51,947 nucleotides of DNA from Oscillospiraceae bacterium (GTDB taxonomy: Bacteria > Bacillota > Clostridia > Oscillospirales > Acutalibacteraceae): assembly GCA_015066465.1 (NCBI GenBank), contig SVOI01000011.1:1-51947 (forward strand), written 5' to 3'. The notes under the pieces were generated by a model that was given only the letters and a program-made list of their open reading frames with translations, had not been told where the DNA came from and searched no databases. How positions within the stretch are numbered: the first letter of the stretch is position 1; each line of letters opens with the position of its first letter. The position numbers and the translations under genes are program-made. This document shows, in pieces, positions 1 to 51,947 of this stretch.

Positions 1-248
1 AATGTGGTAAAGAATTCACTTTCACAGCAGGCGAACAAGAATTCTATGCTGAAAAAGGATTTGTAAACGAACCACAACGTTGCAAAGAGTGCCGTGATGC
101 TCGTAAACAAGCAATTAAGGGAGAACGTGAAAAGTTCAAAGCAACTTGTGCAGCTTGCGGTGGCGAAGCAGAAGTTCCTTTCAAGCCACGTGAAGACAGA
201 CCTGTTTATTGCAGTGCATGTTTTGCAAAAATGAAAGAAGAGGCATAA
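1..248 (+). CDS. Zinc-ribbon domain protein, 3' part (5' end outside window)
   Basis: The reading frame is open from the window edge (first whole codon at 3) to TAA at 246-248 and encodes the last 81 residues. Two cysteine-pair motifs are visible: CKEC near residue 28 and CAAC...CSAC in the second half. The first Cys at the window edge (CGKEF) is probably the end of another CxxC pair. The layout matches short clostridial zinc-ribbon proteins, with a zf-trcl-type ribbon followed by a CxxC...CxxC domain ending in PVYCSxCF. Family members bind structural zinc; their cellular role is not established. A strong hairpin terminator follows 43 bases downstream. The upstream context is outside the window. 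Confidence 0.75.
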   Translation, partial: CGKEFTFTAGEQEFYAEKGFVNEPQRCKECRDARKQAIKGEREKFKATCAACGGEAEVPFKPREDRPVYCSACFAKMKEEA

Positions 249-273
249 GTTTTACATAATAAATTAGTTTAAT

Positions 274-1626
274 TTAATGAAAAAGTTTGCCTGCCTTGTC
301 ACTGTGTGACAAGGCATTTCTTTTTTTATTTGGAAATTCCACTTCTTTTCTTAAAATAACCAATGCAAACAAATTAGGCACAGCCATAAGACCATTAAAA
401 ATATCTGCTATTGACCAAATAATTTGGGGTGAAATAATACAGCCTAAAAAAGCCAGAATTAAATAAATGAATTTGTAAGGTTTAATTGCTCTCATAGTAA
501 ATAGATATTCAGCACTCTTTTCGCCGTAAAACGAGCAACTCGTGAGCGAAGCAAAAGAAAAAAGTGCAGTAAGAAGAGCAATTCCTTTTTTGCCTAAGCT
601 TCCTAAGATTCCATAAGAAGCAATAGAAAGTTCTGCACCAAAAAGCTGACCATCGGGTGTGAAAGAACCACTTACCAAAATTACAAGAGCCATAATTGTG
701 CAAAGAAGTGTTGTGTCACAAAAAACCTCAAACATTCCCCATATACCCTGAGTTTCAGGTGTGGTGTTTTCTGTTTCTGAATGAATAATAGTAGATGAAC
801 CAAGCCCAGCTTCATTTGAAAAAACACCACGTGAAACGCCATACCTCATCGCCTTAAAAATACCAAAACCGCTAAGTGCCTTGAGAGAAAAGGCTTCCTT
901 AAAAATTAAAATAATCATAGGGATAATTCTGTCTCTAAAAATAAACAGAACTCCGAAAGACAATACAAGATAAGATATTGTCATCACAGGAACGAGTAGT
1001 TCACTTAAATTGGAAATTCCTTTTACACCTTTTCTTATAATAATAAAGCAGGTTATTGCTACTAAAACTGCAGTTAAAAAAGTTGGTATTTTAAATCCTG
1101 TTTCAAGAGATGTGCTAAGGGAATTTGCCTGTGCCATATTTCCCATACCGAAAGTAGAAAGAAGACAAAAAACGGCATAAACCTTTGAAAGTCCTTTCAT
1201 TTTAACGCCCTTTTCTATGTATTGAAAGGCACCGCCTGAAATTTTGCCGTATTTATTTCTGAAACGATATTTTATTCCTAAGTAGTTTTCACTATAGGCA
1301 GTCATCATTGAGAAAAAAGATGATATAAACATCCAGAAAACACTACCGGGGCCACCTGAATAAATAGCCGTAGCAACGCCTACAATGTTTCCTGTACCGA
1401 TACACGCCGCAAGAACTGAGCAAAAAGCACCAAATTGTGAAATGCCATTTTCTGTTGTTTCTTGCTTTTTAAAAAGGCTTTTTATAGTTGTATCAAAATT
1501 TTTTTTAGCACCACGAAACTGGAAAAATCTGCTTTTGAAAGTGAAATAAATACCGACAAAAAGAAAAAACAAGAGCATAGGTGCGCCCCAAATAACGCTA
1601 TTTATTGCATTTATTAAACCATTCAT
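274..1626 (-). CDS. Alanine/glycine:cation symporter family (AGCS) amino acid carrier
   Basis: This 450-residue, strongly hydrophobic protein is predicted to import alanine, glycine or related amino acids with sodium or protons across the cytoplasmic membrane. The family signature region appears as FGAFCSVLAACIGTGNIVGVATAI (about residues 66-89), followed by GPGSVFWMFISSF. Further family-typical stretches are KYRFRNKYGKISGGAFQYIEKG and GVSRGVFSNEAGLGSS, the latter with the conserved Asn-Glu-Ala-Gly. Length and start (ATG at 1626) fit the family. The gene is divergent from the MATE transporter. Its last 14 or so codons pass through the hairpin at 292-316, giving an odd Ser/Lys/His-rich tail beyond the usual C-terminus. 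The substrate is not determinable. Confidence 0.9.
   Translation of the reverse strand: MNGLINAINSVIWGAPMLLFFLFVGIYFTFKSRFFQFRGAKKNFDTTIKSLFKKQETTENGISQFGAFCSVLAACIGTGNIVGVATAIYSGGPGSVFWMFISSFFSMMTAYSENYLGIKYRFRNKYGKISGGAFQYIEKGVKMKGLSKVYAVFCLLSTFGMGNMAQANSLSTSLETGFKIPTFLTAVLVAITCFIIIRKGVKGISNLSELLVPVMTISYLVLSFGVLFIFRDRIIPMIILIFKEAFSLKALSGFGIFKAMRYGVSRGVFSNEAGLGSSTIIHSETENTTPETQGIWGMFEVFCDTTLLCTIMALVILVSGSFTPDGQLFGAELSIASYGILGSLGKKGIALLTALFSFASLTSCSFYGEKSAEYLFTMRAIKPYKFIYLILAFLGCIISPQIIWSIADIFNGLMAVPNLFALVILRKEVEFPNKKRNALSHSDKAGKLFH
292..327 (+). terminator. Intrinsic terminator after the zinc-ribbon gene
   Basis: A perfect 11-bp stem (292-302 with 306-316, TGCCTTGTCAC and its complement, TGT loop) is followed at once by a T-rich tract at 317-327. 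The hairpin also lies inside the 3' coding end of the opposing amino-acid carrier gene. On that strand the T-run (280-284) starts 7 bases from the stem, so termination is probably weaker. Confidence 0.85.
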
Positions 1627-1640
1627 TTTACATCACTCAC

Positions 1641-1669
1641 TTGAAAAAAATAAACTTGTGCAGTATAAT
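1641..1669 (+). promoter_or_regulatory. Sigma-A-type promoter for the MATE gene
   Basis: TTGAAA (1641-1646), a 17-base spacer and a perfect TATAAT (1664-1669) lie 40 bases before the MATE start. On the opposite strand, TTGTTA with an 18-base spacer and TATATA is a weaker candidate for the carrier gene. Confidence 0.75.
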
Positions 1670-1709
1670 TATATAGTTTTAAAATCCTTAATATAACAAG
1701 GTGTGAAAA

Positions 1710-3047
1710 ATGGTAAATGATTTAACTAAGGGAAAGACGAGCAAGGTAATACTTTATTTCAGTTTACCTTTGTTTATTAGTGTTATCTTTCAACAGATGT
1801 ATAGTATTGCAGATAGTGTTATTGCAGGTCGCTTTGCTGGTGAAGCGGCTTTAGCGTCTGTTGGTGCATCTTACCCAATTACCAATATATTCAATGCTAT
1901 TGCAGTTGGCTGTAACATTGGTTGTGGCGTTGTAATTTCTCAACTTTTTGGTGCAGGTAAATACAGAAAAGTAAAAACGGCAGTTTACACGTCACTTATA
2001 TCATCTCTCGTGATTTCTGTTGTATTAACAGTTTTAGGAATTTTGTTAACACCAAAACTTATGGAACTTATAAACACCCCAGAAGATATATTTTCTGATT
2101 CTGCTTTATATCTTAAAATTTACATAGCGGGTTTTACATTCTTGTTTTTATATAATATTGCAAACGGAGTGTTTGCTTCATTAGGTAATTCAAAAATACC
2201 ACTTTACTTTCTCATTTTTTCATCTGTAACAAACGTAATTTTAGACTATATTTTTGTAGCGTATTTAAATATGGGTGTAAGCGGTGTAGCGTGGGCGACG
2301 TTTATAGCACAGGGTATTGCTGGTGTTATGTCTGTATTAACGTTACTTTATCATCTTAAATCATTAAAAACCGATGAAAAAGCAGAAATATTCTCATTCG
2401 AAATGCTAAAAAGTATTTCTAAAATTTCAATTCCGAGTGTTTTACAACAAAGCTTTGTTTCGGTTGGTAACGTCTTTATTCAGGGTGAAATCAACAGTTA
2501 CGGCTCTGCTGTAATTGCTGGTTACTCTGCCGCAATAAAGCTTAATACGTTTGCAGTCAATTCGCTTGTTACTTTTGGCAATTCGGTTTCAAGCTTTACA
2601 GCACAGAACGTTGGTGCAATGCAATATAAAAGAATTAAAGAGGGCTTTAAAAGTGGTGCAGTGCTCTCAATTATTACTGCAATAATATTTTCGGTTGTTT
2701 ACGTTGCTTTTTCAGAAACACTTATTGGCGTGTTTATGGAAGGTGACAAAAGCGTTTTAGCGCTTACAACTGGTAAACAGTTTTTAATAATAGTAGAACC
2801 ATTTTTGTGTTTCATAGGCTTTAAGGTTGTGTGCGACGGTGTTCTTCGTGGCACAGGTAATATGAAATATTTTATGTTTGCAACCTTTGCCGATTTGGTT
2901 TTAAGAGTAATATTAGCATTCATTTTCTCGCACTTCTTCGGTGCTGTTGGCATCTGGCTTTCGTGGCCAATCGGCTGGGGACTTGCGGTTGTGTTGTCGT
3001 TTGCGTTTTATAAAAAGGTAGTAAAGGTTTTAGAAATTAGGAATTAA
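1710..3047 (+). CDS. MATE family multidrug/drug-cation efflux transporter
   Basis: A 445-residue integral membrane protein with about twelve hydrophobic segments, predicted to export cationic compounds using a Na+ or H+ gradient. The N-terminus has family features: TKGKTSKVILYFSLPLFISVIFQQMYSIADSVIAGRF, then ALASVGASYPI. The two internally related halves (1-220 and 230-445) both show the GYSAAIKL/ALASVGAS-type motif. The ATG at 1710 follows an AAGGTG ribosome binding site. It is a single-gene unit with its own promoter (1641-1669). The stop codon lies inside the terminator hairpin. The exported substrate is unknown. Confidence 0.93.
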   Translation: MVNDLTKGKTSKVILYFSLPLFISVIFQQMYSIADSVIAGRFAGEAALASVGASYPITNIFNAIAVGCNIGCGVVISQLFGAGKYRKVKTAVYTSLISSLVISVVLTVLGILLTPKLMELINTPEDIFSDSALYLKIYIAGFTFLFLYNIANGVFASLGNSKIPLYFLIFSSVTNVILDYIFVAYLNMGVSGVAWATFIAQGIAGVMSVLTLLYHLKSLKTDEKAEIFSFEMLKSISKISIPSVLQQSFVSVGNVFIQGEINSYGSAVIAGYSAAIKLNTFAVNSLVTFGNSVSSFTAQNVGAMQYKRIKEGFKSGAVLSIITAIIFSVVYVAFSETLIGVFMEGDKSVLALTTGKQFLIIVEPFLCFIGFKVVCDGVLRGTGNMKYFMFATFADLVLRVILAFIFSHFFGAVGIWLSWPIGWGLAVVLSFAFYKKVVKVLEIRN

Positions 3048-3081
3048 AATTCGTTTTAATTCCTAATTTCTGTTTTTTTTT
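3032..3081 (+). terminator. Intrinsic terminator embedding the MATE stop codon
   Basis: An 18-bp perfect stem (3032-3049 with 3054-3071) closed by a TTCG tetraloop is followed by a run of nine T (3073-3081). The TAA stop at 3045-3047 is in the left arm, so the last four codons form part of the terminator. Confidence 0.95.
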
Positions 3082-3229
3082 GGTTAAACTAATTATTACT
3101 ATGAACGAAATAATTTTAAAAATGAAAAATATAAATAAACGATTTTCAGGGTAATAGTGGTGATATCAGTATTTATTGAAGTCTTAAAACAGAATGTTGG
3201 AAGAAATGTTAAAAAAATATTAAAAAAGG

Positions 3230-3258
3230 TTGAAAAATAGAAATAAATGGTATATTAT
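3230..3258 (+). promoter_or_regulatory. Promoter for the sugar-binding lipoprotein gene
   Basis: TTGAAA (3230-3235), 17-base spacer, TATTAT (3253-3258). The predicted transcript start (about 3265) lies downstream of an in-frame ATG at 3247, which supports translation from the ATG at 3289. Confidence 0.65.
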
Positions 3259-3288
3259 GGAAGTAATAGTATTCTAAGGGGCGTTTTT

Positions 3289-4347
3289 ATGAAGTTGAAA
3301 AAAATTCTCGCTTTAGTTTTTTCGGTATCATTATTAATAACCTCTCTCTGTGCTTGTAGCCCGTCAGAGAAAAATGGTGGCAATGATGATATGAAAACAA
3401 TTGCAATTATTGCAAAAGGTGAGTCGCACGCTTTCTGGCAGTCTGTAAAGCAAGGTGCAGAAGATGCGGCAAAAAAACACGGCGGTTATAAAATAACTTT
3501 CCGTGGTCCTGCTTCTGAAATATCACAGGAATTACCTGCACAGAAAGAAATGGTGCAGACTGCACTTATTAATAATCCGTCAGGTCTTATAATTGCAACT
3601 ATCGGTGAAGGCTTTACCGATATGTTAGAACAGGCTTACGACAAAAAAATTCCTGTAGTTCAGTTCGATAGTGGCGTTTGGGAAGCAGATATAAATGCAT
3701 TAAATGAAAAAGGTAAAAACCCAATAGTTTCAACAGTTTCTACTTCTAATGAAACTGCAGCAGGTCTTGCAGCGTGTAATCTTTTTAATGCAATAAAAAC
3801 AGATATTGCAGCAAGTGATGGTAATTATGTGGTTGGGGTCATTCAACACGACCAGACAGATACTGGTGTTGACAGAGCAAAAGGCTTTGTTGAAGAATTT
3901 GCTTCTCTTGCAGATAATGACCTTATGGCAAAGGGCAAATATAGGTTTGAAAAGATAGTAAAAGATGGCGACAGTAACAATGCCTATGTTGATGCACTTA
4001 ACGCTCTTGTTGAAAAAGGTGCAGATGCTATATTTATGACAAATGAAGGTGTTGTAAAACAGGTGAGTGATGCCATTGCGGCTAACCCTAATAAATATGA
4101 TGATATAAAATTCTGCGGTTTTGATGCCGGAACAAAGCAAATTGAGTGGATGAAATCTCAGAGCAAAGCGGAGCTTATTGGTTCTGTTGCTCAGGATTCA
4201 TACAGAATAGGCTACGATGCAGTTGAGCAATGTATTTATGCAATTGAAGGTGGCAAAGTAGCTGAAAACGTACCAGTTCTTGGCAAATGGTATGATAAAG
4301 AAAATATTGACGAAATGATTGAAAGTAAATTAGTTTACGAAGGTTAA
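3289..4347 (+). CDS. Periplasmic-binding-protein-like sugar-binding lipoprotein
   Basis: A 352-residue exported protein. The N-terminus KLKKILALVFSVSLLITSL is a signal peptide ending in a lipobox-like LCAC, so it is probably lipid-anchored on the outer face of the membrane. The mature part reads as a type-1 periplasmic binding fold of the sugar-binding class (Peripla_BP_4): IAIIAKGESHAFWQSVKQGAEDAAKK, PAQKEMVQTALINNPSGLIIA, and AIFMTNEGVVKQVSDAI late in the protein. The start at 3289 is chosen because AGGGG lies 7 bases upstream and the promoter excludes the upstream ATG. The gene stands alone, with no ABC ATPase or permease next to it, and has its own promoter and terminator. The ligand is unknown; a ribose-like or autoinducer-type sugar is only a guess. 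Confidence 0.85.
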   Translation: MKLKKILALVFSVSLLITSLCACSPSEKNGGNDDMKTIAIIAKGESHAFWQSVKQGAEDAAKKHGGYKITFRGPASEISQELPAQKEMVQTALINNPSGLIIATIGEGFTDMLEQAYDKKIPVVQFDSGVWEADINALNEKGKNPIVSTVSTSNETAAGLAACNLFNAIKTDIAASDGNYVVGVIQHDQTDTGVDRAKGFVEEFASLADNDLMAKGKYRFEKIVKDGDSNNAYVDALNALVEKGADAIFMTNEGVVKQVSDAIAANPNKYDDIKFCGFDAGTKQIEWMKSQSKAELIGSVAQDSYRIGYDAVEQCIYAIEGGKVAENVPVLGKWYDKENIDEMIESKLVYEG

Positions 4348-4352
4348 AATTT

Positions 4353-4390
4353 AAAAGTCCTTATGTTTTTTGAAGCATAAGGACTTTTTT
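4353..4390. terminator. Bidirectional terminator between convergent genes
   Basis: A 13-bp stem (AAAAGTCCTTATG at 4353-4365 with 4376-4388) has a 10-base loop and T-runs on both strands. It serves the lipoprotein gene (plus) and the Cys-rich gene (minus). Confidence 0.85.
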
Positions 4391-4392
4391 GT

Positions 4393-5250
4393 TTACTTAC
4401 CACATCCGCAAGAGCCTTTGGTGTATGGGATTTGTTGTTCGCAACAACACTCTTTTTCTTTTTGGTTAGGTGGGAAGAATTCATCCACAGGGAAAGATAT
4501 TTTTCTGAAAATGTCGCAAGGGTCTTCGGTTTCACATTGGCATTCTTTTGTTGGTACACAGAAGTCATAAGCAGGAATGAGCATCTGAACGTCACGTTCA
4601 AGCTGAATAATTGTAAATACACCCAAAGTAACTCTGAGTGCCTTTTCGCAATTACAGTTGTTATTAAAGCTACCGTCGAAGCAACAGCAAATGTGCTTTG
4701 GAATGTTACCATCGCAACAGTCAGGCAAAGTATTACAGCAATCGCAAACCCGGCAGATTTCAGCATTAAGACAAATAGGCTCAACTGTCTGCACCTTTGC
4801 TCTTGGGTTAGCGTTACAAATAGCGTTCTGTTCGTCGAATTCGTTTTCAATGTAGCTTGAAGAGAAGATTTTTACGTTTCCGTCACTACCATAAAGAATG
4901 CATTTTTTATTAAAGGTAACGAGACCTTCAATTAAATCAGGGTGTGCTGTAGGGCAGGTGTAAGCGTCAACTGCTACTTTAACAAAGAACGTTAAATCAA
5001 CTGAATAAAAACCTTTGTTAAACGGAACCTTTTCAACTTCTACAAGGCAATTCAAAATCTCTGCACCTCTGCATTTTACAGAAGAAGCATTGTCAAGAAT
5101 ACATTGACCACGGTCTGTTAAGTAAACTCTCAAATCCTTGAGACACTCTTTATCCGCACAAGAATCATAAACTCTGTTTGTATCAATGCAGATAGCTTCT
5201 TTAATGTGATTGAGATTTGTGTCAGGACAATTTCTGTTATTATCAGCCAT
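4393..5250 (-). CDS. Cysteine-rich protein of unknown function
   Basis: A 285-residue soluble protein with 31 cysteines (about 11%) and no signal peptide or membrane segment. The first half (1-150) has spaced cysteines and looks like mixed alpha/beta sequence. The second half contains clustered Cys motifs (CRVCDCC, CC, CCC, CNC, CQC, CCC) and ends in a GCGK tail. I recognise the general type, a conserved clostridial hypothetical, but know no function. Metal binding or disulfide cross-linking, as in spore-coat or storage proteins, would fit the composition but is inference. The start is supported by a perfect AAGGAGG ribosome binding site 7 bases upstream. The gene is monocistronic, with a terminator at 4353-4390. 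No convincing sigma-A promoter is visible upstream, which would allow another sigma factor. Confidence 0.7.
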   Translation of the reverse strand: MADNNRNCPDTNLNHIKEAICIDTNRVYDSCADKECLKDLRVYLTDRGQCILDNASSVKCRGAEILNCLVEVEKVPFNKGFYSVDLTFFVKVAVDAYTCPTAHPDLIEGLVTFNKKCILYGSDGNVKIFSSSYIENEFDEQNAICNANPRAKVQTVEPICLNAEICRVCDCCNTLPDCCDGNIPKHICCCFDGSFNNNCNCEKALRVTLGVFTIIQLERDVQMLIPAYDFCVPTKECQCETEDPCDIFRKISFPVDEFFPPNQKEKECCCEQQIPYTKGSCGCGK

Positions 5251-5367
5251 ACATTTTCCTCCTTAATATGTTCGAAGTTGGGCGGAGTTCAACTCCCGGT
5301 ACGAATTACACCCAAAACTTCATTAACAGTATATGAAGACGGAGAGGAAATGTTACAAAATTAATAT

Positions 5368-5395
5368 GTAGGGGATGAGCTTTGCTCTCCCGCAA
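5368..5395 (+). repeat. Intergenic repeat family C, copy 1
   Basis: GTAGGGGATGAGC-TTT-GCTCTCCCGCAA, matching 16852-16879 at 27 of 28 bases. It contains a GAGC/GCTC hairpin with a TTT loop. Confidence 0.75.
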
Positions 5396-5410
5396 ATTAG
5401 TGCTGAGTTG

Positions 5411-5435
5411 CAGAAGCCTTACGGCTTGATTGTAA
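5411..5435 (+). repeat. Intergenic repeat family A, copy 1
   Basis: The core AGAAGCCTTACGGCTTGATT followed by GTAA contains an AAGCC/GGCTT hairpin. It is related to 5631-5657, 12171-12202, 27951-27976 and 28650-28677. Confidence 0.7.
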
Positions 5436-5465
5436 ACGAAACAATAAATTTAACTTTACAAAATG

Positions 5466-5483
5466 CCTCTCTTCGAAGAGAGG
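5466..5483. repeat. Intergenic repeat family B palindrome, copy 1
   Basis: The perfect 18-base palindrome CCTCTCTTCGAAGAGAGG, followed by GGGACCA, recurs at 16739-16756 and 16940-16957. Downstream, GGTGGTGGAGAGTTCTT (near 5569-5586) echoes GATGGTGGAGAGTTCTT after the copy at 16739. Confidence 0.75.
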
Positions 5484-5630
5484 GGGACCACCAACTCGTA
5501 TAATTGTTTATTTTAATTTACTCTCAAGCGAGTTTAAAACTTAATAAAATCAACAATGTTCTTCGGGTGGTGGAGAGTTCTTTTGTTTAATGAATGATGA
5601 ATATTGAATAGTGCATGTGGAACTGTGTTG

Positions 5631-5657
5631 GCAATTTCGCCTTGATTGTAATTATTA
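5631..5657 (+). repeat. Intergenic repeat family A, copy 2 (diverged)
   Basis: The segment ends in TTCGCCTTGATTGTAATTATT, the same 3' half as the other family A copies, and is followed 15 bases later by a TATCATT hairpin as in copies 3 and 5. Confidence 0.55.
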
Positions 5658-5672
5658 ATCTATTAATTAAAC

Positions 5673-5715
5673 AAGCTCTATCATTCCAAAAACTGAAATG
5701 ATAGAGTTTTGTTGT
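5673..5715. terminator. TATCATT-type hairpin, terminator-like
   Basis: CTCTATCATT (5676-5685) pairs with AATGATAGAG (5697-5706), followed by TTTTGTTGTTTT. It shares the CTATCATT/AATGATAG core with the hairpins at 12218-12271 and 28593-28633. Confidence 0.6.
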
Positions 5716-5764
5716 TTTATGATACTGTTCACACCAGCCAACCAGTCACACTGACTACTGAAAA

Positions 5765-5790
5765 GCGGGCGACCAAAGGTCTGCCCCTAC
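5765..5790 (-). repeat. Intergenic repeat family C, copy 2 (inverted, covarying stem)
   Basis: On the minus strand this reads GTAGGGGCAGACC-TTT-GGTCGCCCGC. The stem is AGACC/GGTC where the other copies have AGAGC/GCTC, a compensatory change. Confidence 0.6.
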
Positions 5791-5805
5791 TGACAACTAA
5801 CAACT

Positions 5806-5840
5806 AAAAAAGCCTTGCAGTTTTCACTGCAAGGCTTTTT
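5806..5840 (-). terminator. Terminator of gapA
   Basis: AAGCCTTGCAGT (5810-5821) and ACTGCAAGGCTT (5826-5837) form a stem extended by flanking A/T runs, with a TTTC loop. It lies 9 bases beyond the gapA stop and has T-runs on both strands. Confidence 0.9.
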
Positions 5841-5848
5841 CTTTAAAA

Positions 5849-6883
5849 TTAAAGTTCTGCGAAGTATTTAATTGTTCTAACCATCTGGCTTGTGTAGCTG
5901 TTTTCATTGTCATACCATGAAACAACCTGAACTTCGTAAAGGTCATCACAGATTTTTGAAACCATTGTCTGAGTAGCATCGAAGAGTGAACCGTATTTCA
6001 TACCGATAACGTCTGAAGAAACGATTTGGTCTTCGTTGTAGCCGTAGCTTTCAGAAGCAGCAGCCTTCATAGCAGCGTTGATGCCTTCTTTTGTTACGTC
6101 TGCGCCTTTAACAACAGCTGTAAGGATTGTTGTTGAACCTGTTGGAACAGGAACTCTCTGTGCAGAACCAATAAGTTTACCATTGAGTTCTGGAATAACA
6201 AGACCGATAGCTTTAGCAGCACCTGTTGAGTTAGGAACGATGTTAGCAGCACCAGCTCTTGCTCTTCTTAAGTCACCCTTTCTGTGTGGGCCGTCAAGAA
6301 TCATCTGGTCGCCTGTGTAAGCGTGGATTGTGCTCATGATACCGCTCTGGATTGGAGCATAATCGTTAAGAGCTTTAGCCATAGGAGCAAGGCAGTTTGT
6401 TGTGCAAGATGCAGCAGAAATGATTGTATCATCAGCTGTAAGAGTATCTTCGTTTACGCTATAAACGATTGTTTTGAGGTCGTTACCTGCAGGAGCAGAA
6501 ATAACAACTTTTTTAGCACCAGCATCAATATGAGCCTGGCTCTTATCTTTTGAGCAGTAGAAACCTGTGCATTCGAGAACTACGTCAACACCGATTTCAC
6601 CCCAAGGAAGTTCCTTAGCGTCTGCTTTAGCATAGATTTTAAGTGTTTTGCCGTCAACTGTGATTGTACCTGCTTCATCATCAGCAGTAACAGTGTGAAG
6701 GTTTTCACCCATTTTACCACAGTAGCCACCTTGTGCTGTATCATACTTTAAAAGATGAGCGAGCATTGATGGTTTTGTAAGGTCGTTGATAGCTACAACG
6801 TCGTAGCCTTCAGCACCAAACATTTGACGGAATGCGAGACGGCCGATACGACCGAAACCGTTAATTGCAACTTTAACTGACAT
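5849..6883 (-). CDS. gapA: Glyceraldehyde-3-phosphate dehydrogenase (type I)
   Basis: Cytosolic glycolytic enzyme that oxidises glyceraldehyde-3-phosphate to 1,3-bisphosphoglycerate with NAD+ and phosphate. The 344-residue length is normal. The N-terminal NAD-binding motif is [15 protein letters not shown], the catalytic cysteine is in SAASCTTNC (Cys160), and the activating histidine is in [10 protein letters not shown] (about His187). The C-terminal SWYDNENSY motif is also present. An upstream in-frame ATG exists, but GGAGG sits 8 bases before the ATG at 6883 and the family N-terminus begins [11 protein letters not shown], so 6883 is chosen. It is a single gene with its own promoter (6920-6947, minus strand) and terminator. 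No CggR-like regulator or pgk/tpi is adjacent. Confidence 0.97.
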
Positions 6884-6919
6884 TTGAATTACCTCCAAAT
6901 ATTTTTTATTACGCTAATT

Positions 6920-6947
6920 ATTTTACCACAAAACAGAATAATTGCAA
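6920..6947 (-). promoter_or_regulatory. Promoter of gapA
   Basis: On the minus strand: TTGCAA (6947-6942), 16-base spacer, TAAAAT (6925-6920). The predicted 5' leader is about 30 bases. Confidence 0.6.
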
Positions 6948-7034
6948 GGACTTTGACATAAATTTAACTAAAATTTTTTAAGTTTTGGCAAAATGTGAAA
7001 AAATCCAAAAATAATAATCTGTTTTTGTGTAAAT

Positions 7035-8003
7035 TTACATATTAACAACGTTTGTAGGATTGCCTTCCAAAAATGCTTTTATATTGCCGTTGAGAATTTC
7101 TAAAAGTCTGAGCCTTGTTTCAAACGCTGCCCAGGCAATATGTGGTGTTAAAAATACATTTTTAGCACTCAAAAGGGGATTGTCTTTCTTTGGTGGCTCT
7201 GTTGAAAGTACGTCTGCACCAAAGTAAGAAAGCTTGCCGCTATTTAAAGCCTCTGCAACGTCTTTTTCATTTATAACGGCACCACGTGCTGTGTTAATGA
7301 GTGAAGCCCCATCTTTCATATTACTAATAAACTCTTTATTAACCAATTCATTAGTTGAATCTGTCAAAGGGCAGTGTAACGTGATGTAATCAGAATTTTT
7401 CTGTACTTCTTCGAGTGTAGTGAATTTTATTCTTTCGTCTGCTTCTTTTTTACCGGATGGCGTATAAACTAAAACGTTCATATTAAAGCTTAAAGCAATT
7501 TCTGAAACACGTCTGCCGATTTTACCAAAGCCTATAATACCAAGTGTCTTACCACTTAATTCATTGAGTGGTGTGTTCCAGTAACAAAAATCCTTGCAAT
7601 CTGACCATTCGCCTTTTTTTACAGATTCAGTATAATGGCCAACTCTGTTTGTAAATTCAAGTATAAATGAAAATACAGTCTGTGCTACTGCATTTGTAGA
7701 GTAAGAGGGGATATTTGAAACAGGAATGTTTCTTTCTCTTAATGCTACTGTGTCAAGCTGATTAAAGCCTGTTGCAAGTGTTGCAACAAATTTAAGCTTT
7801 GGGAGATTTTTTAAAATCTCTCTTGTTATAGCAACCTTGTTTACAATTAAAACGTCAGCATCCTTACTTCTTTCTAAAACTTTTTCTGGTGGAGTTCTGT
7901 CGTAAACAGTAAGGTTAAAAACGCTTTCTAAATAGTCCCAGTTTAAGTCTCCGGGGTTTTCAGTGTAACCGTCAAGAATAACGGCATTCATTTTATTTTC
8001 CAT
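7035..8003 (-). CDS. D-2-hydroxyacid dehydrogenase (hydroxypyruvate/glycerate dehydrogenase-like)
   Basis: A 322-residue NAD(P)-dependent oxidoreductase that interconverts a 2-oxo acid and its D-2-hydroxy acid. The Rossmann motif is LGIIGFGKIGRRVSEIA. The catalytic set is the Arg in INTARGAVINE, the Glu in DVLSTEPP and the His in LTPHIAWA. The closest match by eye is the glycerate dehydrogenase/hydroxypyruvate reductase subgroup, but D-lactate or phosphonate-type substrates cannot be excluded. The start at 8003 (ATG, MENKMNAVIL) is preferred over a longer frame because the promoter at 8035-8063 lies downstream of the longer start. It is divergent from the TVP38 gene and lies 151 bases upstream of gapA. 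Confidence 0.85.
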   Translation of the reverse strand: MENKMNAVILDGYTENPGDLNWDYLESVFNLTVYDRTPPEKVLERSKDADVLIVNKVAITREILKNLPKLKFVATLATGFNQLDTVALRERNIPVSNIPSYSTNAVAQTVFSFILEFTNRVGHYTESVKKGEWSDCKDFCYWNTPLNELSGKTLGIIGFGKIGRRVSEIALSFNMNVLVYTPSGKKEADERIKFTTLEEVQKNSDYITLHCPLTDSTNELVNKEFISNMKDGASLINTARGAVINEKDVAEALNSGKLSYFGADVLSTEPPKKDNPLLSAKNVFLTPHIAWAAFETRLRLLEILNGNIKAFLEGNPTNVVNM

Positions 8004-8034
8004 AATATCAACTCGCTTTTTTATACTGTTAGAT

Positions 8035-8063
8035 ATAATAACAAATTTGTATATTTTTTTCAA
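8035..8063 (-). promoter_or_regulatory. Promoter of the D-2-hydroxyacid dehydrogenase gene
   Basis: Minus strand: TTGAAA (8063-8058), 17-base spacer, TATTAT (8040-8035). Confidence 0.65.
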
Positions 8064-8086
8064 TAGCACTATAATTCAATATTTAC

Positions 8087-8115
8087 TTGACCTTAAGCAT
8101 AAAATGTTATAAAAT
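8087..8115 (+). promoter_or_regulatory. Promoter of the TVP38-galK unit
   Basis: TTGACC (8087-8092), 17-base spacer, TAAAAT (8110-8115), 36 bases before the TTG start at 8152. Confidence 0.65.
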
Positions 8116-8151
8116 AAAAAAGATAGTATTCTTTGTTAGGTAGGTAATTAC

Positions 8152-8895
8152 TTGAAAAAATTCAAAAAGAGAACAAAGGAAGAAAAGCGTTCGCTTATTT
8201 TAAAAATAATAAGCATAGCTTGTTTTTCAGTTGCTTTGTTTTTAGTAGGTTTAACCTATTTTATGACGTTACCGGCAGTGCAATCCAGAATATTAGAAAT
8301 TCAGGATATATTTAATAGAATAGAAATGTTCATAGCAAGTCTTAATAAGCTTGGTGCATTTTTCACAATTTTAGCACTTTTCCTTATTAAAAGTGTTATT
8401 CCGTTTTTACCACTTTCAGTGTTATTTATTAGCACTGGTCTTGTTTTCCCCGCACCCTTGGCGGCGGCAATAAATGTTTTAGGGTTTATGATTTTAGTTA
8501 CCGCAAAATATGCCTGGGGTCAGAAATTCGGTGGTGGCTCTGCTCACAAGGTTTTAGTAAAATCAGAAGTTGTTTATGATTTTATGGATTTAGGTGGCAA
8601 GGGTAACTGGTGGATGCTCGTTATTTTACGTTTTGTGCCTTTTATTCCTATAAATACAGTCAGCAGAATTTACGGCGCAACCTCAATGGACCCGTTGCTT
8701 TTCTGTTTGTTTTCAGTTTTAGGGTTTTTACCAAGAATTGTTACGTGGAGTATCATTGGTGTTAACATCACCGACCCATTTTCAGTCAAATTTATGGCAC
8801 CAATTATAATACTTCTCATAATAAGTGGTATTTCAGTTTTAGTATTAAGAACAATGTTAAATTATATAGACAAAAATAAGAAAAAGGAGTCTTAA
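8152..8895 (+). CDS. TVP38/TMEM64 family membrane protein
   Basis: A 247-residue polytopic membrane protein of the DedA/TVP38 superfamily, members of which are implicated in lipid movement across membranes. A basic N-terminus (KKFKKRTKEEKRS) is followed by a hydrophobic segment. The family core then reads FFTILALFLIKSVIPFLPLSVLFISTGLVFPAPLAAAINVLG, and a second motif is VILRFVPFIPINTVSRIYGATSMDPLLF. The start is TTG at 8152, with AGGTAGG 7 bases upstream; no ATG precedes the conserved core. It is followed 3 bases later by galactokinase, so the genes are probably co-transcribed, although the functions are not obviously linked. Confidence 0.85.
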   Translation: MKKFKKRTKEEKRSLILKIISIACFSVALFLVGLTYFMTLPAVQSRILEIQDIFNRIEMFIASLNKLGAFFTILALFLIKSVIPFLPLSVLFISTGLVFPAPLAAAINVLGFMILVTAKYAWGQKFGGGSAHKVLVKSEVVYDFMDLGGKGNWWMLVILRFVPFIPINTVSRIYGATSMDPLLFCLFSVLGFLPRIVTWSIIGVNITDPFSVKFMAPIIILLIISGISVLVLRTMLNYIDKNKKKES

Positions 8896-8898
8896 AGA

Positions 8899-10158
8899 AT
8901 GAAAATTCAGGAAATCAGCACACAGGAATTTTTAAAAAGATTAGAAGTTGTTTATGGCGATGATGCTAAAAGACAGCAAGAAAGATATTTGTCACTTGCT
9001 GAAAGCTTCAAAAAAGACTTTGGTTCAGAAAAAGAAGTTCGTTTTTTCTCAGCACCAGGCAGAACTGAAGTAGGTGGCAACCACACTGACCACAACAACG
9101 GTAAGGTTTTAGCGGCTGCTATTAATCTTGATGCTGTAGCAATGGTTGAAAAAAGAGACGATTTAATTATTAACGTTAATTCACAAGGCTATTCACCACT
9201 CACAGTAGATGCAGGTGACCTCAGTATAAAAGACGATGAAGCTGGTAAATCAAATGCACTTATTCGTGGTATCTGTGCAAGATTTAAAGAATTAGGCTAC
9301 AATTACGGTGGCTTTAATGCAAGTGTAACCTCAGAGGTTCTTTCAGGCTCAGGTCTTTCTTCATCTGCTGCTTACGAAGTACTTATTGGCACAATTCTCA
9401 ATTACTTATATAACGATGGTAAAATCAGTGCAGTAGAAATTGCTTGTATTTCACAGTATGCTGAAAACGTTTATTTCAAAAAGCCTTGCGGTCTTATGGA
9501 TCAGACTGCTTGTTCAGTTGGTGGTTTTGTTCAGATTGATTTTAAAGATACAAAAAATCCGGTAATTAATAAGGTTGATTTCAATTTAGATGAATTCGAC
9601 CACGCTCTTTGCATTGTTGATACAGGCGGAAACCACGCTGATTTAACAGACGATTATGCCGCAATCAGATTAGAAATGAACTCCGTTGCAGAGTATTTTG
9701 GCAAATCTGTTTTAAGAGAAGTAGAGCCTTCTGAAGTGTTCAGTAAAATGGGCGAAATAAGAAAGAAAACTGGTGACAGAGCATTAGAAAGAGCAATTCA
9801 CTTCTATAACGAAAACAGCCGTGTAGAAAGATTAGCTTCTGCTTTAGATAAGAAAGATTTCGAGGATTTCAAGTCAATTATTATTGAAAGTGGTAAATCT
9901 TCTTATATGTATAACCAGAACTGCTTTACACTTAAAAATCCTGACAGTCAGCCAGTTGCTCTTGCACTTTGTCTTACAGAAGAATTATTAAAAGGCAAAG
10001 CAGCTTATAGAGTTCACGGCGGTGGATTTGCTGGTACAATTCAGGTTTTCTTACCAAAATCAGAAATCAAAAATTATGTAACCGCAATGGAAAAAGTATT
10101 TGGTGAAAATTCTTGCTATATTCTTTCAGTAAGAAGTCACGGTGGTTGCGAAATCTAA
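8899..10158 (+). CDS. galK: Galactokinase
   Basis: A 419-residue cytosolic GHMP-family kinase that phosphorylates galactose at C1 with ATP (Leloir pathway). The galactokinase signature appears near residue 50 as FFSAPGRTEVGGNHTDHNNGKVL, the clostridial form with GGNHTDHN. The ATP-binding GHMP motif is VLSGSGLSSSAAYE (about 150). The C-terminal GHMP motif is YRVHGGGFAGTIQVF. AAGGAG lies 9 bases upstream of the ATG. No galT, galE or galactose transporter is adjacent, so the rest of the pathway must be elsewhere. It is second in a tightly spaced four-gene run (8152-12152). Confidence 0.93.
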   Translation: MKIQEISTQEFLKRLEVVYGDDAKRQQERYLSLAESFKKDFGSEKEVRFFSAPGRTEVGGNHTDHNNGKVLAAAINLDAVAMVEKRDDLIINVNSQGYSPLTVDAGDLSIKDDEAGKSNALIRGICARFKELGYNYGGFNASVTSEVLSGSGLSSSAAYEVLIGTILNYLYNDGKISAVEIACISQYAENVYFKKPCGLMDQTACSVGGFVQIDFKDTKNPVINKVDFNLDEFDHALCIVDTGGNHADLTDDYAAIRLEMNSVAEYFGKSVLREVEPSEVFSKMGEIRKKTGDRALERAIHFYNENSRVERLASALDKKDFEDFKSIIIESGKSSYMYNQNCFTLKNPDSQPVALALCLTEELLKGKAAYRVHGGGFAGTIQVFLPKSEIKNYVTAMEKVFGENSCYILSVRSHGGCEI

Positions 10159-10159
10159 A

Positions 10160-10894
10160 ATGATTAAACAGATAGAAAAAATCGAGGAAATTAACGGTGT
10201 TAATTCGCCGTTAATCCCTCGTATTTTTGTGGCTTACAAATATAAATCGGGTAGCGATAACGCCTGGCGACAAGTTGACGATGAAAATAATACAATAGCA
10301 CTTATTTCTTCGATAGATGGTAATTTTACATTGATTGCAACAGAGCAGACAAATATTGAAGAAATTGAAGAGTTTTTGTTGTTTTTAGGTTGTAATTCTT
10401 TGATTTCAAACGTGAAACTTACGTCATCTGCAAAAAGTTATTCACTTTTTAAATTTTCGGGCGATGAAAATATGAAGTGTAACGAGCGTTTCACTATTCT
10501 TAATAGCGAGTCTACAATCAGTGCTTATCGTGGTTATCACGCTGTGCTTTTTATGGATATGGACGATGACTTTGATTTGTGGTATTGTGATTTTTCAAAG
10601 AAAATAGTAAATGGAGATGCAAAAGCAGTTGGTTTAAACCAATTTGAGATTTATCTTTCAATAGCTACTGCACCTATGATTTTTAAAAATACTGCAATAA
10701 TTTCAGGTGTTTATACTTTAAGACGTTTCAGAAACAGAGGCTATTCAAAGGCTACTATTTATAAGTTAATTGAAGAACTTAAGAAAGATAACGTAACTGA
10801 TATTTATTTGTGGTGTGAAAAAGACGTAGAAGAATTCTATAAGAAAATTGGCTTTATAAAAGTCGGGAATGTATATTTAGAAACGGAGTTATAA
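10160..10894 (+). CDS. GNAT family N-acetyltransferase
   Basis: A 244-residue protein with a C-terminal GNAT fold. GVYTLRRFRNRGYSKATIYKLIEEL (about 190-215) carries the acetyl-CoA-binding R-x-x-G-x-[GS/A] type motif, and LWCEKDVEEFYKKIGFIKVGN is the usual last strand-helix. The N-terminal 130 residues are not recognised and may be a second, degenerate GNAT-like half. The ATG at 10160 follows the galK stop by one base; a GTG at 10142 inside galK would add six residues. The acetylated substrate is unknown. It is translationally linked to galK and to the PLP enzyme 1 base downstream. Confidence 0.75.
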   Translation: MIKQIEKIEEINGVNSPLIPRIFVAYKYKSGSDNAWRQVDDENNTIALISSIDGNFTLIATEQTNIEEIEEFLLFLGCNSLISNVKLTSSAKSYSLFKFSGDENMKCNERFTILNSESTISAYRGYHAVLFMDMDDDFDLWYCDFSKKIVNGDAKAVGLNQFEIYLSIATAPMIFKNTAIISGVYTLRRFRNRGYSKATIYKLIEELKKDNVTDIYLWCEKDVEEFYKKIGFIKVGNVYLETEL

Positions 10895-10895
10895 A

Positions 10896-12152
10896 ATGAG
10901 TTTTTTTGAATTCAGTGAAAAAACAAATGAACTTTCAAAAATTGCTTTAGAAAAAGCAAAAAAGCAATTTGAAACTATAGACGAAATAACAGAATATAAT
11001 CAGCAAAGGGTACTTAAAGCGTTTATAAATCACGGTGTATGCGAATCTCACTTTGTTTCTTCAACTGGTTATGGTTACGGCGACAGAGGGCGTGAGGTTT
11101 TAGACGAAGTTACAGCCGAGATTTTTGGTGCAGAAGATGCACTTATAAGACATAGCTTTGCAAGTGGTACTCACACTTTAGCCGTAATGCTTTTCGGTGT
11201 TTTAAGACCAGGTGATAAAGTTCTTTCAGCAACTGGTGTGCCTTATGACACAATTCACTCAGTTATTGGTTTTTCAGGTGAAGGTATGGGCTCACTTAAA
11301 GACTTTGGCATTGAGTTTGAAATTCTTGATTTACTTGAAGACGGAACAGTAGATTTCGGCGGTTTAGAAGAGAAACTTAAAGCAGAGAATTACAAAGCAG
11401 TTTATATTCAACGCTCACGTGGTTATTCTTTAAGACCAACTTTAACTTCAAACGAAATAAAGAAAATTGTAGATATAACAAAAGAAAACAGTAAAGCAAT
11501 CACTATCTTAGATAACTGCTATGGTGAATTCACAGAAAAAGTAACACCAGGTGAAATAGGTGTCGATATTTTCGCTGGTTCATTGATTAAAAACCCAGGT
11601 GGCGGTATCGCAAAATGTGGTGGTTATATTGCTGGTAGAAAAGATTTAGTAGAGCTTTGCTCATACAGAATGACAACCCCTGGTATTGGTCGTGAAGTTG
11701 GTGCAACTTTAGGTAACACCCGTGATATTTTTATGGGGCTTTTCTCTGCACCACACGTAACAGGCGAAGCACTTAAAACTGCAGTGTTTACCGCTTCTCT
11801 TTTTGAAGAAATGGGTTACGAGGTTTCACCAAGCTCAAGTGAAACAAGAGCAGATATTATTCAGAGCATTAAGCTTCAGACACCTGAAAAGTTGATTGCT
11901 TTTTGTCAGGGACTCCAAAGTGGCTCTGCAATAGATAGCTTCGTAGTGCCAGAGCCTTGGGCAATGCCGGGGTATGACAGCGAGGTTATTATGGCAGCAG
12001 GGGCATTCACAAACGGCTCTTCAATCGAGCTTTCTGCCGATGCACCACTCAGAGAACCGTTCGCAGTATGGCTTCAGGGTGGACTTAATTTCCATAGTGC
12101 GAAAATCGGTGTGATGCTCGGAGCGGAAAGAGTGCTTAAAATTAAAAATTAA
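10896..12152 (+). CDS. Methionine gamma-lyase family PLP enzyme ('aluminum resistance' type)
   Basis: A 418-residue fold-type I PLP enzyme (family PF06838). SSTGYGYGDRGREVLDEVTAEIFGAEDALIRHSFASGTHTL is characteristic of this family. The Schiff-base lysine is likely in FAGSLIKNPGGGIAKCGGYIAG. It is predicted to cleave sulfur amino acids; the historical 'aluminum resistance' label comes from a family member, not a demonstrated reaction. The ATG lies one base after the GNAT stop (AGAAACGGAGTT ribosome binding site). It is the last gene of the run. Downstream is an AT-rich inverted repeat and a TATCATT hairpin that may end transcription. Confidence 0.88.
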   Translation: MSFFEFSEKTNELSKIALEKAKKQFETIDEITEYNQQRVLKAFINHGVCESHFVSSTGYGYGDRGREVLDEVTAEIFGAEDALIRHSFASGTHTLAVMLFGVLRPGDKVLSATGVPYDTIHSVIGFSGEGMGSLKDFGIEFEILDLLEDGTVDFGGLEEKLKAENYKAVYIQRSRGYSLRPTLTSNEIKKIVDITKENSKAITILDNCYGEFTEKVTPGEIGVDIFAGSLIKNPGGGIAKCGGYIAGRKDLVELCSYRMTTPGIGREVGATLGNTRDIFMGLFSAPHVTGEALKTAVFTASLFEEMGYEVSPSSSETRADIIQSIKLQTPEKLIAFCQGLQSGSAIDSFVVPEPWAMPGYDSEVIMAAGAFTNGSSIELSADAPLREPFAVWLQGGLNFHSAKIGVMLGAERVLKIKN

Positions 12153-12170
12153 AAATCTAAAATTAAAAAT

Positions 12171-12202
12171 TTCGGAAGCCTTACGGCTTGATTATAATTA
12201 TT
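12171..12202 (+). repeat. Intergenic repeat family A, copy 3
   Basis: TTCGGAAGCCTTACGGCTTG followed by ATTATAATTATT. It is followed 15 bases later by a TATCATT hairpin, the same arrangement as in copies 2 and 5. Confidence 0.75.
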
Positions 12203-12217
12203 GGTGAATAAAAATAG

Positions 12218-12280
12218 TTTATCCTATCATTAAAAGTTGTTTTTTATATCAACTGAAAATGATAGGATAAATTTGTTTTT
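12218..12280. terminator. TATCATT-type hairpin, probable terminator
   Basis: TTTATCCTATCATT (12218-12231) pairs with AATGATAGGATAAA (12258-12271), with an inner AGTTG/CAACT pairing (12235-12239/12250-12254). ATTTGTTTTT follows on the plus strand. AT-rich inverted arms flank the whole (about 12137-12170 and 12310-12333). Confidence 0.65.
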
Positions 12281-12360
12281 ATAATTATTATAATAGCGTC
12301 GCAAACCCACAATTTTTAATTTTTAATTTTTTATTTATTACAATGCTGACCGCAGGTCCC

Positions 12361-12396
12361 ACAACTCAGCACTCAGCACTTTGCACTCAGCACTAC
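12361..12396 (-). repeat. CTGAGTGC-type repeat block (family D), copy 1
   Basis: Minus-strand reading is GTAGTGCTGAGTGC, AAAGTGCTGAGTGC, TGAGTT, the same words as at 27920-27950 and 28679-28711. It ends two bases before the PBP stop codon. Confidence 0.65.
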
Positions 12397-12397
12397 T

Positions 12398-13996
12398 TTA
12401 ACTTTGCATTCTATTGTGAATATAAATATCCTCAGCCACCTCTTTAAAAACCGGTGCACAATCACTACTTCCCGAAACGCCATTCTCTTTCATAATACAA
12501 ATAACATACTGTGGGTTTTCGTATGGAAAAAAACCGACGTACCACGAGTGAGAAATTTCTACTCCGTTTTTATCATATTGACCACTTTCAGCCGTTGCAG
12601 TTTTGCCACACGACAGAAAAAGTGAGGTGAATGCTGGTTTACCAGTACCAGTTGTTACTACGTTTAAAAGATACTCTTTTAAAATATTGCACGTTTCAGT
12701 TTTTAAAACTCTTTTGCTTGTTTTTTTATTTGAACTTGTGAGCTTTTCATCTTCATCTACAAACCCCTTTATTAAACTCGGCTCATTATAATTGCCACCA
12801 TTAGCAACAGTAGCGTAGCAGTTTGCAATCTGTAAAGGGGTTGCGAGTAACGAACCCTGACCAAAACCTAAGTTCCCAATTGATGCACTACTGTTTAGTT
12901 CTTCTCTCTCTGGTAAATTACCTTTATCGGTAAAATATCCGTTTCCAAAATTTGTAGGCGAGTTAAACCCTAAACTTTGTGCCGTTTTTAAAAGCTTTTC
13001 ACCGCCAACGTTACACGAGAGTTCAATGAAATATGGGTTACAGGAGTAGGTGAGAGCGCTTTTTAAATCCATTTCACCGTGACCATCTTTTTTGTTGCAG
13101 TTAAAAGTGTTATCACTTTTCTTTATACTGCCATTGCATTCATAAATCAAATCACTTGCGCCATTTTCTAAAGCACTTGCTGCCGTGACTATTTTAAAAA
13201 CAGAACCAACGCTATACCCTGAAAATGCCCTGTTAATAAATGGCGAGTTTTCATTTTTTAAAGTTTCTTCAAGATTTGTTCTATCTATTACAGGTAGCGA
13301 TGCACACGCTAAAATATCGCTCGTTTCTACGTCTAAAACAACACCGCAACCAACCTCTATATTATGATTAATTAAAGCGTTTTCTAAAATTTTCTGAATA
13401 TCTTTATCAATAGTCAGCACAACACCAGAAGCGTTATTGTAGTTATCGTTATAAACTTCTGTTGGTTCGCCGTTTAACACTCTGCCTAAAGCATCACAAT
13501 GGTATTTTAAACTAATTGAACCACTTGCTTTCGTCAGAATCGAATCATAATATTTCTCAATGCCATATTCACCCTTGTTAGCCTTGCAATATCCTAATAT
13601 ATGCGAGAGTAAGTTACCTTCATAACGTTCAAATGTGGTAAGAGTCAGAATATCATTACTCTCTTTAAAATAATCAGCGTCTGGCACAGTTACAGTAACA
13701 AGGTGCCCTTTTTTTAACTCTGTTTCAACCTGTGTTTTATTTAATAATCTTTCAATTTCTACAAAGCTTTTTGCAGTTGGCTTAATACACGCTATATATT
13801 TTTCTTTACTGTTTGTAATCCGTTTTAAATTTCTGTCATAAACATTCCCACGGCTTAAAGCAATAGTGTTGGTTTTTAGTGTGTTAGTGGTGCTGACAGA
13901 GTAAATATTTTTTACACTAAGTAGGTATATTCTGAAACTCAGAGAGGAAAAAATAAGAAATAAAACAAGTGCTAAAGATATAATTCTTTTTTTCAT
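12398..13996 (-). CDS. Class B penicillin-binding protein (peptidoglycan D,D-transpeptidase)
   Basis: A 532-residue membrane-anchored transpeptidase that cross-links peptidoglycan. One N-terminal membrane helix (RIISLALVLFLIFSSLSFRIY) is followed by a short dimerisation-type region, then the transpeptidase domain from about residue 220. The serine motif is SVFK in GYSVGSVFKIVTAASAL, the second motif is SCN in TYSCNPYF, and the third is KTA in CGKTATAESG where most PBPs have KTG. WYVGFFPYENPQYV is the usual C-terminal strand. ATG at 13996 (GGTGAT upstream) is preferred over a 9-residue-longer start. It resembles PBP2/SpoVD-like proteins but is shorter, and I cannot say whether it serves elongation, division or sporulation. 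It is divergent from tcdA. Confidence 0.88.
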   Translation of the reverse strand: MKKRIISLALVLFLIFSSLSFRIYLLSVKNIYSVSTTNTLKTNTIALSRGNVYDRNLKRITNSKEKYIACIKPTAKSFVEIERLLNKTQVETELKKGHLVTVTVPDADYFKESNDILTLTTFERYEGNLLSHILGYCKANKGEYGIEKYYDSILTKASGSISLKYHCDALGRVLNGEPTEVYNDNYNNASGVVLTIDKDIQKILENALINHNIEVGCGVVLDVETSDILACASLPVIDRTNLEETLKNENSPFINRAFSGYSVGSVFKIVTAASALENGASDLIYECNGSIKKSDNTFNCNKKDGHGEMDLKSALTYSCNPYFIELSCNVGGEKLLKTAQSLGFNSPTNFGNGYFTDKGNLPEREELNSSASIGNLGFGQGSLLATPLQIANCYATVANGGNYNEPSLIKGFVDEDEKLTSSNKKTSKRVLKTETCNILKEYLLNVVTTGTGKPAFTSLFLSCGKTATAESGQYDKNGVEISHSWYVGFFPYENPQYVICIMKENGVSGSSDCAPVFKEVAEDIYIHNRMQS

Positions 13997-14016
13997 TTTA
14001 TCACCAATATTTATTG

Positions 14017-14044
14017 TTGACAAAAAATCTTAATTTTATATAAT
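14017..14044 (+). promoter_or_regulatory. Strong promoter of the tcdA-yhaM-prmA unit
   Basis: TTGACA (14017-14022), 16-base spacer, TATAAT (14039-14044). Both hexamers are perfect, 33 bases before the tcdA start. Confidence 0.85.
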
Positions 14045-14077
14045 TGTTATATATCTTTTTGAAAGGAGCGAAAAACA

Positions 14078-14764
14078 ATGGACGAACGCTTTTCTCGTTC
14101 TGCGAGGATTTTCGGTATTGAAAATCAAGAAAAATTAAATAGTGCCAAAGTCCTTGTTTTTGGCTTGGGCGGTGTCGGTGGTGCCGTAGCAGAAGCACTC
14201 GCACGAAGCGGTGTAGGTACTTTAGGGTTAGTAGATAAAGACACAGTAGATATTACAAATATCAATCGTCAGCTTATTGCAACTGAAAGCACAGTTGGAA
14301 TGAAAAAAACTGAAGCTTCAGAAAAGCGACTTTTAGAAATAAATCCCCGAATAAATTTAAATAAATACGATTTGTTTTATCTTCCTGAAACTGCAGACGA
14401 AATAAACCTTTCAGAATATGATTATATAGTTGATGCAATTGACAACGTAACTGCAAAACTTGAGTTGATTGTAAGAGCAAAAAATGAAAATATCAAAATA
14501 ATTTCTTCAATGGGAACGGGCAACAAAATCCACCCCGAAATGTTAGAAATTGCAGATATCAGTAAAACAAGCGTGTGCCCACTTGCAAGGGTAATAAGAA
14601 GAGAATTAAGAAACAAGGGTATAAACCACTTAACCGTAGTTTATTCAAAAGAAGAGCCACAAAATATTGATGGCGACAGAACACCAGCTTCTTCAACATT
14701 TGTGCCAATCTCAGCGGGTGTTTTAATAGCTTCAAAAGTAGTACAGGATATTTTAAGTTTATAG
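14078..14764 (+). CDS. tcdA: tRNA threonylcarbamoyladenosine dehydratase
   Basis: A 228-residue ThiF/MoeB-type ATP-dependent enzyme that cyclises the t6A modification at tRNA position 37 to ct6A. The nucleotide-binding motif is VLVFGLGGVGGAVAEALARSG (about 25-45), followed by LVDKDTVDITNINRQL and DAIDNVTAKLEL. The N-terminus DERFSRSARIFG and the pattern SVCPLARVIRRELRNKGI match the TcdA subgroup rather than ThiF or MoeB. It has a GAAAGGAG ribosome binding site. First gene of a three-gene unit. Confidence 0.9.
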   Translation: MDERFSRSARIFGIENQEKLNSAKVLVFGLGGVGGAVAEALARSGVGTLGLVDKDTVDITNINRQLIATESTVGMKKTEASEKRLLEINPRINLNKYDLFYLPETADEINLSEYDYIVDAIDNVTAKLELIVRAKNENIKIISSMGTGNKIHPEMLEIADISKTSVCPLARVIRRELRNKGINHLTVVYSKEEPQNIDGDRTPASSTFVPISAGVLIASKVVQDILSL

Positions 14765-14775
14765 GAGAAACGATT

Positions 14776-15750
14776 ATGAATTTTACACAATGTGACAAAC
14801 CAGGCGTAGTTGAGTGCTTTGCACTCGTTAAAAGCTGTGACAAAAAGAGTGCCAAAAATGGCAGTACATATTTAGATATGCTTTTAGCAGATAAAGATGG
14901 CGAAATTTACGCTAAAATGTGGGATTACAGAGAAGAAATAACCCCACTCCCAGAAGTTAATACAGTAGTAAAAGCACGTGGTACATTACAGCAATATAAC
15001 GGAAACGACCAGTTTATTGTTCAACGTTTAAGACCAACAGTTGAGGGTGATAACGTTTCTGTTTCAGATTTTGTAAAATCTGCTGACGTTTCTGGTGAAG
15101 AGATGTATGGCGTTATTATCTCATTAGTGAATACTTTTAAAGATGAAGAATTAAAAAGAGTGGTAACTGCAATTTTAGAAGAACACAAGGAACAATTACT
15201 TTTCTTCCCCGCGGCAGAAAAGCTTCATCACGCAATGGCTGGTGGGCTTCTTTACCACACACTTTCAATAGTTCGTTTAGCTGAGAGTGTTTGCGCTATT
15301 TACCCTTCAATAGATAAAGAGCTTCTTTTATCAGGTGCAATTCTTCACGACGTTGCAAAGCTCAAAGAATACACAGTAAATAACACAGGTCTTGTAGATG
15401 GTCACACAGTAAGCGGAATGCTTTTGGGGCATCTTGTAATGGGTAGTGAAGAAGTCGGCAGAAAGTGTGATGAATTAGGCATTTCTGAAGACACAAAAGT
15501 TCTTCTTCAGCATATGCTCATTTCTCACCACGGCAAATTAGAATTTGGTGCAGCAGTAAGACCATCTTTTATTGAAGCGGAAATTCTTTCACAGCTTGAC
15601 TTGTTTGATGCTAATATGTATGAAATGGCAGAAGCAGTCGGCGGTGTAAAGCAAGGCGAATTCACAGGCAGACTCTGGATGCTTGATAACAGAAAAATGT
15701 ATAACCACGGCAGAACAGTAGTTGAACCAAAAGCAGATTTAATAGGGTGA
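14776..15750 (+). CDS. 3'-5' exoribonuclease YhaM family protein (OB fold + HD domain)
   Basis: A 324-residue protein with an N-terminal OB-fold nucleic-acid-binding domain (residues 10-95) and a metal-dependent HD phosphohydrolase domain. The HD pair is at His191-Asp192 in ILHDVAKLKEY. Upstream metal ligand candidates are in KLHHAMAGGLLYHTLSIVRLAE (150-170) and downstream in ISHHGKLEFGA. The YhaM family degrades RNA and single-stranded DNA 3' to 5'. It lies 11 bases after tcdA and 11 before prmA, in the same operon. Confidence 0.88.
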   Translation: MNFTQCDKPGVVECFALVKSCDKKSAKNGSTYLDMLLADKDGEIYAKMWDYREEITPLPEVNTVVKARGTLQQYNGNDQFIVQRLRPTVEGDNVSVSDFVKSADVSGEEMYGVIISLVNTFKDEELKRVVTAILEEHKEQLLFFPAAEKLHHAMAGGLLYHTLSIVRLAESVCAIYPSIDKELLLSGAILHDVAKLKEYTVNNTGLVDGHTVSGMLLGHLVMGSEEVGRKCDELGISEDTKVLLQHMLISHHGKLEFGAAVRPSFIEAEILSQLDLFDANMYEMAEAVGGVKQGEFTGRLWMLDNRKMYNHGRTVVEPKADLIG

Positions 15751-15761
15751 GATTTTGAAGT

Positions 15762-16679
15762 ATGGAATGGCAAGAAATAAAAATATCAGTTAATTCTGAA
15801 GATACCGAAAGAGCAAATAATATTGCAGTAATGGCAGTGCCTTACGGCATTTATACAGAAGATTACAGCACTCTTGAACAAGAGGCTTGGGATATTGCTC
15901 ATATAGATTTAATTGACGAGGACCTTTTAAAGAAGGATAGAAGCAAGTCAATTATTCATATTTACATAGGCGAAAATGATAACCCACAGGAAGCAATTTC
16001 TTTTGTCTCTCAAAGATTAGATGCAGAAAAAATTCCTTACACAATAGATACTTCTGCTTGTAAGGAAGAAGATTGGCTTAATAACTGGAAAAAGTATTTT
16101 AAACCACTTAAAATAGGTAAAAGACTTTTTGTAAGACCAATTTGGGAAGAGAATTTTGATGCAGAAAACAGAGTTGTTTTAAATATTGAGCCAGGTGCCG
16201 CTTTTGGCACTGGTGCTCACGATACAACACGCCTTTGTCTTGAAACTCTTGATAAAATTATAAAGACAGGCGACACAGTTTTAGATATGGGTTGTGGTAG
16301 TGGTATCTTGGCAATTTCTTCACTTCTCTTAGGTGCTAAAACTGCCTTTGGTGTAGATATTGACCCACTTGCAGTAAAAACTGCAAAAGAAAACGGTTTA
16401 ATGAATAACTTTAAAGAGCCAGAGCTCACGTTCGTTTGTGGTGACCTTGACGAGAATGTTAAGGGCAAATATTCAGTAGTCGTTGCAAATATCGTTGCAG
16501 ATGTAATTATGATGTTTGCGCCGAACGTAAGAAAATATATGGCACCTGACGGCACGTTTATTGCTTCTGGTATTATTGATACCCGTGCAGATGAAGTTAT
16601 TGCTTGTCTTGAAACTAATGGATTTACTATTGTCGAGCGTTATGAACAAAATGGTTGGAATTGTCTTGTGATGAAATAG
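15762..16679 (+). CDS. prmA: Ribosomal protein L11 methyltransferase
   Basis: A 305-residue SAM-dependent methyltransferase that methylates ribosomal protein L11. The N-terminal substrate-binding domain (1-100) is followed by the linker motif EEDWLNNWKKYFKPLKIGKRLFVRPIWE. GAAFGTGAHDTTRLCLE comes next, then the SAM motif VLDMGCGSGILAISSLLLGA (about 172-191). VVANIVADVI fits the catalytic loop usually read as NPxY-like [NDE]-I in this family. Length is normal. Last gene of the tcdA unit; a TAGTGTGGC-type repeat begins right after the stop. Confidence 0.93.
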   Translation: MEWQEIKISVNSEDTERANNIAVMAVPYGIYTEDYSTLEQEAWDIAHIDLIDEDLLKKDRSKSIIHIYIGENDNPQEAISFVSQRLDAEKIPYTIDTSACKEEDWLNNWKKYFKPLKIGKRLFVRPIWEENFDAENRVVLNIEPGAAFGTGAHDTTRLCLETLDKIIKTGDTVLDMGCGSGILAISSLLLGAKTAFGVDIDPLAVKTAKENGLMNNFKEPELTFVCGDLDENVKGKYSVVVANIVADVIMMFAPNVRKYMAPDGTFIASGIIDTRADEVIACLETNGFTIVERYEQNGWNCLVMK

Positions 16680-16683
16680 TTGT

Positions 16684-16698
16684 TAGTGTGGCTAGTGG
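16684..16698 (+). repeat. Left copy of an inverted repeat flanking the XRE module
   Basis: TAGTGTGGCTAGTGG. Its exact inverse complement, CCACTAGCCACACTA, occurs just after the small gene at 17370-17612. Confidence 0.65.
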
Positions 16699-16738
16699 TC
16701 AGTAAAAATGAAACAAAAAAGTAATTGCAACGCCAACG

Positions 16739-16756
16739 CCTCTCTTCGAAGAGAGG
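16739..16756. repeat. Family B palindrome, copy 2
   Basis: CCTCTCTTCGAAGAGAGG, followed by GGGACCATCGC-TT-GCGATGGT, a second hairpin whose arms differ from those at 5484 onward. Confidence 0.75.
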
Positions 16757-16851
16757 GGGACCATCGCTTGCGATGGTGGAGAGTTCTTCGACACGAGTTT
16801 ACTTTTAAAAATGTAGTCAGTCGGTGAATAAATAAATTAACTTCCACAACC

Positions 16852-16879
16852 GTAGGGGAAGAGCTTTGCTCTCCCGCAA
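16852..16879 (+). repeat. Intergenic repeat family C, copy 3
   Basis: GTAGGGGAAGAGC-TTT-GCTCTCCCGCAA, identical to 5368-5395 except for one base. Confidence 0.75.
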
Positions 16880-16935
16880 GAGAGCACCAACTAATAAAAT
16901 GCGTGATAAATGAAAATAAAAATCAAATGTACCAA

Positions 16936-16963
16936 AACGCCTCTCTTCGAAGAGAGGCGTTTG
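16936..16963. repeat. Family B palindrome, copy 3 (28-base perfect palindrome)
   Basis: The 18-base core is extended by AAACG and CGTTT on the two sides, giving a perfect 28-base palindrome. Confidence 0.75.
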
Positions 16964-17033
16964 AATAAAGTAAATTTATTTTCTCATTTGTGTTTCACTA
17001 TTTAACTATCACAATGGACATACTAAACAAAAC

Positions 17034-17066
17034 GACCTATAAGTAAAATCAACTTACTTATAGGTC
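17034..17066. terminator. Hairpin terminator embedding the XRE stop codon
   Basis: GACCTATAAGTAA (17034-17046) pairs with TTACTTATAGGTC (17054-17066). T-rich tracts lie on both sides (strongest on plus). The XRE stop codon (17065-17067) overlaps the right arm. Confidence 0.75.
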
Positions 17067-17268
17067 ATTTCTTTTTGAATTCTTCACCAGTTATTAAATA
17101 ATTTATAGAAACATTAAAATATTTGGACATCTGAACAAGTAGGGCGAGCGATGGTTCACGCTTTCCAGTTTCATAATGCGAAAGAGCTTCGCGTGATATA
17201 TTTAAGTCCATAGCAACTTTTTGTTGGTTTAATTTTTTTAGTTTTCTTGCGTTTTTCAAACCAATCAT
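17065..17268 (-). CDS. Small XRE-family helix-turn-helix regulator
   Basis: A 67-residue Cro/CI-type DNA-binding protein. The helix-turn-helix covers about residues 12-35 (QQKVAMDLNISREALSHYETGKREPS), with the family-typical ALSHYETGKREPS recognition helix and FNVSINYLITG end. It has no extra domain, so it is probably a dimeric autoregulator. It is transcribed divergently from the 80-residue unknown gene at 17370. A 21-base palindrome between them overlaps both candidate -35 elements, which suggests that this protein represses both genes. The regulated function is unknown. Confidence 0.85.
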   Translation of the reverse strand: MIGLKNARKLKKLNQQKVAMDLNISREALSHYETGKREPSLALLVQMSKYFNVSINYLITGEEFKKK

Positions 17269-17287
17269 AATATCACACCTACTTTCA

Positions 17288-17345
17288 AATTTAACACTTG
17301 AATTTATTGTAACAATTTGTTACAATAAAAAAGATACATTATGTA
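17288..17345. promoter_or_regulatory. Divergent promoters with shared palindromic operator
   Basis: The palindrome at 17306-17326 has arms ATTGTAACAA and TTGTTACAAT around one central base. Plus-strand promoter: TTGTTA (17317-17322), 17-base spacer, TATGTA (17340-17345). Minus-strand promoter: TTGTTA (17315-17310), 16-base spacer, TAAATT (17293-17288). A further half-site TGTAACAAA is at 17342-17350. Confidence 0.6.
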
Positions 17346-17369
17346 ACAAAATCTCTAGGGGTGCCCGAT

Positions 17370-17612
17370 ATGAATTTTTATGAAATTTATTATAACGAAA
17401 TAGCAAAAAGATGTGGTACAGATTTATCTGGTGCAAAAATAGTTTTAGAAAAATATATTATTTTATTAAAAGAACGAATTGATAAATCTAACGATGAACA
17501 TATAAAAACTTTATGGTATGAAGAATTTTGTGGCAAAGAACACCCGACACCAGAAGAATTTTTAGAAGCAATATTTCTGTTTGGAGAAAACCCATTTATA
17601 CCGAAAAACTAA
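17370..17612 (+). CDS. Small protein of unknown function, partner of the XRE regulator
   Basis: An 80-residue soluble, acidic protein (NFYEIYYNEIAKRCGTD start) with predicted helices at about 2-14 and 20-40, and a Glu-rich middle (HPTPEEFLEAIF). No signal peptide or membrane helix. I do not recognise the family. ATG at 17370 is chosen because AGGGG ends 8 bases upstream; a GTG at 17361 overlaps that site. The divergent arrangement with a small repressor and a shared operator is typical of small regulated modules, including toxin-antitoxin and phage-remnant pairs, but nothing in the sequence shows toxicity. An inverted copy of the 16684-16698 repeat follows the stop. Confidence 0.6.
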   Translation: MNFYEIYYNEIAKRCGTDLSGAKIVLEKYIILLKERIDKSNDEHIKTLWYEEFCGKEHPTPEEFLEAIFLFGENPFIPKN

Positions 17613-17619
17613 TTACTAG

Positions 17620-17634
17620 CCACTAGCCACACTA
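17620..17634 (-). repeat. Right copy of the inverted repeat flanking the XRE module
   Basis: CCACTAGCCACACTA within TAGCCACTAGCCACACTAGCC, complementary to 16684-16698. A direct repeat GACATACTAAA (17643-17653, also 17017-17027) lies just outside. Confidence 0.6.
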
Positions 17635-17651
17635 GCCAATTAGACATACTA

Positions 17652-17732
17652 AAAGAAAAGCATTTTTTCTCACTCACTCACATAAATTATTATAAAAAAA
17701 GGAGTGAACTTTATGAAAAAATGCTTTTCTTT
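17652..17732 (+). promoter_or_regulatory. 18-bp perfect inverted repeat spanning the carboxypeptidase start
   Basis: AAAGAAAAGCATTTTTTC (17652-17669) is the exact inverse complement of 17715-17732, which begins at the G of the ATG start codon. The 45-base loop holds the Shine-Dalgarno AAGGAG. If both arms are transcribed, the start codon would sit at the base of a long A/U-rich hairpin. Confidence 0.6.
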
Positions 17733-18945
17733 ATTTTTATCAACAATTTTTATGCTTCAATTAATAATAACTGCAAATGCAAAAACTGTCACAAAAGAGA
17801 ATGAAGATGTTGTAGCCACTTTTAATACGACAACCACTTCCAAAAACGAAAAATTAAAACAAAATCTGCCAATAGAAATCAAAGCAAAATCGGCTGTTTT
17901 GATGGATGTAACAACAGGAGAAGTACTCTTAGAATATAACGCCGATGAAAAATTATTCCCTGCATCTGTTACAAAAATAATGACAATGCTTCTCGTAATG
18001 GAAGCAATTCAAGATGGCAAAATCTCACTTACAGATATTGTTGTCTGTTCTGAAAATGCATCTAAAAAAGGTGGTTCACAAATCTGGCTTGAACCAAATG
18101 AAGAAATGACGGTGAACGATTTATTAAAAGCCACTGCAATTGGTAGTGCTAACGATGCGGCAACGCTTTTAGGCGAATATATTTCTGGTAGTGAAGAGGC
18201 ATTTATAAATTTGATGAATGAAAGAGCCAAAGAATTAGGGATGAATAATACTCATTTTGAAAATGCAACTGGGTTAGATGATACAACCGACACTCATTTA
18301 ACTACTGCAAGAGATATTGGTATTATGTCAGTTGAACTTATGAAACACGATTTAATTACTGACTACACAACTGTCTGGATGGATAGTTTAAGAAATGGCG
18401 AAACAGAGCTTGTTAATACAAATAAACTTGTTCGCTTTTATAGTGGTACTACTGGTATAAAAACTGGCACAACAAATAAAGCGGGGTGCTGTGTTTCTGC
18501 CTCTGCTAAACGTGATGATTTGCACTTGGTGGCAGTTGTAATGGGTAGTGCTAACAGTAACGAGCGTTTTGAAACTGCAAAAGCAATGCTTAACTGGGGT
18601 TTTTCAAATTACGAGCTTGTAGATTTAAAAATTGATGAAAATGCATTTAATCCAGTAGAGATTCTGGGTGGCGAAAGTGATAGTGTTAAGCCCTATGTAA
18701 AAGAAAATACCAAGCTGTTAATAAAAAAAGGTGAAGCCGAAAAATTAGAACAAGTAGTTACACTTTCAGAAAACGTAGAAGCGCCCGTTACAGATAATCA
18801 AAAATTGGGTAGCGTTAAGTTTATTCTGAATGGTAAAACACTTTCTGAAATACCACTTTTAGCAAGTGAAGAAGTAAAAAAACTCACTTTTTACACTTCT
18901 TTTAAAAGAATAATGAACTTTTTAGCATGTGGCGAGAAAATTTAA
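17713..18945 (+). CDS. D-alanyl-D-alanine carboxypeptidase (S11 family, DacF-like)
   Basis: A 410-residue secreted, low-molecular-weight PBP that removes the terminal D-Ala from peptidoglycan stem peptides. It has a signal peptide (KKCFSLFLSTIFMLQLIITANA) and the three active-site motifs SVTK (85-88), SAN (145-147) and KTG (250-252). A C-terminal beta-sandwich-like region follows (270-375), then an amphipathic end (EEVKKLTFYTSFKRIMNFL) of the type that anchors these enzymes to the membrane. ATG at 17713 is used because AAGGAG ends 8 bases before it; the GTG at 17704 overlaps that site. The start is embedded in an 18-bp inverted repeat. DacF-type enzymes often act in sporulation, but the subgroup is not certain. 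Confidence 0.9.
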   Translation: MKKCFSLFLSTIFMLQLIITANAKTVTKENEDVVATFNTTTTSKNEKLKQNLPIEIKAKSAVLMDVTTGEVLLEYNADEKLFPASVTKIMTMLLVMEAIQDGKISLTDIVVCSENASKKGGSQIWLEPNEEMTVNDLLKATAIGSANDAATLLGEYISGSEEAFINLMNERAKELGMNNTHFENATGLDDTTDTHLTTARDIGIMSVELMKHDLITDYTTVWMDSLRNGETELVNTNKLVRFYSGTTGIKTGTTNKAGCCVSASAKRDDLHLVAVVMGSANSNERFETAKAMLNWGFSNYELVDLKIDENAFNPVEILGGESDSVKPYVKENTKLLIKKGEAEKLEQVVTLSENVEAPVTDNQKLGSVKFILNGKTLSEIPLLASEEVKKLTFYTSFKRIMNFLACGEKI

Positions 18946-18957
18946 GCGGTAAAACCC

Positions 18958-18986
18958 TTGATTTTCAAAGAGTTTTGTTATACAAT
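18958..18986 (+). promoter_or_regulatory. Promoter of thrC
   Basis: TTGATT (18958-18963), 17-base spacer, TACAAT (18981-18986). It lies downstream of an in-frame alternative start at 18927, so the gene is read from 19020. Confidence 0.7.
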
Positions 18987-19019
18987 ACACAAGATTATAG
19001 AAATTTAGGAAGTGTTAAA

Positions 19020-20516
19020 ATGTTTTACACATCAACAAGAGATAATTCTGTAAAGGTAACTGCATCTAAAGCAATTACAGATGGTATTTCAAAGGATGGC
19101 GGTTTATATATCCCAACAGAAATCCCTGCAGTTTCATTAGATGAACTTAAAAATCTCTGCTCAGTAGATTACAAAGAAAGAGCAAAAAAGATTTTAGGTC
19201 TTTACTTAACAGATTTTACAAAAGAAGAGCTTGATTCTTGTGTTGAGGGTGCATATAGTGATGGCAAATTCTCTTCAAAAGATACAGCACCAACAGTTAA
19301 ATTGCACGATAATGTAAGTATTCTCGAATTATTCAAAGGTCCTACTTGTGCATTCAAAGATATGGCTTTACAAATTTTACCTTATCTTTTAACTGTTTCT
19401 GCAAAGAAAAATTTAGAGAATAAAGAAATTGTAATTCTTGTTGCTACATCAGGCGATACTGGTAAAGCGGCACTCGAAGGCTTTAAAGACGTTGACGGTA
19501 CTAAAATACTTGTTTTCTATCCAAACGATGGCGTTAGCCCAATGCAAAAGTTACAGATGACAACTCAAGAGGGTGGAAACGTTGGCGTTTGTGCTATTCA
19601 CGGTAACTTCGATGATGCACAAACAGGCGTTAAGTCAATCTTTACCAATAAAGAGATTTTAAAGAAATTCGAAGAAAACAACCTTGTTTTCTCGTCTGCT
19701 AACTCTATTAACTGGGGTCGTTTGGCACCACAGATTGTTTACTATTTCTCTACATATTGCGATATGGTAAATCAGGGTTCTGTTAATTTCGGTGATAAAA
19801 TCAATATTGTAGTTCCAACAGGTAACTTCGGTAATATTTTAGCGGCTTACTTTGCAAAAGAAATGGGCCTTCCTGTAAATAAACTCATTTGTGCTTCAAA
19901 TAAAAATAAGGTTCTTACAGACTTTATTACTACTGGTACTTATGACAGAAACCGTGAATTCTTCACAACCTCTTCACCATCAATGGATATTCTCATTTCA
20001 AGTAACTTAGAGCGTCTTTTATATCTTCTCTGTGGCAGAAATTCTGACACTATAAATGAATGGTTCTCTGCTCTTAATAAAGATGGTAAATACACAGTTT
20101 CAGAAGACGTAAAGGCGAAAGTACAAGAGCTTTTCGCTGCTGGTACTTGTGACGATTGTGGCACAAAGAAAGCTATTAAAGAAACTTATGAAAAATATAA
20201 CTATCTTTCAGATACACACACTGCAGTTGCTATAAGCGTTTGTGATGATTACATAAAAACAACTGGCGATAAAACACCAGTAGTTATCGCTTCAACTGCT
20301 TCACCATTCAAATTCTCAAAAGCAGTTCTTTCTGCTGTTGATGAAAGCGGTAAAGAGTACGCTGACGAATTCAGCACAGTAAGCGCTTTAGAAACTCTTA
20401 CTGAGAATAAAGCTCCATCACAGTTAGCAGAGCTTAAAGAAAAACAGGTTCGTTTCAACTTGACTGCCGACAAAAATGATATGGCGAAAGTTGTATTCGA
20501 TATGTTAGGTATTTAA
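19020..20516 (+). CDS. thrC: Threonine synthase
   Basis: A 498-residue PLP enzyme that converts O-phosphohomoserine to threonine. The length and the N-terminus FYTSTRDNSVKVTASKAITDGISKDGGLYIP identify the long (class II) threonine synthases. The PLP lysine is Lys113 in GPTCAFKDMALQ. The phosphate-binding region is LVATSGDTGKAALEGF, and NSINWGRLAPQIVYYF is a further hallmark. The ATG at 19020 follows AGGAAGTG and its own promoter. No homoserine dehydrogenase or kinase gene is adjacent. A metallophosphoesterase gene starts 2 bases after the stop. Confidence 0.95.
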   Translation: MFYTSTRDNSVKVTASKAITDGISKDGGLYIPTEIPAVSLDELKNLCSVDYKERAKKILGLYLTDFTKEELDSCVEGAYSDGKFSSKDTAPTVKLHDNVSILELFKGPTCAFKDMALQILPYLLTVSAKKNLENKEIVILVATSGDTGKAALEGFKDVDGTKILVFYPNDGVSPMQKLQMTTQEGGNVGVCAIHGNFDDAQTGVKSIFTNKEILKKFEENNLVFSSANSINWGRLAPQIVYYFSTYCDMVNQGSVNFGDKINIVVPTGNFGNILAAYFAKEMGLPVNKLICASNKNKVLTDFITTGTYDRNREFFTTSSPSMDILISSNLERLLYLLCGRNSDTINEWFSALNKDGKYTVSEDVKAKVQELFAAGTCDDCGTKKAIKETYEKYNYLSDTHTAVAISVCDDYIKTTGDKTPVVIASTASPFKFSKAVLSAVDESGKEYADEFSTVSALETLTENKAPSQLAELKEKQVRFNLTADKNDMAKVVFDMLGI

Positions 20517-20518
20517 TT

Positions 20519-21211
20519 ATGTCACTTTTTGCAATAGGTGACCCACATTTATCATTTTCAACAGATAAGCCAATGGATATTTTCAAAGGCTGGGACGATT
20601 ACGTTTCAAAACTCGAGAAGAACTGGAACAGCATTGTAACCAGTGACGATACAGTTATAATTCCTGGCGACATTTCCTGGGCAATGTCTTTAGAAAGTGC
20701 AAAAAAAGATTTTGAGTTTATAAATAACCTTAACGGCAACAAAATCATTTTAAAAGGCAACCACGACTATTGGTGGAATACAATGAATAAAATGAATAAA
20801 TTTTTAGAAGAGAATGAATTTGACTCTATAAAAATCCTTCATAACAATTCATTTAAAATCGGTGATTTTTCAGTTGCTGGTACTCGTGGCTGGTTTTATG
20901 ATGATTCCTGTGAAGCCGATAAAAAGGTTCTGCTTCGTGAAGCGGGTAGGCTCCGTTCTTCAATTAATGAAGCAAAAAAACTCGGCGGTGAGGTCATTGT
21001 CTTTTTGCATTACCCACCAATTTCTGCTACACAAAAGTGTGAAGAGATATTAAATGTGATTTTAGAAAACGACGTAAAGCGTTGTTATTTTGGTCATTTA
21101 CACGGCTTTGTTGCTCCTGAAAACGCTTCAATAGAATACGAAGGTGTAAAATTCACTCTTGTTTCGGCAGATAAATTGAACTTTTGCCCCAAAATTATTG
21201 AAAATTTTTAA
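20519..21211 (+). CDS. Calcineurin-like metallophosphoesterase
   Basis: A 230-residue protein with the full metallophosphatase motif set: GDPHLS (7-12), GDISWA, GNHDYWW, FLHYPP and GHLHG. The two-metal site would hydrolyse a phosphoester. The subgroup resembles clostridial and bacillar cytosolic phosphoesterases of unknown substrate. The ATG lies 2 bases after the thrC stop, so translation is probably coupled. Confidence 0.88.
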   Translation: MSLFAIGDPHLSFSTDKPMDIFKGWDDYVSKLEKNWNSIVTSDDTVIIPGDISWAMSLESAKKDFEFINNLNGNKIILKGNHDYWWNTMNKMNKFLEENEFDSIKILHNNSFKIGDFSVAGTRGWFYDDSCEADKKVLLREAGRLRSSINEAKKLGGEVIVFLHYPPISATQKCEEILNVILENDVKRCYFGHLHGFVAPENASIEYEGVKFTLVSADKLNFCPKIIENF

Positions 21212-21280
21212 AAGAGTTTATAAAAAAGGTAAAAATTTCAAAATCTTTACTTAAAATATAAAGAAAATGTAAAAAAATAG

Positions 21281-21309
21281 TAGAAATTATTTATAACTTG
21301 TGCTATAAT
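21281..21309 (+). promoter_or_regulatory. Extended -10 promoter of tig
   Basis: TGCTATAAT (21301-21309) is an extended -10 element; the -35 TAGAAA (21281-21286, 17-base spacer) is weak, as expected for that class. Confidence 0.6.
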
Positions 21310-21352
21310 CTACAAGTTAATTATTGTTTCACAATTGAAAGGATGTTAAGAA

Positions 21353-22810
21353 ATGAGTTTAAAGTCTTGCGAAAAGGCAGAAACAAACGTTTACGCTCTT
21401 GAAATTTCACTTGAGGGCGAAGAATTCAAAAAAGCAGTTTCTAACGCTTACAACAAAAACAAGGGTAGATATAATGTACCTGGCTTCCGTAAAGGTAAAG
21501 CTCCAAAACACATTATTGAAACTTACTATGGTAAAGAAGTTTTCTGGTACGATGCAATTGATGCAGAATACCCAGAGCTTTTTGATGCGGCTGCAAAAGA
21601 AGCAGATATCGTTCCTGTTGCTGCTCCTTTTGATGATGAAATCGTTTCTCTTGATGAAAACGGCTTCACAGTAAAGCTTAAGGTAGTTGTTAAGCCTTCA
21701 GCAGAAGTTAAAAAATATAAAGGTCTTACAGCTGAAAAAGAAAAAGTTTCAGTTAAGAAATCAGAAGTTAAAGATGCTGTTAACGCTGCACTCGAAAGAG
21801 ATGCTAAAATGGTTACAGTTGAAGACAGAGCAGCTAAAAAAGGCGACACAGCTGTTATCGACTTCGAAGGCTTTATGGATGGTAAAGCATTTGAAGGTGG
21901 TAAAGGTGAAAACCACAACCTTGAACTCGGTTCAGGTCAGTTTATTGATGGTTTTGAAGACCAGATTGTTGGCAAGAAAACAGGCGACGAATTTGACGTT
22001 AACGTTACATTCCCAGAAGCTTACGGTGCTGAAGAACTTGCTGGCAAACCTGCAGTATTCAAAGTTAAACTTAATAAGATTATGAAAAAAGAACTTCCTA
22101 AATACGACGATGAATTCGTTAAAGACGTTAGTGAGTTCGACACAATTGCAGACTACGAAAAGAATCTTGAAGAAGAAATCAAAACAAGAAAAGAAGCAGA
22201 AGCTGACCGTGTATTCGAAAGCGGTATTATGGAAAAGCTTATTGAAAACACAGTAGTTGAAATTCCTGAAGCTATGATTGAAAGAGAAATCGACAATCAG
22301 ATTAACGAATACAACTACCGTCTTCAGATGCAAGGTATGAGCCTCGATATGTATATGCAATATACTGGTATGGATATGGCTACATTACGTCAGAGCTACA
22401 AAGAAGGCGCAGAAAAACAAGTTAAGCTTCGTCTTGCTCTTGAAAAGATTATCGAGCTCGAAAAAATCGAGATTTCTGACGAAGATGTTGAAACAGAACT
22501 TAAGACTTATGCAGATTCTTATGGTATGAAACTTGAAGAAGTTAAGAAATATGTACCAGTTGAAGATGTTAAAGCAGACCTTGGTTGCAGAAAAGCTATG
22601 GATATTGTTAAAGACAATGCTAAAGCAGGCGCAGCAAAGAAAGCAGCTGCAAAAGAAGAAACAGCAGAAGAAAAACCAGCAAAGAAAACTGCTACAAAGA
22701 AAGCAACTGCTGAAAAGAAACCAGCTGCTAAGAAAGAAACAGCAGAAAAGAAACCAGCTGCAAAGAAAACAACTTCAAAGAAAAAGACAGAAGAAGCTAA
22801 GGCTGAATAA
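21353..22810 (+). CDS. tig: Trigger factor (ribosome-associated chaperone and prolyl isomerase) with Lys/Ala-rich tail
   Basis: A 485-residue protein that binds at the ribosomal exit tunnel and folds nascent chains. The ribosome-binding signature is VPGFRKGKAPKHIIE (about 41-55, GFRxGxxP). The FKBP-type isomerase domain is at about 150-245 (KKGDTAVIDFEGFMDGKAFEGG), followed by the helical chaperone arms (250-425). From about residue 430 an extra 55-residue tail of Ala-Lys-Lys/Lys-Pro-Ala-Ala-Lys-Lys units is added; the core without it has the usual length. The tail is encoded by an imperfect 33-base tandem repeat. It is the first gene of the tig-clpP-clpX-lon-engB cluster. Confidence 0.95.
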   Translation: MSLKSCEKAETNVYALEISLEGEEFKKAVSNAYNKNKGRYNVPGFRKGKAPKHIIETYYGKEVFWYDAIDAEYPELFDAAAKEADIVPVAAPFDDEIVSLDENGFTVKLKVVVKPSAEVKKYKGLTAEKEKVSVKKSEVKDAVNAALERDAKMVTVEDRAAKKGDTAVIDFEGFMDGKAFEGGKGENHNLELGSGQFIDGFEDQIVGKKTGDEFDVNVTFPEAYGAEELAGKPAVFKVKLNKIMKKELPKYDDEFVKDVSEFDTIADYEKNLEEEIKTRKEAEADRVFESGIMEKLIENTVVEIPEAMIEREIDNQINEYNYRLQMQGMSLDMYMQYTGMDMATLRQSYKEGAEKQVKLRLALEKIIELEKIEISDEDVETELKTYADSYGMKLEEVKKYVPVEDVKADLGCRKAMDIVKDNAKAGAAKKAAAKEETAEEKPAKKTATKKATAEKKPAAKKETAEKKPAAKKTTSKKKTEEAKAE

Positions 22811-22827
22811 TTTATTTCAACCAATTT

Positions 22828-22860
22828 CCGTCGCAGTTCTGCAAAGTGCTGCGACGGTTG
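22828..22860 (+). terminator. GC-rich hairpin after tig
   Basis: CCGTCGCAG (22828-22836) pairs with CTGCGACGG (22849-22857). The following TTGAGTTTT is a poor T-tract, so it may attenuate rather than stop transcription into clpP. Confidence 0.55.
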
Positions 22861-22950
22861 AGTTTTATAATGAATGGTAATAATTTGAATAAAATTCTTG
22901 CCGTGAACCAATAATTTAAAAAGTAAATTAATATGTTAGGAGAATTTATT

Positions 22951-23532
22951 ATGGCACTTATTCCTTACGTTGTAGAGCAAACTAATCGTGGCGAGCGTTC
23001 TTACGATATTTATTCAAGACTTTTAAACGACAGAATTATAGTTCTTTCAGATGAAGTAAACGATGCAACAGCTTCTGTAATTGTTGCTCAGCTCCTTTAT
23101 CTTGAAGGTCAGGACCCTGAAAAAGATATCAGCTTTTATATAAATAGCCCAGGAGGTTCTGTTTCAGCAGGTCTTGCAATTTATGATACTATGCAATATA
23201 TCAAATGCGACGTTTCAACTATCTGTATGGGTATGGCGGCATCTATGGGTGCATTCTTACTTTCATCAGGTGCAAAGGGTAAACGTTATATTCTCCCTAA
23301 TGCAGAAGTTATGATTCACCAGCCATCAGGTGGTGCACAAGGTCAGGCAACAGAAATTCTTATTGCCGCAGACCACATTCAGAGAACAAAACAACGTTTA
23401 AACAGAATTCTCTCTGAAAATACAGGTAAGCCAATTGAACAAGTTGCTATTGATACAGAACGCGACAACTGGCTCACAGCAGAAGATGCTTTAGAATACG
23501 GCATCGTAGATAAAATTCTCGACAAGAGATAA
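22951..23532 (+). CDS. clpP: ATP-dependent Clp protease proteolytic subunit
   Basis: A 193-residue serine peptidase that forms the tetradecameric ClpP barrel. The catalytic triad is visible as Ser98 (GMAASMGAF), His123 ([11 protein letters not shown]) and Asp172 (TERDNW), the canonical numbering. ATG at 22951 follows TAGGAGA and gives the standard N-terminus [24 protein letters not shown]; an upstream ATG at 22933 would add six residues. It lies directly upstream of clpX, its unfoldase partner. Confidence 0.97.
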
Positions 23533-23586
23533 TTTTATTTAATTTGATTTTTTTATTATTTAGCAAATTATTCGGAGGTGCTGATT

Positions 23587-24879
23587 TTGGCACGAGATGA
23601 TAATAAAAATAACTCATCGCAGAACGTCCGTTGCTCCTTCTGTGGTAAACCACAGGGTGCAGTTCAGCGTCTTATAGCGGGCCCTGGTGTATATATCTGT
23701 GACGAATGTGTTGAACTTTGCTTACAGATTATCGAGGGTATTAACCCAGAAGATGTTGAAAAGGCGATAGAAGAAGCAACAAAAGGCAAAAAGAAAGAAG
23801 CAGTTCTTCCAAAACCAATGGAAATCAAAGAAAAACTTGATGAATATGTTATTGGTCAGGAAGAAGCAAAAAAAGTTTTATCTGTTGCAGTTTATAATCA
23901 CTATAAAAGAGTTTATAAAAATGAAGAAACAGATGTTGAAATCGGTAAAAGTAACGTGCTTTTATTAGGCCCTACTGGTGTTGGTAAAACTTTACTCGCT
24001 TCAACTCTTGCAAAAATTCTCGACGTACCATTTGCTATTGCAGATGCTACTACTTTAACAGAAGCGGGTTACGTTGGTGAAGACGTTGAAAATATTCTTT
24101 TAAGACTTATTCAGGCGGCAGATTTTGACGTAGAAAAAGCCGAAAAGGGTATTATTTATATCGATGAAATTGATAAAATCACAAGAAAGAGCGAAAACAC
24201 CTCAATAACACGTGACGTTAGCGGTGAAGGTGTTCAACAAGCACTTTTAAAGATTATTGAAGGCACAGTTGCAAACGTTCCACCACAAGGTGGCAGAAAG
24301 CATCCACAACAAGAGTTTATTCAGATTGACACTTCAAAAATTCTCTTTATCTGTGGTGGCGCTTTTGCCGGTATTGAAAAATTAGTTGAAGAACGTCTTG
24401 GCAAAAACGTGCTCGGTTTCGGTAGCGAAATCCGTACGAAAACCGATTTAAAACAAATGGATATTATGTCAAAGGTCGTAACACAAGACCTTGTAAAATT
24501 CGGTCTTATTCCTGAATTAGTCGGCAGAATTCCAGTTATTACTTCATTAAAAGATTTAGATGTTGATGCTTTAGTAAGTATTATTACAGAACCTAAAAAT
24601 GCACTTTTAAAGCAATATCAGAGTCTTTTCAAAATGGATAACGTAACTCTTGACTTCTCAGAAGAAGCAGTAAGACGAGTTGCAGAATTAACCATTGAAA
24701 AAGAAACTGGTGCTCGTGGACTTCGTGCATTAATGGAAAAAATATTAGTTCCTGTAATGTATTCTGTACCGTCAGACCCGACAGTAGACGTTGTTAAAAT
24801 AACTGCTGACGTGGTAGATGGTAAATCAGAGCCAGTTATAGCAAGAAAGACTGTAACCGATGAAAATCAGGCATCATAA
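23587..24879 (+). CDS. clpX: ATP-dependent Clp protease ATP-binding subunit ClpX
   Basis: A 430-residue AAA+ unfoldase that feeds substrates to ClpP. The N-terminal zinc-binding domain has CSFCGK...CDECVELC (about 16-45). Walker A is GPTGVGKT, Walker B is [10 protein letters not shown], and the pore loop GYVGEDVEN is present. The IGF-type ClpP-binding loop reads as VLGFGSEI, as in many clostridial ClpX. The start is TTG at 23587, 8 bases after a strong GGAGG; a GTG at 23578 overlaps that site. Confidence 0.96.
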
Positions 24880-24902
24880 ATTTTAAACCCAAAGGAAAAA
24901 CT

Positions 24903-27317
24903 ATGAATAATAAAACTACAATTACTACTTCGCTTCCCGTTCTTGCAATGAGGGGCGTAGTAGTTTTCCCTAAAATGACGTTACATTTTGACGTCGGCAG
25001 ACAAAAGTCAATAGCGGCTATAAGAGCGGCACTCAACACTTCTGGTGAAATTTTCTTAACTGCTCAGTTAGATTCTGAAATAGAAAACCCAGAATTTTCA
25101 GACCTTAATAAAATCGGCGTTGTTGCAGAGGTTAAGCAAGTTATTAAGCTTCCTAATACCGAGGTATTAAGGGTTGTTGTTGAGGGTAAATACAGAGCAA
25201 CAGTAGTTGAAACCTTAAGAACGAAGCCAATTTTAAAAGCAGTTGTTACTGAAGTTAAACAAAAGGCAGTAAGAAAAATTGACTCAGCATACAGTGAAGC
25301 ATTAGTCAGAACATTACGTGATTTGTTTGACGATTACGCAGATTTGTTACCACGTATTTCACCCGACGTTGAAATGACTGTTCACACAGAAGATGATATT
25401 GCACTTTTAACAGACTATATTGCAAGTAATACAATATTGATGTTCGAAGATAAGCAAGACCTTTTAAGTGAATTAAACCCAATAAAAAGAGCCGAAAAAC
25501 TTTGCAGTGTGCTTATTAAAGAAACTGAAATTCTTTCTTTACAAGTTGGCATTCAGAACGAAGTTCACGAAAGAATGGATAAAAATCAGAAAGATTACTT
25601 CCTTCGTGAGCAGTTAAAGGTTATTTCACAAGAATTAAATGGTGAAGAATCACCCGAAGAAGAAGCCGAAAGCTATAAAGAAAAAATTAATGCTTTACCA
25701 CTCGAAGATAAATATAAAAAGAAACTTCTCGACGAAGCAGACAGACTTTTAAAGCTTTCAAGCAGTAGCTCAGAAGCGAACGTTACACGTACATATTTAG
25801 ACAGAGTGTTAGCGCTTCCTTGGAATAACGAAACAAAAGATTCTTTGAATTTAGCTAAAGCACGAAAGGTTTTAGACAAAGACCACTACGGCTTAGATGA
25901 AGTTAAAGAAAGAATTGTAGAGTTAATCGCAGTTAAAAAGCTTTCAGAAAACGTTAACTCACAAATTCTCTGCCTTGTAGGCCCTCCGGGTGTTGGTAAA
26001 ACATCTATTGCAAAGTCACTCGCAAAAGCAATGAATAAAAACTATGCAAGAATTTCTCTCGGTGGTGTTCACGATGAAGCAGAAATTCGTGGTCATAGAA
26101 GAACTTATATAGGTGCTATGCCTGGTAGAATTATTTCTGCAGTTGAACAGGCTGGCTCTACTAATGCACTTATTTTACTTGATGAAATTGATAAATTAGG
26201 TAACGATTATAAAGGTGACCCGTCATCTGCACTTTTAGAGGTTCTTGACGGCGAGCAAAATAATACGTTCGTTGACCATTATATTGACGTTCCATTTGAT
26301 TTAAGCAAGGTTTTATTTATTACTACTGCAAACGATGCTTCTTCAATTCCTGGTCCACTTTATGACAGAATGGAAATTATTGAGCTTTATAGCTATACTT
26401 TGGAAGAAAAGTTCAGAATTGCTAAAAAGCATCTTTTACCAAAGCAACTCAAAAACTTCAATATGACTTCAAAAATGGTTTCAATCAGTGACTCTGCTTT
26501 AAAACTCATTATAGACGGTTACACAAAAGAAGCTGGTGTCAGAACCTTAGAAAGAGTTATTATTAAGGTTTTAAGAAAATGTGCAGTTAAATTTGTAGAT
26601 GGTTTTGAGGGTAAAATCAGCGTTACACCTGAAAATCTTGAAGAGTTTTTAGGTGCAAGAAAATATAAAGAAACAGACCTTTCTTTAGACAATATGATTG
26701 GTGCAGTCAATGGTCTTGCGTGGACTAAAGTCGGTGGCGAGATTATGCAGATTGAAGCATCAATTTTAGAGGGTACTGGTAAAATTGAACTTACTGGTTC
26801 TTTAGGCGATGTTATGAAAGAGTCAGCAAAAATTGCAGTAAGCTTTGTAAGAAGCAGAGCAAATGAATTAGGAATTGACCCGACTTTTTATAAAGATAAA
26901 GATATTCACATTCACGCCCCCGAAGGTGCTGTGCCAAAGGATGGCCCATCTGCTGGCGTTACTATGACAACTGCACTCGTGTCAGCTCTTACAAACCGCC
27001 CTGTAAAACCAGACGTTGCTATGACTGGTGAAATTTCTTTACGTGGCAATGTTTTAGCAATAGGTGGTCTTAAAGAAAAATCTATGGCGGCATATAAAAA
27101 CAAAATGAAAACCGTTTTAATTCCACAAGATAACGTGCCAGACTTAGAAAAAGTTGACGAAGTAGTTAAAAAGAATATTGAATTTATACCAGTTTCAACT
27201 CTTGATGAGGTTTTAAATTTAGCTTTAACAAAACCTAAAAAATCCCAAAAGGATAAAAGAAAAGTTGTTGAAATTCAAGAGTCAAAAGAAGAAACACAGG
27301 CTACAATCTGTTGCTAA
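24903..27317 (+). CDS. lon: ATP-dependent protease Lon
   Basis: An 804-residue LonA protease. It has an N-terminal substrate-binding domain (LPVLAMRGVVVFPKM start; 10-205), a coiled helical linker, an AAA+ domain with Walker A GPPGVGKTS and Walker B LILLDEIDKL, and a C-terminal protease domain. The catalytic dyad is Ser683 (PKDGPSAGV) and Lys726 (GGLKEKS). The tail after about 780 is Lys-rich and ends in CC. It lies 23 bases after clpX and 18 before engB, so this is one operon. Confidence 0.97.
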   Translation: MNNKTTITTSLPVLAMRGVVVFPKMTLHFDVGRQKSIAAIRAALNTSGEIFLTAQLDSEIENPEFSDLNKIGVVAEVKQVIKLPNTEVLRVVVEGKYRATVVETLRTKPILKAVVTEVKQKAVRKIDSAYSEALVRTLRDLFDDYADLLPRISPDVEMTVHTEDDIALLTDYIASNTILMFEDKQDLLSELNPIKRAEKLCSVLIKETEILSLQVGIQNEVHERMDKNQKDYFLREQLKVISQELNGEESPEEEAESYKEKINALPLEDKYKKKLLDEADRLLKLSSSSSEANVTRTYLDRVLALPWNNETKDSLNLAKARKVLDKDHYGLDEVKERIVELIAVKKLSENVNSQILCLVGPPGVGKTSIAKSLAKAMNKNYARISLGGVHDEAEIRGHRRTYIGAMPGRIISAVEQAGSTNALILLDEIDKLGNDYKGDPSSALLEVLDGEQNNTFVDHYIDVPFDLSKVLFITTANDASSIPGPLYDRMEIIELYSYTLEEKFRIAKKHLLPKQLKNFNMTSKMVSISDSALKLIIDGYTKEAGVRTLERVIIKVLRKCAVKFVDGFEGKISVTPENLEEFLGARKYKETDLSLDNMIGAVNGLAWTKVGGEIMQIEASILEGTGKIELTGSLGDVMKESAKIAVSFVRSRANELGIDPTFYKDKDIHIHAPEGAVPKDGPSAGVTMTTALVSALTNRPVKPDVAMTGEISLRGNVLAIGGLKEKSMAAYKNKMKTVLIPQDNVPDLEKVDEVVKKNIEFIPVSTLDEVLNLALTKPKKSQKDKRKVVEIQESKEETQATICC

Positions 27318-27335
27318 GAAAGGGGATTTAATTTT

Positions 27336-27920
27336 ATGAATTTTAATAAAGTAGAATTTGAAGCGGCTTTTGGTACGCTTTCACAAATCCCCGAGTCAAC
27401 CGTAACAGAAATTGCATTTGCCGGTAGGTCAAACGTCGGCAAATCTTCAATGCTTAATAAACTCTTTAATCGTAAGAATTTAGCACGTGTTTCGTCTGTA
27501 CCAGGTAAAACAATCACAATCAATTTTTACAGAACAGAAGACGTAAGAATTGTCGATTTACCAGGCTACGGCTACGCTAAAGTTGCAAGGGGCGAAAAAC
27601 GTCGCTGGGCAGAAATGATGGAAGGCTACTTTCAGACTCCAAGAAATTTAAAGCTTGTTGTTCAGCTTGTAGATATGCGCCACAAACCATCTGAAGATGA
27701 TTATATTATGATGCGCTTTTTACAAGAATGTGAAATTCCATTCATAGTTGCCGCTACAAAAAGTGACAAGCTCAATAAAACACAGTATAAAGAGCGTGTT
27801 GAGGGCTTACGTGAAGAGTTAAAAGAATTCGGCGACGACTTAACCATCATTCCTTTTTCATCTGAAAAAGGGGATGGGGTTGATGAATTGAAGGCAGTGC
27901 TTGAGAAGTATGCGGAATAA
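27336..27920 (+). CDS. engB: Ribosome biogenesis GTP-binding protein EngB (YsxC/YihA)
   Basis: A 194-residue TrmE-Era-EngA-like GTPase needed for large-subunit assembly. G1 is GRSNVGKSS, G3 is DLPGYGYAKV, G4 is TKSDKL, and the G5-like segment is PFSSEKGDG. Its position after lon is standard in Bacillota. A CTGAGTGC-type repeat block starts at the last base of the stop codon. Confidence 0.95.
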   Translation: MNFNKVEFEAAFGTLSQIPESTVTEIAFAGRSNVGKSSMLNKLFNRKNLARVSSVPGKTITINFYRTEDVRIVDLPGYGYAKVARGEKRRWAEMMEGYFQTPRNLKLVVQLVDMRHKPSEDDYIMMRFLQECEIPFIVAATKSDKLNKTQYKERVEGLREELKEFGDDLTIIPFSSEKGDGVDELKAVLEKYAE

Positions 27921-27950
27921 GTGCTGAGTGCTGAGTGCAAAGTGCTGAGT
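27920..27950 (+). repeat. CTGAGTGC-type repeat block (family D), copy 2
   Basis: AGTGCTGAGTGCTGAGTGC, then AAAGTGCTGAGT, directly after engB. It has the same words as 12361-12396 and 28679-28711. Confidence 0.7.
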
Positions 27951-27976
27951 TTCGGAAGGCTTCGCCTTGATTATAA
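27951..27976 (+). repeat. Intergenic repeat family A, copy 4 (covarying stem)
   Basis: TTCGGAAGGCTTCGCCTTGA followed by TTATAA. The stem is AAGGC/GCCTT where the other copies have AAGCC/GGCTT; both halves of the stem have changed together. Confidence 0.7.
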
Positions 27977-28018
27977 CAAAAACAGAACTGATATTAAGCT
28001 ATCAGTTCTGTTTTTGTT
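27975..28018. terminator. Bidirectional terminator between engB and the RHH gene
   Basis: A 19-bp perfect stem (27975-27993 with 28000-28018; core CAGAACTGATA/TATCAGTTCTG), with TTAAGC between the arms and T-runs on both strands. The RHH stop codon (28002-28004) is inside the right arm. Confidence 0.85.
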
Positions 28019-28148
28019 TTTCTAAATATTCATCAATAATTACTTCAAGAAGATTGTTAACACTTCGTTTTTGCTTTTTAGCTTCTTCTTTTAATTCCGA
28101 AATTTTTTCTTCGGGTAATCTTAAATTAACTTGAATTTTATCGGTCAT
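28002..28148 (-). CDS. Small ribbon-helix-helix (Arc/CopG-type) DNA-binding protein
   Basis: A 48-residue protein below usual ORF-size cut-offs. It reads TDKIQVNLRLPEEKISELKE at the N-terminus: the IQVNLRLP strand is the DNA-contacting ribbon and is followed by two helices (EEKISELKEEAKKQ and SVNNLLEVIIDEYLEKQ). This is the classic short RHH layout, acting as a dimer or tetramer. The ATG at 28148 has AGGTGAT just upstream and a promoter at 28166-28194. Five TACCAC/GTGGTA words surround the divergent promoters and are the probable operator, so autorepression is likely. RHH proteins are often antitoxins, but the partner here is not recognisable as a toxin. Confidence 0.8.
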   Translation of the reverse strand: MTDKIQVNLRLPEEKISELKEEAKKQKRSVNNLLEVIIDEYLEKQKQN

Positions 28149-28165
28149 GGTATCACCTCGATATC

Positions 28166-28194
28166 ATTTTATACCACTTTTGCACAAAATACAA
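28166..28194 (-). promoter_or_regulatory. Promoter of the RHH gene
   Basis: Minus strand: TTGTAT (28194-28189), 17-base spacer, TAAAAT (28171-28166). A TACCAC word (28172-28177) lies in the spacer next to the -10. Confidence 0.6.
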
Positions 28195-28280
28195 GATACC
28201 ACAGTGGTACATATTGTGCAGATAATAGAAAAATATTCAAGTGGTTGAAAAAGCAAAGCAAAAGTGGTACAATGGTGGTA
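28172..28280. promoter_or_regulatory. Operator region: five TACCAC/GTGGTA half-sites
   Basis: Half-sites are at 28172-28177, 28197-28202, 28204-28209 (these two form the palindrome TACCACAGTGGTA), 28264-28269 and 28275-28280. The last two are direct repeats one helical turn apart that overlap and flank the -10 of the plus-strand gene. Confidence 0.7.
28245..28273 (+). promoter_or_regulatory. Promoter of the DUF6809-like gene
   Basis: TTGAAA (28245-28250), 17-base spacer, TACAAT (28268-28273). Because it overlaps an upstream in-frame GTG (28264), translation must start at 28303. Confidence 0.75.
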
Positions 28281-28302
28281 TCATTTTAAAGGAGTTGATT
28301 TT

Positions 28303-28584
28303 ATGAGTAAAATAATATCAAAATTATGGTGTGGTGCTTTTGAAACAGCAGGGCATTCAGGTGTAAACAATAAAGAGATTAAAGAACTGATTGAATTACT
28401 TGAAAAGCAATATACTAAGTTAACAACTAATGTTGATGAAAAACAGAAAACCGAGATTGAAAAATTTGACTTAACACACAGCGAATACGCTTCACGTTTA
28501 TGTGAACAAGCTTTTTGCGATGGTTTTTGTTTAGCCGCAAAAATTTTAACCGAAGCATTAGGCGGGGCTGAATATTTAGAGTGA
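28303..28584 (+). CDS. DUF6809-like small protein
   Basis: A 93-residue soluble protein, largely helical: SKIISKLWCGAF at the N-terminus, a long helix NNKEIKELIELLEKQYTKL, and a C-terminal helix EQAFCDGFCLAAKILTEAL. The pattern of a short 'I..LW.G' start, a coiled middle and a final 'F..G...A..I..E.L' helix matches DUF6809, small proteins of unknown function in Bacillota. The match is from memory. ATG at 28303 has AAAGGAG 7 bases upstream. It is divergent from the RHH regulator, with operator words across its promoter. A TATCATT hairpin follows the stop. Confidence 0.6.
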   Translation: MSKIISKLWCGAFETAGHSGVNNKEIKELIELLEKQYTKLTTNVDEKQKTEIEKFDLTHSEYASRLCEQAFCDGFCLAAKILTEALGGAEYLE

Positions 28585-28588
28585 AAAT

Positions 28589-28633
28589 AAAAAAAGTTCT
28601 ATCATTTTCACAAACTGAAAATGATAGAACTTT
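28589..28633. terminator. TATCATT-type bidirectional terminator
   Basis: An 18-bp perfect stem (28593-28610 with 28616-28633; core GTTCTATCATTTTCA) with a CAAAC loop. There is a seven-T run on the minus strand and TTTGTTGTTT on the plus strand. Confidence 0.85.
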
Positions 28634-28649
28634 GTTGTTTAATTGATAA

Positions 28650-28677
28650 ATAATTACAATCAAGCCGTAAGGCTTCC
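28650..28677 (-). repeat. Intergenic repeat family A, copy 5 (inverted)
   Basis: Minus strand reads GGAAGCCTTACGGCTTGATT then GTAATTA. It is in inverse orientation to copy 4 (27951-27976), so the RHH/DUF6809 module is flanked by inverted copies. Confidence 0.75.
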
Positions 28678-28678
28678 T

Positions 28679-28711
28679 TAACTCAGCACTCAGCATTCAG
28701 CACTCAGCACT
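28679..28711 (-). repeat. CTGAGTGC-type repeat block (family D), copy 3 (inverted)
   Basis: Minus strand reads AGTGCTGAGTGCTGAATGC followed by TGAGTGCTGAGT, inverse to the block at 27920-27950. Confidence 0.7.
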
Positions 28712-28728
28712 TTTTCGCAACGCGAAAA
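28712..28728 (-). terminator. Hairpin after lepA
   Basis: TTTTCGC (28712-28718) pairs with GCGAAAA (28722-28728) directly after the lepA stop. The T-rich tract is short, so termination strength is uncertain; the hairpin at 28589-28633 may be the main stop. Confidence 0.5.
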
Positions 28729-30543
28729 TCAATCCTCATCAAGCTTAAGTATCGCCATAAACGCTTCTTGTGGCACTTCAACAGTACCAAATGAACGCAT
28801 TCTCTTTTTACCTTCTTTTTGCTTTTCAAGAAGCTTTTTCTTTCTTGTAATGTCACCGCCGTAGCACTTTGCAAGAACGTCTTTTCTCATAGCTTTAACA
28901 GTTTCACGTGCTATAACCTTGCCACCAATAGCAATCTGAATCGGTATTTCAAACATCTGTCTTGGAATGTTGTCTTTAAGCTTTTCTGCAATCTTTCTTG
29001 CTCTGCCATACGCTTTGTCAGAGTGCACCATAAATGAAAGTGCATCGACAATATTGCCATTAAGAAGAACATCAAGCTTAACAAGATTTGATTTTCTGTA
29101 TTCAGAAATTTCATAGTCAAGCGAAGCGTAACCACGTGTTCTTGATTTTAATGCATCAAAAAAGTCATAAATGATTTCATTAAGTGGTAAATCATATTTT
29201 AATTCAACTCTGTCTGCAGAGATGTAGTCCATATTTTTAAACGTACCACGTCTTTCCTGACATAAATCCATAATTGCACCAACGTACTCAGGTGGTGAAA
29301 AAATGTGAGCATCTGCAACTGGTTCTTCAGAAAAATCAATAGTCGCAGGGTCAGGGTAGTGGGTAGGGTTGTCAATTTCAATTACTTCACCATTTGTTAA
29401 GTGAATTTTATAAACAACGCTTGGAACAGTTGTAACTAAGTCTAAGTTGTATTCTCTTTCGAGTCTTTCTTGAATAATTTCAAGGTGTAATAACCCTAAA
29501 AAGCCACATCTGAAACCAAAGCCTAATGCACCAGAGGTCTCTGGCTCATAAGAAAGAGCCGCATCGTTAAGCTGTAATTTTTCGAGTGCCTCGTGAAGAT
29601 TTTCATAGTCTGCACCGTCTGCTGGGTAAATACCACAGTAAACCATCGGCGTTGCCTGTCTGTAACCAGGTAACGCTTCTTTTGCTGGGTTACTTGCGAG
29701 TGTAACAGTGTCACCAACACGAGCATCACTAACAGTCTTAATTGAAGCGGTAATATAACCAACTTCACCAGCGCAAAGTTTTTCTCTTGGCTCAAGTGAC
29801 GTTGCTCTCATATAACCAGTTTCAACAACTGTAAATTCAGCACCAGTTGCCATCATTTTCATAGTGTCACCAGGTTTAATAGTACCGTCAACAATTCTTG
29901 TGTAAACAATAACACCCTTGTAGTTATCGTAAACAGAGTCAAAAATAAGTGCTCTTAAAGGTGCATCGTCATCACCCTGAGGGGCAGGAATGTCTTTTAC
30001 AATTCTTTCTAAAACCTGTTCAACGTTCTGACCAGTTTTAGCAGATACTCTTGGTGCATCTTCACAAGGGAGACCAATAATATCTTCTACCTCAAGGCTT
30101 ACTCTTTCAGGGTCAGCAGATGGCAAGTCAATCTTATTTATAACTGGCACTAACTCAAGGTTGTGGTCAAGGGCTAAATATGTATTGCCCAGAGTCTGAG
30201 CCTCAATACCCTGTGAAGCATCAATTATTAAAATTGCACCCTCACAAGCGGCAAGTGAACGTGAAACCTCATAGTTAAAGTCAACGTGACCTGGGGTGTC
30301 AATTAAGTTTAACTGGTAGGTTTTGCCGTCGTTTGCTTTGTAATCGAGTTTAACAGCGTGAGCCTTAATTGTAATACCACGCTCTCTCTCAAGGTCCATA
30401 TCATCAAGTAATTGAGCCGACATATCACGCTTTGCAACAGACTGAGTAAGCTCAAGAAGTCTGTCTGCAAGGGTAGATTTGCCGTGGTCGATATGGGCAA
30501 TAATTGAAAAGTTTCTTATATTTTCTTTTGTAACAAGGGACAT
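28729..30543 (-). CDS. lepA: Elongation factor 4 (LepA), back-translocating ribosomal GTPase
   Basis: A 604-residue translational GTPase. G1 is AHIDHGKST, the switch I region contains [12 protein letters not shown]3 is DTPGHVD, and G4 is NKIDLPSAD. The LepA-specific C-terminal domain ends with [52 protein letters not shown], which distinguishes it from EF-G. AAAGGAA lies upstream of the ATG. It is the last gene of the minus-strand series obg-mrnC-yitT-lepA. Confidence 0.97.
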
Positions 30544-30574
30544 ATTGTTGTTCCTTTCTAAAAATGATTTTTAA

Positions 30575-31456
30575 TTAACTATTCTGAAACCCGTAGCCGA
30601 ATACTTCATTAGATTCTGTAATAACAGTAAAAGCACTACGGTCAATTTCTTTTACAATTTTATTTATTTCTGCTACTTCGTTTGGTCTCACAACTGAAAG
30701 AAGAATAGTTTTTTCTTCGTTTGTGTAGGCACCAGAGGCTGGTATAAGTGTAACACCGTGCTGAATGTCATTCATTATCCTTTTAGCTATTTGTTGTGGC
30801 TGGGTTGTAATTATAAGAAGCATTTTGCTCCTTGCGGCACCAAAAATAATTGCATCAACTGCTCTTGACGTTACAAAAAATGAAACTGTTGAATAAAGAA
30901 GTGCTTCAATGCTGCCATAAACAAAAAGGGTAGAAATAACAATTATGGCATCTATTATAAAAACAAGAGTACCTAAAGAAAAATGTGGATACTTAAGTCT
31001 TATAAGCTTTGCCAAAATATCAGCTCCACCAGTTGTGCCACCTCGTAAAAATATAATTCCTACACCAACGCCAATAGAAACTCCACCAAAAATTGAAGCT
31101 AAAAGCGGGGAGTATATATAATGCTTTTCTAAAATGAATGGCAAAATATCAATTAAAGATGAAGTAAGAAAAGTAGCAAAAAGTGATTTCTTAAAAAAAC
31201 TTCTGCCGAATTTTTTAAATGAAAAAATAAAAAGTGGAATATTTACAGCTATAATAACTGAGCCTATCGGTATATTAAAAAGATGGTTAAGCATTGTACC
31301 TATACCAGATACTCCACCAGGTGCTATATTATTTGGCGAAGTAAACATTGCTATGCCAAATGAAAATATGAAAGCACCAATAGCTATAATTATATAATCG
31401 ATAATCGTTTGTTTAATTGTTTTCTTTGTTTCGGAAATTTTCAAGATATTCTTCAC
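30575..31456 (-). CDS. YitT family membrane protein (DUF161 + DUF2179)
   Basis: A 293-residue protein with five or six N-terminal membrane helices (about 15-200, with FTSPNNIAPGGVSGIGTML and IFLRGGTTGGADILAKLI as family hallmarks) and a C-terminal soluble DUF2179 domain (about 225-290, ending ESNEVFGYGFQ). Function is not established; homologues are often called membrane-anchored or transporter-like. Initiation is ambiguous: GTG at 31456 (used here) or TTG at 31444 with AGGTG 9 bases upstream. Both lie inside the 3' end of mrnC, so the two genes overlap by at least 32 bases and are probably translationally coupled. Confidence 0.85.
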   Translation of the reverse strand: MKNILKISETKKTIKQTIIDYIIIAIGAFIFSFGIAMFTSPNNIAPGGVSGIGTMLNHLFNIPIGSVIIAVNIPLFIFSFKKFGRSFFKKSLFATFLTSSLIDILPFILEKHYIYSPLLASIFGGVSIGVGVGIIFLRGGTTGGADILAKLIRLKYPHFSLGTLVFIIDAIIVISTLFVYGSIEALLYSTVSFFVTSRAVDAIIFGAARSKMLLIITTQPQQIAKRIMNDIQHGVTLIPASGAYTNEEKTILLSVVRPNEVAEINKIVKEIDRSAFTVITESNEVFGYGFQNS

Positions 31457-31880
31457 CTGTACTTATATTAAATATGTACATGATTCTCTCAAAATCTCCG
31501 ATTAAGTAAAGGTAACCGTAAAGTGTTTCAAGACCTGTTGCATAGCGGTAGTCAGCATCACTCTGGTTTTTTGGCACGTGACCACTGTGAGCGTTTCTGC
31601 CACGCTTGAAAATTGCTTCTTCATCCTCTGTTAAGAGCGGTAAAACTTTTTTTATCATTTCAGCCTGACAGTTAGCGTTAACAAGCTTAATTGACTCTTT
31701 GTGAAGTGCATTTGTCGGTCTGTTTGCAGTTTTTAAAAGCATTTCTCTTACTAAAAGACTGTAAACCGCATCACCCAAAAAAGCAAGTGTTAACGGGCTA
31801 TATTGCTTTGCATCTGTCTTTGAAAGCTTCTCATAAGAAAAAAGGTTTGATAATAACGTTTCTTTTTCATTAAGGCACAT
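31413..31880 (-). CDS. mrnC: Mini-ribonuclease III
   Basis: A 155-residue RNase III-like catalytic domain without a double-stranded-RNA-binding domain; it matures 23S rRNA in Bacillota. The catalytic Asp is in LTLAFLGDAVYSLLVRE and the Glu in TGLETLYGYLYLIGD. RGRNAHSGHVPKNQSDADYRYATG is characteristic. ATG at 31880 (CLNEKET) has GGAG 8 bases upstream and overlaps the obg stop by 11 bases; a start at 31898 is less likely. It is usually next to cysS; here it follows obg. Confidence 0.9.
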   Translation of the reverse strand: MCLNEKETLLSNLFSYEKLSKTDAKQYSPLTLAFLGDAVYSLLVREMLLKTANRPTNALHKESIKLVNANCQAEMIKKVLPLLTEDEEAIFKRGRNAHSGHVPKNQSDADYRYATGLETLYGYLYLIGDFERIMYIFNISTGEEYLENFRNKENN

Positions 31881-33141
31881 AGTCAAACTCCAGGTCATAA
31901 ATACTTACAGTGTCGCCTTCCCCAATACCACGTTCAATAAGAGCGTTAATAATACCGCTTGATTGTAATGCATTCTGGAAGTATTGAAGCGACTCATAGT
32001 CCTCTAAATCTGTTTTAGAAAGAATTTTTGCAAGCCATTCTGCTTCAATAATATAAACGTCATCTTCAACTCTTATCTTAAAGTCACGGTTAGATGTTTT
32101 ATAAATATCACTTACAGTAATCTCTTCACGCTCATAAATTTTAATAGGTGGTAAGGTAGCAAGCTTTTTGGCAATAGCGTTTATTAAATCTTGTGTGCCT
32201 TCTAAAATAGGGGCACAAATTTCAAAATACTCGTAGCCTTTTTCTTCAATATATTTTCTGAAAGCTTCTCTCTGCTCGTCTGTTGCAAGGTCGGTTTTGT
32301 TACCAGCAACTATCTGTGGGTAGTTTGCTAATTCTTCATTATATTTTACGAGTTCTGCATTTATTGTTTCAAAGTCAGTAAATGGGTCTCTGCCTTCACT
32401 ACCTGAAACGTCAACAACGTGAACTAAAATACGACATCTTTCAATATGTCTTAAGAATTCGTGACCTAAACCGATGCCGTCTGAAGCACCTTCAATAATA
32501 CCTGGAATATCAGCCATAACAAAACTGCTTTCAGGACCCATTCTTACAACACCCGGAACAGGAGTAAGTGTAGTAAAGTGGTAATTTGCAATAATAGGCT
32601 TTGCTTCACTTACAACAGAAATAAGCGTACTTTTACCAACGTTCGGGAAACCAATTAAACCAACGTCCGCAAGAAGCTTTAATTCTAAAGTAACCTCCCA
32701 GTCTTCACCAGGCATACCATCTTTTGCAAAACGTGGTACTTGCCTTGTAGGAGTAGCAAAGTGTGGGTTACCCCAACCACCGTTACCACCTTTAGCGGCA
32801 ATAAAGGTTTCATCCTTACTCATATCTGCCATAATAGCACCAGTAGAGTTTTCTCTTATTACTGTTCCCCTTGGAACTCTGATTATTAAATCTTCACCAC
32901 GTTTACCGTTACATTTTCCACCACGACCGTTTTCGCCGTTTGGAGCTTTATATTTTCTTTTATAACGGAAATCTGAAAGGGTAGTAAGGTTATCATCGAC
33001 CTGAAAAACGATGTTGCCACCTTTACCGCCGTCGCCACCATCGGGACCACCAGCATTAATATATTTTTCTCTGTGGAAAGCAACAGCGCCATTACCACCA
33101 TTACCCGCAGTTATTCTTATTTTTGCTTTATCAACAAACAT
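31870..33141 (-). CDS. obg: GTPase Obg/CgtA
   Basis: A 423-residue GTPase of 50S ribosome assembly. The glycine-rich Obg fold is at 1-158 (GGNGGNGAVAFHREKY, GGPDGGDGGKGGNI). The G domain has GFPNVGKSTLIS (G1), DIPGIIEGAS (G3) and NKTD (G4), and the C-terminal OCT domain is at about 345-423. AAAGG lies upstream of the ATG. The common rplU-rpmA genes do not precede it here; a 316-base gap does. Confidence 0.96.
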   Translation of the reverse strand: MFVDKAKIRITAGNGGNGAVAFHREKYINAGGPDGGDGGKGGNIVFQVDDNLTTLSDFRYKRKYKAPNGENGRGGKCNGKRGEDLIIRVPRGTVIRENSTGAIMADMSKDETFIAAKGGNGGWGNPHFATPTRQVPRFAKDGMPGEDWEVTLELKLLADVGLIGFPNVGKSTLISVVSEAKPIIANYHFTTLTPVPGVVRMGPESSFVMADIPGIIEGASDGIGLGHEFLRHIERCRILVHVVDVSGSEGRDPFTDFETINAELVKYNEELANYPQIVAGNKTDLATDEQREAFRKYIEEKGYEYFEICAPILEGTQDLINAIAKKLATLPPIKIYEREEITVSDIYKTSNRDFKIRVEDDVYIIEAEWLAKILSKTDLEDYESLQYFQNALQSSGIINALIERGIGEGDTVSIYDLEFDYVP

Positions 33142-33184
33142 AATTTTAATTACCTTTCAAAATTTAAAAGTACATACATACCTT

Positions 33185-33213
33185 ATTATACTATAATATT
33201 GAAAAAATATAAA
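33185..33213 (-). promoter_or_regulatory. Candidate promoter of obg
   Basis: Minus strand: TTTATA (33213-33208), 17-base spacer, TATAAT (33190-33185). The -35 is weak. Confidence 0.5.
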
Positions 33214-33387
33214 TAGTTTTTTGAGAAAAAATTGAAAATAACTAAAAGAAGTTTTATCGAACAAAAAAGGGAACAAAAACAGAACGATATCAACCGAAAT
33301 TGCATTAAATATAACAAAAAATGTCGAAAAATACACCAAGAGTACCATTTTGAGTACAATGAAAACAAAAAATAACGAACATTTATG

Positions 33388-33415
33388 TTGACAATTCTAA
33401 AAAATGTGATATAAT
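33388..33415 (+). promoter_or_regulatory. Promoter of the small membrane-protein gene
   Basis: TTGACA (33388-33393), 16-base spacer, TATAAT (33410-33415): both hexamers perfect. AACAT-TT-ATGTT (33379-33390) overlaps the -35 and could be an operator. Confidence 0.8.
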
Positions 33416-33457
33416 CAAGTTATAAACAAATGTTCTTAATTGTTCGGAGGTATTTTT

Positions 33458-33715
33458 ATGACAGGTTTAACAGTTTTAAAATTCTTATTAGAAACACTCG
33501 CAGTTTTAGCAATCAGCTATGGTTTTTACAGAGAGGAACACATTGTAAAATTTGAAAGAAAGGTTTTCCGTTTTATTAAACGTGCAGTTAAAATTACTGT
33601 TAACGAAATCAAAGAAAACAGAAAATCAAAAAATGTTTCAGATAATATAGTTGAGTTAAAATTTGAAGAAGATGTTGAAACTCAATATGATTATTTACTC
33701 AAAAACGTAGGTTAA
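33458..33715 (+). CDS. Small membrane-anchored protein of unknown function
   Basis: An 85-residue protein with one N-terminal hydrophobic helix (LTVLKFLLETLAVLAISYGF, about 3-22). A highly basic stretch follows (FERKVFRFIKRAVKITVNEIKENRKSKN), then an acidic C-terminus ending with LLKNVG. Type I-like topology with a cytosolic basic region is probable. ATG at 33458 follows a perfect CGGAGG. It has a very strong promoter. I do not recognise the family. acpS follows with its own promoter, so the gene is likely monocistronic or only loosely linked. Confidence 0.65.
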   Translation: MTGLTVLKFLLETLAVLAISYGFYREEHIVKFERKVFRFIKRAVKITVNEIKENRKSKNVSDNIVELKFEEDVETQYDYLLKNVG

Positions 33716-33717
33716 TA

Positions 33718-33747
33718 TTGACACATCACCTTTAAAAGTTATAAAAT
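33718..33747 (+). promoter_or_regulatory. Promoter of acpS
   Basis: TTGACA (33718-33723), 18-base spacer, TAAAAT (33742-33747). Confidence 0.65.
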
Positions 33748-33780
33748 AAATGTTGTAAAATACTTTTAGTAGGTGTTAAA

Positions 33781-34155
33781 ATGCAGGTTGGTATTGATAC
33801 AGTAGAAATTAAACGTATTGACTCTTTAATTAAAAATCAAGAGCGTTTTTTAGAACGTGTCTTTTCAGAAAAAGAGCAAGAAGAATTCATTAAAAGAAAC
33901 AATAAAACAGAACACATCGCCGCAGCGTTTTGTGCAAAAGAGGCTTTTTCAAAAGCGTTGGGAACTGGAATTGTCGGTTTTAATTTAAATGAGGTTTCTC
34001 TTTTGCATAAAGAAAACGGAAAGCCTTATCTTGCTTTTACAGGTAAAGCACAGGAGTTAGTTAAAAAAAGTAATCTTTCTTTTGATGTCAGCATTACTCA
34101 TACAGAATCAATAGCTACTGCTATTGTTATAGCATTTCAGGGGGAATATTTATGA
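33781..34155 (+). CDS. acpS: Holo-[acyl-carrier-protein] synthase
   Basis: A 124-residue phosphopantetheinyl transferase that activates apo-ACP with the 4'-phosphopantetheine arm of CoA. VGIDTVEIKRID at the N-terminus holds the metal-binding Asp, and IAAAFCAKEAFSKALGTGI holds the catalytic Glu-Lys motif. The C-terminus DVSITHTESIATAIVIA is typical. It overlaps nnrD by 4 bases, an association seen widely in Bacillota. Confidence 0.94.
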   Translation: MQVGIDTVEIKRIDSLIKNQERFLERVFSEKEQEEFIKRNNKTEHIAAAFCAKEAFSKALGTGIVGFNLNEVSLLHKENGKPYLAFTGKAQELVKKSNLSFDVSITHTESIATAIVIAFQGEYL

Positions 34156-35042
34156 TTGATAAGTTTTCTCTCGATAATAAAAAAGCGAAAGAAATTTTAC
34201 CCGAAAGACCAGAAAATGCCAATAAAGGCACTTTTGGCAGAGTGCTTATAATTGCTGGTAGCAGAAAAATGATTGGTTGCTGTGAGTTGGCAGTTTCAGG
34301 GGCATTCCGTTGTGGTGCAGGTCTTGTGACTCTCGCTTTTCCTGATTGCATTTATGACACAGTCACTTTACGCCTTACAGAAAATACGTTTATGCCACTT
34401 CCATCACAGAATGGTGAATTGTCAAAGGATTGCATTTCTGAGTTATTAAGTGAAATCAACAATTTCGATTGTGTAGTTTTTGGCTGTGGTCTTGGCAGAA
34501 ACAGTGATATTAAAGAGATTTTAGGGGAGTTAATTTTAAAATCACAAAAACCACTTATAATAGATGCCGACGGTCTTAACGCTTTAGCAGAAGGCGTTGA
34601 GGTTTTAAAAAATACAGAGTGCGATATTTTGTTGACACCACATCCTGGTGAAATGTCACGCCTTATAAAAAATAGCGTTGATTATATTGAAAAAAATCGT
34701 GAAAAAGTAGTAAACGAATTTTGTAAGGAATATAATGTTAATGTACTCTTGAAAGGTAATAACACAATCATTTCTGATAGTAAAGCTACCTCTGTGTGCA
34801 TCAATAAAACAGGCAACACAGGTCTTTCAAAAGGCGGTAGTGGTGATTTACTTTCTGGTATGATTGCAGGCTTTACACCATCACTAAAGGGCGATTTATT
34901 TAAAGCAGGGTGCCTTGGTGCATATATCCACGGTCTGACTGCTGAAGCGGTATCAGAAGAGCTTACAGAATTTTCAACTCTACCAACCGATTGTAGCAGA
35001 ACAATCGGAAAAGTCATAAAAGATATAATCGAAAGCGAGTGA
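34152..35042 (+). CDS. nnrD: ADP/ATP-dependent (S)-NAD(P)H-hydrate dehydratase
   Basis: A 296-residue ribokinase-like enzyme that repairs hydrated NAD(P)H. GTFGRVLIIAGS, DADGLNAL, LLTPHPGEMSRL and KGGSGDLLSGMIAGF are the CARKD-family motifs, with the catalytic Asp in the last. Only the dehydratase domain is present. The epimerase domain (NnrE/YjeF_N), fused upstream in many bacteria, is absent here and must be encoded elsewhere or missing. It overlaps acpS by 4 bases. Confidence 0.92.
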   Translation: MIDKFSLDNKKAKEILPERPENANKGTFGRVLIIAGSRKMIGCCELAVSGAFRCGAGLVTLAFPDCIYDTVTLRLTENTFMPLPSQNGELSKDCISELLSEINNFDCVVFGCGLGRNSDIKEILGELILKSQKPLIIDADGLNALAEGVEVLKNTECDILLTPHPGEMSRLIKNSVDYIEKNREKVVNEFCKEYNVNVLLKGNNTIISDSKATSVCINKTGNTGLSKGGSGDLLSGMIAGFTPSLKGDLFKAGCLGAYIHGLTAEAVSEELTEFSTLPTDCSRTIGKVIKDIIESE

Positions 35043-35043
35043 C

Positions 35044-35544
35044 ATTATAAAAAGAGTTTTCTTGCTATTACTTGTGTTCACGCTTTTATTTACACAAGCT
35101 TCTTGTAAAAGTGTAAGTTTTAACACAAGTAATTTTCAAGAGGTCGATTTTTCAGGTGGTCAGAAGCTACACCTTGTTGAAGGTGGGGATGTTTATAATT
35201 TATTTATAAGCTTCAGCGAAAGTGACGGCTTAAATATTAAATATCTACCCGAAGCCTCAGAAATACTCTTAGATACAAGTGTTAATATAAAAGGTGAACT
35301 TGTTAAAATTACATCTTCTGACCTCACGTTAACAAAAAATATCAATAACTTCGATGACAATTTTACACACAAATTATTATATCTGTTTTTTGAAAATACA
35401 GATTTCAGTAAAGAAGAATTTGTTTTCCAAAAAGAAGAAAATTCTATGACTTTATCTAAAACAATAGGGGAAAGGAATCTTGTTTTTACGGTTCAACTGA
35501 CCGAAGAAAAGGACGAACAATTTTACAAATTAGAAATAAGATGA
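35044..35544 (+). CDS. Putative lipoprotein with apparent non-canonical ATT start
   Basis: An exported protein of about 166 residues and unknown function. Reading from ATT at 35044 gives (M)IKRVFLLLLVFTLLFTQASC: a positively charged start, a hydrophobic core and a lipobox ending in Cys. The only canonical in-frame start is TTG at 35062, inside the hydrophobic core, which would remove the charged residues. An in-frame TAA at 35026 rules out a longer form with ATG or GTG. The ATT lies one base after the nnrD stop, so coupled re-initiation is plausible. The mature domain is Ser/Asn/Glu-rich and beta-like; I recognise no family. It is followed by a terminator. Confidence 0.6.
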   Translation: MIKRVFLLLLVFTLLFTQASCKSVSFNTSNFQEVDFSGGQKLHLVEGGDVYNLFISFSESDGLNIKYLPEASEILLDTSVNIKGELVKITSSDLTLTKNINNFDDNFTHKLLYLFFENTDFSKEEFVFQKEENSMTLSKTIGERNLVFTVQLTEEKDEQFYKLEIR

Positions 35545-35545
35545 T

Positions 35546-35580
35546 AAAAAGAGCCTGAAACTTAGAATTTGGCTCTTTTT
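35546..35580 (+). terminator. Terminator of the acpS-nnrD-lipoprotein unit
   Basis: AAAAAGAGCC (35546-35555) pairs with GGCTCTTTTT (35571-35580) across a 15-base loop, and the T-run continues into ATTTTT. Confidence 0.85.
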
Positions 35581-35595
35581 ATTTTTCGTTTTCTG

Positions 35596-35624
35596 TTGAA
35601 AAAATATCGTTTATATGTTAATAT
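35596..35624 (+). promoter_or_regulatory. Candidate promoter of the GGDEF-like gene
   Basis: TTGAAA (35596-35601), 17-base spacer, TAATAT (35619-35624). A TATAAT at 35628-35633 lacks a good -35. Confidence 0.45.
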
Positions 35625-35661
35625 TATTATAATATTTGATAATTTCTAAAGGAGATAATTT

Positions 35662-36873
35662 ATGGATGCATTAGAAAGAGCAATGCTTTATGGTATTACT
35701 AATTTTTCGGGTATAGCACTTATTGCAATTATGTTGATAAGTCGTCGTAATACATCTTTAAAAAATTCTGAAAAGAGTTATTTTAACAACACGCTTTTTT
35801 CAATAGGTGTTCTGTTATTTGTTAGTTCTATGCTTTGGTTTTGTGAGTGTTCAACTGAACCATTCGTTGTTTTTGTTAACAGAATTATGGCTGTTTGTTA
35901 CAGTGCGGTTTTACCAGTAATTGGTATGTTTTACGTTTTCTATTGCGAGTGCAGAATGTCAGAAGAAAGAGAAGTTCCAAGACTTAAAAAAACAATATTT
36001 TTTATACCTGTAATAATAAATGGTGTAGTGGCTTTCGTGAGCAGTTTCTCAGGTGTTTATTTCAATATTGTTGACGGTAAATACGTTCGTGGTCCGCTTT
36101 ACTCAATTCCGTTCGTTGTAATGTTTGCATATTTTATTTACGCTTCTGTTATGACGTTCTTAACGTCAAAAAGGCAAATCAATATTACAAAGAAACCGGA
36201 ATATTTATATCTTGCATCATTCTCAATTCTTCCTATTCTTTGCGGTATTGCACAGATGTTATTCTACGGATTTGAAGTAATGGCAATTTCTATGGTTGTT
36301 TCTTCACTTATTGTTTATAACGAAATTCAGAATAAGCTTATTTCTATTGACCCACTTACAATCACAAATAACAAATGGCAGCTTAATCGTTACTTAGAGA
36401 GAGTTGGTAAATCACTTTCACCACAAATGATGCTTTTTGTTATGTTTATTGACGTTGATAATTATCGCTCAATATTAAGAAGTTACGGCAGAGAAGCAGG
36501 TAACGAAGCAATAGTTGAAGTTGCTACAAGGCTTAAAAAGGTTGTTGCCGGTTCTCATGACTTTTTAGGTAGAATCGGTACAGACAGATTTGTTATAGTA
36601 GCGCAAAGACCAACCTTGCCTGCGGCAGAAATAACAAGAACTACATACGCAAGAAAATTTGAGGATTTAGGCAAAAACGATTTCAAAGCCTATGACCTTA
36701 ATATTTCAATAGGTCTTGCGGGAGCTGAATCTGTTAATGATATGGACGAAGTAGATTTACTCATAAGCGAAGCAGAAAAAGATATGAGAAAAATCCGCAA
36801 AGTATCAAAAAGATTTTCAAAAATGAAAAAAACAGCTTTGTATAGTGGTAATTATTATTCTGAAGATGAATAA
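35662..36873 (+). CDS. Membrane protein with degenerate GGDEF domain
   Basis: A 403-residue protein with about seven hydrophobic segments (10-220; 7TM sensor-like) and a C-terminal domain laid out like GGDEF (about 235-385). It has IDPLTITNNKWQLNRYLERV (compare the usual DxLTGLxNR start), LFVMFIDVDNYRSILRSYGREAGNEAIVEVATRL and a closing NISIGLAGAES. Where active diguanylate cyclases have GG[DE]EF, it reads GRIGTDRFVIVA, so cyclic-di-GMP synthesis is unlikely and a nucleotide-binding or structural role is more probable. ATG at 35662 follows AAAGGAG. The gene is monocistronic. Confidence 0.75.
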   Translation: MDALERAMLYGITNFSGIALIAIMLISRRNTSLKNSEKSYFNNTLFSIGVLLFVSSMLWFCECSTEPFVVFVNRIMAVCYSAVLPVIGMFYVFYCECRMSEEREVPRLKKTIFFIPVIINGVVAFVSSFSGVYFNIVDGKYVRGPLYSIPFVVMFAYFIYASVMTFLTSKRQINITKKPEYLYLASFSILPILCGIAQMLFYGFEVMAISMVVSSLIVYNEIQNKLISIDPLTITNNKWQLNRYLERVGKSLSPQMMLFVMFIDVDNYRSILRSYGREAGNEAIVEVATRLKKVVAGSHDFLGRIGTDRFVIVAQRPTLPAAEITRTTYARKFEDLGKNDFKAYDLNISIGLAGAESVNDMDEVDLLISEAEKDMRKIRKVSKRFSKMKKTALYSGNYYSEDE

Positions 36874-36906
36874 AAAAACGGCTACGGTTAAAAACCGTAG
36901 CCGTTT
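36872..36906 (-). terminator. Terminator between the GGDEF-like gene and nagB
   Basis: A 14-bp perfect stem (AAACGGCTACGGTT at 36876-36889 with 36893-36906, AAA loop). A seven-T run on the minus strand makes it a strong nagB terminator; the plus-strand T-tract is short. Confidence 0.88.
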
Positions 36907-36918
36907 ACAATTACTCAA

Positions 36919-37647
36919 TTACTTACTTAAGAGTGATGCTGCAGCTTCATCAAGGAAGATAACAACGTCTTGGTGTTTCTGTAAAATTGAAGCAGGTACT
37001 TTTGGTGTAACTTCGCCTTCAACCATATTTTTAATAGCTTCAGCCTTTTTAGGACCAGTAGCAATAAGAACAATTTTCTTAGCTCTCATAATCTGTTCAA
37101 TACCCATTGTAAGAGCGTAGTGTGGCATAGCACCCTCATCAAAATAAATTTTGTTAGCTTCAATAGTGCTGTCTGTAAGTTTAACCTTAAATGAACCAAC
37201 TGTAAAGCTTTCTGCTGGTTCGTTAAAGCCGATGTGAGCATTGTTACCAATACCTAAAAGCTGAACGTCAATACCACCAGCGTTGTTAATTTCAGCATCG
37301 TAACGAGCACATTCTTTTTCAGTATCTTCTGCGTTGCCATCAAGGAAGTGAACGTTTTCTTCTTTAATATCAAGTGAATTAAAGAGTTGCTCGTGCATAA
37401 ATGTGTAATAACTGTTTTTGTCATTTTTAGGAAGGTCACAGTATTCATCAAGATTGTAGGTTTTTACGTTTTTAAATGAAATACCGCCATCTTTATAAGT
37501 TTTAATAATGTTCTGATAAGTTGGAATTGGTGAAGCACCAGTTGCAAGACCAAGTACACAGTCAGGATTTGCTTTAACTGCATCTGTAAAGATTTTAGCA
37601 GCCTCTACACCAATTTCTTCTGCTGTTTTAAAAATTCTGATTTCCAT
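36919..37647 (-). CDS. nagB: Glucosamine-6-phosphate deaminase
   Basis: A 242-residue enzyme that converts glucosamine-6-phosphate to fructose-6-phosphate and ammonia, linking amino-sugar use to glycolysis. LGLATGASPIPTYQNII is the phosphate-binding loop. The catalytic region is YNLDEYCDL, and LGIGNNAHIGFNEPAESF is the signature with the His and Asn/Glu residues. AAGGATGA lies upstream of the ATG. nagA is not adjacent. It is divergent from the HAD gene. Confidence 0.95.
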   Translation of the reverse strand: MEIRIFKTAEEIGVEAAKIFTDAVKANPDCVLGLATGASPIPTYQNIIKTYKDGGISFKNVKTYNLDEYCDLPKNDKNSYYTFMHEQLFNSLDIKEENVHFLDGNAEDTEKECARYDAEINNAGGIDVQLLGIGNNAHIGFNEPAESFTVGSFKVKLTDSTIEANKIYFDEGAMPHYALTMGIEQIMRAKKIVLIATGPKKAEAIKNMVEGEVTPKVPASILQKHQDVVIFLDEAAASLLSK

Positions 37648-37680
37648 TGATAATCATCCTTTACAAAATATTACTTTTAA

Positions 37681-37689
37681 ATTATACCA
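37681..37689 (-). promoter_or_regulatory. Extended -10 promoter of nagB
   Basis: Minus strand reads TGGTATAAT (37689-37681), an extended -10 with a poor -35 (CTTTTA 17 bases upstream). Confidence 0.55.
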
Positions 37690-37737
37690 CAAAAAAATAA
37701 TATTAAAAGGGGATTTTTGTAATTTTTTAAAAGTATA

Positions 37738-37765
37738 TTGAAAAATTTTTATAAAATGTTATAAT
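37738..37765 (+). promoter_or_regulatory. Promoter of the HAD-HPt gene group
   Basis: TTGAAA (37738-37743), 16-base spacer, TATAAT (37760-37765), 33 bases before the HAD start. Confidence 0.7.
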
Positions 37766-37798
37766 TAGTTTATATTGGGTTAATATTGGGGTGCTTAA

Positions 37799-38410
37799 AT
37801 GATTAAAAATATCGTTTTCGATATGGGTGGCGTTATTCTTGATTTCAATCTTAAAAAGACTGTTGAAAAAGAATTTGCACCAGAATATCACGATGTTATA
37901 TACGAACACGTTTTTGGTGAAAATAGTGTCTGGAAAACTCTTGATGAAGGTATATATACATACGATCAGGTTATTCCAGGTATTTTAGAAAAGCTTCCAT
38001 CAGAGCTTCACGAAAAAGTAAGTGCTATGGTTACAGATTTTTATGACTATATGCCACCATTCCCTGAAACTTATGAGTTAATTAAAGAACTCAAAGAAAA
38101 AGGCTATAAAATCTATCTTCTATCAAATGCAACTCCAAGATTTTTTGATAGATTTTTAGATATACCTGCCTTTAAGTATTTTGATGGCTTGTTTATTTCA
38201 GCACTTTATAAATTACTTAAACCAAATCGTGAGATTTATGAGGCATTCTGTAATAAATTTTCACTTGACCCTACCGAATGCTTCTTTATTGATGATTTAG
38301 AAGCAAATATTGAAGGTGCAAAAAAATATGGAATGCAAGGTTTCGTATTTAAAGCACCTGATACAACCGAATTAAGAAAAGCCTTAAGAGAACAAGGCGT
38401 AAAAATATAA
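37799..38410 (+). CDS. HAD family hydrolase (YihX-like phosphatase)
   Basis: A 203-residue haloacid dehalogenase-like phosphatase. The nucleophile motif is IVFDMGGVILDF (Asp8), with the D-x-G-G-V form seen in YihX-type sugar phosphatases. Motif II is YLLSNATP. The motif III lysine is in LLKPNREIY, and motif IV is CFFIDDLEANIEGAKKYGM. The substrate is unknown. First gene of a close run (22-, 11- and 11-base gaps) with three small genes up to 39918. Confidence 0.87.
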   Translation: MIKNIVFDMGGVILDFNLKKTVEKEFAPEYHDVIYEHVFGENSVWKTLDEGIYTYDQVIPGILEKLPSELHEKVSAMVTDFYDYMPPFPETYELIKELKEKGYKIYLLSNATPRFFDRFLDIPAFKYFDGLFISALYKLLKPNREIYEAFCNKFSLDPTECFFIDDLEANIEGAKKYGMQGFVFKAPDTTELRKALREQGVKI

Positions 38411-38432
38411 TTAAAAACAAGGAGAATTTTTA

Positions 38433-39170
38433 ATGGATAAGAAAAAATTAATTTCAATTGGAATTGTTGTTTTAACAATCGTTGTAGTAGTAATAATCGC
38501 AGCAACAACTGGTGGTAATAATGACCCTGAGGTAGTGCCTACACAGTCTACAACAACACCAACAACAGAGAATGATATAAGAATAGGTTATTCAGCAGAA
38601 GTTTTAGAGAATTCATTAAAAGTTTATAAAGATGATGTTTTCGTTCAGGAACTTAAATATCCGACTGACCATGACGGCAAATTTGTATTAGAGCTTGCAA
38701 AAAATCATATTTCATTTTTAGATATGAACTTCGATGGTAATGAAGATATATGTCTTACAATATCTGCTTCACAAGAAAAATATGACTATTATTGCTGGAT
38801 TTACAATACAGAAAAAGATGAATTCCAATATAACAAAACACTTTCTTCTTTAAATTCTATAAGCCTTGATGCTGAAAAGAAGCAAGTAATTTCAACTGAA
38901 GAAAAAGATGGCAAAAAGGTTTATGTTATCTACGAGTGGAAAGATGGCGATTTGAAAAAACTTGAAACAAAAACAAAAGCACCAGAAGCAGTTAAAGATA
39001 ATGTTTTGGGTTCAACGTCTTCAAACAATACAACTGCAAGACCTGACAAAAATCAGGGTACGTCAAACAATGGTGGACTTTCAGGTGTAATTGTTCCGGA
39101 ATCAAGACCACAAGGTTCAAGCGGTGGTATTGTTATCGCAACAGAAAATAAAAATGAGATCTGGTATTAA
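38433..39170 (+). CDS. Membrane-anchored extracytoplasmic protein of unknown function
   Basis: A 245-residue protein with a charged start (DKKK), one membrane helix (ISIGIVVLTIVVVVIIAAT) and a Thr-rich linker (QSTTTPTTEND). An extracytoplasmic beta-rich domain follows (about 48-180) with the segment FLDMNFDGNEDICLTIS, which resembles the D-x-N-x-D-G calcium-binding repeats of XAC2610/FG-GAP-like domains. The C-terminal 60 residues are low-complexity Ser/Asn/Gly/Thr. It reads like a cell-surface protein, but I cannot assign a role. Confidence 0.6.
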   Translation: MDKKKLISIGIVVLTIVVVVIIAATTGGNNDPEVVPTQSTTTPTTENDIRIGYSAEVLENSLKVYKDDVFVQELKYPTDHDGKFVLELAKNHISFLDMNFDGNEDICLTISASQEKYDYYCWIYNTEKDEFQYNKTLSSLNSISLDAEKKQVISTEEKDGKKVYVIYEWKDGDLKKLETKTKAPEAVKDNVLGSTSSNNTTARPDKNQGTSNNGGLSGVIVPESRPQGSSGGIVIATENKNEIWY

Positions 39171-39181
39171 GGGTGACAAAC

Positions 39182-39562
39182 ATGAGTGAAGAAATTAAAG
39201 TAGAAGATATTCAGGTTTCTATGACCGATAAGGAAATAGAAGAAGCTGTAGAACACGATATGAAAATTATAAATGAACGTTTTAAACAAGAAGCTGGGCA
39301 ATCAGAAACGTTCAGATTCTTTAAAAATTGCTCAGGAACTTTAAAGAAGCTTTCTGTAGCAGTGTTTGTTGTTAATTTGTTTATAATTGTTATTGCTGCT
39401 GTTTTGGGCGTTGTTATGTGTGGAATGTATATAGGCTTTGAGGTAGTGGCAATGTTGGCTGTTCCGATTATTTCTGTTGTAGCTATCCTTGTGATTTTTG
39501 CAAGACTTACCTCAGCGTTAATTTATGGCTTTGCAGAAATCGTTGAAAAACACGAAAAATAG
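39182..39562 (+). CDS. Small two-helix membrane protein of unknown function
   Basis: A 126-residue protein with an acidic cytosolic N-terminus (1-55, with VSMTDKEIEEAVEHDMKIINERF), two adjacent membrane helices (about 60-85 and 88-112) and a charged end (EKHEK). ATG at 39182 has AAGGGTGA upstream; a GTG at 39173 overlaps that site. It sits between the surface protein and the HPt protein in the same run, so a shared signalling or envelope role is possible but unproven. Confidence 0.6.
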   Translation: MSEEIKVEDIQVSMTDKEIEEAVEHDMKIINERFKQEAGQSETFRFFKNCSGTLKKLSVAVFVVNLFIIVIAAVLGVVMCGMYIGFEVVAMLAVPIISVVAILVIFARLTSALIYGFAEIVEKHEK

Positions 39563-39573
39563 GAGAATGAATT

Positions 39574-39918
39574 ATGAATCAGTTATTTGTAAAACTTAAA
39601 GAAGCTGAATGTGACGTTGAGGGTGCATTAGCACGTTTTCTTGATGATGAGGATTTATACGTTCAGTTTTATGGTGAACTCCTTAAAGATGAAGCATTTA
39701 ATAATTTAGGTGTTGCTTTAGAAGAAGGCAGACTTTATGAAGCTTTTGAGTTTGCTCATACTTTAAAAGGTATAATAGGCAATATGGGTCTTACACCGAT
39801 GTTCAATGTTGTTTGTGATATTGTTGAGCCTTTGAGAATAAATTCAGCAGAGGGTGTAAGTGAAAAATATCAGGAGCTCTTAGAATTAAGAGAACAATTC
39901 TCCGGATTTATTGAGTAA
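39574..39918 (+). CDS. Stand-alone HPt (histidine phosphotransfer) domain protein
   Basis: A 114-residue helical protein. The phosphorylatable histidine lies in FEFAHTLKGIIGNMGLTPM (compare the HPt consensus AHxLKGxxxxLG), at about residue 62. The remaining helices fit a four-helix bundle. HPt proteins relay phosphate between response-regulator receiver domains. No histidine kinase or receiver domain is encoded in the window, so its partners are elsewhere. Eleven bases separate it from the two-helix membrane protein gene. The aromatic operon promoter follows after 5 bases, with no terminator in between. Confidence 0.8.
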   Translation: MNQLFVKLKEAECDVEGALARFLDDEDLYVQFYGELLKDEAFNNLGVALEEGRLYEAFEFAHTLKGIIGNMGLTPMFNVVCDIVEPLRINSAEGVSEKYQELLELREQFSGFIE

Positions 39919-39923
39919 ATTAC

Positions 39924-39952
39924 TTGACAAATAAAATATATAGGTATATAAT
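39924..39952 (+). promoter_or_regulatory. Consensus promoter of the aromatic amino acid operon
   Basis: TTGACA (39924-39929), exactly 17-base spacer, TATAAT (39947-39952). Every position matches the sigma-A consensus. The transcript start is expected near 39959, giving a leader of about 210 bases before the first enzyme gene. Confidence 0.9.
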
Positions 39953-39997
39953 GCCAATATAAATTTTGTATGTATTATTTTTCAGGAGGTTATGTAG

Positions 39998-40063
39998 ATG
40001 ATTCGCAATTTTAAAATTCGATTTTTTTACTTTATAAGCGCGGATTGTCTATGTGCCGAGTAA
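39998..40063 (+). CDS. Phe-rich leader peptide of the aromatic operon attenuator
   Basis: A 21-codon reading frame (ATG 39998, TAA 40061-40063) too short for routine gene calling. AGGAGG (39984-39989) is placed 8 bases before the ATG. Phe is at position 5, and Phe-Phe-Tyr-Phe at residues 9-12 (codons TTT TTT TAC TTT, 40022-40033). Five of the 21 residues are Phe or Tyr. It sits between a perfect promoter and an intrinsic terminator in front of a phenylalanine-pathway operon, the position of classic leader peptides such as pheL. Its likely function is to let ribosome stalling on scarce Phe-tRNA decide which RNA hairpin forms; the peptide itself is presumably discarded. No database comparison was possible. 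Confidence 0.82.
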   Translation: MIRNFKIRFFYFISADCLCAE

Positions 40064-40140
40064 AAGCGTTAAGCTTTTCTGAGTGTGTAGTCAATCTGCA
40101 TTTCTGTTGTATTTTTATACAATGGTTGTGCAGATTTTTT
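39998..40140 (+). promoter_or_regulatory. Three-state transcription attenuator (segments 1:2, 2:3, 3:4)
   Basis: Segment 1 ATGATTCGC (39998-40006) can pair with segment 2 GCGGATTGT (40040-40048): nine pairs including three G-U. Segment 2 GCGGATTG (40040-40047) can instead pair with segment 3 CAATCTGC (40092-40099): eight pairs, one G-U. That pairing is extended by 40049-40056 with 40083-40090 and an inner hairpin AAAAGC/GCTTTT (40062-40067/40073-40078). Segment 3 AATCTGCA (40093-40100) alternatively pairs with segment 4 TGCAGATT (40129-40136) to form the terminator. A ribosome stalled at Phe9/Phe10 leaves segment 2 free, favouring the antiterminator. A ribosome reaching the stop codon covers segment 2, favouring termination. 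Confidence 0.8.
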
Positions 40141-40157
40141 ATTTTTTATTATATTTT
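40093..40157 (+). terminator. Attenuator terminator of the aromatic operon
   Basis: The outer stem AATCTGCA/TGCAGATT (40093-40100/40129-40136) and inner stem TTGTAT-TTTT-ATACAA (40107-40112/40117-40122) are followed by a long T-rich tract (40135-40157). It lies before, not after, a gene, as expected for a regulated terminator. Confidence 0.85.
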
Positions 40158-40170
40158 TAGGAGTTTGTTT

Positions 40171-41358
40171 ATGATTTCAGAAAAAATGATGAGCTTAGGT
40201 AAAAAAAGTTCGGTAATTCGTGGGATTTTTGAGTATGGTAAAAAAAGAAAGGCAGAAATAGGCGCAGAAAACGTTTTCGATTTTAGCCTCGGTAACCCAA
40301 GTGTACCAGCACCAAAAGAAGTAACAGAAATTATGAAAGAATTTTTAGAAACTGTTCCTGCAGAAGTTCTTCACGGTTATACATCAGGCCCTGGTGATAT
40401 CGGCGTAAGAACTGAAATTGCAAATTACATAAATAATAAATTCAAAGTAGAAGCTTCTGCTAATCTTATTTATATGACCTGTGGTGCGGCGGCGTCTTTA
40501 ACAATTTCTTTAAATGCAATAGTAAATAGTGGCGATGAAGCTATAGTTTTAGCACCATTTTTCCCTGAATACAGAGTCTTTGCAGAACAAGCAGGTGCTA
40601 CATTAAAGGTTGTTCCTTGTAAAAAAGAGGATTTACAAATTGACTTTGTAGCTTTAGAAAAAGCAATTACAAATAAAACAAAAGCAATTATTGTGAATTC
40701 ACCAAATAACCCATCTGGCGTTATTATTCCTGAATGCGATATCATTAAGCTTTCCGAGCTTTTAAACAACAAGCAAGAAGAATATGGTACTGATATCTAT
40801 CTTTTAGCAGATGAACCATACAGAGAGCTTGTTTTCACAGGTGAAGAAGTTCCATATATACCAAAGTATTATGATAACACAATTGTTTGTTATTCATACA
40901 GTAAAGCACTTTCATTACCTGGTGAAAGAATTGGTTATATCTTTGTTTCACCAAAAGTAACTGATTGTGGCGATGTTTATGCTGCAGTTTGTGGCGCTGG
41001 CAGAGCTTTAGGTTACGTTTGTGCTCCAAGTTTAATGCAATATACAATAGCAAAATGCTTAGATAAAACTGCTGACGTCAGCATTTATGAAGCTAACAGA
41101 AAAATGCTTTATGATGCACTTACAGAATACGGCTACACAGTTATAAAACCAGATGGTGCATTTTATATGTTTGTAAAGTCACCAGTAGAGGATGCAAATG
41201 AATTCTGTGAAATGGCTAAAAAATATGAATTGTTATTAGTTCCAAGTGATGACTTTGGTGTTAATGGCTTTGTGAGAATTTCTTACTGTGTTTCACCAGA
41301 ACAAATTGAGAATTCATTACCAGCATTCAAGAAATTAATTGAGGAATATAAAAAATGA
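40171..41358 (+). CDS. Class I/II PLP-dependent aminotransferase, probably aromatic or prephenate-directed
   Basis: A 395-residue fold-type I aminotransferase. NSPNNPSGVI, LLADEPYRELVF and the PLP lysine in CYSYSKALSLPGERIGYIF are the core motifs; DFSLGNPSVPAPKEV is typical of AspB-like clostridial enzymes. As first gene of the shikimate/Phe operon it most likely transaminates phenylpyruvate (or prephenate) to give phenylalanine (or arogenate); the choice cannot be read from sequence. ATG at 40171 is used because AGGAG is 7 bases upstream. A longer open frame reaching back to 40045 would run through the attenuator terminator and is not credible. It overlaps pheA by 4 bases. Confidence 0.87.
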   Translation: MISEKMMSLGKKSSVIRGIFEYGKKRKAEIGAENVFDFSLGNPSVPAPKEVTEIMKEFLETVPAEVLHGYTSGPGDIGVRTEIANYINNKFKVEASANLIYMTCGAAASLTISLNAIVNSGDEAIVLAPFFPEYRVFAEQAGATLKVVPCKKEDLQIDFVALEKAITNKTKAIIVNSPNNPSGVIIPECDIIKLSELLNNKQEEYGTDIYLLADEPYRELVFTGEEVPYIPKYYDNTIVCYSYSKALSLPGERIGYIFVSPKVTDCGDVYAAVCGAGRALGYVCAPSLMQYTIAKCLDKTADVSIYEANRKMLYDALTEYGYTVIKPDGAFYMFVKSPVEDANEFCEMAKKYELLLVPSDDFGVNGFVRISYCVSPEQIENSLPAFKKLIEEYKK

Positions 41359-42455
41359 GCGACATTAATGAATTACAACAAGCAAGAGAAATAATCAACG
41401 ATGTTGATAAGCAAATAGCAGTATTGTTTGAGAAAAGAATGAATGCTGCAAAGATGGTTGCCGATTATAAAAAGAAAAATGGGCTTCCTGTTGAGGACCT
41501 CGATAGAGAAAAAGCATTGGTTGAAAAAATGCTTCCGTTAATAGAAAACGAAGAACTTAAAAGCTATTACATCGGCTTTATGAATAACACTATGGAGATT
41601 TCTAAAGCCTATCAAAGAAGGCTCCTCGACGGAATGAAGGTTGCTTTTTCAGGTGTTAAAGGTGCCTTTGCTGATATAGCAGTTAAAAGAATATTCCCTT
41701 ACGCTGAAAGAGTATCTTACAAGAATTTCAAAGCGGCTTATAAGGCAGTTGAAAATGGTGAATGTGACTGCGCAGTTTTACCTATTGAAAACAGTTACGA
41801 AGGCGACGTCGGTCAGGTAATGGACTTAACATATTTCGGTTCATTATATATAAACGGCATTTTCGATTTACCGGTAGAACAAAATCTTTTCGGTACTAAA
41901 GATGCCCATATAAATGACATCAAGTCAGTAATAAGTCATAAACAAGCTTTAGGTCAGTGTGCAGAGTATATTAATGAACACGGCTTTGAAACAATTGAAG
42001 AGGTTAACACCGCAGTAGCCGCTAAAAAAGTGTTTGAATTAAACGATAAAACACAAGCTGTTATTTGCAGTATTGAAGCTGGTGAAGAATACGGCTTGAA
42101 GCTTCTTGATAGAAAAATCAATAAAAACAGTACAAATACAACACGCTTTGCAGTTTTCTCAAGAGTTCAGCGTGATGTTTCACCTAAGAGTGATACAAAC
42201 TTTATTCTTTTATTTACAGTTAAGGATGAAGCGGGTTCACTCGGTAAAGCAATTTCTGTTTTTGGAGAAAGTGGTTACAACTTAAAAACTCTTAAAAGCA
42301 GACCTTCAAAAGATGTTATATGGAATTATTACTTCTTTGTTGAGGGTGAAGGTAAGCTCACAAAAGAAGCAGAAGATGAGCTTATAAAATCACTTTCAGG
42401 CGTATGTACTAATGTGCGTCTTGTAGGTAAATTTACAAAAGAAATGAGAATTTAA
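41355..42455 (+). CDS. pheA: Bifunctional chorismate mutase / prephenate dehydratase
   Basis: A 366-residue enzyme that takes chorismate through prephenate to phenylpyruvate. An AroQ-type chorismate mutase domain spans 1-90 (LQQAREIINDVDKQIAVLFEKRM, Arg and Lys active-site residues). The prephenate dehydratase domain covers about 95-275, with the TRF motif in STNTTRFAVFSR. A C-terminal ACT domain covers 285-366 (DEAGSLGKAISVFGESGYNLKTLKSRPSK). In the ACT domain the Phe-binding ESRP motif of well-studied homologues reads KSRP here. ATGA overlap with the aminotransferase gene. Confidence 0.95.
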   Translation: MSDINELQQAREIINDVDKQIAVLFEKRMNAAKMVADYKKKNGLPVEDLDREKALVEKMLPLIENEELKSYYIGFMNNTMEISKAYQRRLLDGMKVAFSGVKGAFADIAVKRIFPYAERVSYKNFKAAYKAVENGECDCAVLPIENSYEGDVGQVMDLTYFGSLYINGIFDLPVEQNLFGTKDAHINDIKSVISHKQALGQCAEYINEHGFETIEEVNTAVAAKKVFELNDKTQAVICSIEAGEEYGLKLLDRKINKNSTNTTRFAVFSRVQRDVSPKSDTNFILLFTVKDEAGSLGKAISVFGESGYNLKTLKSRPSKDVIWNYYFFVEGEGKLTKEAEDELIKSLSGVCTNVRLVGKFTKEMRI

Positions 42456-42461
42456 GGTTTT

Positions 42462-43469
42462 ATGATTATAAATGTAAAAACAGAGAGTGGCAGTTACGAT
42501 ATTACGTTAAAACGAAATGCCATTAATGAAGTAAGTAGCATTCTTGATATAAAAGGTAAAGCACTTATCGTTACCGATAGTGGCGTGCCAGAGGAGTATT
42601 CAAAAATTGTTGCAAGTCAGATTAAAAATAGTGTTATTTACACCTTCCCACAAGGTGAACAGAGCAAAAATTTTGAGACGTATTCTGCACTTTTGAAAAC
42701 ACTTGCTGAGAATAATTTTGACAGAAGCGATTGTGTAATTGCAGTCGGCGGTGGCGTTACGGGTGATATGGCTGGGTTTACTGCCGCTACATATATGCGT
42801 GGTATTAAGTTTTACAATATCCCAACAACACTTCTTTCTCAGGTCGATTCTTCCATAGGCGGTAAAACTGCAATAGACTTTTTAGGCTATAAAAATTTAG
42901 TTGGTGCGTTTTATCAACCGAATGCAGTAATAATTGACCCTGATGCTTTAAAAACGTTACCTAAAAGGCATTTTAATAACGGACTTTGTGAAAGTATTAA
43001 AATGGCTGCAACTTCAGACTCTGAACTTTTTAAATTGTTAGAAGAAAACAATGCAGAAGATATAATTGATACAGTAATCGAAAAATCACTTCTTATAAAA
43101 AAACAAGTGGTTGAAGAGGATGAAAAAGAAACAGGGCTTCGTAAGGTTCTCAATTTCGGTCATACAATAGGTCACGCCATTGAAACAGTTACTGGTCTTG
43201 AGGAGCTTTACCACGGTGAATGTGTAGCACTTGGTATGATGTTTATGGCAAGTGGTGAAGCGAAAGAGAGAATTAAAAATCTTCTTACTAAAAACAATTT
43301 ACCAACTGAAACTGATTTTAACGTTGAAGCAGTCTATGAAGCATTACATCACGATAAGAAAAGTGCTGGTAGTGGTGTAAACGTGGTTACAGTTAAAAGT
43401 ATAGGCGAATTCGAGTTCAAATTTTTAGAATACAATGAAATTTATAAAATTCTGAAAGGGGAGAAATAA
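42462..43469 (+). CDS. aroB: 3-dehydroquinate synthase
   Basis: A 335-residue NAD- and metal-dependent enzyme that converts DAHP to 3-dehydroquinate (shikimate step 2). VIAVGGGVTGDMAGFTAATYMRGI and TTLLSQVDSSIGGKTAIDF are the signatures. Metal ligands are expected in the Glu after NGLCESIK and the histidines in FGHTIGHAIE and LYHGECVALGM. Six bases after pheA; the stop is directly followed by aroC. Confidence 0.96.
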   Translation: MIINVKTESGSYDITLKRNAINEVSSILDIKGKALIVTDSGVPEEYSKIVASQIKNSVIYTFPQGEQSKNFETYSALLKTLAENNFDRSDCVIAVGGGVTGDMAGFTAATYMRGIKFYNIPTTLLSQVDSSIGGKTAIDFLGYKNLVGAFYQPNAVIIDPDALKTLPKRHFNNGLCESIKMAATSDSELFKLLEENNAEDIIDTVIEKSLLIKKQVVEEDEKETGLRKVLNFGHTIGHAIETVTGLEELYHGECVALGMMFMASGEAKERIKNLLTKNNLPTETDFNVEAVYEALHHDKKSAGSGVNVVTVKSIGEFEFKFLEYNEIYKILKGEK

Positions 43470-44558
43470 ATGAAAAACACATTCGGCAACAGTGTTGCAT
43501 TGACAGTTTTCGGTGAGAGTCACGGCAATATGATAGGTGCTGTAATTGACGGTTTGCCAGCTGGTATTACTGTAAACGAAGATTTTATTTCTCATCAGTT
43601 GGATTTAAGAAGACCTTATGGTAAAATCTCAACTCCCCGACACGAAGCAGATAAATTTGAGATAGTAAGTGGTGTTTTTAATAATAAAACAACTGGAACA
43701 CCCATTTGCATTGTAATTCCTAACGAAAACACAAAATCTAAAGATTACAACTACGGTATAGCAAGACCAGGTCACGCTGATTTCACAGCATTCAGTAAAT
43801 ATAACGGCTTTGAAGATTATCGTGGTGGCGGTCACTTCAGTGGCAGAATAACTGCAGGGTTAGTAGCAAGTGGTGCTATTGCAATCTCAGCTTTAGAGAA
43901 AAAAGGAATTAAAATAGGCACACATATTAAAAAATGTGCTAATGTTGAAGATGCAGACTTCGGTGATTATATTAAAGATACAAATGAATTAAACAATAAG
44001 CTTTTTGCCGTTTTAGATGATAAAAAAGGCGAAGAGATGATTAAAAAAATAGAAGCTGCTGCATCACAGAATGATAGTGTCGGCGGTGTTTTAGAAACTG
44101 TTGTTACAGGGCTTCCAGCAGGAATTGGTGAGCCTTGGTTCGATTCAGTTGAAAGTATGCTTTCACACGCTCTTTTCTCTGTTCCTGCAGTCAAAGGCGT
44201 TGAATTTGGTGCAGGCTTTAATTGTGTCGATATGCTCGGTAGCGAGATGAACGATGCATTCTTTTATGATGGAGATACTGTCGGGACCATAACTAATAAC
44301 AATGGTGGTATAAACGGTGGTATAACAAATGGAATGCCTGTTATATTCAGATGTGCCATTAAGCCTACTCCTACAATCAGCAAAGAGCAGAATACAATAA
44401 ATTTCGTAACAAACGAAAATATTAAAACTGAAATTCATGGCAGACATGACCCGTGCATTGTTCACAGAGCAAGAGTTGTTGTTGATAGTGTAACAGCCCT
44501 CGTTCTTTGTGATTTGCTTTCACAGAAATTCGGTACAGATTGGCTTGGTGAAAAGTAA
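43470..44558 (+). CDS. aroC: Chorismate synthase
   Basis: A 362-residue FMN-dependent enzyme that makes chorismate from EPSP (step 7). GESHGNMIGAVIDGLPAG (N-terminal signature), RPGHADFTAFSKYNGFEDYRGGGHFSGRITAG and the C-terminal RHDPCIVHRARVVVDS are all present. No spacer to aroB, and it shares one base with aroE-aroK. Confidence 0.97.
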   Translation: MKNTFGNSVALTVFGESHGNMIGAVIDGLPAGITVNEDFISHQLDLRRPYGKISTPRHEADKFEIVSGVFNNKTTGTPICIVIPNENTKSKDYNYGIARPGHADFTAFSKYNGFEDYRGGGHFSGRITAGLVASGAIAISALEKKGIKIGTHIKKCANVEDADFGDYIKDTNELNNKLFAVLDDKKGEEMIKKIEAAASQNDSVGGVLETVVTGLPAGIGEPWFDSVESMLSHALFSVPAVKGVEFGAGFNCVDMLGSEMNDAFFYDGDTVGTITNNNGGINGGITNGMPVIFRCAIKPTPTISKEQNTINFVTNENIKTEIHGRHDPCIVHRARVVVDSVTALVLCDLLSQKFGTDWLGEK

Positions 44559-45793
44559 TGGAATATGGTTGCATAGGCGAAAAATTAGCCCATAGCTTTT
44601 CTAAAGAAATACATAACGCTTTAACCGATTATCAGTATGAGTTAAAAGAACTCGCAAAAGATGAAGTTGATGTCTTTATGACTGAGCATAACTTTAAAGC
44701 GATAAACGTTACAATTCCATATAAACAAACTGTTATACCTTTCCTCGATTTTATTGCAGATGAAGCAAAAGAAATTGGTGCAGTAAATACAGTTGTAAAT
44801 AAAGCTGGTAAGCTTTTTGGCTATAATACAGATTTTTTCGGTATGAAAAGTCTTATTGAAAGAACAGGCATTGTAGTAGAAAATAAAACTGTTGCAATTT
44901 TAGGCGGTGGTGGTACTGCAAAAACTGCTGAAGCTGTGTCAAAGTCTTTGGGTGCAAAAACGATTTATAAAGTATCAAGAAGCAGTAAAGAAAGCTTTAT
45001 TACTTACGATGAGCTTTATAATATAAGTGATACGATAGACGTAATTATCAACACAACACCAGTAGGTATGTACCCGAATATATATGAATCAGCCGTAGAA
45101 ATTGAAAGGTTTAAAAATCTTTCTGGTGTAGTTGATGCAGTATATAACCCTCTTCGCTCAAAACTCGTTTCTGATGCTCTTAACAGAAATATCAAAGCGG
45201 TCGGCGGTCTTTATATGCTCGTAGCACAGGCGGCTTTTGCAGTTGAATATTTTATAGATATAAAAATCGAAAAAGATAAAATAGAGGATGTATTCAATAC
45301 ACTCTTTAAGAAAAAAGAAAACATTGTCTTAATAGGTATGCCGTCATCCGGCAAATCTACAGTAGGCAATATTCTTTCTAAAAAATTAAAAAGAGAGTTT
45401 TTTGACAGTGATTTACTTGTAGCAGAAACTGAAAATATGACTATTCCCGATATTTTTGAGAGTAAGGGTGAAGCATATTTCAGAAATGCTGAAACAGAAG
45501 CAATTTTTACTCTTTCAAAAAACAATTCTTCTGTAATATCAACTGGTGGCGGTGCTGTTTTAAATAAAAAGAATATTGAACTTTTAAAAGAAAACGGCAA
45601 AGTGTTCTTTTTAGACAGACCATTAGAAATGCTTATAACAACAAGTGACAGACCGCTCTCATCAAATAAAAGCGATTTAGAAAAGCGATATAACGAAAGA
45701 TATGATTTATATAAAGCTTCTGCTGATATAAAAATAGATGCAAGTGGTACAGTTGAAGACGTAATAAACCAGATTATGAAGGTGACAGAATGA
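44558..45793 (+). CDS. aroE-aroK: Fused shikimate dehydrogenase - shikimate kinase
   Basis: A 411-residue two-domain enzyme for steps 4 and 5. Residues 1-250 are shikimate dehydrogenase: GEKLAHSFSKEIHN (substrate site), the catalytic Lys in NVTIPYKQ, Asp in NTDFFGM, the NADP-binding VAILGGGGTAKTA, and Gln in LYMLVAQAAFAVEYF. Residues 265-411 are shikimate kinase: Walker A GMPSSGKSTVG, the shikimate-binding Asp in FFDSDLLV, STGGGAVL, and lid arginines RPLSSNK/EKRYNERY. Both active sites look intact. It overlaps aroC by 1 base and aroQ by 4. Confidence 0.95.
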   Translation: MEYGCIGEKLAHSFSKEIHNALTDYQYELKELAKDEVDVFMTEHNFKAINVTIPYKQTVIPFLDFIADEAKEIGAVNTVVNKAGKLFGYNTDFFGMKSLIERTGIVVENKTVAILGGGGTAKTAEAVSKSLGAKTIYKVSRSSKESFITYDELYNISDTIDVIINTTPVGMYPNIYESAVEIERFKNLSGVVDAVYNPLRSKLVSDALNRNIKAVGGLYMLVAQAAFAVEYFIDIKIEKDKIEDVFNTLFKKKENIVLIGMPSSGKSTVGNILSKKLKREFFDSDLLVAETENMTIPDIFESKGEAYFRNAETEAIFTLSKNNSSVISTGGGAVLNKKNIELLKENGKVFFLDRPLEMLITTSDRPLSSNKSDLEKRYNERYDLYKASADIKIDASGTVEDVINQIMKVTE

Positions 45794-46221
45794 AAATCCT
45801 TGTTATTAATGGACCAAATATTAATATGTTGGGCGTACGTGAGCCTGAGATTTATGGCAAAGAAACATATATAAATCTTGTTGAGAAAATAGAGAAATAT
45901 GCAAAAGAAAACTGGGTAGAGGTAAAGTGCTTCCAGTCAAATCACGAAGGTGATATTATTGACGAAATCCAGAAAGCATATAAAAACTTTGATGGTATTG
46001 TAATAAATCCTGCCGCGTATACTCATACAAGCGTTGCAATACTTGATGCTTTGAAAGCGGTTTCAATTCCAACAGTTGAAGTGCATATTTCAGAGGTTTC
46101 AGAGCGTGAAGCATTTAGACAAATAAGCTTTGTACGTGAATATGCTTTTAAAACTATCACAGGTCACGGCACAGATGGTTATTTAGAAGCAATAGATGCT
46201 TTACTTGGAGAATTAAGATAA
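45790..46221 (+). CDS. aroQ: Type II 3-dehydroquinate dehydratase
   Basis: A 143-residue dodecamer-forming enzyme for step 3. ILVINGPNINMLGVREPEIYG holds the catalytic Asn/Arg/Tyr region. FQSNHEGDIID, NPAAYTHTSVAILDAL (catalytic His) and VEVHISEVSEREAFRQ follow the family pattern. Normal length. It overlaps aroE-aroK by 4 bases and aroA by 1. Confidence 0.96.
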   Translation: MKILVINGPNINMLGVREPEIYGKETYINLVEKIEKYAKENWVEVKCFQSNHEGDIIDEIQKAYKNFDGIVINPAAYTHTSVAILDALKAVSIPTVEVHISEVSEREAFRQISFVREYAFKTITGHGTDGYLEAIDALLGELR

Positions 46222-47429
46222 TGATTGCAGAAATTTATAAAAGTAAAGCAAATGGTGAAATAGTTGCACGTTCTTCTAAAAGCTATATGCATCGTGCATT
46301 AATCGGTGCAGCACTTTCAGATGGCGAAACTGTTATTGAAAATATAGCTGAGTCAGAAGATATAACAGCAACTACAAAATGCCTTGAAGCTCTTGGTGCT
46401 GAAATTTACATTTCTGGTACAACACTCAGGGTTAAAGGTGCACCACCCAAAAGTAAATTAAAAAATCTTTCTCTTTTTGCAAATGAAAGTGGTAGTACGT
46501 TACGATTTTTAATTCCGGTTTCATTATTATATAGTGAGTCAGTTGAATTTACTGGTAGCAAAAGGCTTTTAGAAAGACCACAAACAGTTTATGAAGAATT
46601 ATTTCCAAGGAAAAATTGCTTTATAAAAAGAAGTGAAAAAAGTATTTCTGTCGGCGGAAATTTAACTGGTGGCGTTTATGAATGTAAGGGTAATATAAGC
46701 AGTCAGTTTTTAACAGGACTTCTATTTACCTTGCCTCTTTTAAATGAGAATAGTGAAATAAAACTTACGACACCTTTACAAAGCTCCCCATATATTGACT
46801 TAACCTTAGAAATTTTAAATGAGTTTGGAATTAATATTGAAAGACCAGATGACAGAACGTTTAAAATAAAAGGTAATCAAAAATTTAAAGCAACAAAGCT
46901 TTATTGTGAGGGTGATTGGTCAAACTCTGCATTTTTAGAGGCGTTCAATTTAATCGGCGGTAACGTTAACGTCGGTGGCTTAAATATAAACAGTACACAA
47001 GGTGACAAAATATATAGAGAATATTTTGAAAACTTAAAGCAGGGTACACCCGTTTTAGATATTACAGATTGCCCCGATTTAGCACCGATTTTAATGACTA
47101 TGGCTACACTTTTAAATGGTGTTGTTTTAAAGGGTACAAGTCGTCTTAAAATAAAAGAAAGTGACCGTGGAGAAGTAATGAAAAATGAACTTTCAAAATT
47201 TTCTGCCGATATTACTGTTCTTGAAGATGAAATAATAATAAAAAAAGCAGATTTAAAAACGCCAACCGAAAATCTTTGTGGTAATAACGACCACAGAATT
47301 GCTATGTCACTTACAGTAATTTCAAGTGCTTTCGGTGGTGTTGTAGAAAATGCAGAATGTGTTAATAAAAGTTACCCGTTATTTTTTGAGGATTGCGAGA
47401 AACTTGGTATAAAAATTAAATTAAAATGA
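46221..47429 (+). CDS. aroA: 3-phosphoshikimate 1-carboxyvinyltransferase (EPSP synthase)
   Basis: A 402-residue enzyme that joins shikimate-3-phosphate and PEP (step 6). SKSYMHRALIGAAL is the N-terminal substrate motif, GNISSQFLTGLLFTLPLL is the mid-domain motif, and RLKIKESDRGEVMKNEL contains the catalytic Asp/Glu-Ser-Asp-Arg region. The PEP-site loop reads NESGSTLRFLIP, which differs from the NAGTAMRPL form of classical enterobacterial enzymes. Slightly shorter than the usual 420-430 residues. Confidence 0.94.
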   Translation: MIAEIYKSKANGEIVARSSKSYMHRALIGAALSDGETVIENIAESEDITATTKCLEALGAEIYISGTTLRVKGAPPKSKLKNLSLFANESGSTLRFLIPVSLLYSESVEFTGSKRLLERPQTVYEELFPRKNCFIKRSEKSISVGGNLTGGVYECKGNISSQFLTGLLFTLPLLNENSEIKLTTPLQSSPYIDLTLEILNEFGINIERPDDRTFKIKGNQKFKATKLYCEGDWSNSAFLEAFNLIGGNVNVGGLNINSTQGDKIYREYFENLKQGTPVLDITDCPDLAPILMTMATLLNGVVLKGTSRLKIKESDRGEVMKNELSKFSADITVLEDEIIIKKADLKTPTENLCGNNDHRIAMSLTVISSAFGGVVENAECVNKSYPLFFEDCEKLGIKIKLK

Positions 47430-47445
47430 TGGAAGTGTTTAAAAA

Positions 47446-48474
47446 ATGAGTATGAATTTCAAAGGGAAATTACCAATCCCACAAGAAGTAAAGGAAAGAT
47501 TTCCTTTAACAAAAGAAATGGCAGAACAAAAGGCTAAAAATGACGAAGAAATTAAAAAGGTTTTTTCTGGCGAGTCAGATAAATTCCTTCTCGTAATTGG
47601 TCCTTGCTCTGCTGACTATAAAGATGCAGTATTAGATTACATTCACAGACTTCGTGAGGTTCAGGAAAAGGTAAAAGATAAAATCTTTATTATTCCAAGA
47701 ATTTACACAAATAAGCCAAGAACAACAGGCGACGGCTACAAAGGTATGGTTCACCAGCCAAATCCAGACAAAGAGCCAGATATGTATGAGGGTATTGTTG
47801 CAATTCGTGATATACATATGTCAGCATTAAAAGAAACAGGCTTCTCTTGTGCAGATGAAATGCTCTACCCAGATAACTACCGTTATCTTTCAGATGTTCT
47901 TTCTTACGTTGCTATTGGTGCAAGAAGTGTTGAAAATCAACAACACCGTCTTGCTGCAAGTGGTCTTGAAGTGCCGGTTGGTATGAAAAACCCTACAAGT
48001 GGTGATTTATCAATTATGATGAATGCAATTACAGCAGCTCAGCACAAGCATACATTCATTTATCGTGGTTGGGAAGTAACAAGTGACGGCAACCCTTATG
48101 CACACGCTATTATGCGTGGATTTGTTGACAGAGATGGTCACTCAATTTCTAACTATCACTATGAAGATTTACAGAAATTAAGCGATTTATATGCGGCTTC
48201 TGGTCTTACAAATCCTGCTGCAATTATTGACGTAAACCATGCAAACTCTGGTAAAAAATATCTTGAGCAAATAAGAATTACAAAAGACGTTCTTTACAGT
48301 ATGGCACACAATAATGACATCAAAAAGCTCGTTAAAGGCTTGATGATTGAAAGCTATATTGAAGACGGCGCACAAAAAATAGGCGAAAATATTTATGGTA
48401 AATCAATCACAGACCCATGTCTTGGTTGGGAAAAAACCGAAAAACTTATTTACGATATTGCAGAATATTTATAA
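47446..48474 (+). CDS. aroF: 3-deoxy-D-arabino-heptulosonate-7-phosphate (DAHP) synthase, AroG-type
   Basis: A 342-residue type I-alpha DAHP synthase, the first committed step (PEP + erythrose-4-phosphate). VIGPCSADYKDAVLDYIHRL, PRIYTNKPRTTGDGYKGMVHQP, GARSVENQQHRLAASGLEVPVGMKNPTSGD and the metal His/Asp in IIDVNHANSGKK are family motifs. The AroG-type N-terminal extension is short. The sequence suggests an AroF/AroG/AroH-like enzyme, but which amino acid inhibits it cannot be read. Last gene of the operon, 16 bases after aroA, with GGAAG upstream of the ATG. The symbol aroF is generic. Confidence 0.93.
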   Translation: MSMNFKGKLPIPQEVKERFPLTKEMAEQKAKNDEEIKKVFSGESDKFLLVIGPCSADYKDAVLDYIHRLREVQEKVKDKIFIIPRIYTNKPRTTGDGYKGMVHQPNPDKEPDMYEGIVAIRDIHMSALKETGFSCADEMLYPDNYRYLSDVLSYVAIGARSVENQQHRLAASGLEVPVGMKNPTSGDLSIMMNAITAAQHKHTFIYRGWEVTSDGNPYAHAIMRGFVDRDGHSISNYHYEDLQKLSDLYAASGLTNPAAIIDVNHANSGKKYLEQIRITKDVLYSMAHNNDIKKLVKGLMIESYIEDGAQKIGENIYGKSITDPCLGWEKTEKLIYDIAEYL

Positions 48475-48488
48475 TTTAAATCAAACAG

Positions 48489-48522
48489 GACTCGGTTAGT
48501 AAAGTAACCGGGTCATGTTTTT
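48489..48522 (+). terminator. Terminator of the aromatic operon
   Basis: GACTCGGTTA (48489-48498) pairs with TAACCGGGTC (48505-48514; one G-T), followed by ATG and a five- to six-T run. Confidence 0.8.
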
Positions 48523-48584
48523 AAAAAAAGGTCGAAAAAAACCGCCTGAAATCAATAAAAAACCTTTAATTTTATATAATAATG

Positions 48585-48593
48585 TGTTACAAT
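48585..48593 (+). promoter_or_regulatory. Candidate extended -10 promoter of the WYL gene
   Basis: TGTTACAAT (48585-48593). A second TATAAT is at 48575-48580. Neither has a good -35. Confidence 0.4.
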
Positions 48594-48624
48594 AATATAA
48601 ATTATAAATTTTAAAGGTGATTTT

Positions 48625-49803
48625 ATGGCAGAAAGAAAGCAGATTCCTATATTTGAAAGCTGTTACAAAATAACAGAGTATTTAAAAAGGAATACTGATA
48701 AAGACCATCCTACTACTCAGGCAGCTATGCGAAAGGATGAAACAGTTTCTCAGTATCTTGGTGCAAAAGAAACTTCTAACAGCTACATTAACCAGATTGC
48801 ATTAGCACTTAATTCTGATAATGGTGAATTGTTAAAAGAAAAAGACTGGAGAATAGTTTTTGATGCATTTTCTTCTGTTCACGGCTCTAAAAAGTCAAAA
48901 ACCCCTGTTGAATATACCTCTATAGATAAACTGCCAATAAGAAACCTTTATTATAATCAGGCTTTTTCTTATGAGGAATTAGATAAAATTATTGAAGCTA
49001 TAACTCTTTCAGGCTCTCTTGATGAAAGAACGGCTAAAAAATTAGTTAAGAAAATCAAAGAAGAGTTAGGCACAATTTATTATGAAGAAAAAGCTTCAGC
49101 TGTTTCAAAAATTGAACCAGAAAAAATTGTAGATGATGACTATTATCGTAAAAATATTAAAACCATTGAAAATGCTATTGAAAACAATGTTAGAGTAACG
49201 TTTTATTATAACGGAATTGATAGTGAGGGTAAATTAGAACGTCAGAGTCTTTCTAAAGAAATAATAAGCCCTTATTACCTTGTTGTAAATAATGGTAAAT
49301 ATTATGTGGTTGCCTGTAAAGATAGCTTTATGGGCAAAAACTACAAAAAAGTTATGTCATTGTGGCGTGTTGACTTAATGTCAGAAGTAAGAGCTTATTC
49401 TGACTCTTCAAACAAAGAAAATGAAAAAATAACAAATAAAAAAGACGTTCACGGCTTACCACAAAAATGGTCAGACGATTTCTATTATTCACACCTTAAT
49501 ATGTCAAGCGATGAACCAATTGAAATCAAGTTGAGAGTTTTAGAATTACCACGTGTTGACGATATTTCACGTAGCGATAAATATTCATACACGTTTCTTT
49601 ATGACACGTTCGGTTCTCATTTTACTGTTAATAACAGTAAAAAAGATGGTGAAACAGTAACAGTTAATTGTTCACCGAGTGAAATTGTTAACTGGGCACT
49701 GAAATACAGCAACAGGGTAGAGGTATTAGAACCAGAAATAGTTCGTGTTGAAATAAGAGAACGAGTTAAAGCTTTAAATAAAATGTATGTAGGTGATAAA
49801 TAA
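48625..49803 (+). CDS. WYL-domain transcriptional regulator
   Basis: A 392-residue cytosolic regulator. The N-terminal 90 residues (IFESCYKITEYLKRNTDKDHPTTQAAM) look like a helical DNA-binding winged-helix region. The central WYL domain begins at about 190 (AIENNVRVTFYYNGID) and contains IISPYYLVVNNGKYYVVACKD and SLWRVDLMSEV, the WYL core. A C-terminal WCX-like extension follows (295-392). WYL domains sense ligands such as nucleotides or nucleic acid. It shares one base with the aldo/keto reductase gene, which it may control. Confidence 0.85.
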   Translation: MAERKQIPIFESCYKITEYLKRNTDKDHPTTQAAMRKDETVSQYLGAKETSNSYINQIALALNSDNGELLKEKDWRIVFDAFSSVHGSKKSKTPVEYTSIDKLPIRNLYYNQAFSYEELDKIIEAITLSGSLDERTAKKLVKKIKEELGTIYYEEKASAVSKIEPEKIVDDDYYRKNIKTIENAIENNVRVTFYYNGIDSEGKLERQSLSKEIISPYYLVVNNGKYYVVACKDSFMGKNYKKVMSLWRVDLMSEVRAYSDSSNKENEKITNKKDVHGLPQKWSDDFYYSHLNMSSDEPIEIKLRVLELPRVDDISRSDKYSYTFLYDTFGSHFTVNNSKKDGETVTVNCSPSEIVNWALKYSNRVEVLEPEIVRVEIRERVKALNKMYVGDK

Positions 49804-50951
49804 TGGAAACCATTAAAAAATTTGGCTTTGGTTGTATGCGCTTTCCAACTAATTCAGATGAAAGTGTGAATTACGAAGAAACTGAAAAAATGATAGATTA
49901 CGCTTTAAAAAACGGCGTAAATTATTTTGATACTGCTTACGTTTATCATTCAGGTAAATCAGAAACAGTCTTAGGGGATGTTTTAAAGAAATACCCACGA
50001 GAAAGTTTTATGATTGCAAATAAATATCCCGGTCATCAAATTGCAGACACTTATTACCCAGAACCTATCTTTCTTGAGCAATTAGAAAGATGTCAGGTGG
50101 ATTACTTTGATTACTATTTACTTCATAATGTAAACGAGAATTCAATAAAGGTTTATAAAGATGAAAAATGGGGTATATTAGAGTATTTTAAAAAGCAAAA
50201 AGAACTCGGCAAAATCAAACATCTTGGTTTTTCTTGCCATTGTAGCGTTGAGCTTTTAAAAGAGTTTTTAGATTATTGTGGCGACGCTATGGAGTTTTGC
50301 CAGATTCAGCTTAATTACCTTGACTGGACTTTACAGGATGGTAAAGAAAAATATGATTTATTAACTGAAAGAAATATACCAGTTTATATTATGGAGCCAT
50401 TACGTGGTGGTAAATTAGCCTCTTTACCTGAAGAAGCAACCCGTAAATTAAACGCTTTAAGGGAAGGCGTAACACCAGTAGAATGGGCGTTCCGTTTTCT
50501 TCTCAACCTACCAAACGTAAGAATGATTTTAAGTGGTATGTCAGAGTTTTCTCAGGTGAAAGAAAATATTGAGATTTTCAAAAACGATAAGCCGTTAAAT
50601 GAAACTGAAATAAATGCACTTTTAGAAGTTGCAGAATCTTTAAAAGATTCTGTTCCTTGTACTGGTTGTGGTTATTGTCTTAAGGATTGTCCTAAAGAAT
50701 TAAATATTCCGTTTATGCTTTCTATTTATAACGAATTAAAAATTCAAAAGGCAGTAGCAACAAGAATAAGAATTGACGCTTTACCAGAAGAAAAACAGTC
50801 AACAGCGTGTATAGGTTGTGGCTTGTGTGCACAAAACTGCCCGCAAAAAATAGACGTTCCAAAAGAACTTAGTAATCTTTCAGATATTTTAAACTCAATG
50901 CCAACCTGGGCTCAGGTTTGTGAAGAAAGAAACAGAAAGATGAAAGGTTAA
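49803..50951 (+). CDS. Aldo/keto reductase with C-terminal 2x[4Fe-4S] ferredoxin domain
   Basis: A 382-residue oxidoreductase. The (beta/alpha)8 aldo/keto reductase part spans 1-275: FDTAYVYHSGKSETVLGDVLKKYP has the catalytic Asp/Tyr region, IANKY a lysine, and DYYLLHNV the usual His. The C-terminal part (280-382) has two cluster motifs, CTGCGYCLKDCP and CIGCGLCAQNCP, as in many anaerobe-specific members. The flavin/iron-sulfur electron path is inferred. The substrate is unknown. The ATG overlaps the WYL gene stop by one base. Confidence 0.9.
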   Translation: METIKKFGFGCMRFPTNSDESVNYEETEKMIDYALKNGVNYFDTAYVYHSGKSETVLGDVLKKYPRESFMIANKYPGHQIADTYYPEPIFLEQLERCQVDYFDYYLLHNVNENSIKVYKDEKWGILEYFKKQKELGKIKHLGFSCHCSVELLKEFLDYCGDAMEFCQIQLNYLDWTLQDGKEKYDLLTERNIPVYIMEPLRGGKLASLPEEATRKLNALREGVTPVEWAFRFLLNLPNVRMILSGMSEFSQVKENIEIFKNDKPLNETEINALLEVAESLKDSVPCTGCGYCLKDCPKELNIPFMLSIYNELKIQKAVATRIRIDALPEEKQSTACIGCGLCAQNCPQKIDVPKELSNLSDILNSMPTWAQVCEERNRKMKG

Positions 50952-50969
50952 TGAAATTAACAAAAAATC

Positions 50970-50998
50970 TTGAAAAATTGCAAAGAAAAGTGTATAAT
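50970..50998 (+). promoter_or_regulatory. Promoter of the NfeD-SPFH unit
   Basis: TTGAAA (50970-50975), 17-base spacer, TATAAT (50993-50998). It lies upstream of an in-frame start at 51016, but AAAGGAG favours 51052. Confidence 0.75.
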
Positions 50999-51051
50999 TA
51001 TTTCAATGAAATAAATTGGGAATTATAATTTTTTATAAAGGAGTGATTTTT

Positions 51052-51483
51052 ATGATGGTTTGGGTTTGGCTCGGACTTTTAGCGTTTTTCGTAATTGTTG
51101 AAGCTCTTACCGCAAATCTACTTACAATCTGGTTTGCAGCGGGTGCTCTTGTTGCTTTCATTTCGACTTTCTTTACAGAAAATCCAATGATTCAGGTTGT
51201 AATCTTCGTTGTTGTTTCTTTAATTGTTCTTGTGGCTTTAAGACCTATTGCAAAAAAATATACAAGAACAAGAAAACAGGCAACCAATGCAGATATGTAC
51301 ATAAATGCAGAGGGTGTTGTTACAGAAGCAATTTCGAATCTCAATGCAAAAGGAACTGTTAAAGTACGTGGTTCCGTATGGACTGCAAGGTCCTTTAGTG
51401 ATGAAGTTGAAATTCCTGAAAATACAACTATTGTAGTTGAGCGTATTGAGGGAGTTAAACTTATAGTAAAACCAAAAAATTAA
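51052..51483 (+). CDS. NfeD-like membrane protein (short form)
   Basis: A 143-residue protein with two or three N-terminal membrane helices (about 2-75) and a C-terminal OB-fold domain (about 90-143) with the motif INAEGVVTEAISNLNAKGTVKVRGSVWTARS. This is the short NfeD class, lacking the ClpP-like protease domain. ATG at 51052 has AAAGGAG 8 bases upstream. Short NfeD genes are commonly paired with SPFH/stomatin genes, as here (16-base gap), and the pair is thought to act in membrane organisation. Confidence 0.87.
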   Translation: MMVWVWLGLLAFFVIVEALTANLLTIWFAAGALVAFISTFFTENPMIQVVIFVVVSLIVLVALRPIAKKYTRTRKQATNADMYINAEGVVTEAISNLNAKGTVKVRGSVWTARSFSDEVEIPENTTIVVERIEGVKLIVKPKN

Positions 51484-51498
51484 AAGGAGAAATTTGTT

Positions 51499-51947
51499 AT
51501 GGAAGCTATTATTGCTATTCTTGTACTTTTAGTACTCGCTATTTTACTCATCGTTGCAAACATCAAAATTGTACCACAATCAAAAGCTTATGTTGTTGAA
51601 CGTCTTGGTACATTCCACGCTACTTGGGAAACTGGTTTACACATCAAAATCCCTTTCATTGAAAAGGTTGCAAAAATCGTTTCTTTAAAAGAACAAGTTG
51701 TTGACTTCCCACCACAGCCTGTTATTACAAAAGATAACGTTACAATGCAGATTGACACAGTTGTGTTCTTCCAAATTACTGACCCAAAACTTTTCACTTA
51801 TGGTGTTGAGTATCCAATTGCTGCTATTGAAAACTTAACAGCAACTACACTTCGTAACATCATTGGTGAACTCGAACTCGACCACACACTTACTTCTCGT
51901 GATACAATCAACGCTAAAATCCGTGGTATCCTTGACGAAGCAACAGA
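51499..51947 (+). CDS. SPFH/stomatin-like membrane protein, 5' part (runs off window)
   Basis: The frame is open from ATG 51499 (AAAGGAG upstream) to the window end, giving the first 149 residues. It has an N-terminal membrane helix (AIIAILVLLVLAILLIV), then the SPFH/PHB domain: IVPQSKAYVVERLGTFHATWETGLHIKIPFIEKVAK, VVDFPPQPVITKDNVTMQIDTVVFFQITDP and LRNIIGELELDHTLTSRDTIN. This pattern fits the QmcA/stomatin subgroup. The C-terminus is outside the window. Confidence 0.9.
   Translation, partial: MEAIIAILVLLVLAILLIVANIKIVPQSKAYVVERLGTFHATWETGLHIKIPFIEKVAKIVSLKEQVVDFPPQPVITKDNVTMQIDTVVFFQITDPKLFTYGVEYPIAAIENLTATTLRNIIGELELDHTLTSRDTINAKIRGILDEAT

Follow-up and report, generated by a model that had tools for sequence, protein, structure and literature searches.

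What controls transcription of the phenylalanine and shikimate operon at this locus? The window, the whole stretch of 51,947 nt that was analysed, has a promoter, a short reading frame rich in aromatic codons and a terminator-like hairpin upstream of this operon, and a sequence-only reading had interpreted these elements as a ribosome-mediated phenylalanine attenuator. As judged from the DNA and from its relatives, the leader is very probably a ribosome-mediated transcription attenuator that senses charged tRNAPhe and charged tRNATyr.

Leader, terminator and operon

The promoter (TTGACA-17-TATAAT, 39924..39952; this and the other leader and operon features given below are on the forward strand) had been called perfect and does match the consensus at 12 of 12 positions. 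It is followed by a Shine-Dalgarno (SD) sequence, AGGAGG (39984..39989), and by a leader peptide frame of 21 codons plus a stop codon (MIRNFKIRFFYFISADCLCAE, 39998..40063). The putative control codons, Phe-Phe-Tyr-Phe, are codons 9-12 (40022..40033) and a CGA Arg codon (40019..40021) is positioned immediately 5′ of this aromatic run. The 21-codon frame, the strong SD and the Phe-Phe-Tyr-Phe sequence are thus all present as predicted.

Three alternative helices can be drawn within the leader RNA. Segment 1 (39988..40006), which overlaps the end of the SD, the start codon and the first codons of the frame, forms 18 base pairs with segment 2 (40040..40057) in helix 1:2 (39988-40006 with 40040-40057). 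Segment 2 also pairs with segment 3 (40084..40100), giving the 15 pairs and one mismatch of helix 2:3 (40040-40055 with 40084-40099), and segment 3 pairs with segment 4 (40129-40136), giving the 8 pairs of helix 3:4 (40093-40100 with 40129-40136). All three pairings had been proposed and prove to be exactly positioned, with 1:2 and 2:3 being longer than claimed. Helix 3:4 is part of a hairpin (40093-40136; -20 kcal/mol) that is followed by T-rich sequence, and segment 3, the loop, segment 4 and the T tract together constitute the intrinsic terminator (40093..40142) that had been recognized in front of the first gene. A simple terminator scan called no terminator at this hairpin. The free leader RNA is predicted to fold 4.75 standard deviations below dinucleotide shuffles, with none of 200 shuffles as good. 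These parts are directly observed, as is their exclusivity; the three helices are mutually exclusive, with the antiterminator (2:3) and the terminator as alternatives, and the terminator, with its U tract, is located 5′ of the first gene as expected for an attenuator.

The first gene of the operon (40171..41358) encodes a PLP-dependent aminotransferase (PF00155, NF005305). It is followed by pheA (41355..42455), encoding a protein with chorismate mutase, prephenate dehydratase and ACT domains (PF01817, PF00800, PF01842), aroB (42462..43469; TIGR01357), aroC (43470..44558; TIGR00033), an aroE-aroK fusion (44558..45793; PF08501 plus PF01202), aroQ, encoding a type II dehydroquinase (45790..46221; TIGR01088), aroA, encoding EPSP synthase (46221..47429; PF00275, with TIGR01356 aroA as the best NCBIfam match at 270 bits, cut-off 287), and a gene for a DAHP synthase of the aroF/G/H type (47446..48474; TIGR00034). 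The description of this as a complete shikimate operon was correct: Pfam and NCBIfam assign every step of the shikimate pathway and of phenylalanine synthesis. The gene aroA, whose transcript had been suggested previously as a readout, is the seventh of the operon, and the first is the aminotransferase gene. In the source genome, tyrA is on a different contig. A small Hpt-like protein (PF01627, slightly below the cut-off) is encoded at 39574-39918, a region whose end adjoins the promoter, and such a protein neighbours the operon in three of the 20 examined regions, those of the closest relatives.

Conservation and distribution of the leader

The PheA of the source operon was searched for in 60 related genomes, and longer regions were examined for 20 of the 21 near-full-length matches (G024 was left out). 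The leader was apparent at once in 17 of the 20, and also in G008 where it is located further upstream; it was not found in the longer regions from G036 and G059. The 80 loci then taken from a PheA alignment, the best 80 of 511 relatives, come mostly from MAGs with the label Clostridia or Oscillospiraceae, ruminant gut being the source of many. The leader unit is present in 62 of these best 80. Sixty of them, the source leader and sequences from four further genomes make up a 65-row alignment (A3), whereas the terminators of L070 and L083 were missed by the terminator search and these two loci, both with near relatives in the alignment, were recovered by the covariance model. Three more of the 80 loci have another F/Y-rich leader, three (L113, L128, L129) have too little upstream sequence, and 12 lack the leader (L067, L089, L091, L092, L096, L105, L114, L115, L120, L123, L126, L131). 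Among these 12 there are weak, uncounted model matches in L131 (E 2.4e-4), L114 (0.007) and L123 (0.03), and a short RFYYC frame is visible in L123. Seven loci (L096, L112, L114, L120, L122, L123, L125) were left out of the alignment by judgement. Upstream of pheA, L112, L122 and L125 have an F-rich frame of a different type (e.g. ..NYFSFTFARFYAGF..), accompanied in L112 and L125 by a terminator-like hairpin of -18 kcal/mol.

Selection of the alignment rows required an SD, richness in F/Y and a terminator, so that these features are present by construction, but the rows were unselected for helix 1:2, helix 2:3 or phase. The distance from the start codon to segment 2 is 35, 38, 41, 44, 47 or 50 nt, with one exception of 39 nt, and so a single phase is maintained in 64 of the 65 leaders, a sign, at the level of sequence, that this short SD-preceded frame is translated. 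Frame lengths range from 18 to 29 codons across relatives, and in 61 of 65 leaders there are 5 or 8 nt between the end of the final F/Y codon and segment 2. Within windows placed on the cluster, and picked on frame 0, F and Y account for 379 of 520 codons in frame 0, which has no stop codon, and for 103 and 93 codons in the other frames. An SD-preceded short frame with at least four F/Y in eight codons is present in 66 of the 77 operon-upstream regions that are long enough, out of the 80 loci, whereas dinucleotide shuffles average 3.4 and the reverse strand has 3; for at least five F/Y, the values are 61 of 77, 0.8 and 2, respectively. As 31 of 2,000 shuffles of the source leader alone also reach five F/Y, it is the conservation that carries most weight. 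The best promoter matches the consensus at 10 or more of 12 positions before all 61 of the leaders given (of the 65 aligned), with 7.5% for mononucleotide shuffles.

The 1,434 post-start codons of the 65 leaders include 260 for Phe and 231 for Tyr but none for Trp. The control codons are therefore Phe and Tyr alike, and the earlier designation as a phenylalanine attenuator holds for the presence of Phe codons but not for Phe as the only amino acid. A codon cluster for the product amino acid thus precedes the pheA-shikimate operon. In all 28 places where Arg is encoded immediately 5′ of an aromatic codon that is itself followed by a further aromatic codon or by Met, CGA is used (27 of them in the core and one in the tail of L069), a count inflated by shared descent; elsewhere, CGA occurs at 7 of the 44 remaining Arg codons of the leaders and at 174 of 3,223 (5.4%) in the aro genes of the same loci. 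One idea is that CGA may be a slow codon that times the ribosome, and the fixed position of this codon makes codon-timed attenuation testable.

With 18 sequences aligned, 81.8%, 85.8% and 95.8% of the cells in helices 1:2, 2:3 and 3:4, respectively, are paired, versus 30-53% in slid controls for 1:2 and maxima of 41% and 52% for 2:3 and 3:4. With all 65 sequences the values are 60.9%, 77.5% and 94.4%, versus a maximum of 51% for 1:2, 32-38% for 2:3 and 27-44% for 3:4, the structure having been drawn from the source leader, which favours it over the slid versions. In the 65 sequences, double-sided changes occur at 14 of the 15 pairs of helix 2:3, a result above all 500 shuffles, a control that is weakened by the relatedness of the sequences. 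The number of doubly changed pairs in helix 1:2 is not above that of the shuffles, 207 of 500 of which reach it. In 62 of 65 leaders, however, segment 1 fits the segment 2 of that leader better than the median swap does, and in 48 of 65 the native combination of these two segments exceeds 95% of mononucleotide shuffles. The protector helix 1:2 is present in the source leader and near relatives and is weak in distant relatives. The unit is conserved, in that the reading frame, the promoter and helices 2:3 and 3:4 are maintained, with compensatory changes. Lack of conservation of the frame or pairings in close relatives had been named beforehand as an outcome that would refute attenuation, and the opposite was found.

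A covariance model of the leader (R1), which also provides an annotation handle, has matches in 16 of 22 same-genus genomes. Fifteen are strong and come from exactly the 15 genomes with a PheA of at least 62% identity, with no match of that strength in the other seven same-genus genomes; G019 has one weak, stray match without the PheA-operon context. The weak genus match L196 has no match to the operon's genes nearby. At the level of the order there are matches in 31 of 295 genomes. The 30 inspected are all located directly upstream of aminotransferase-pheA, aroF-pheA, aroF or pheA-aroB, so that, among inspected order matches, the link to aroF/pheA-type operons is an observation; those in G000, G050, G054 and G058 were training sequences and others may be. 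Matches were obtained in 14 of 391 genomes at the level of the class, with four new places (L170-L173) preceding aroF or pheA. Six weak class matches (L175-L180), with none of the operon's genes nearby, look like chance; L177 has a short frame containing F.

Proposed mechanism and alternatives

From these parts, we infer the site of transcription initiation, ribosome stalling, the switch itself, the tRNA ligands and the response to their charging. RNA polymerase would start ~40 nt 5′ of the leader start codon and a ribosome would load early. With little charged tRNAPhe or tRNATyr, the ribosome would stall within codons 9-12, block helix 1:2 and leave segment 2 largely free to pair with segment 3, and this antiterminator would let RNA polymerase proceed into the operon. 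If charged tRNA of both kinds is available, the ribosome would reach the stop codon (40061-40063) and cover segment 2, helix 3:4 would form and transcription would end near 40142. If there is no translation, helix 1:2 would form, burying some of the SD and start codon of the leader itself, and because of this helix the untranslated RNA would terminate too.

Folding under ribosome constraints, proposed earlier as a check, was undertaken in two ways. In calculations that gave the ribosome a 31-nt footprint and let the RNA pair across it, the antiterminator is favoured when the stall is at codons 1-8 but the terminator when it is at codons 9-12 or beyond, as helix 1:2 closes around a ribosome positioned at codons 9-11. 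With such pairing forbidden, the predicted terminator probability for the source leader is 0.55 at the first Phe codon of the run, 0.57 at the second, 0.76 at the Tyr codon, 0.91 at the last Phe codon and 0.92 at the stop codon. Sixty of the 65 leaders favour the terminator at the stop codon, and 31 fall below 0.5 at some codon of the cluster; as five of these 31 are also below 0.5 at the stop codon, the full switch is obtained in 26 of 65. In the folding calculations, the upper part of helix 2:3 is compatible with helix 3:4. The geometry of stalling and release is appropriate, with 5 or 8 nt between the end of the F/Y codons and segment 2, but equilibrium folding shifts only in part and so the check gave the expected direction while reproducing the switch incompletely. 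Given this modest size, kinetic or steric effects would have to account for most of the switch, provided that the model holds.

A different mechanism with the same frame would be nascent-peptide arrest, for which TnaC is the model, with free Phe, Tyr or another aromatic compound as the ligand rather than codon starvation as the signal. There is a peptide core, RF[YF]Y or FYFYYF and then often D-C, that can be recognized over many loci as this requires, but the D-C codons fall within segment 2 and are accounted for by RNA pairing, F and Y are variable in both number and order, and the stop codon is at varying distances. The core Arg is also missing from 38 of the 65 leaders and, where present, it is the codon rather than the residue that is fixed. 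Arrest is consequently very unlikely. It is highly improbable that the frame encodes a functional small protein and that the hairpin is a constitutive, leaky terminator. A conserved frame of 18-29 codons would fit such a protein, but the visible conserved residues are those of the control codons and pairing segments, the competing helices 1:2 and 2:3 are conserved, with compensatory changes in 2:3, and all 30 of the inspected order matches have the element immediately before an operon of the aroF/pheA type.

The absence of a T-box from the leader, noted in the sequence-only reading, was confirmed, as no Rfam family, including RF00230, reaches the gathering score in the window. At E values up to 10, there is no Phe_leader match in 39850-40250. 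The permissive Rfam matches at the source leader look like chance. Rfam gave six matches in the loci of 14 relatives, none at the leader, and only tRNAs in 15 divergent or leaderless loci. With T-boxes in all 22 same-genus genomes and seven matches in the source genome, the action of a T-box, riboswitch or RNA-binding protein on a leader with an incidental short frame might be imagined, but is scarcely credible given that no Rfam family reaches the gathering score here, that none matches at the leader in the 14 relatives, that the permissive matches have the appearance of chance and that the coding signal is phase-locked. As T-boxes are so widespread in these genomes, the attenuator is not there for want of them.

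A T-box binds tRNA directly and does not need translation. It resembles the attenuator in that tRNA charging controls termination, and differs in this direct binding, whereas the leader, from which a T-box is absent, is proposed to sense charging via translation. In the source genome, a T-box (L197, C50:4692-4921) precedes pheS and has UUC at what is presumably the specifier site, placed with the aid of a legend in PMC5794164. Two charging sensors, a leader peptide for the operon and a T-box for pheS, thus seem to serve the same amino acid.

Related attenuators and transporter leaders

The pheL-pheA attenuator of E. coli, represented in Rfam by the proteobacterial Phe_leader family, has a Phe-rich leader peptide, three alternative helices and a terminator before pheA. 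The leader described here resembles it in the Phe-rich peptide, the three helices and the intrinsic terminator, but has Tyr codons nearly as often as Phe codons and no such Rfam match. In contrast to the E. coli attenuator, the control codons are within the loop of helix 1:2, and this helix overlaps the SD and start codon of the leader. One published survey reportedly described 224 RNA motifs, and an earlier description of this family there is possible. Literature searches of article texts revealed no published account of this attenuator family. The type of mechanism is already known, and upstream ORFs coding for Phe, or for Phe and Tyr, have been proposed earlier in front of shikimate genes. 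The legend of Fig. 6b in PMC6429828 has a pair of candidate upstream ORFs, containing F and Y and linked to shikimate genes, from five genomes including Clostridium novyi; by description, these are similar in F and Y codons and in the associated genes. Similarly, in PMC8632094, uORFC-13-1 is a Phe-coding upstream ORF adjoining a terminator ahead of aroF, as here, but its 24 representatives are from Acholeplasma and environmental sequences only, and precede aroF only. His leader peptides (PMC2965389, PMC9413887) and a Leu attenuator in Staphylococcus aureus (PMC5794164) have been described in Bacillota. They share leader-peptide attenuation with the system here but serve other amino acids and genes, in Bacilli, Erysipelotrichales and some Eubacteriales. 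For Actinobacteria, the corresponding part of PMC1262725 reports no Phe element. The earlier comparison with proteobacterial logic is supported, with the amendment that leader-peptide attenuators were already described in Bacillota.

The new details are the invariant CGA Arg codon and a similar leader, a candidate attenuator, in front of a TrpX-like transporter. The latter came from the class-level search: the leaders MKRRFFYYYYYYFSPAVECCAANI (L174) and MKNRFYFYYYYFRDAAKRCTADTL (L181) are located 5′ of a gene for an ABC_sub_bind substrate-binding protein, for which TrpX is the sole NCBIfam match and is below the cut-off. These leaders (L174 1501-1669, L181 1501-1661) are from two genomes of another family and have Phe/Tyr runs in their leader peptides; their hairpins were judged by eye only. 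The presence of a similar leader suggests an aromatic substrate for the transporter.

Phe/Tyr leader-peptide attenuation would then be a conserved system in uncultured gut Clostridia, a group in which such switches have rarely been described. More tentatively, these leaders may constitute a dual Phe/Tyr attenuator family of the gut Clostridia with a design of its own that has also been adopted upstream of a transporter for aromatic amino acids. The control codons, looped out by a 1:2 helix that also closes the leader's start site, would make each leader a one-shot sensor, and the invariant, rare CGA would be a programmed pause for ribosome and polymerase timing. This extended reading is possible but doubtful.

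In G019 (L204, C4:60248-61545), a T-box at C4:60248-60479 is located ~200 nt before the gene for a protein at C4:60682 that belongs to the Pfam family of the L174 and L181 substrate-binding protein. With a leader peptide and a T-box preceding proteins of the same Pfam family, two types of sensor may serve related transporters. A T-box in the source genome (L201, C64:19813-22500) precedes a gene that, by eye, looks to be of the phenylacetate-CoA ligase type, together with an ACT-type protein.
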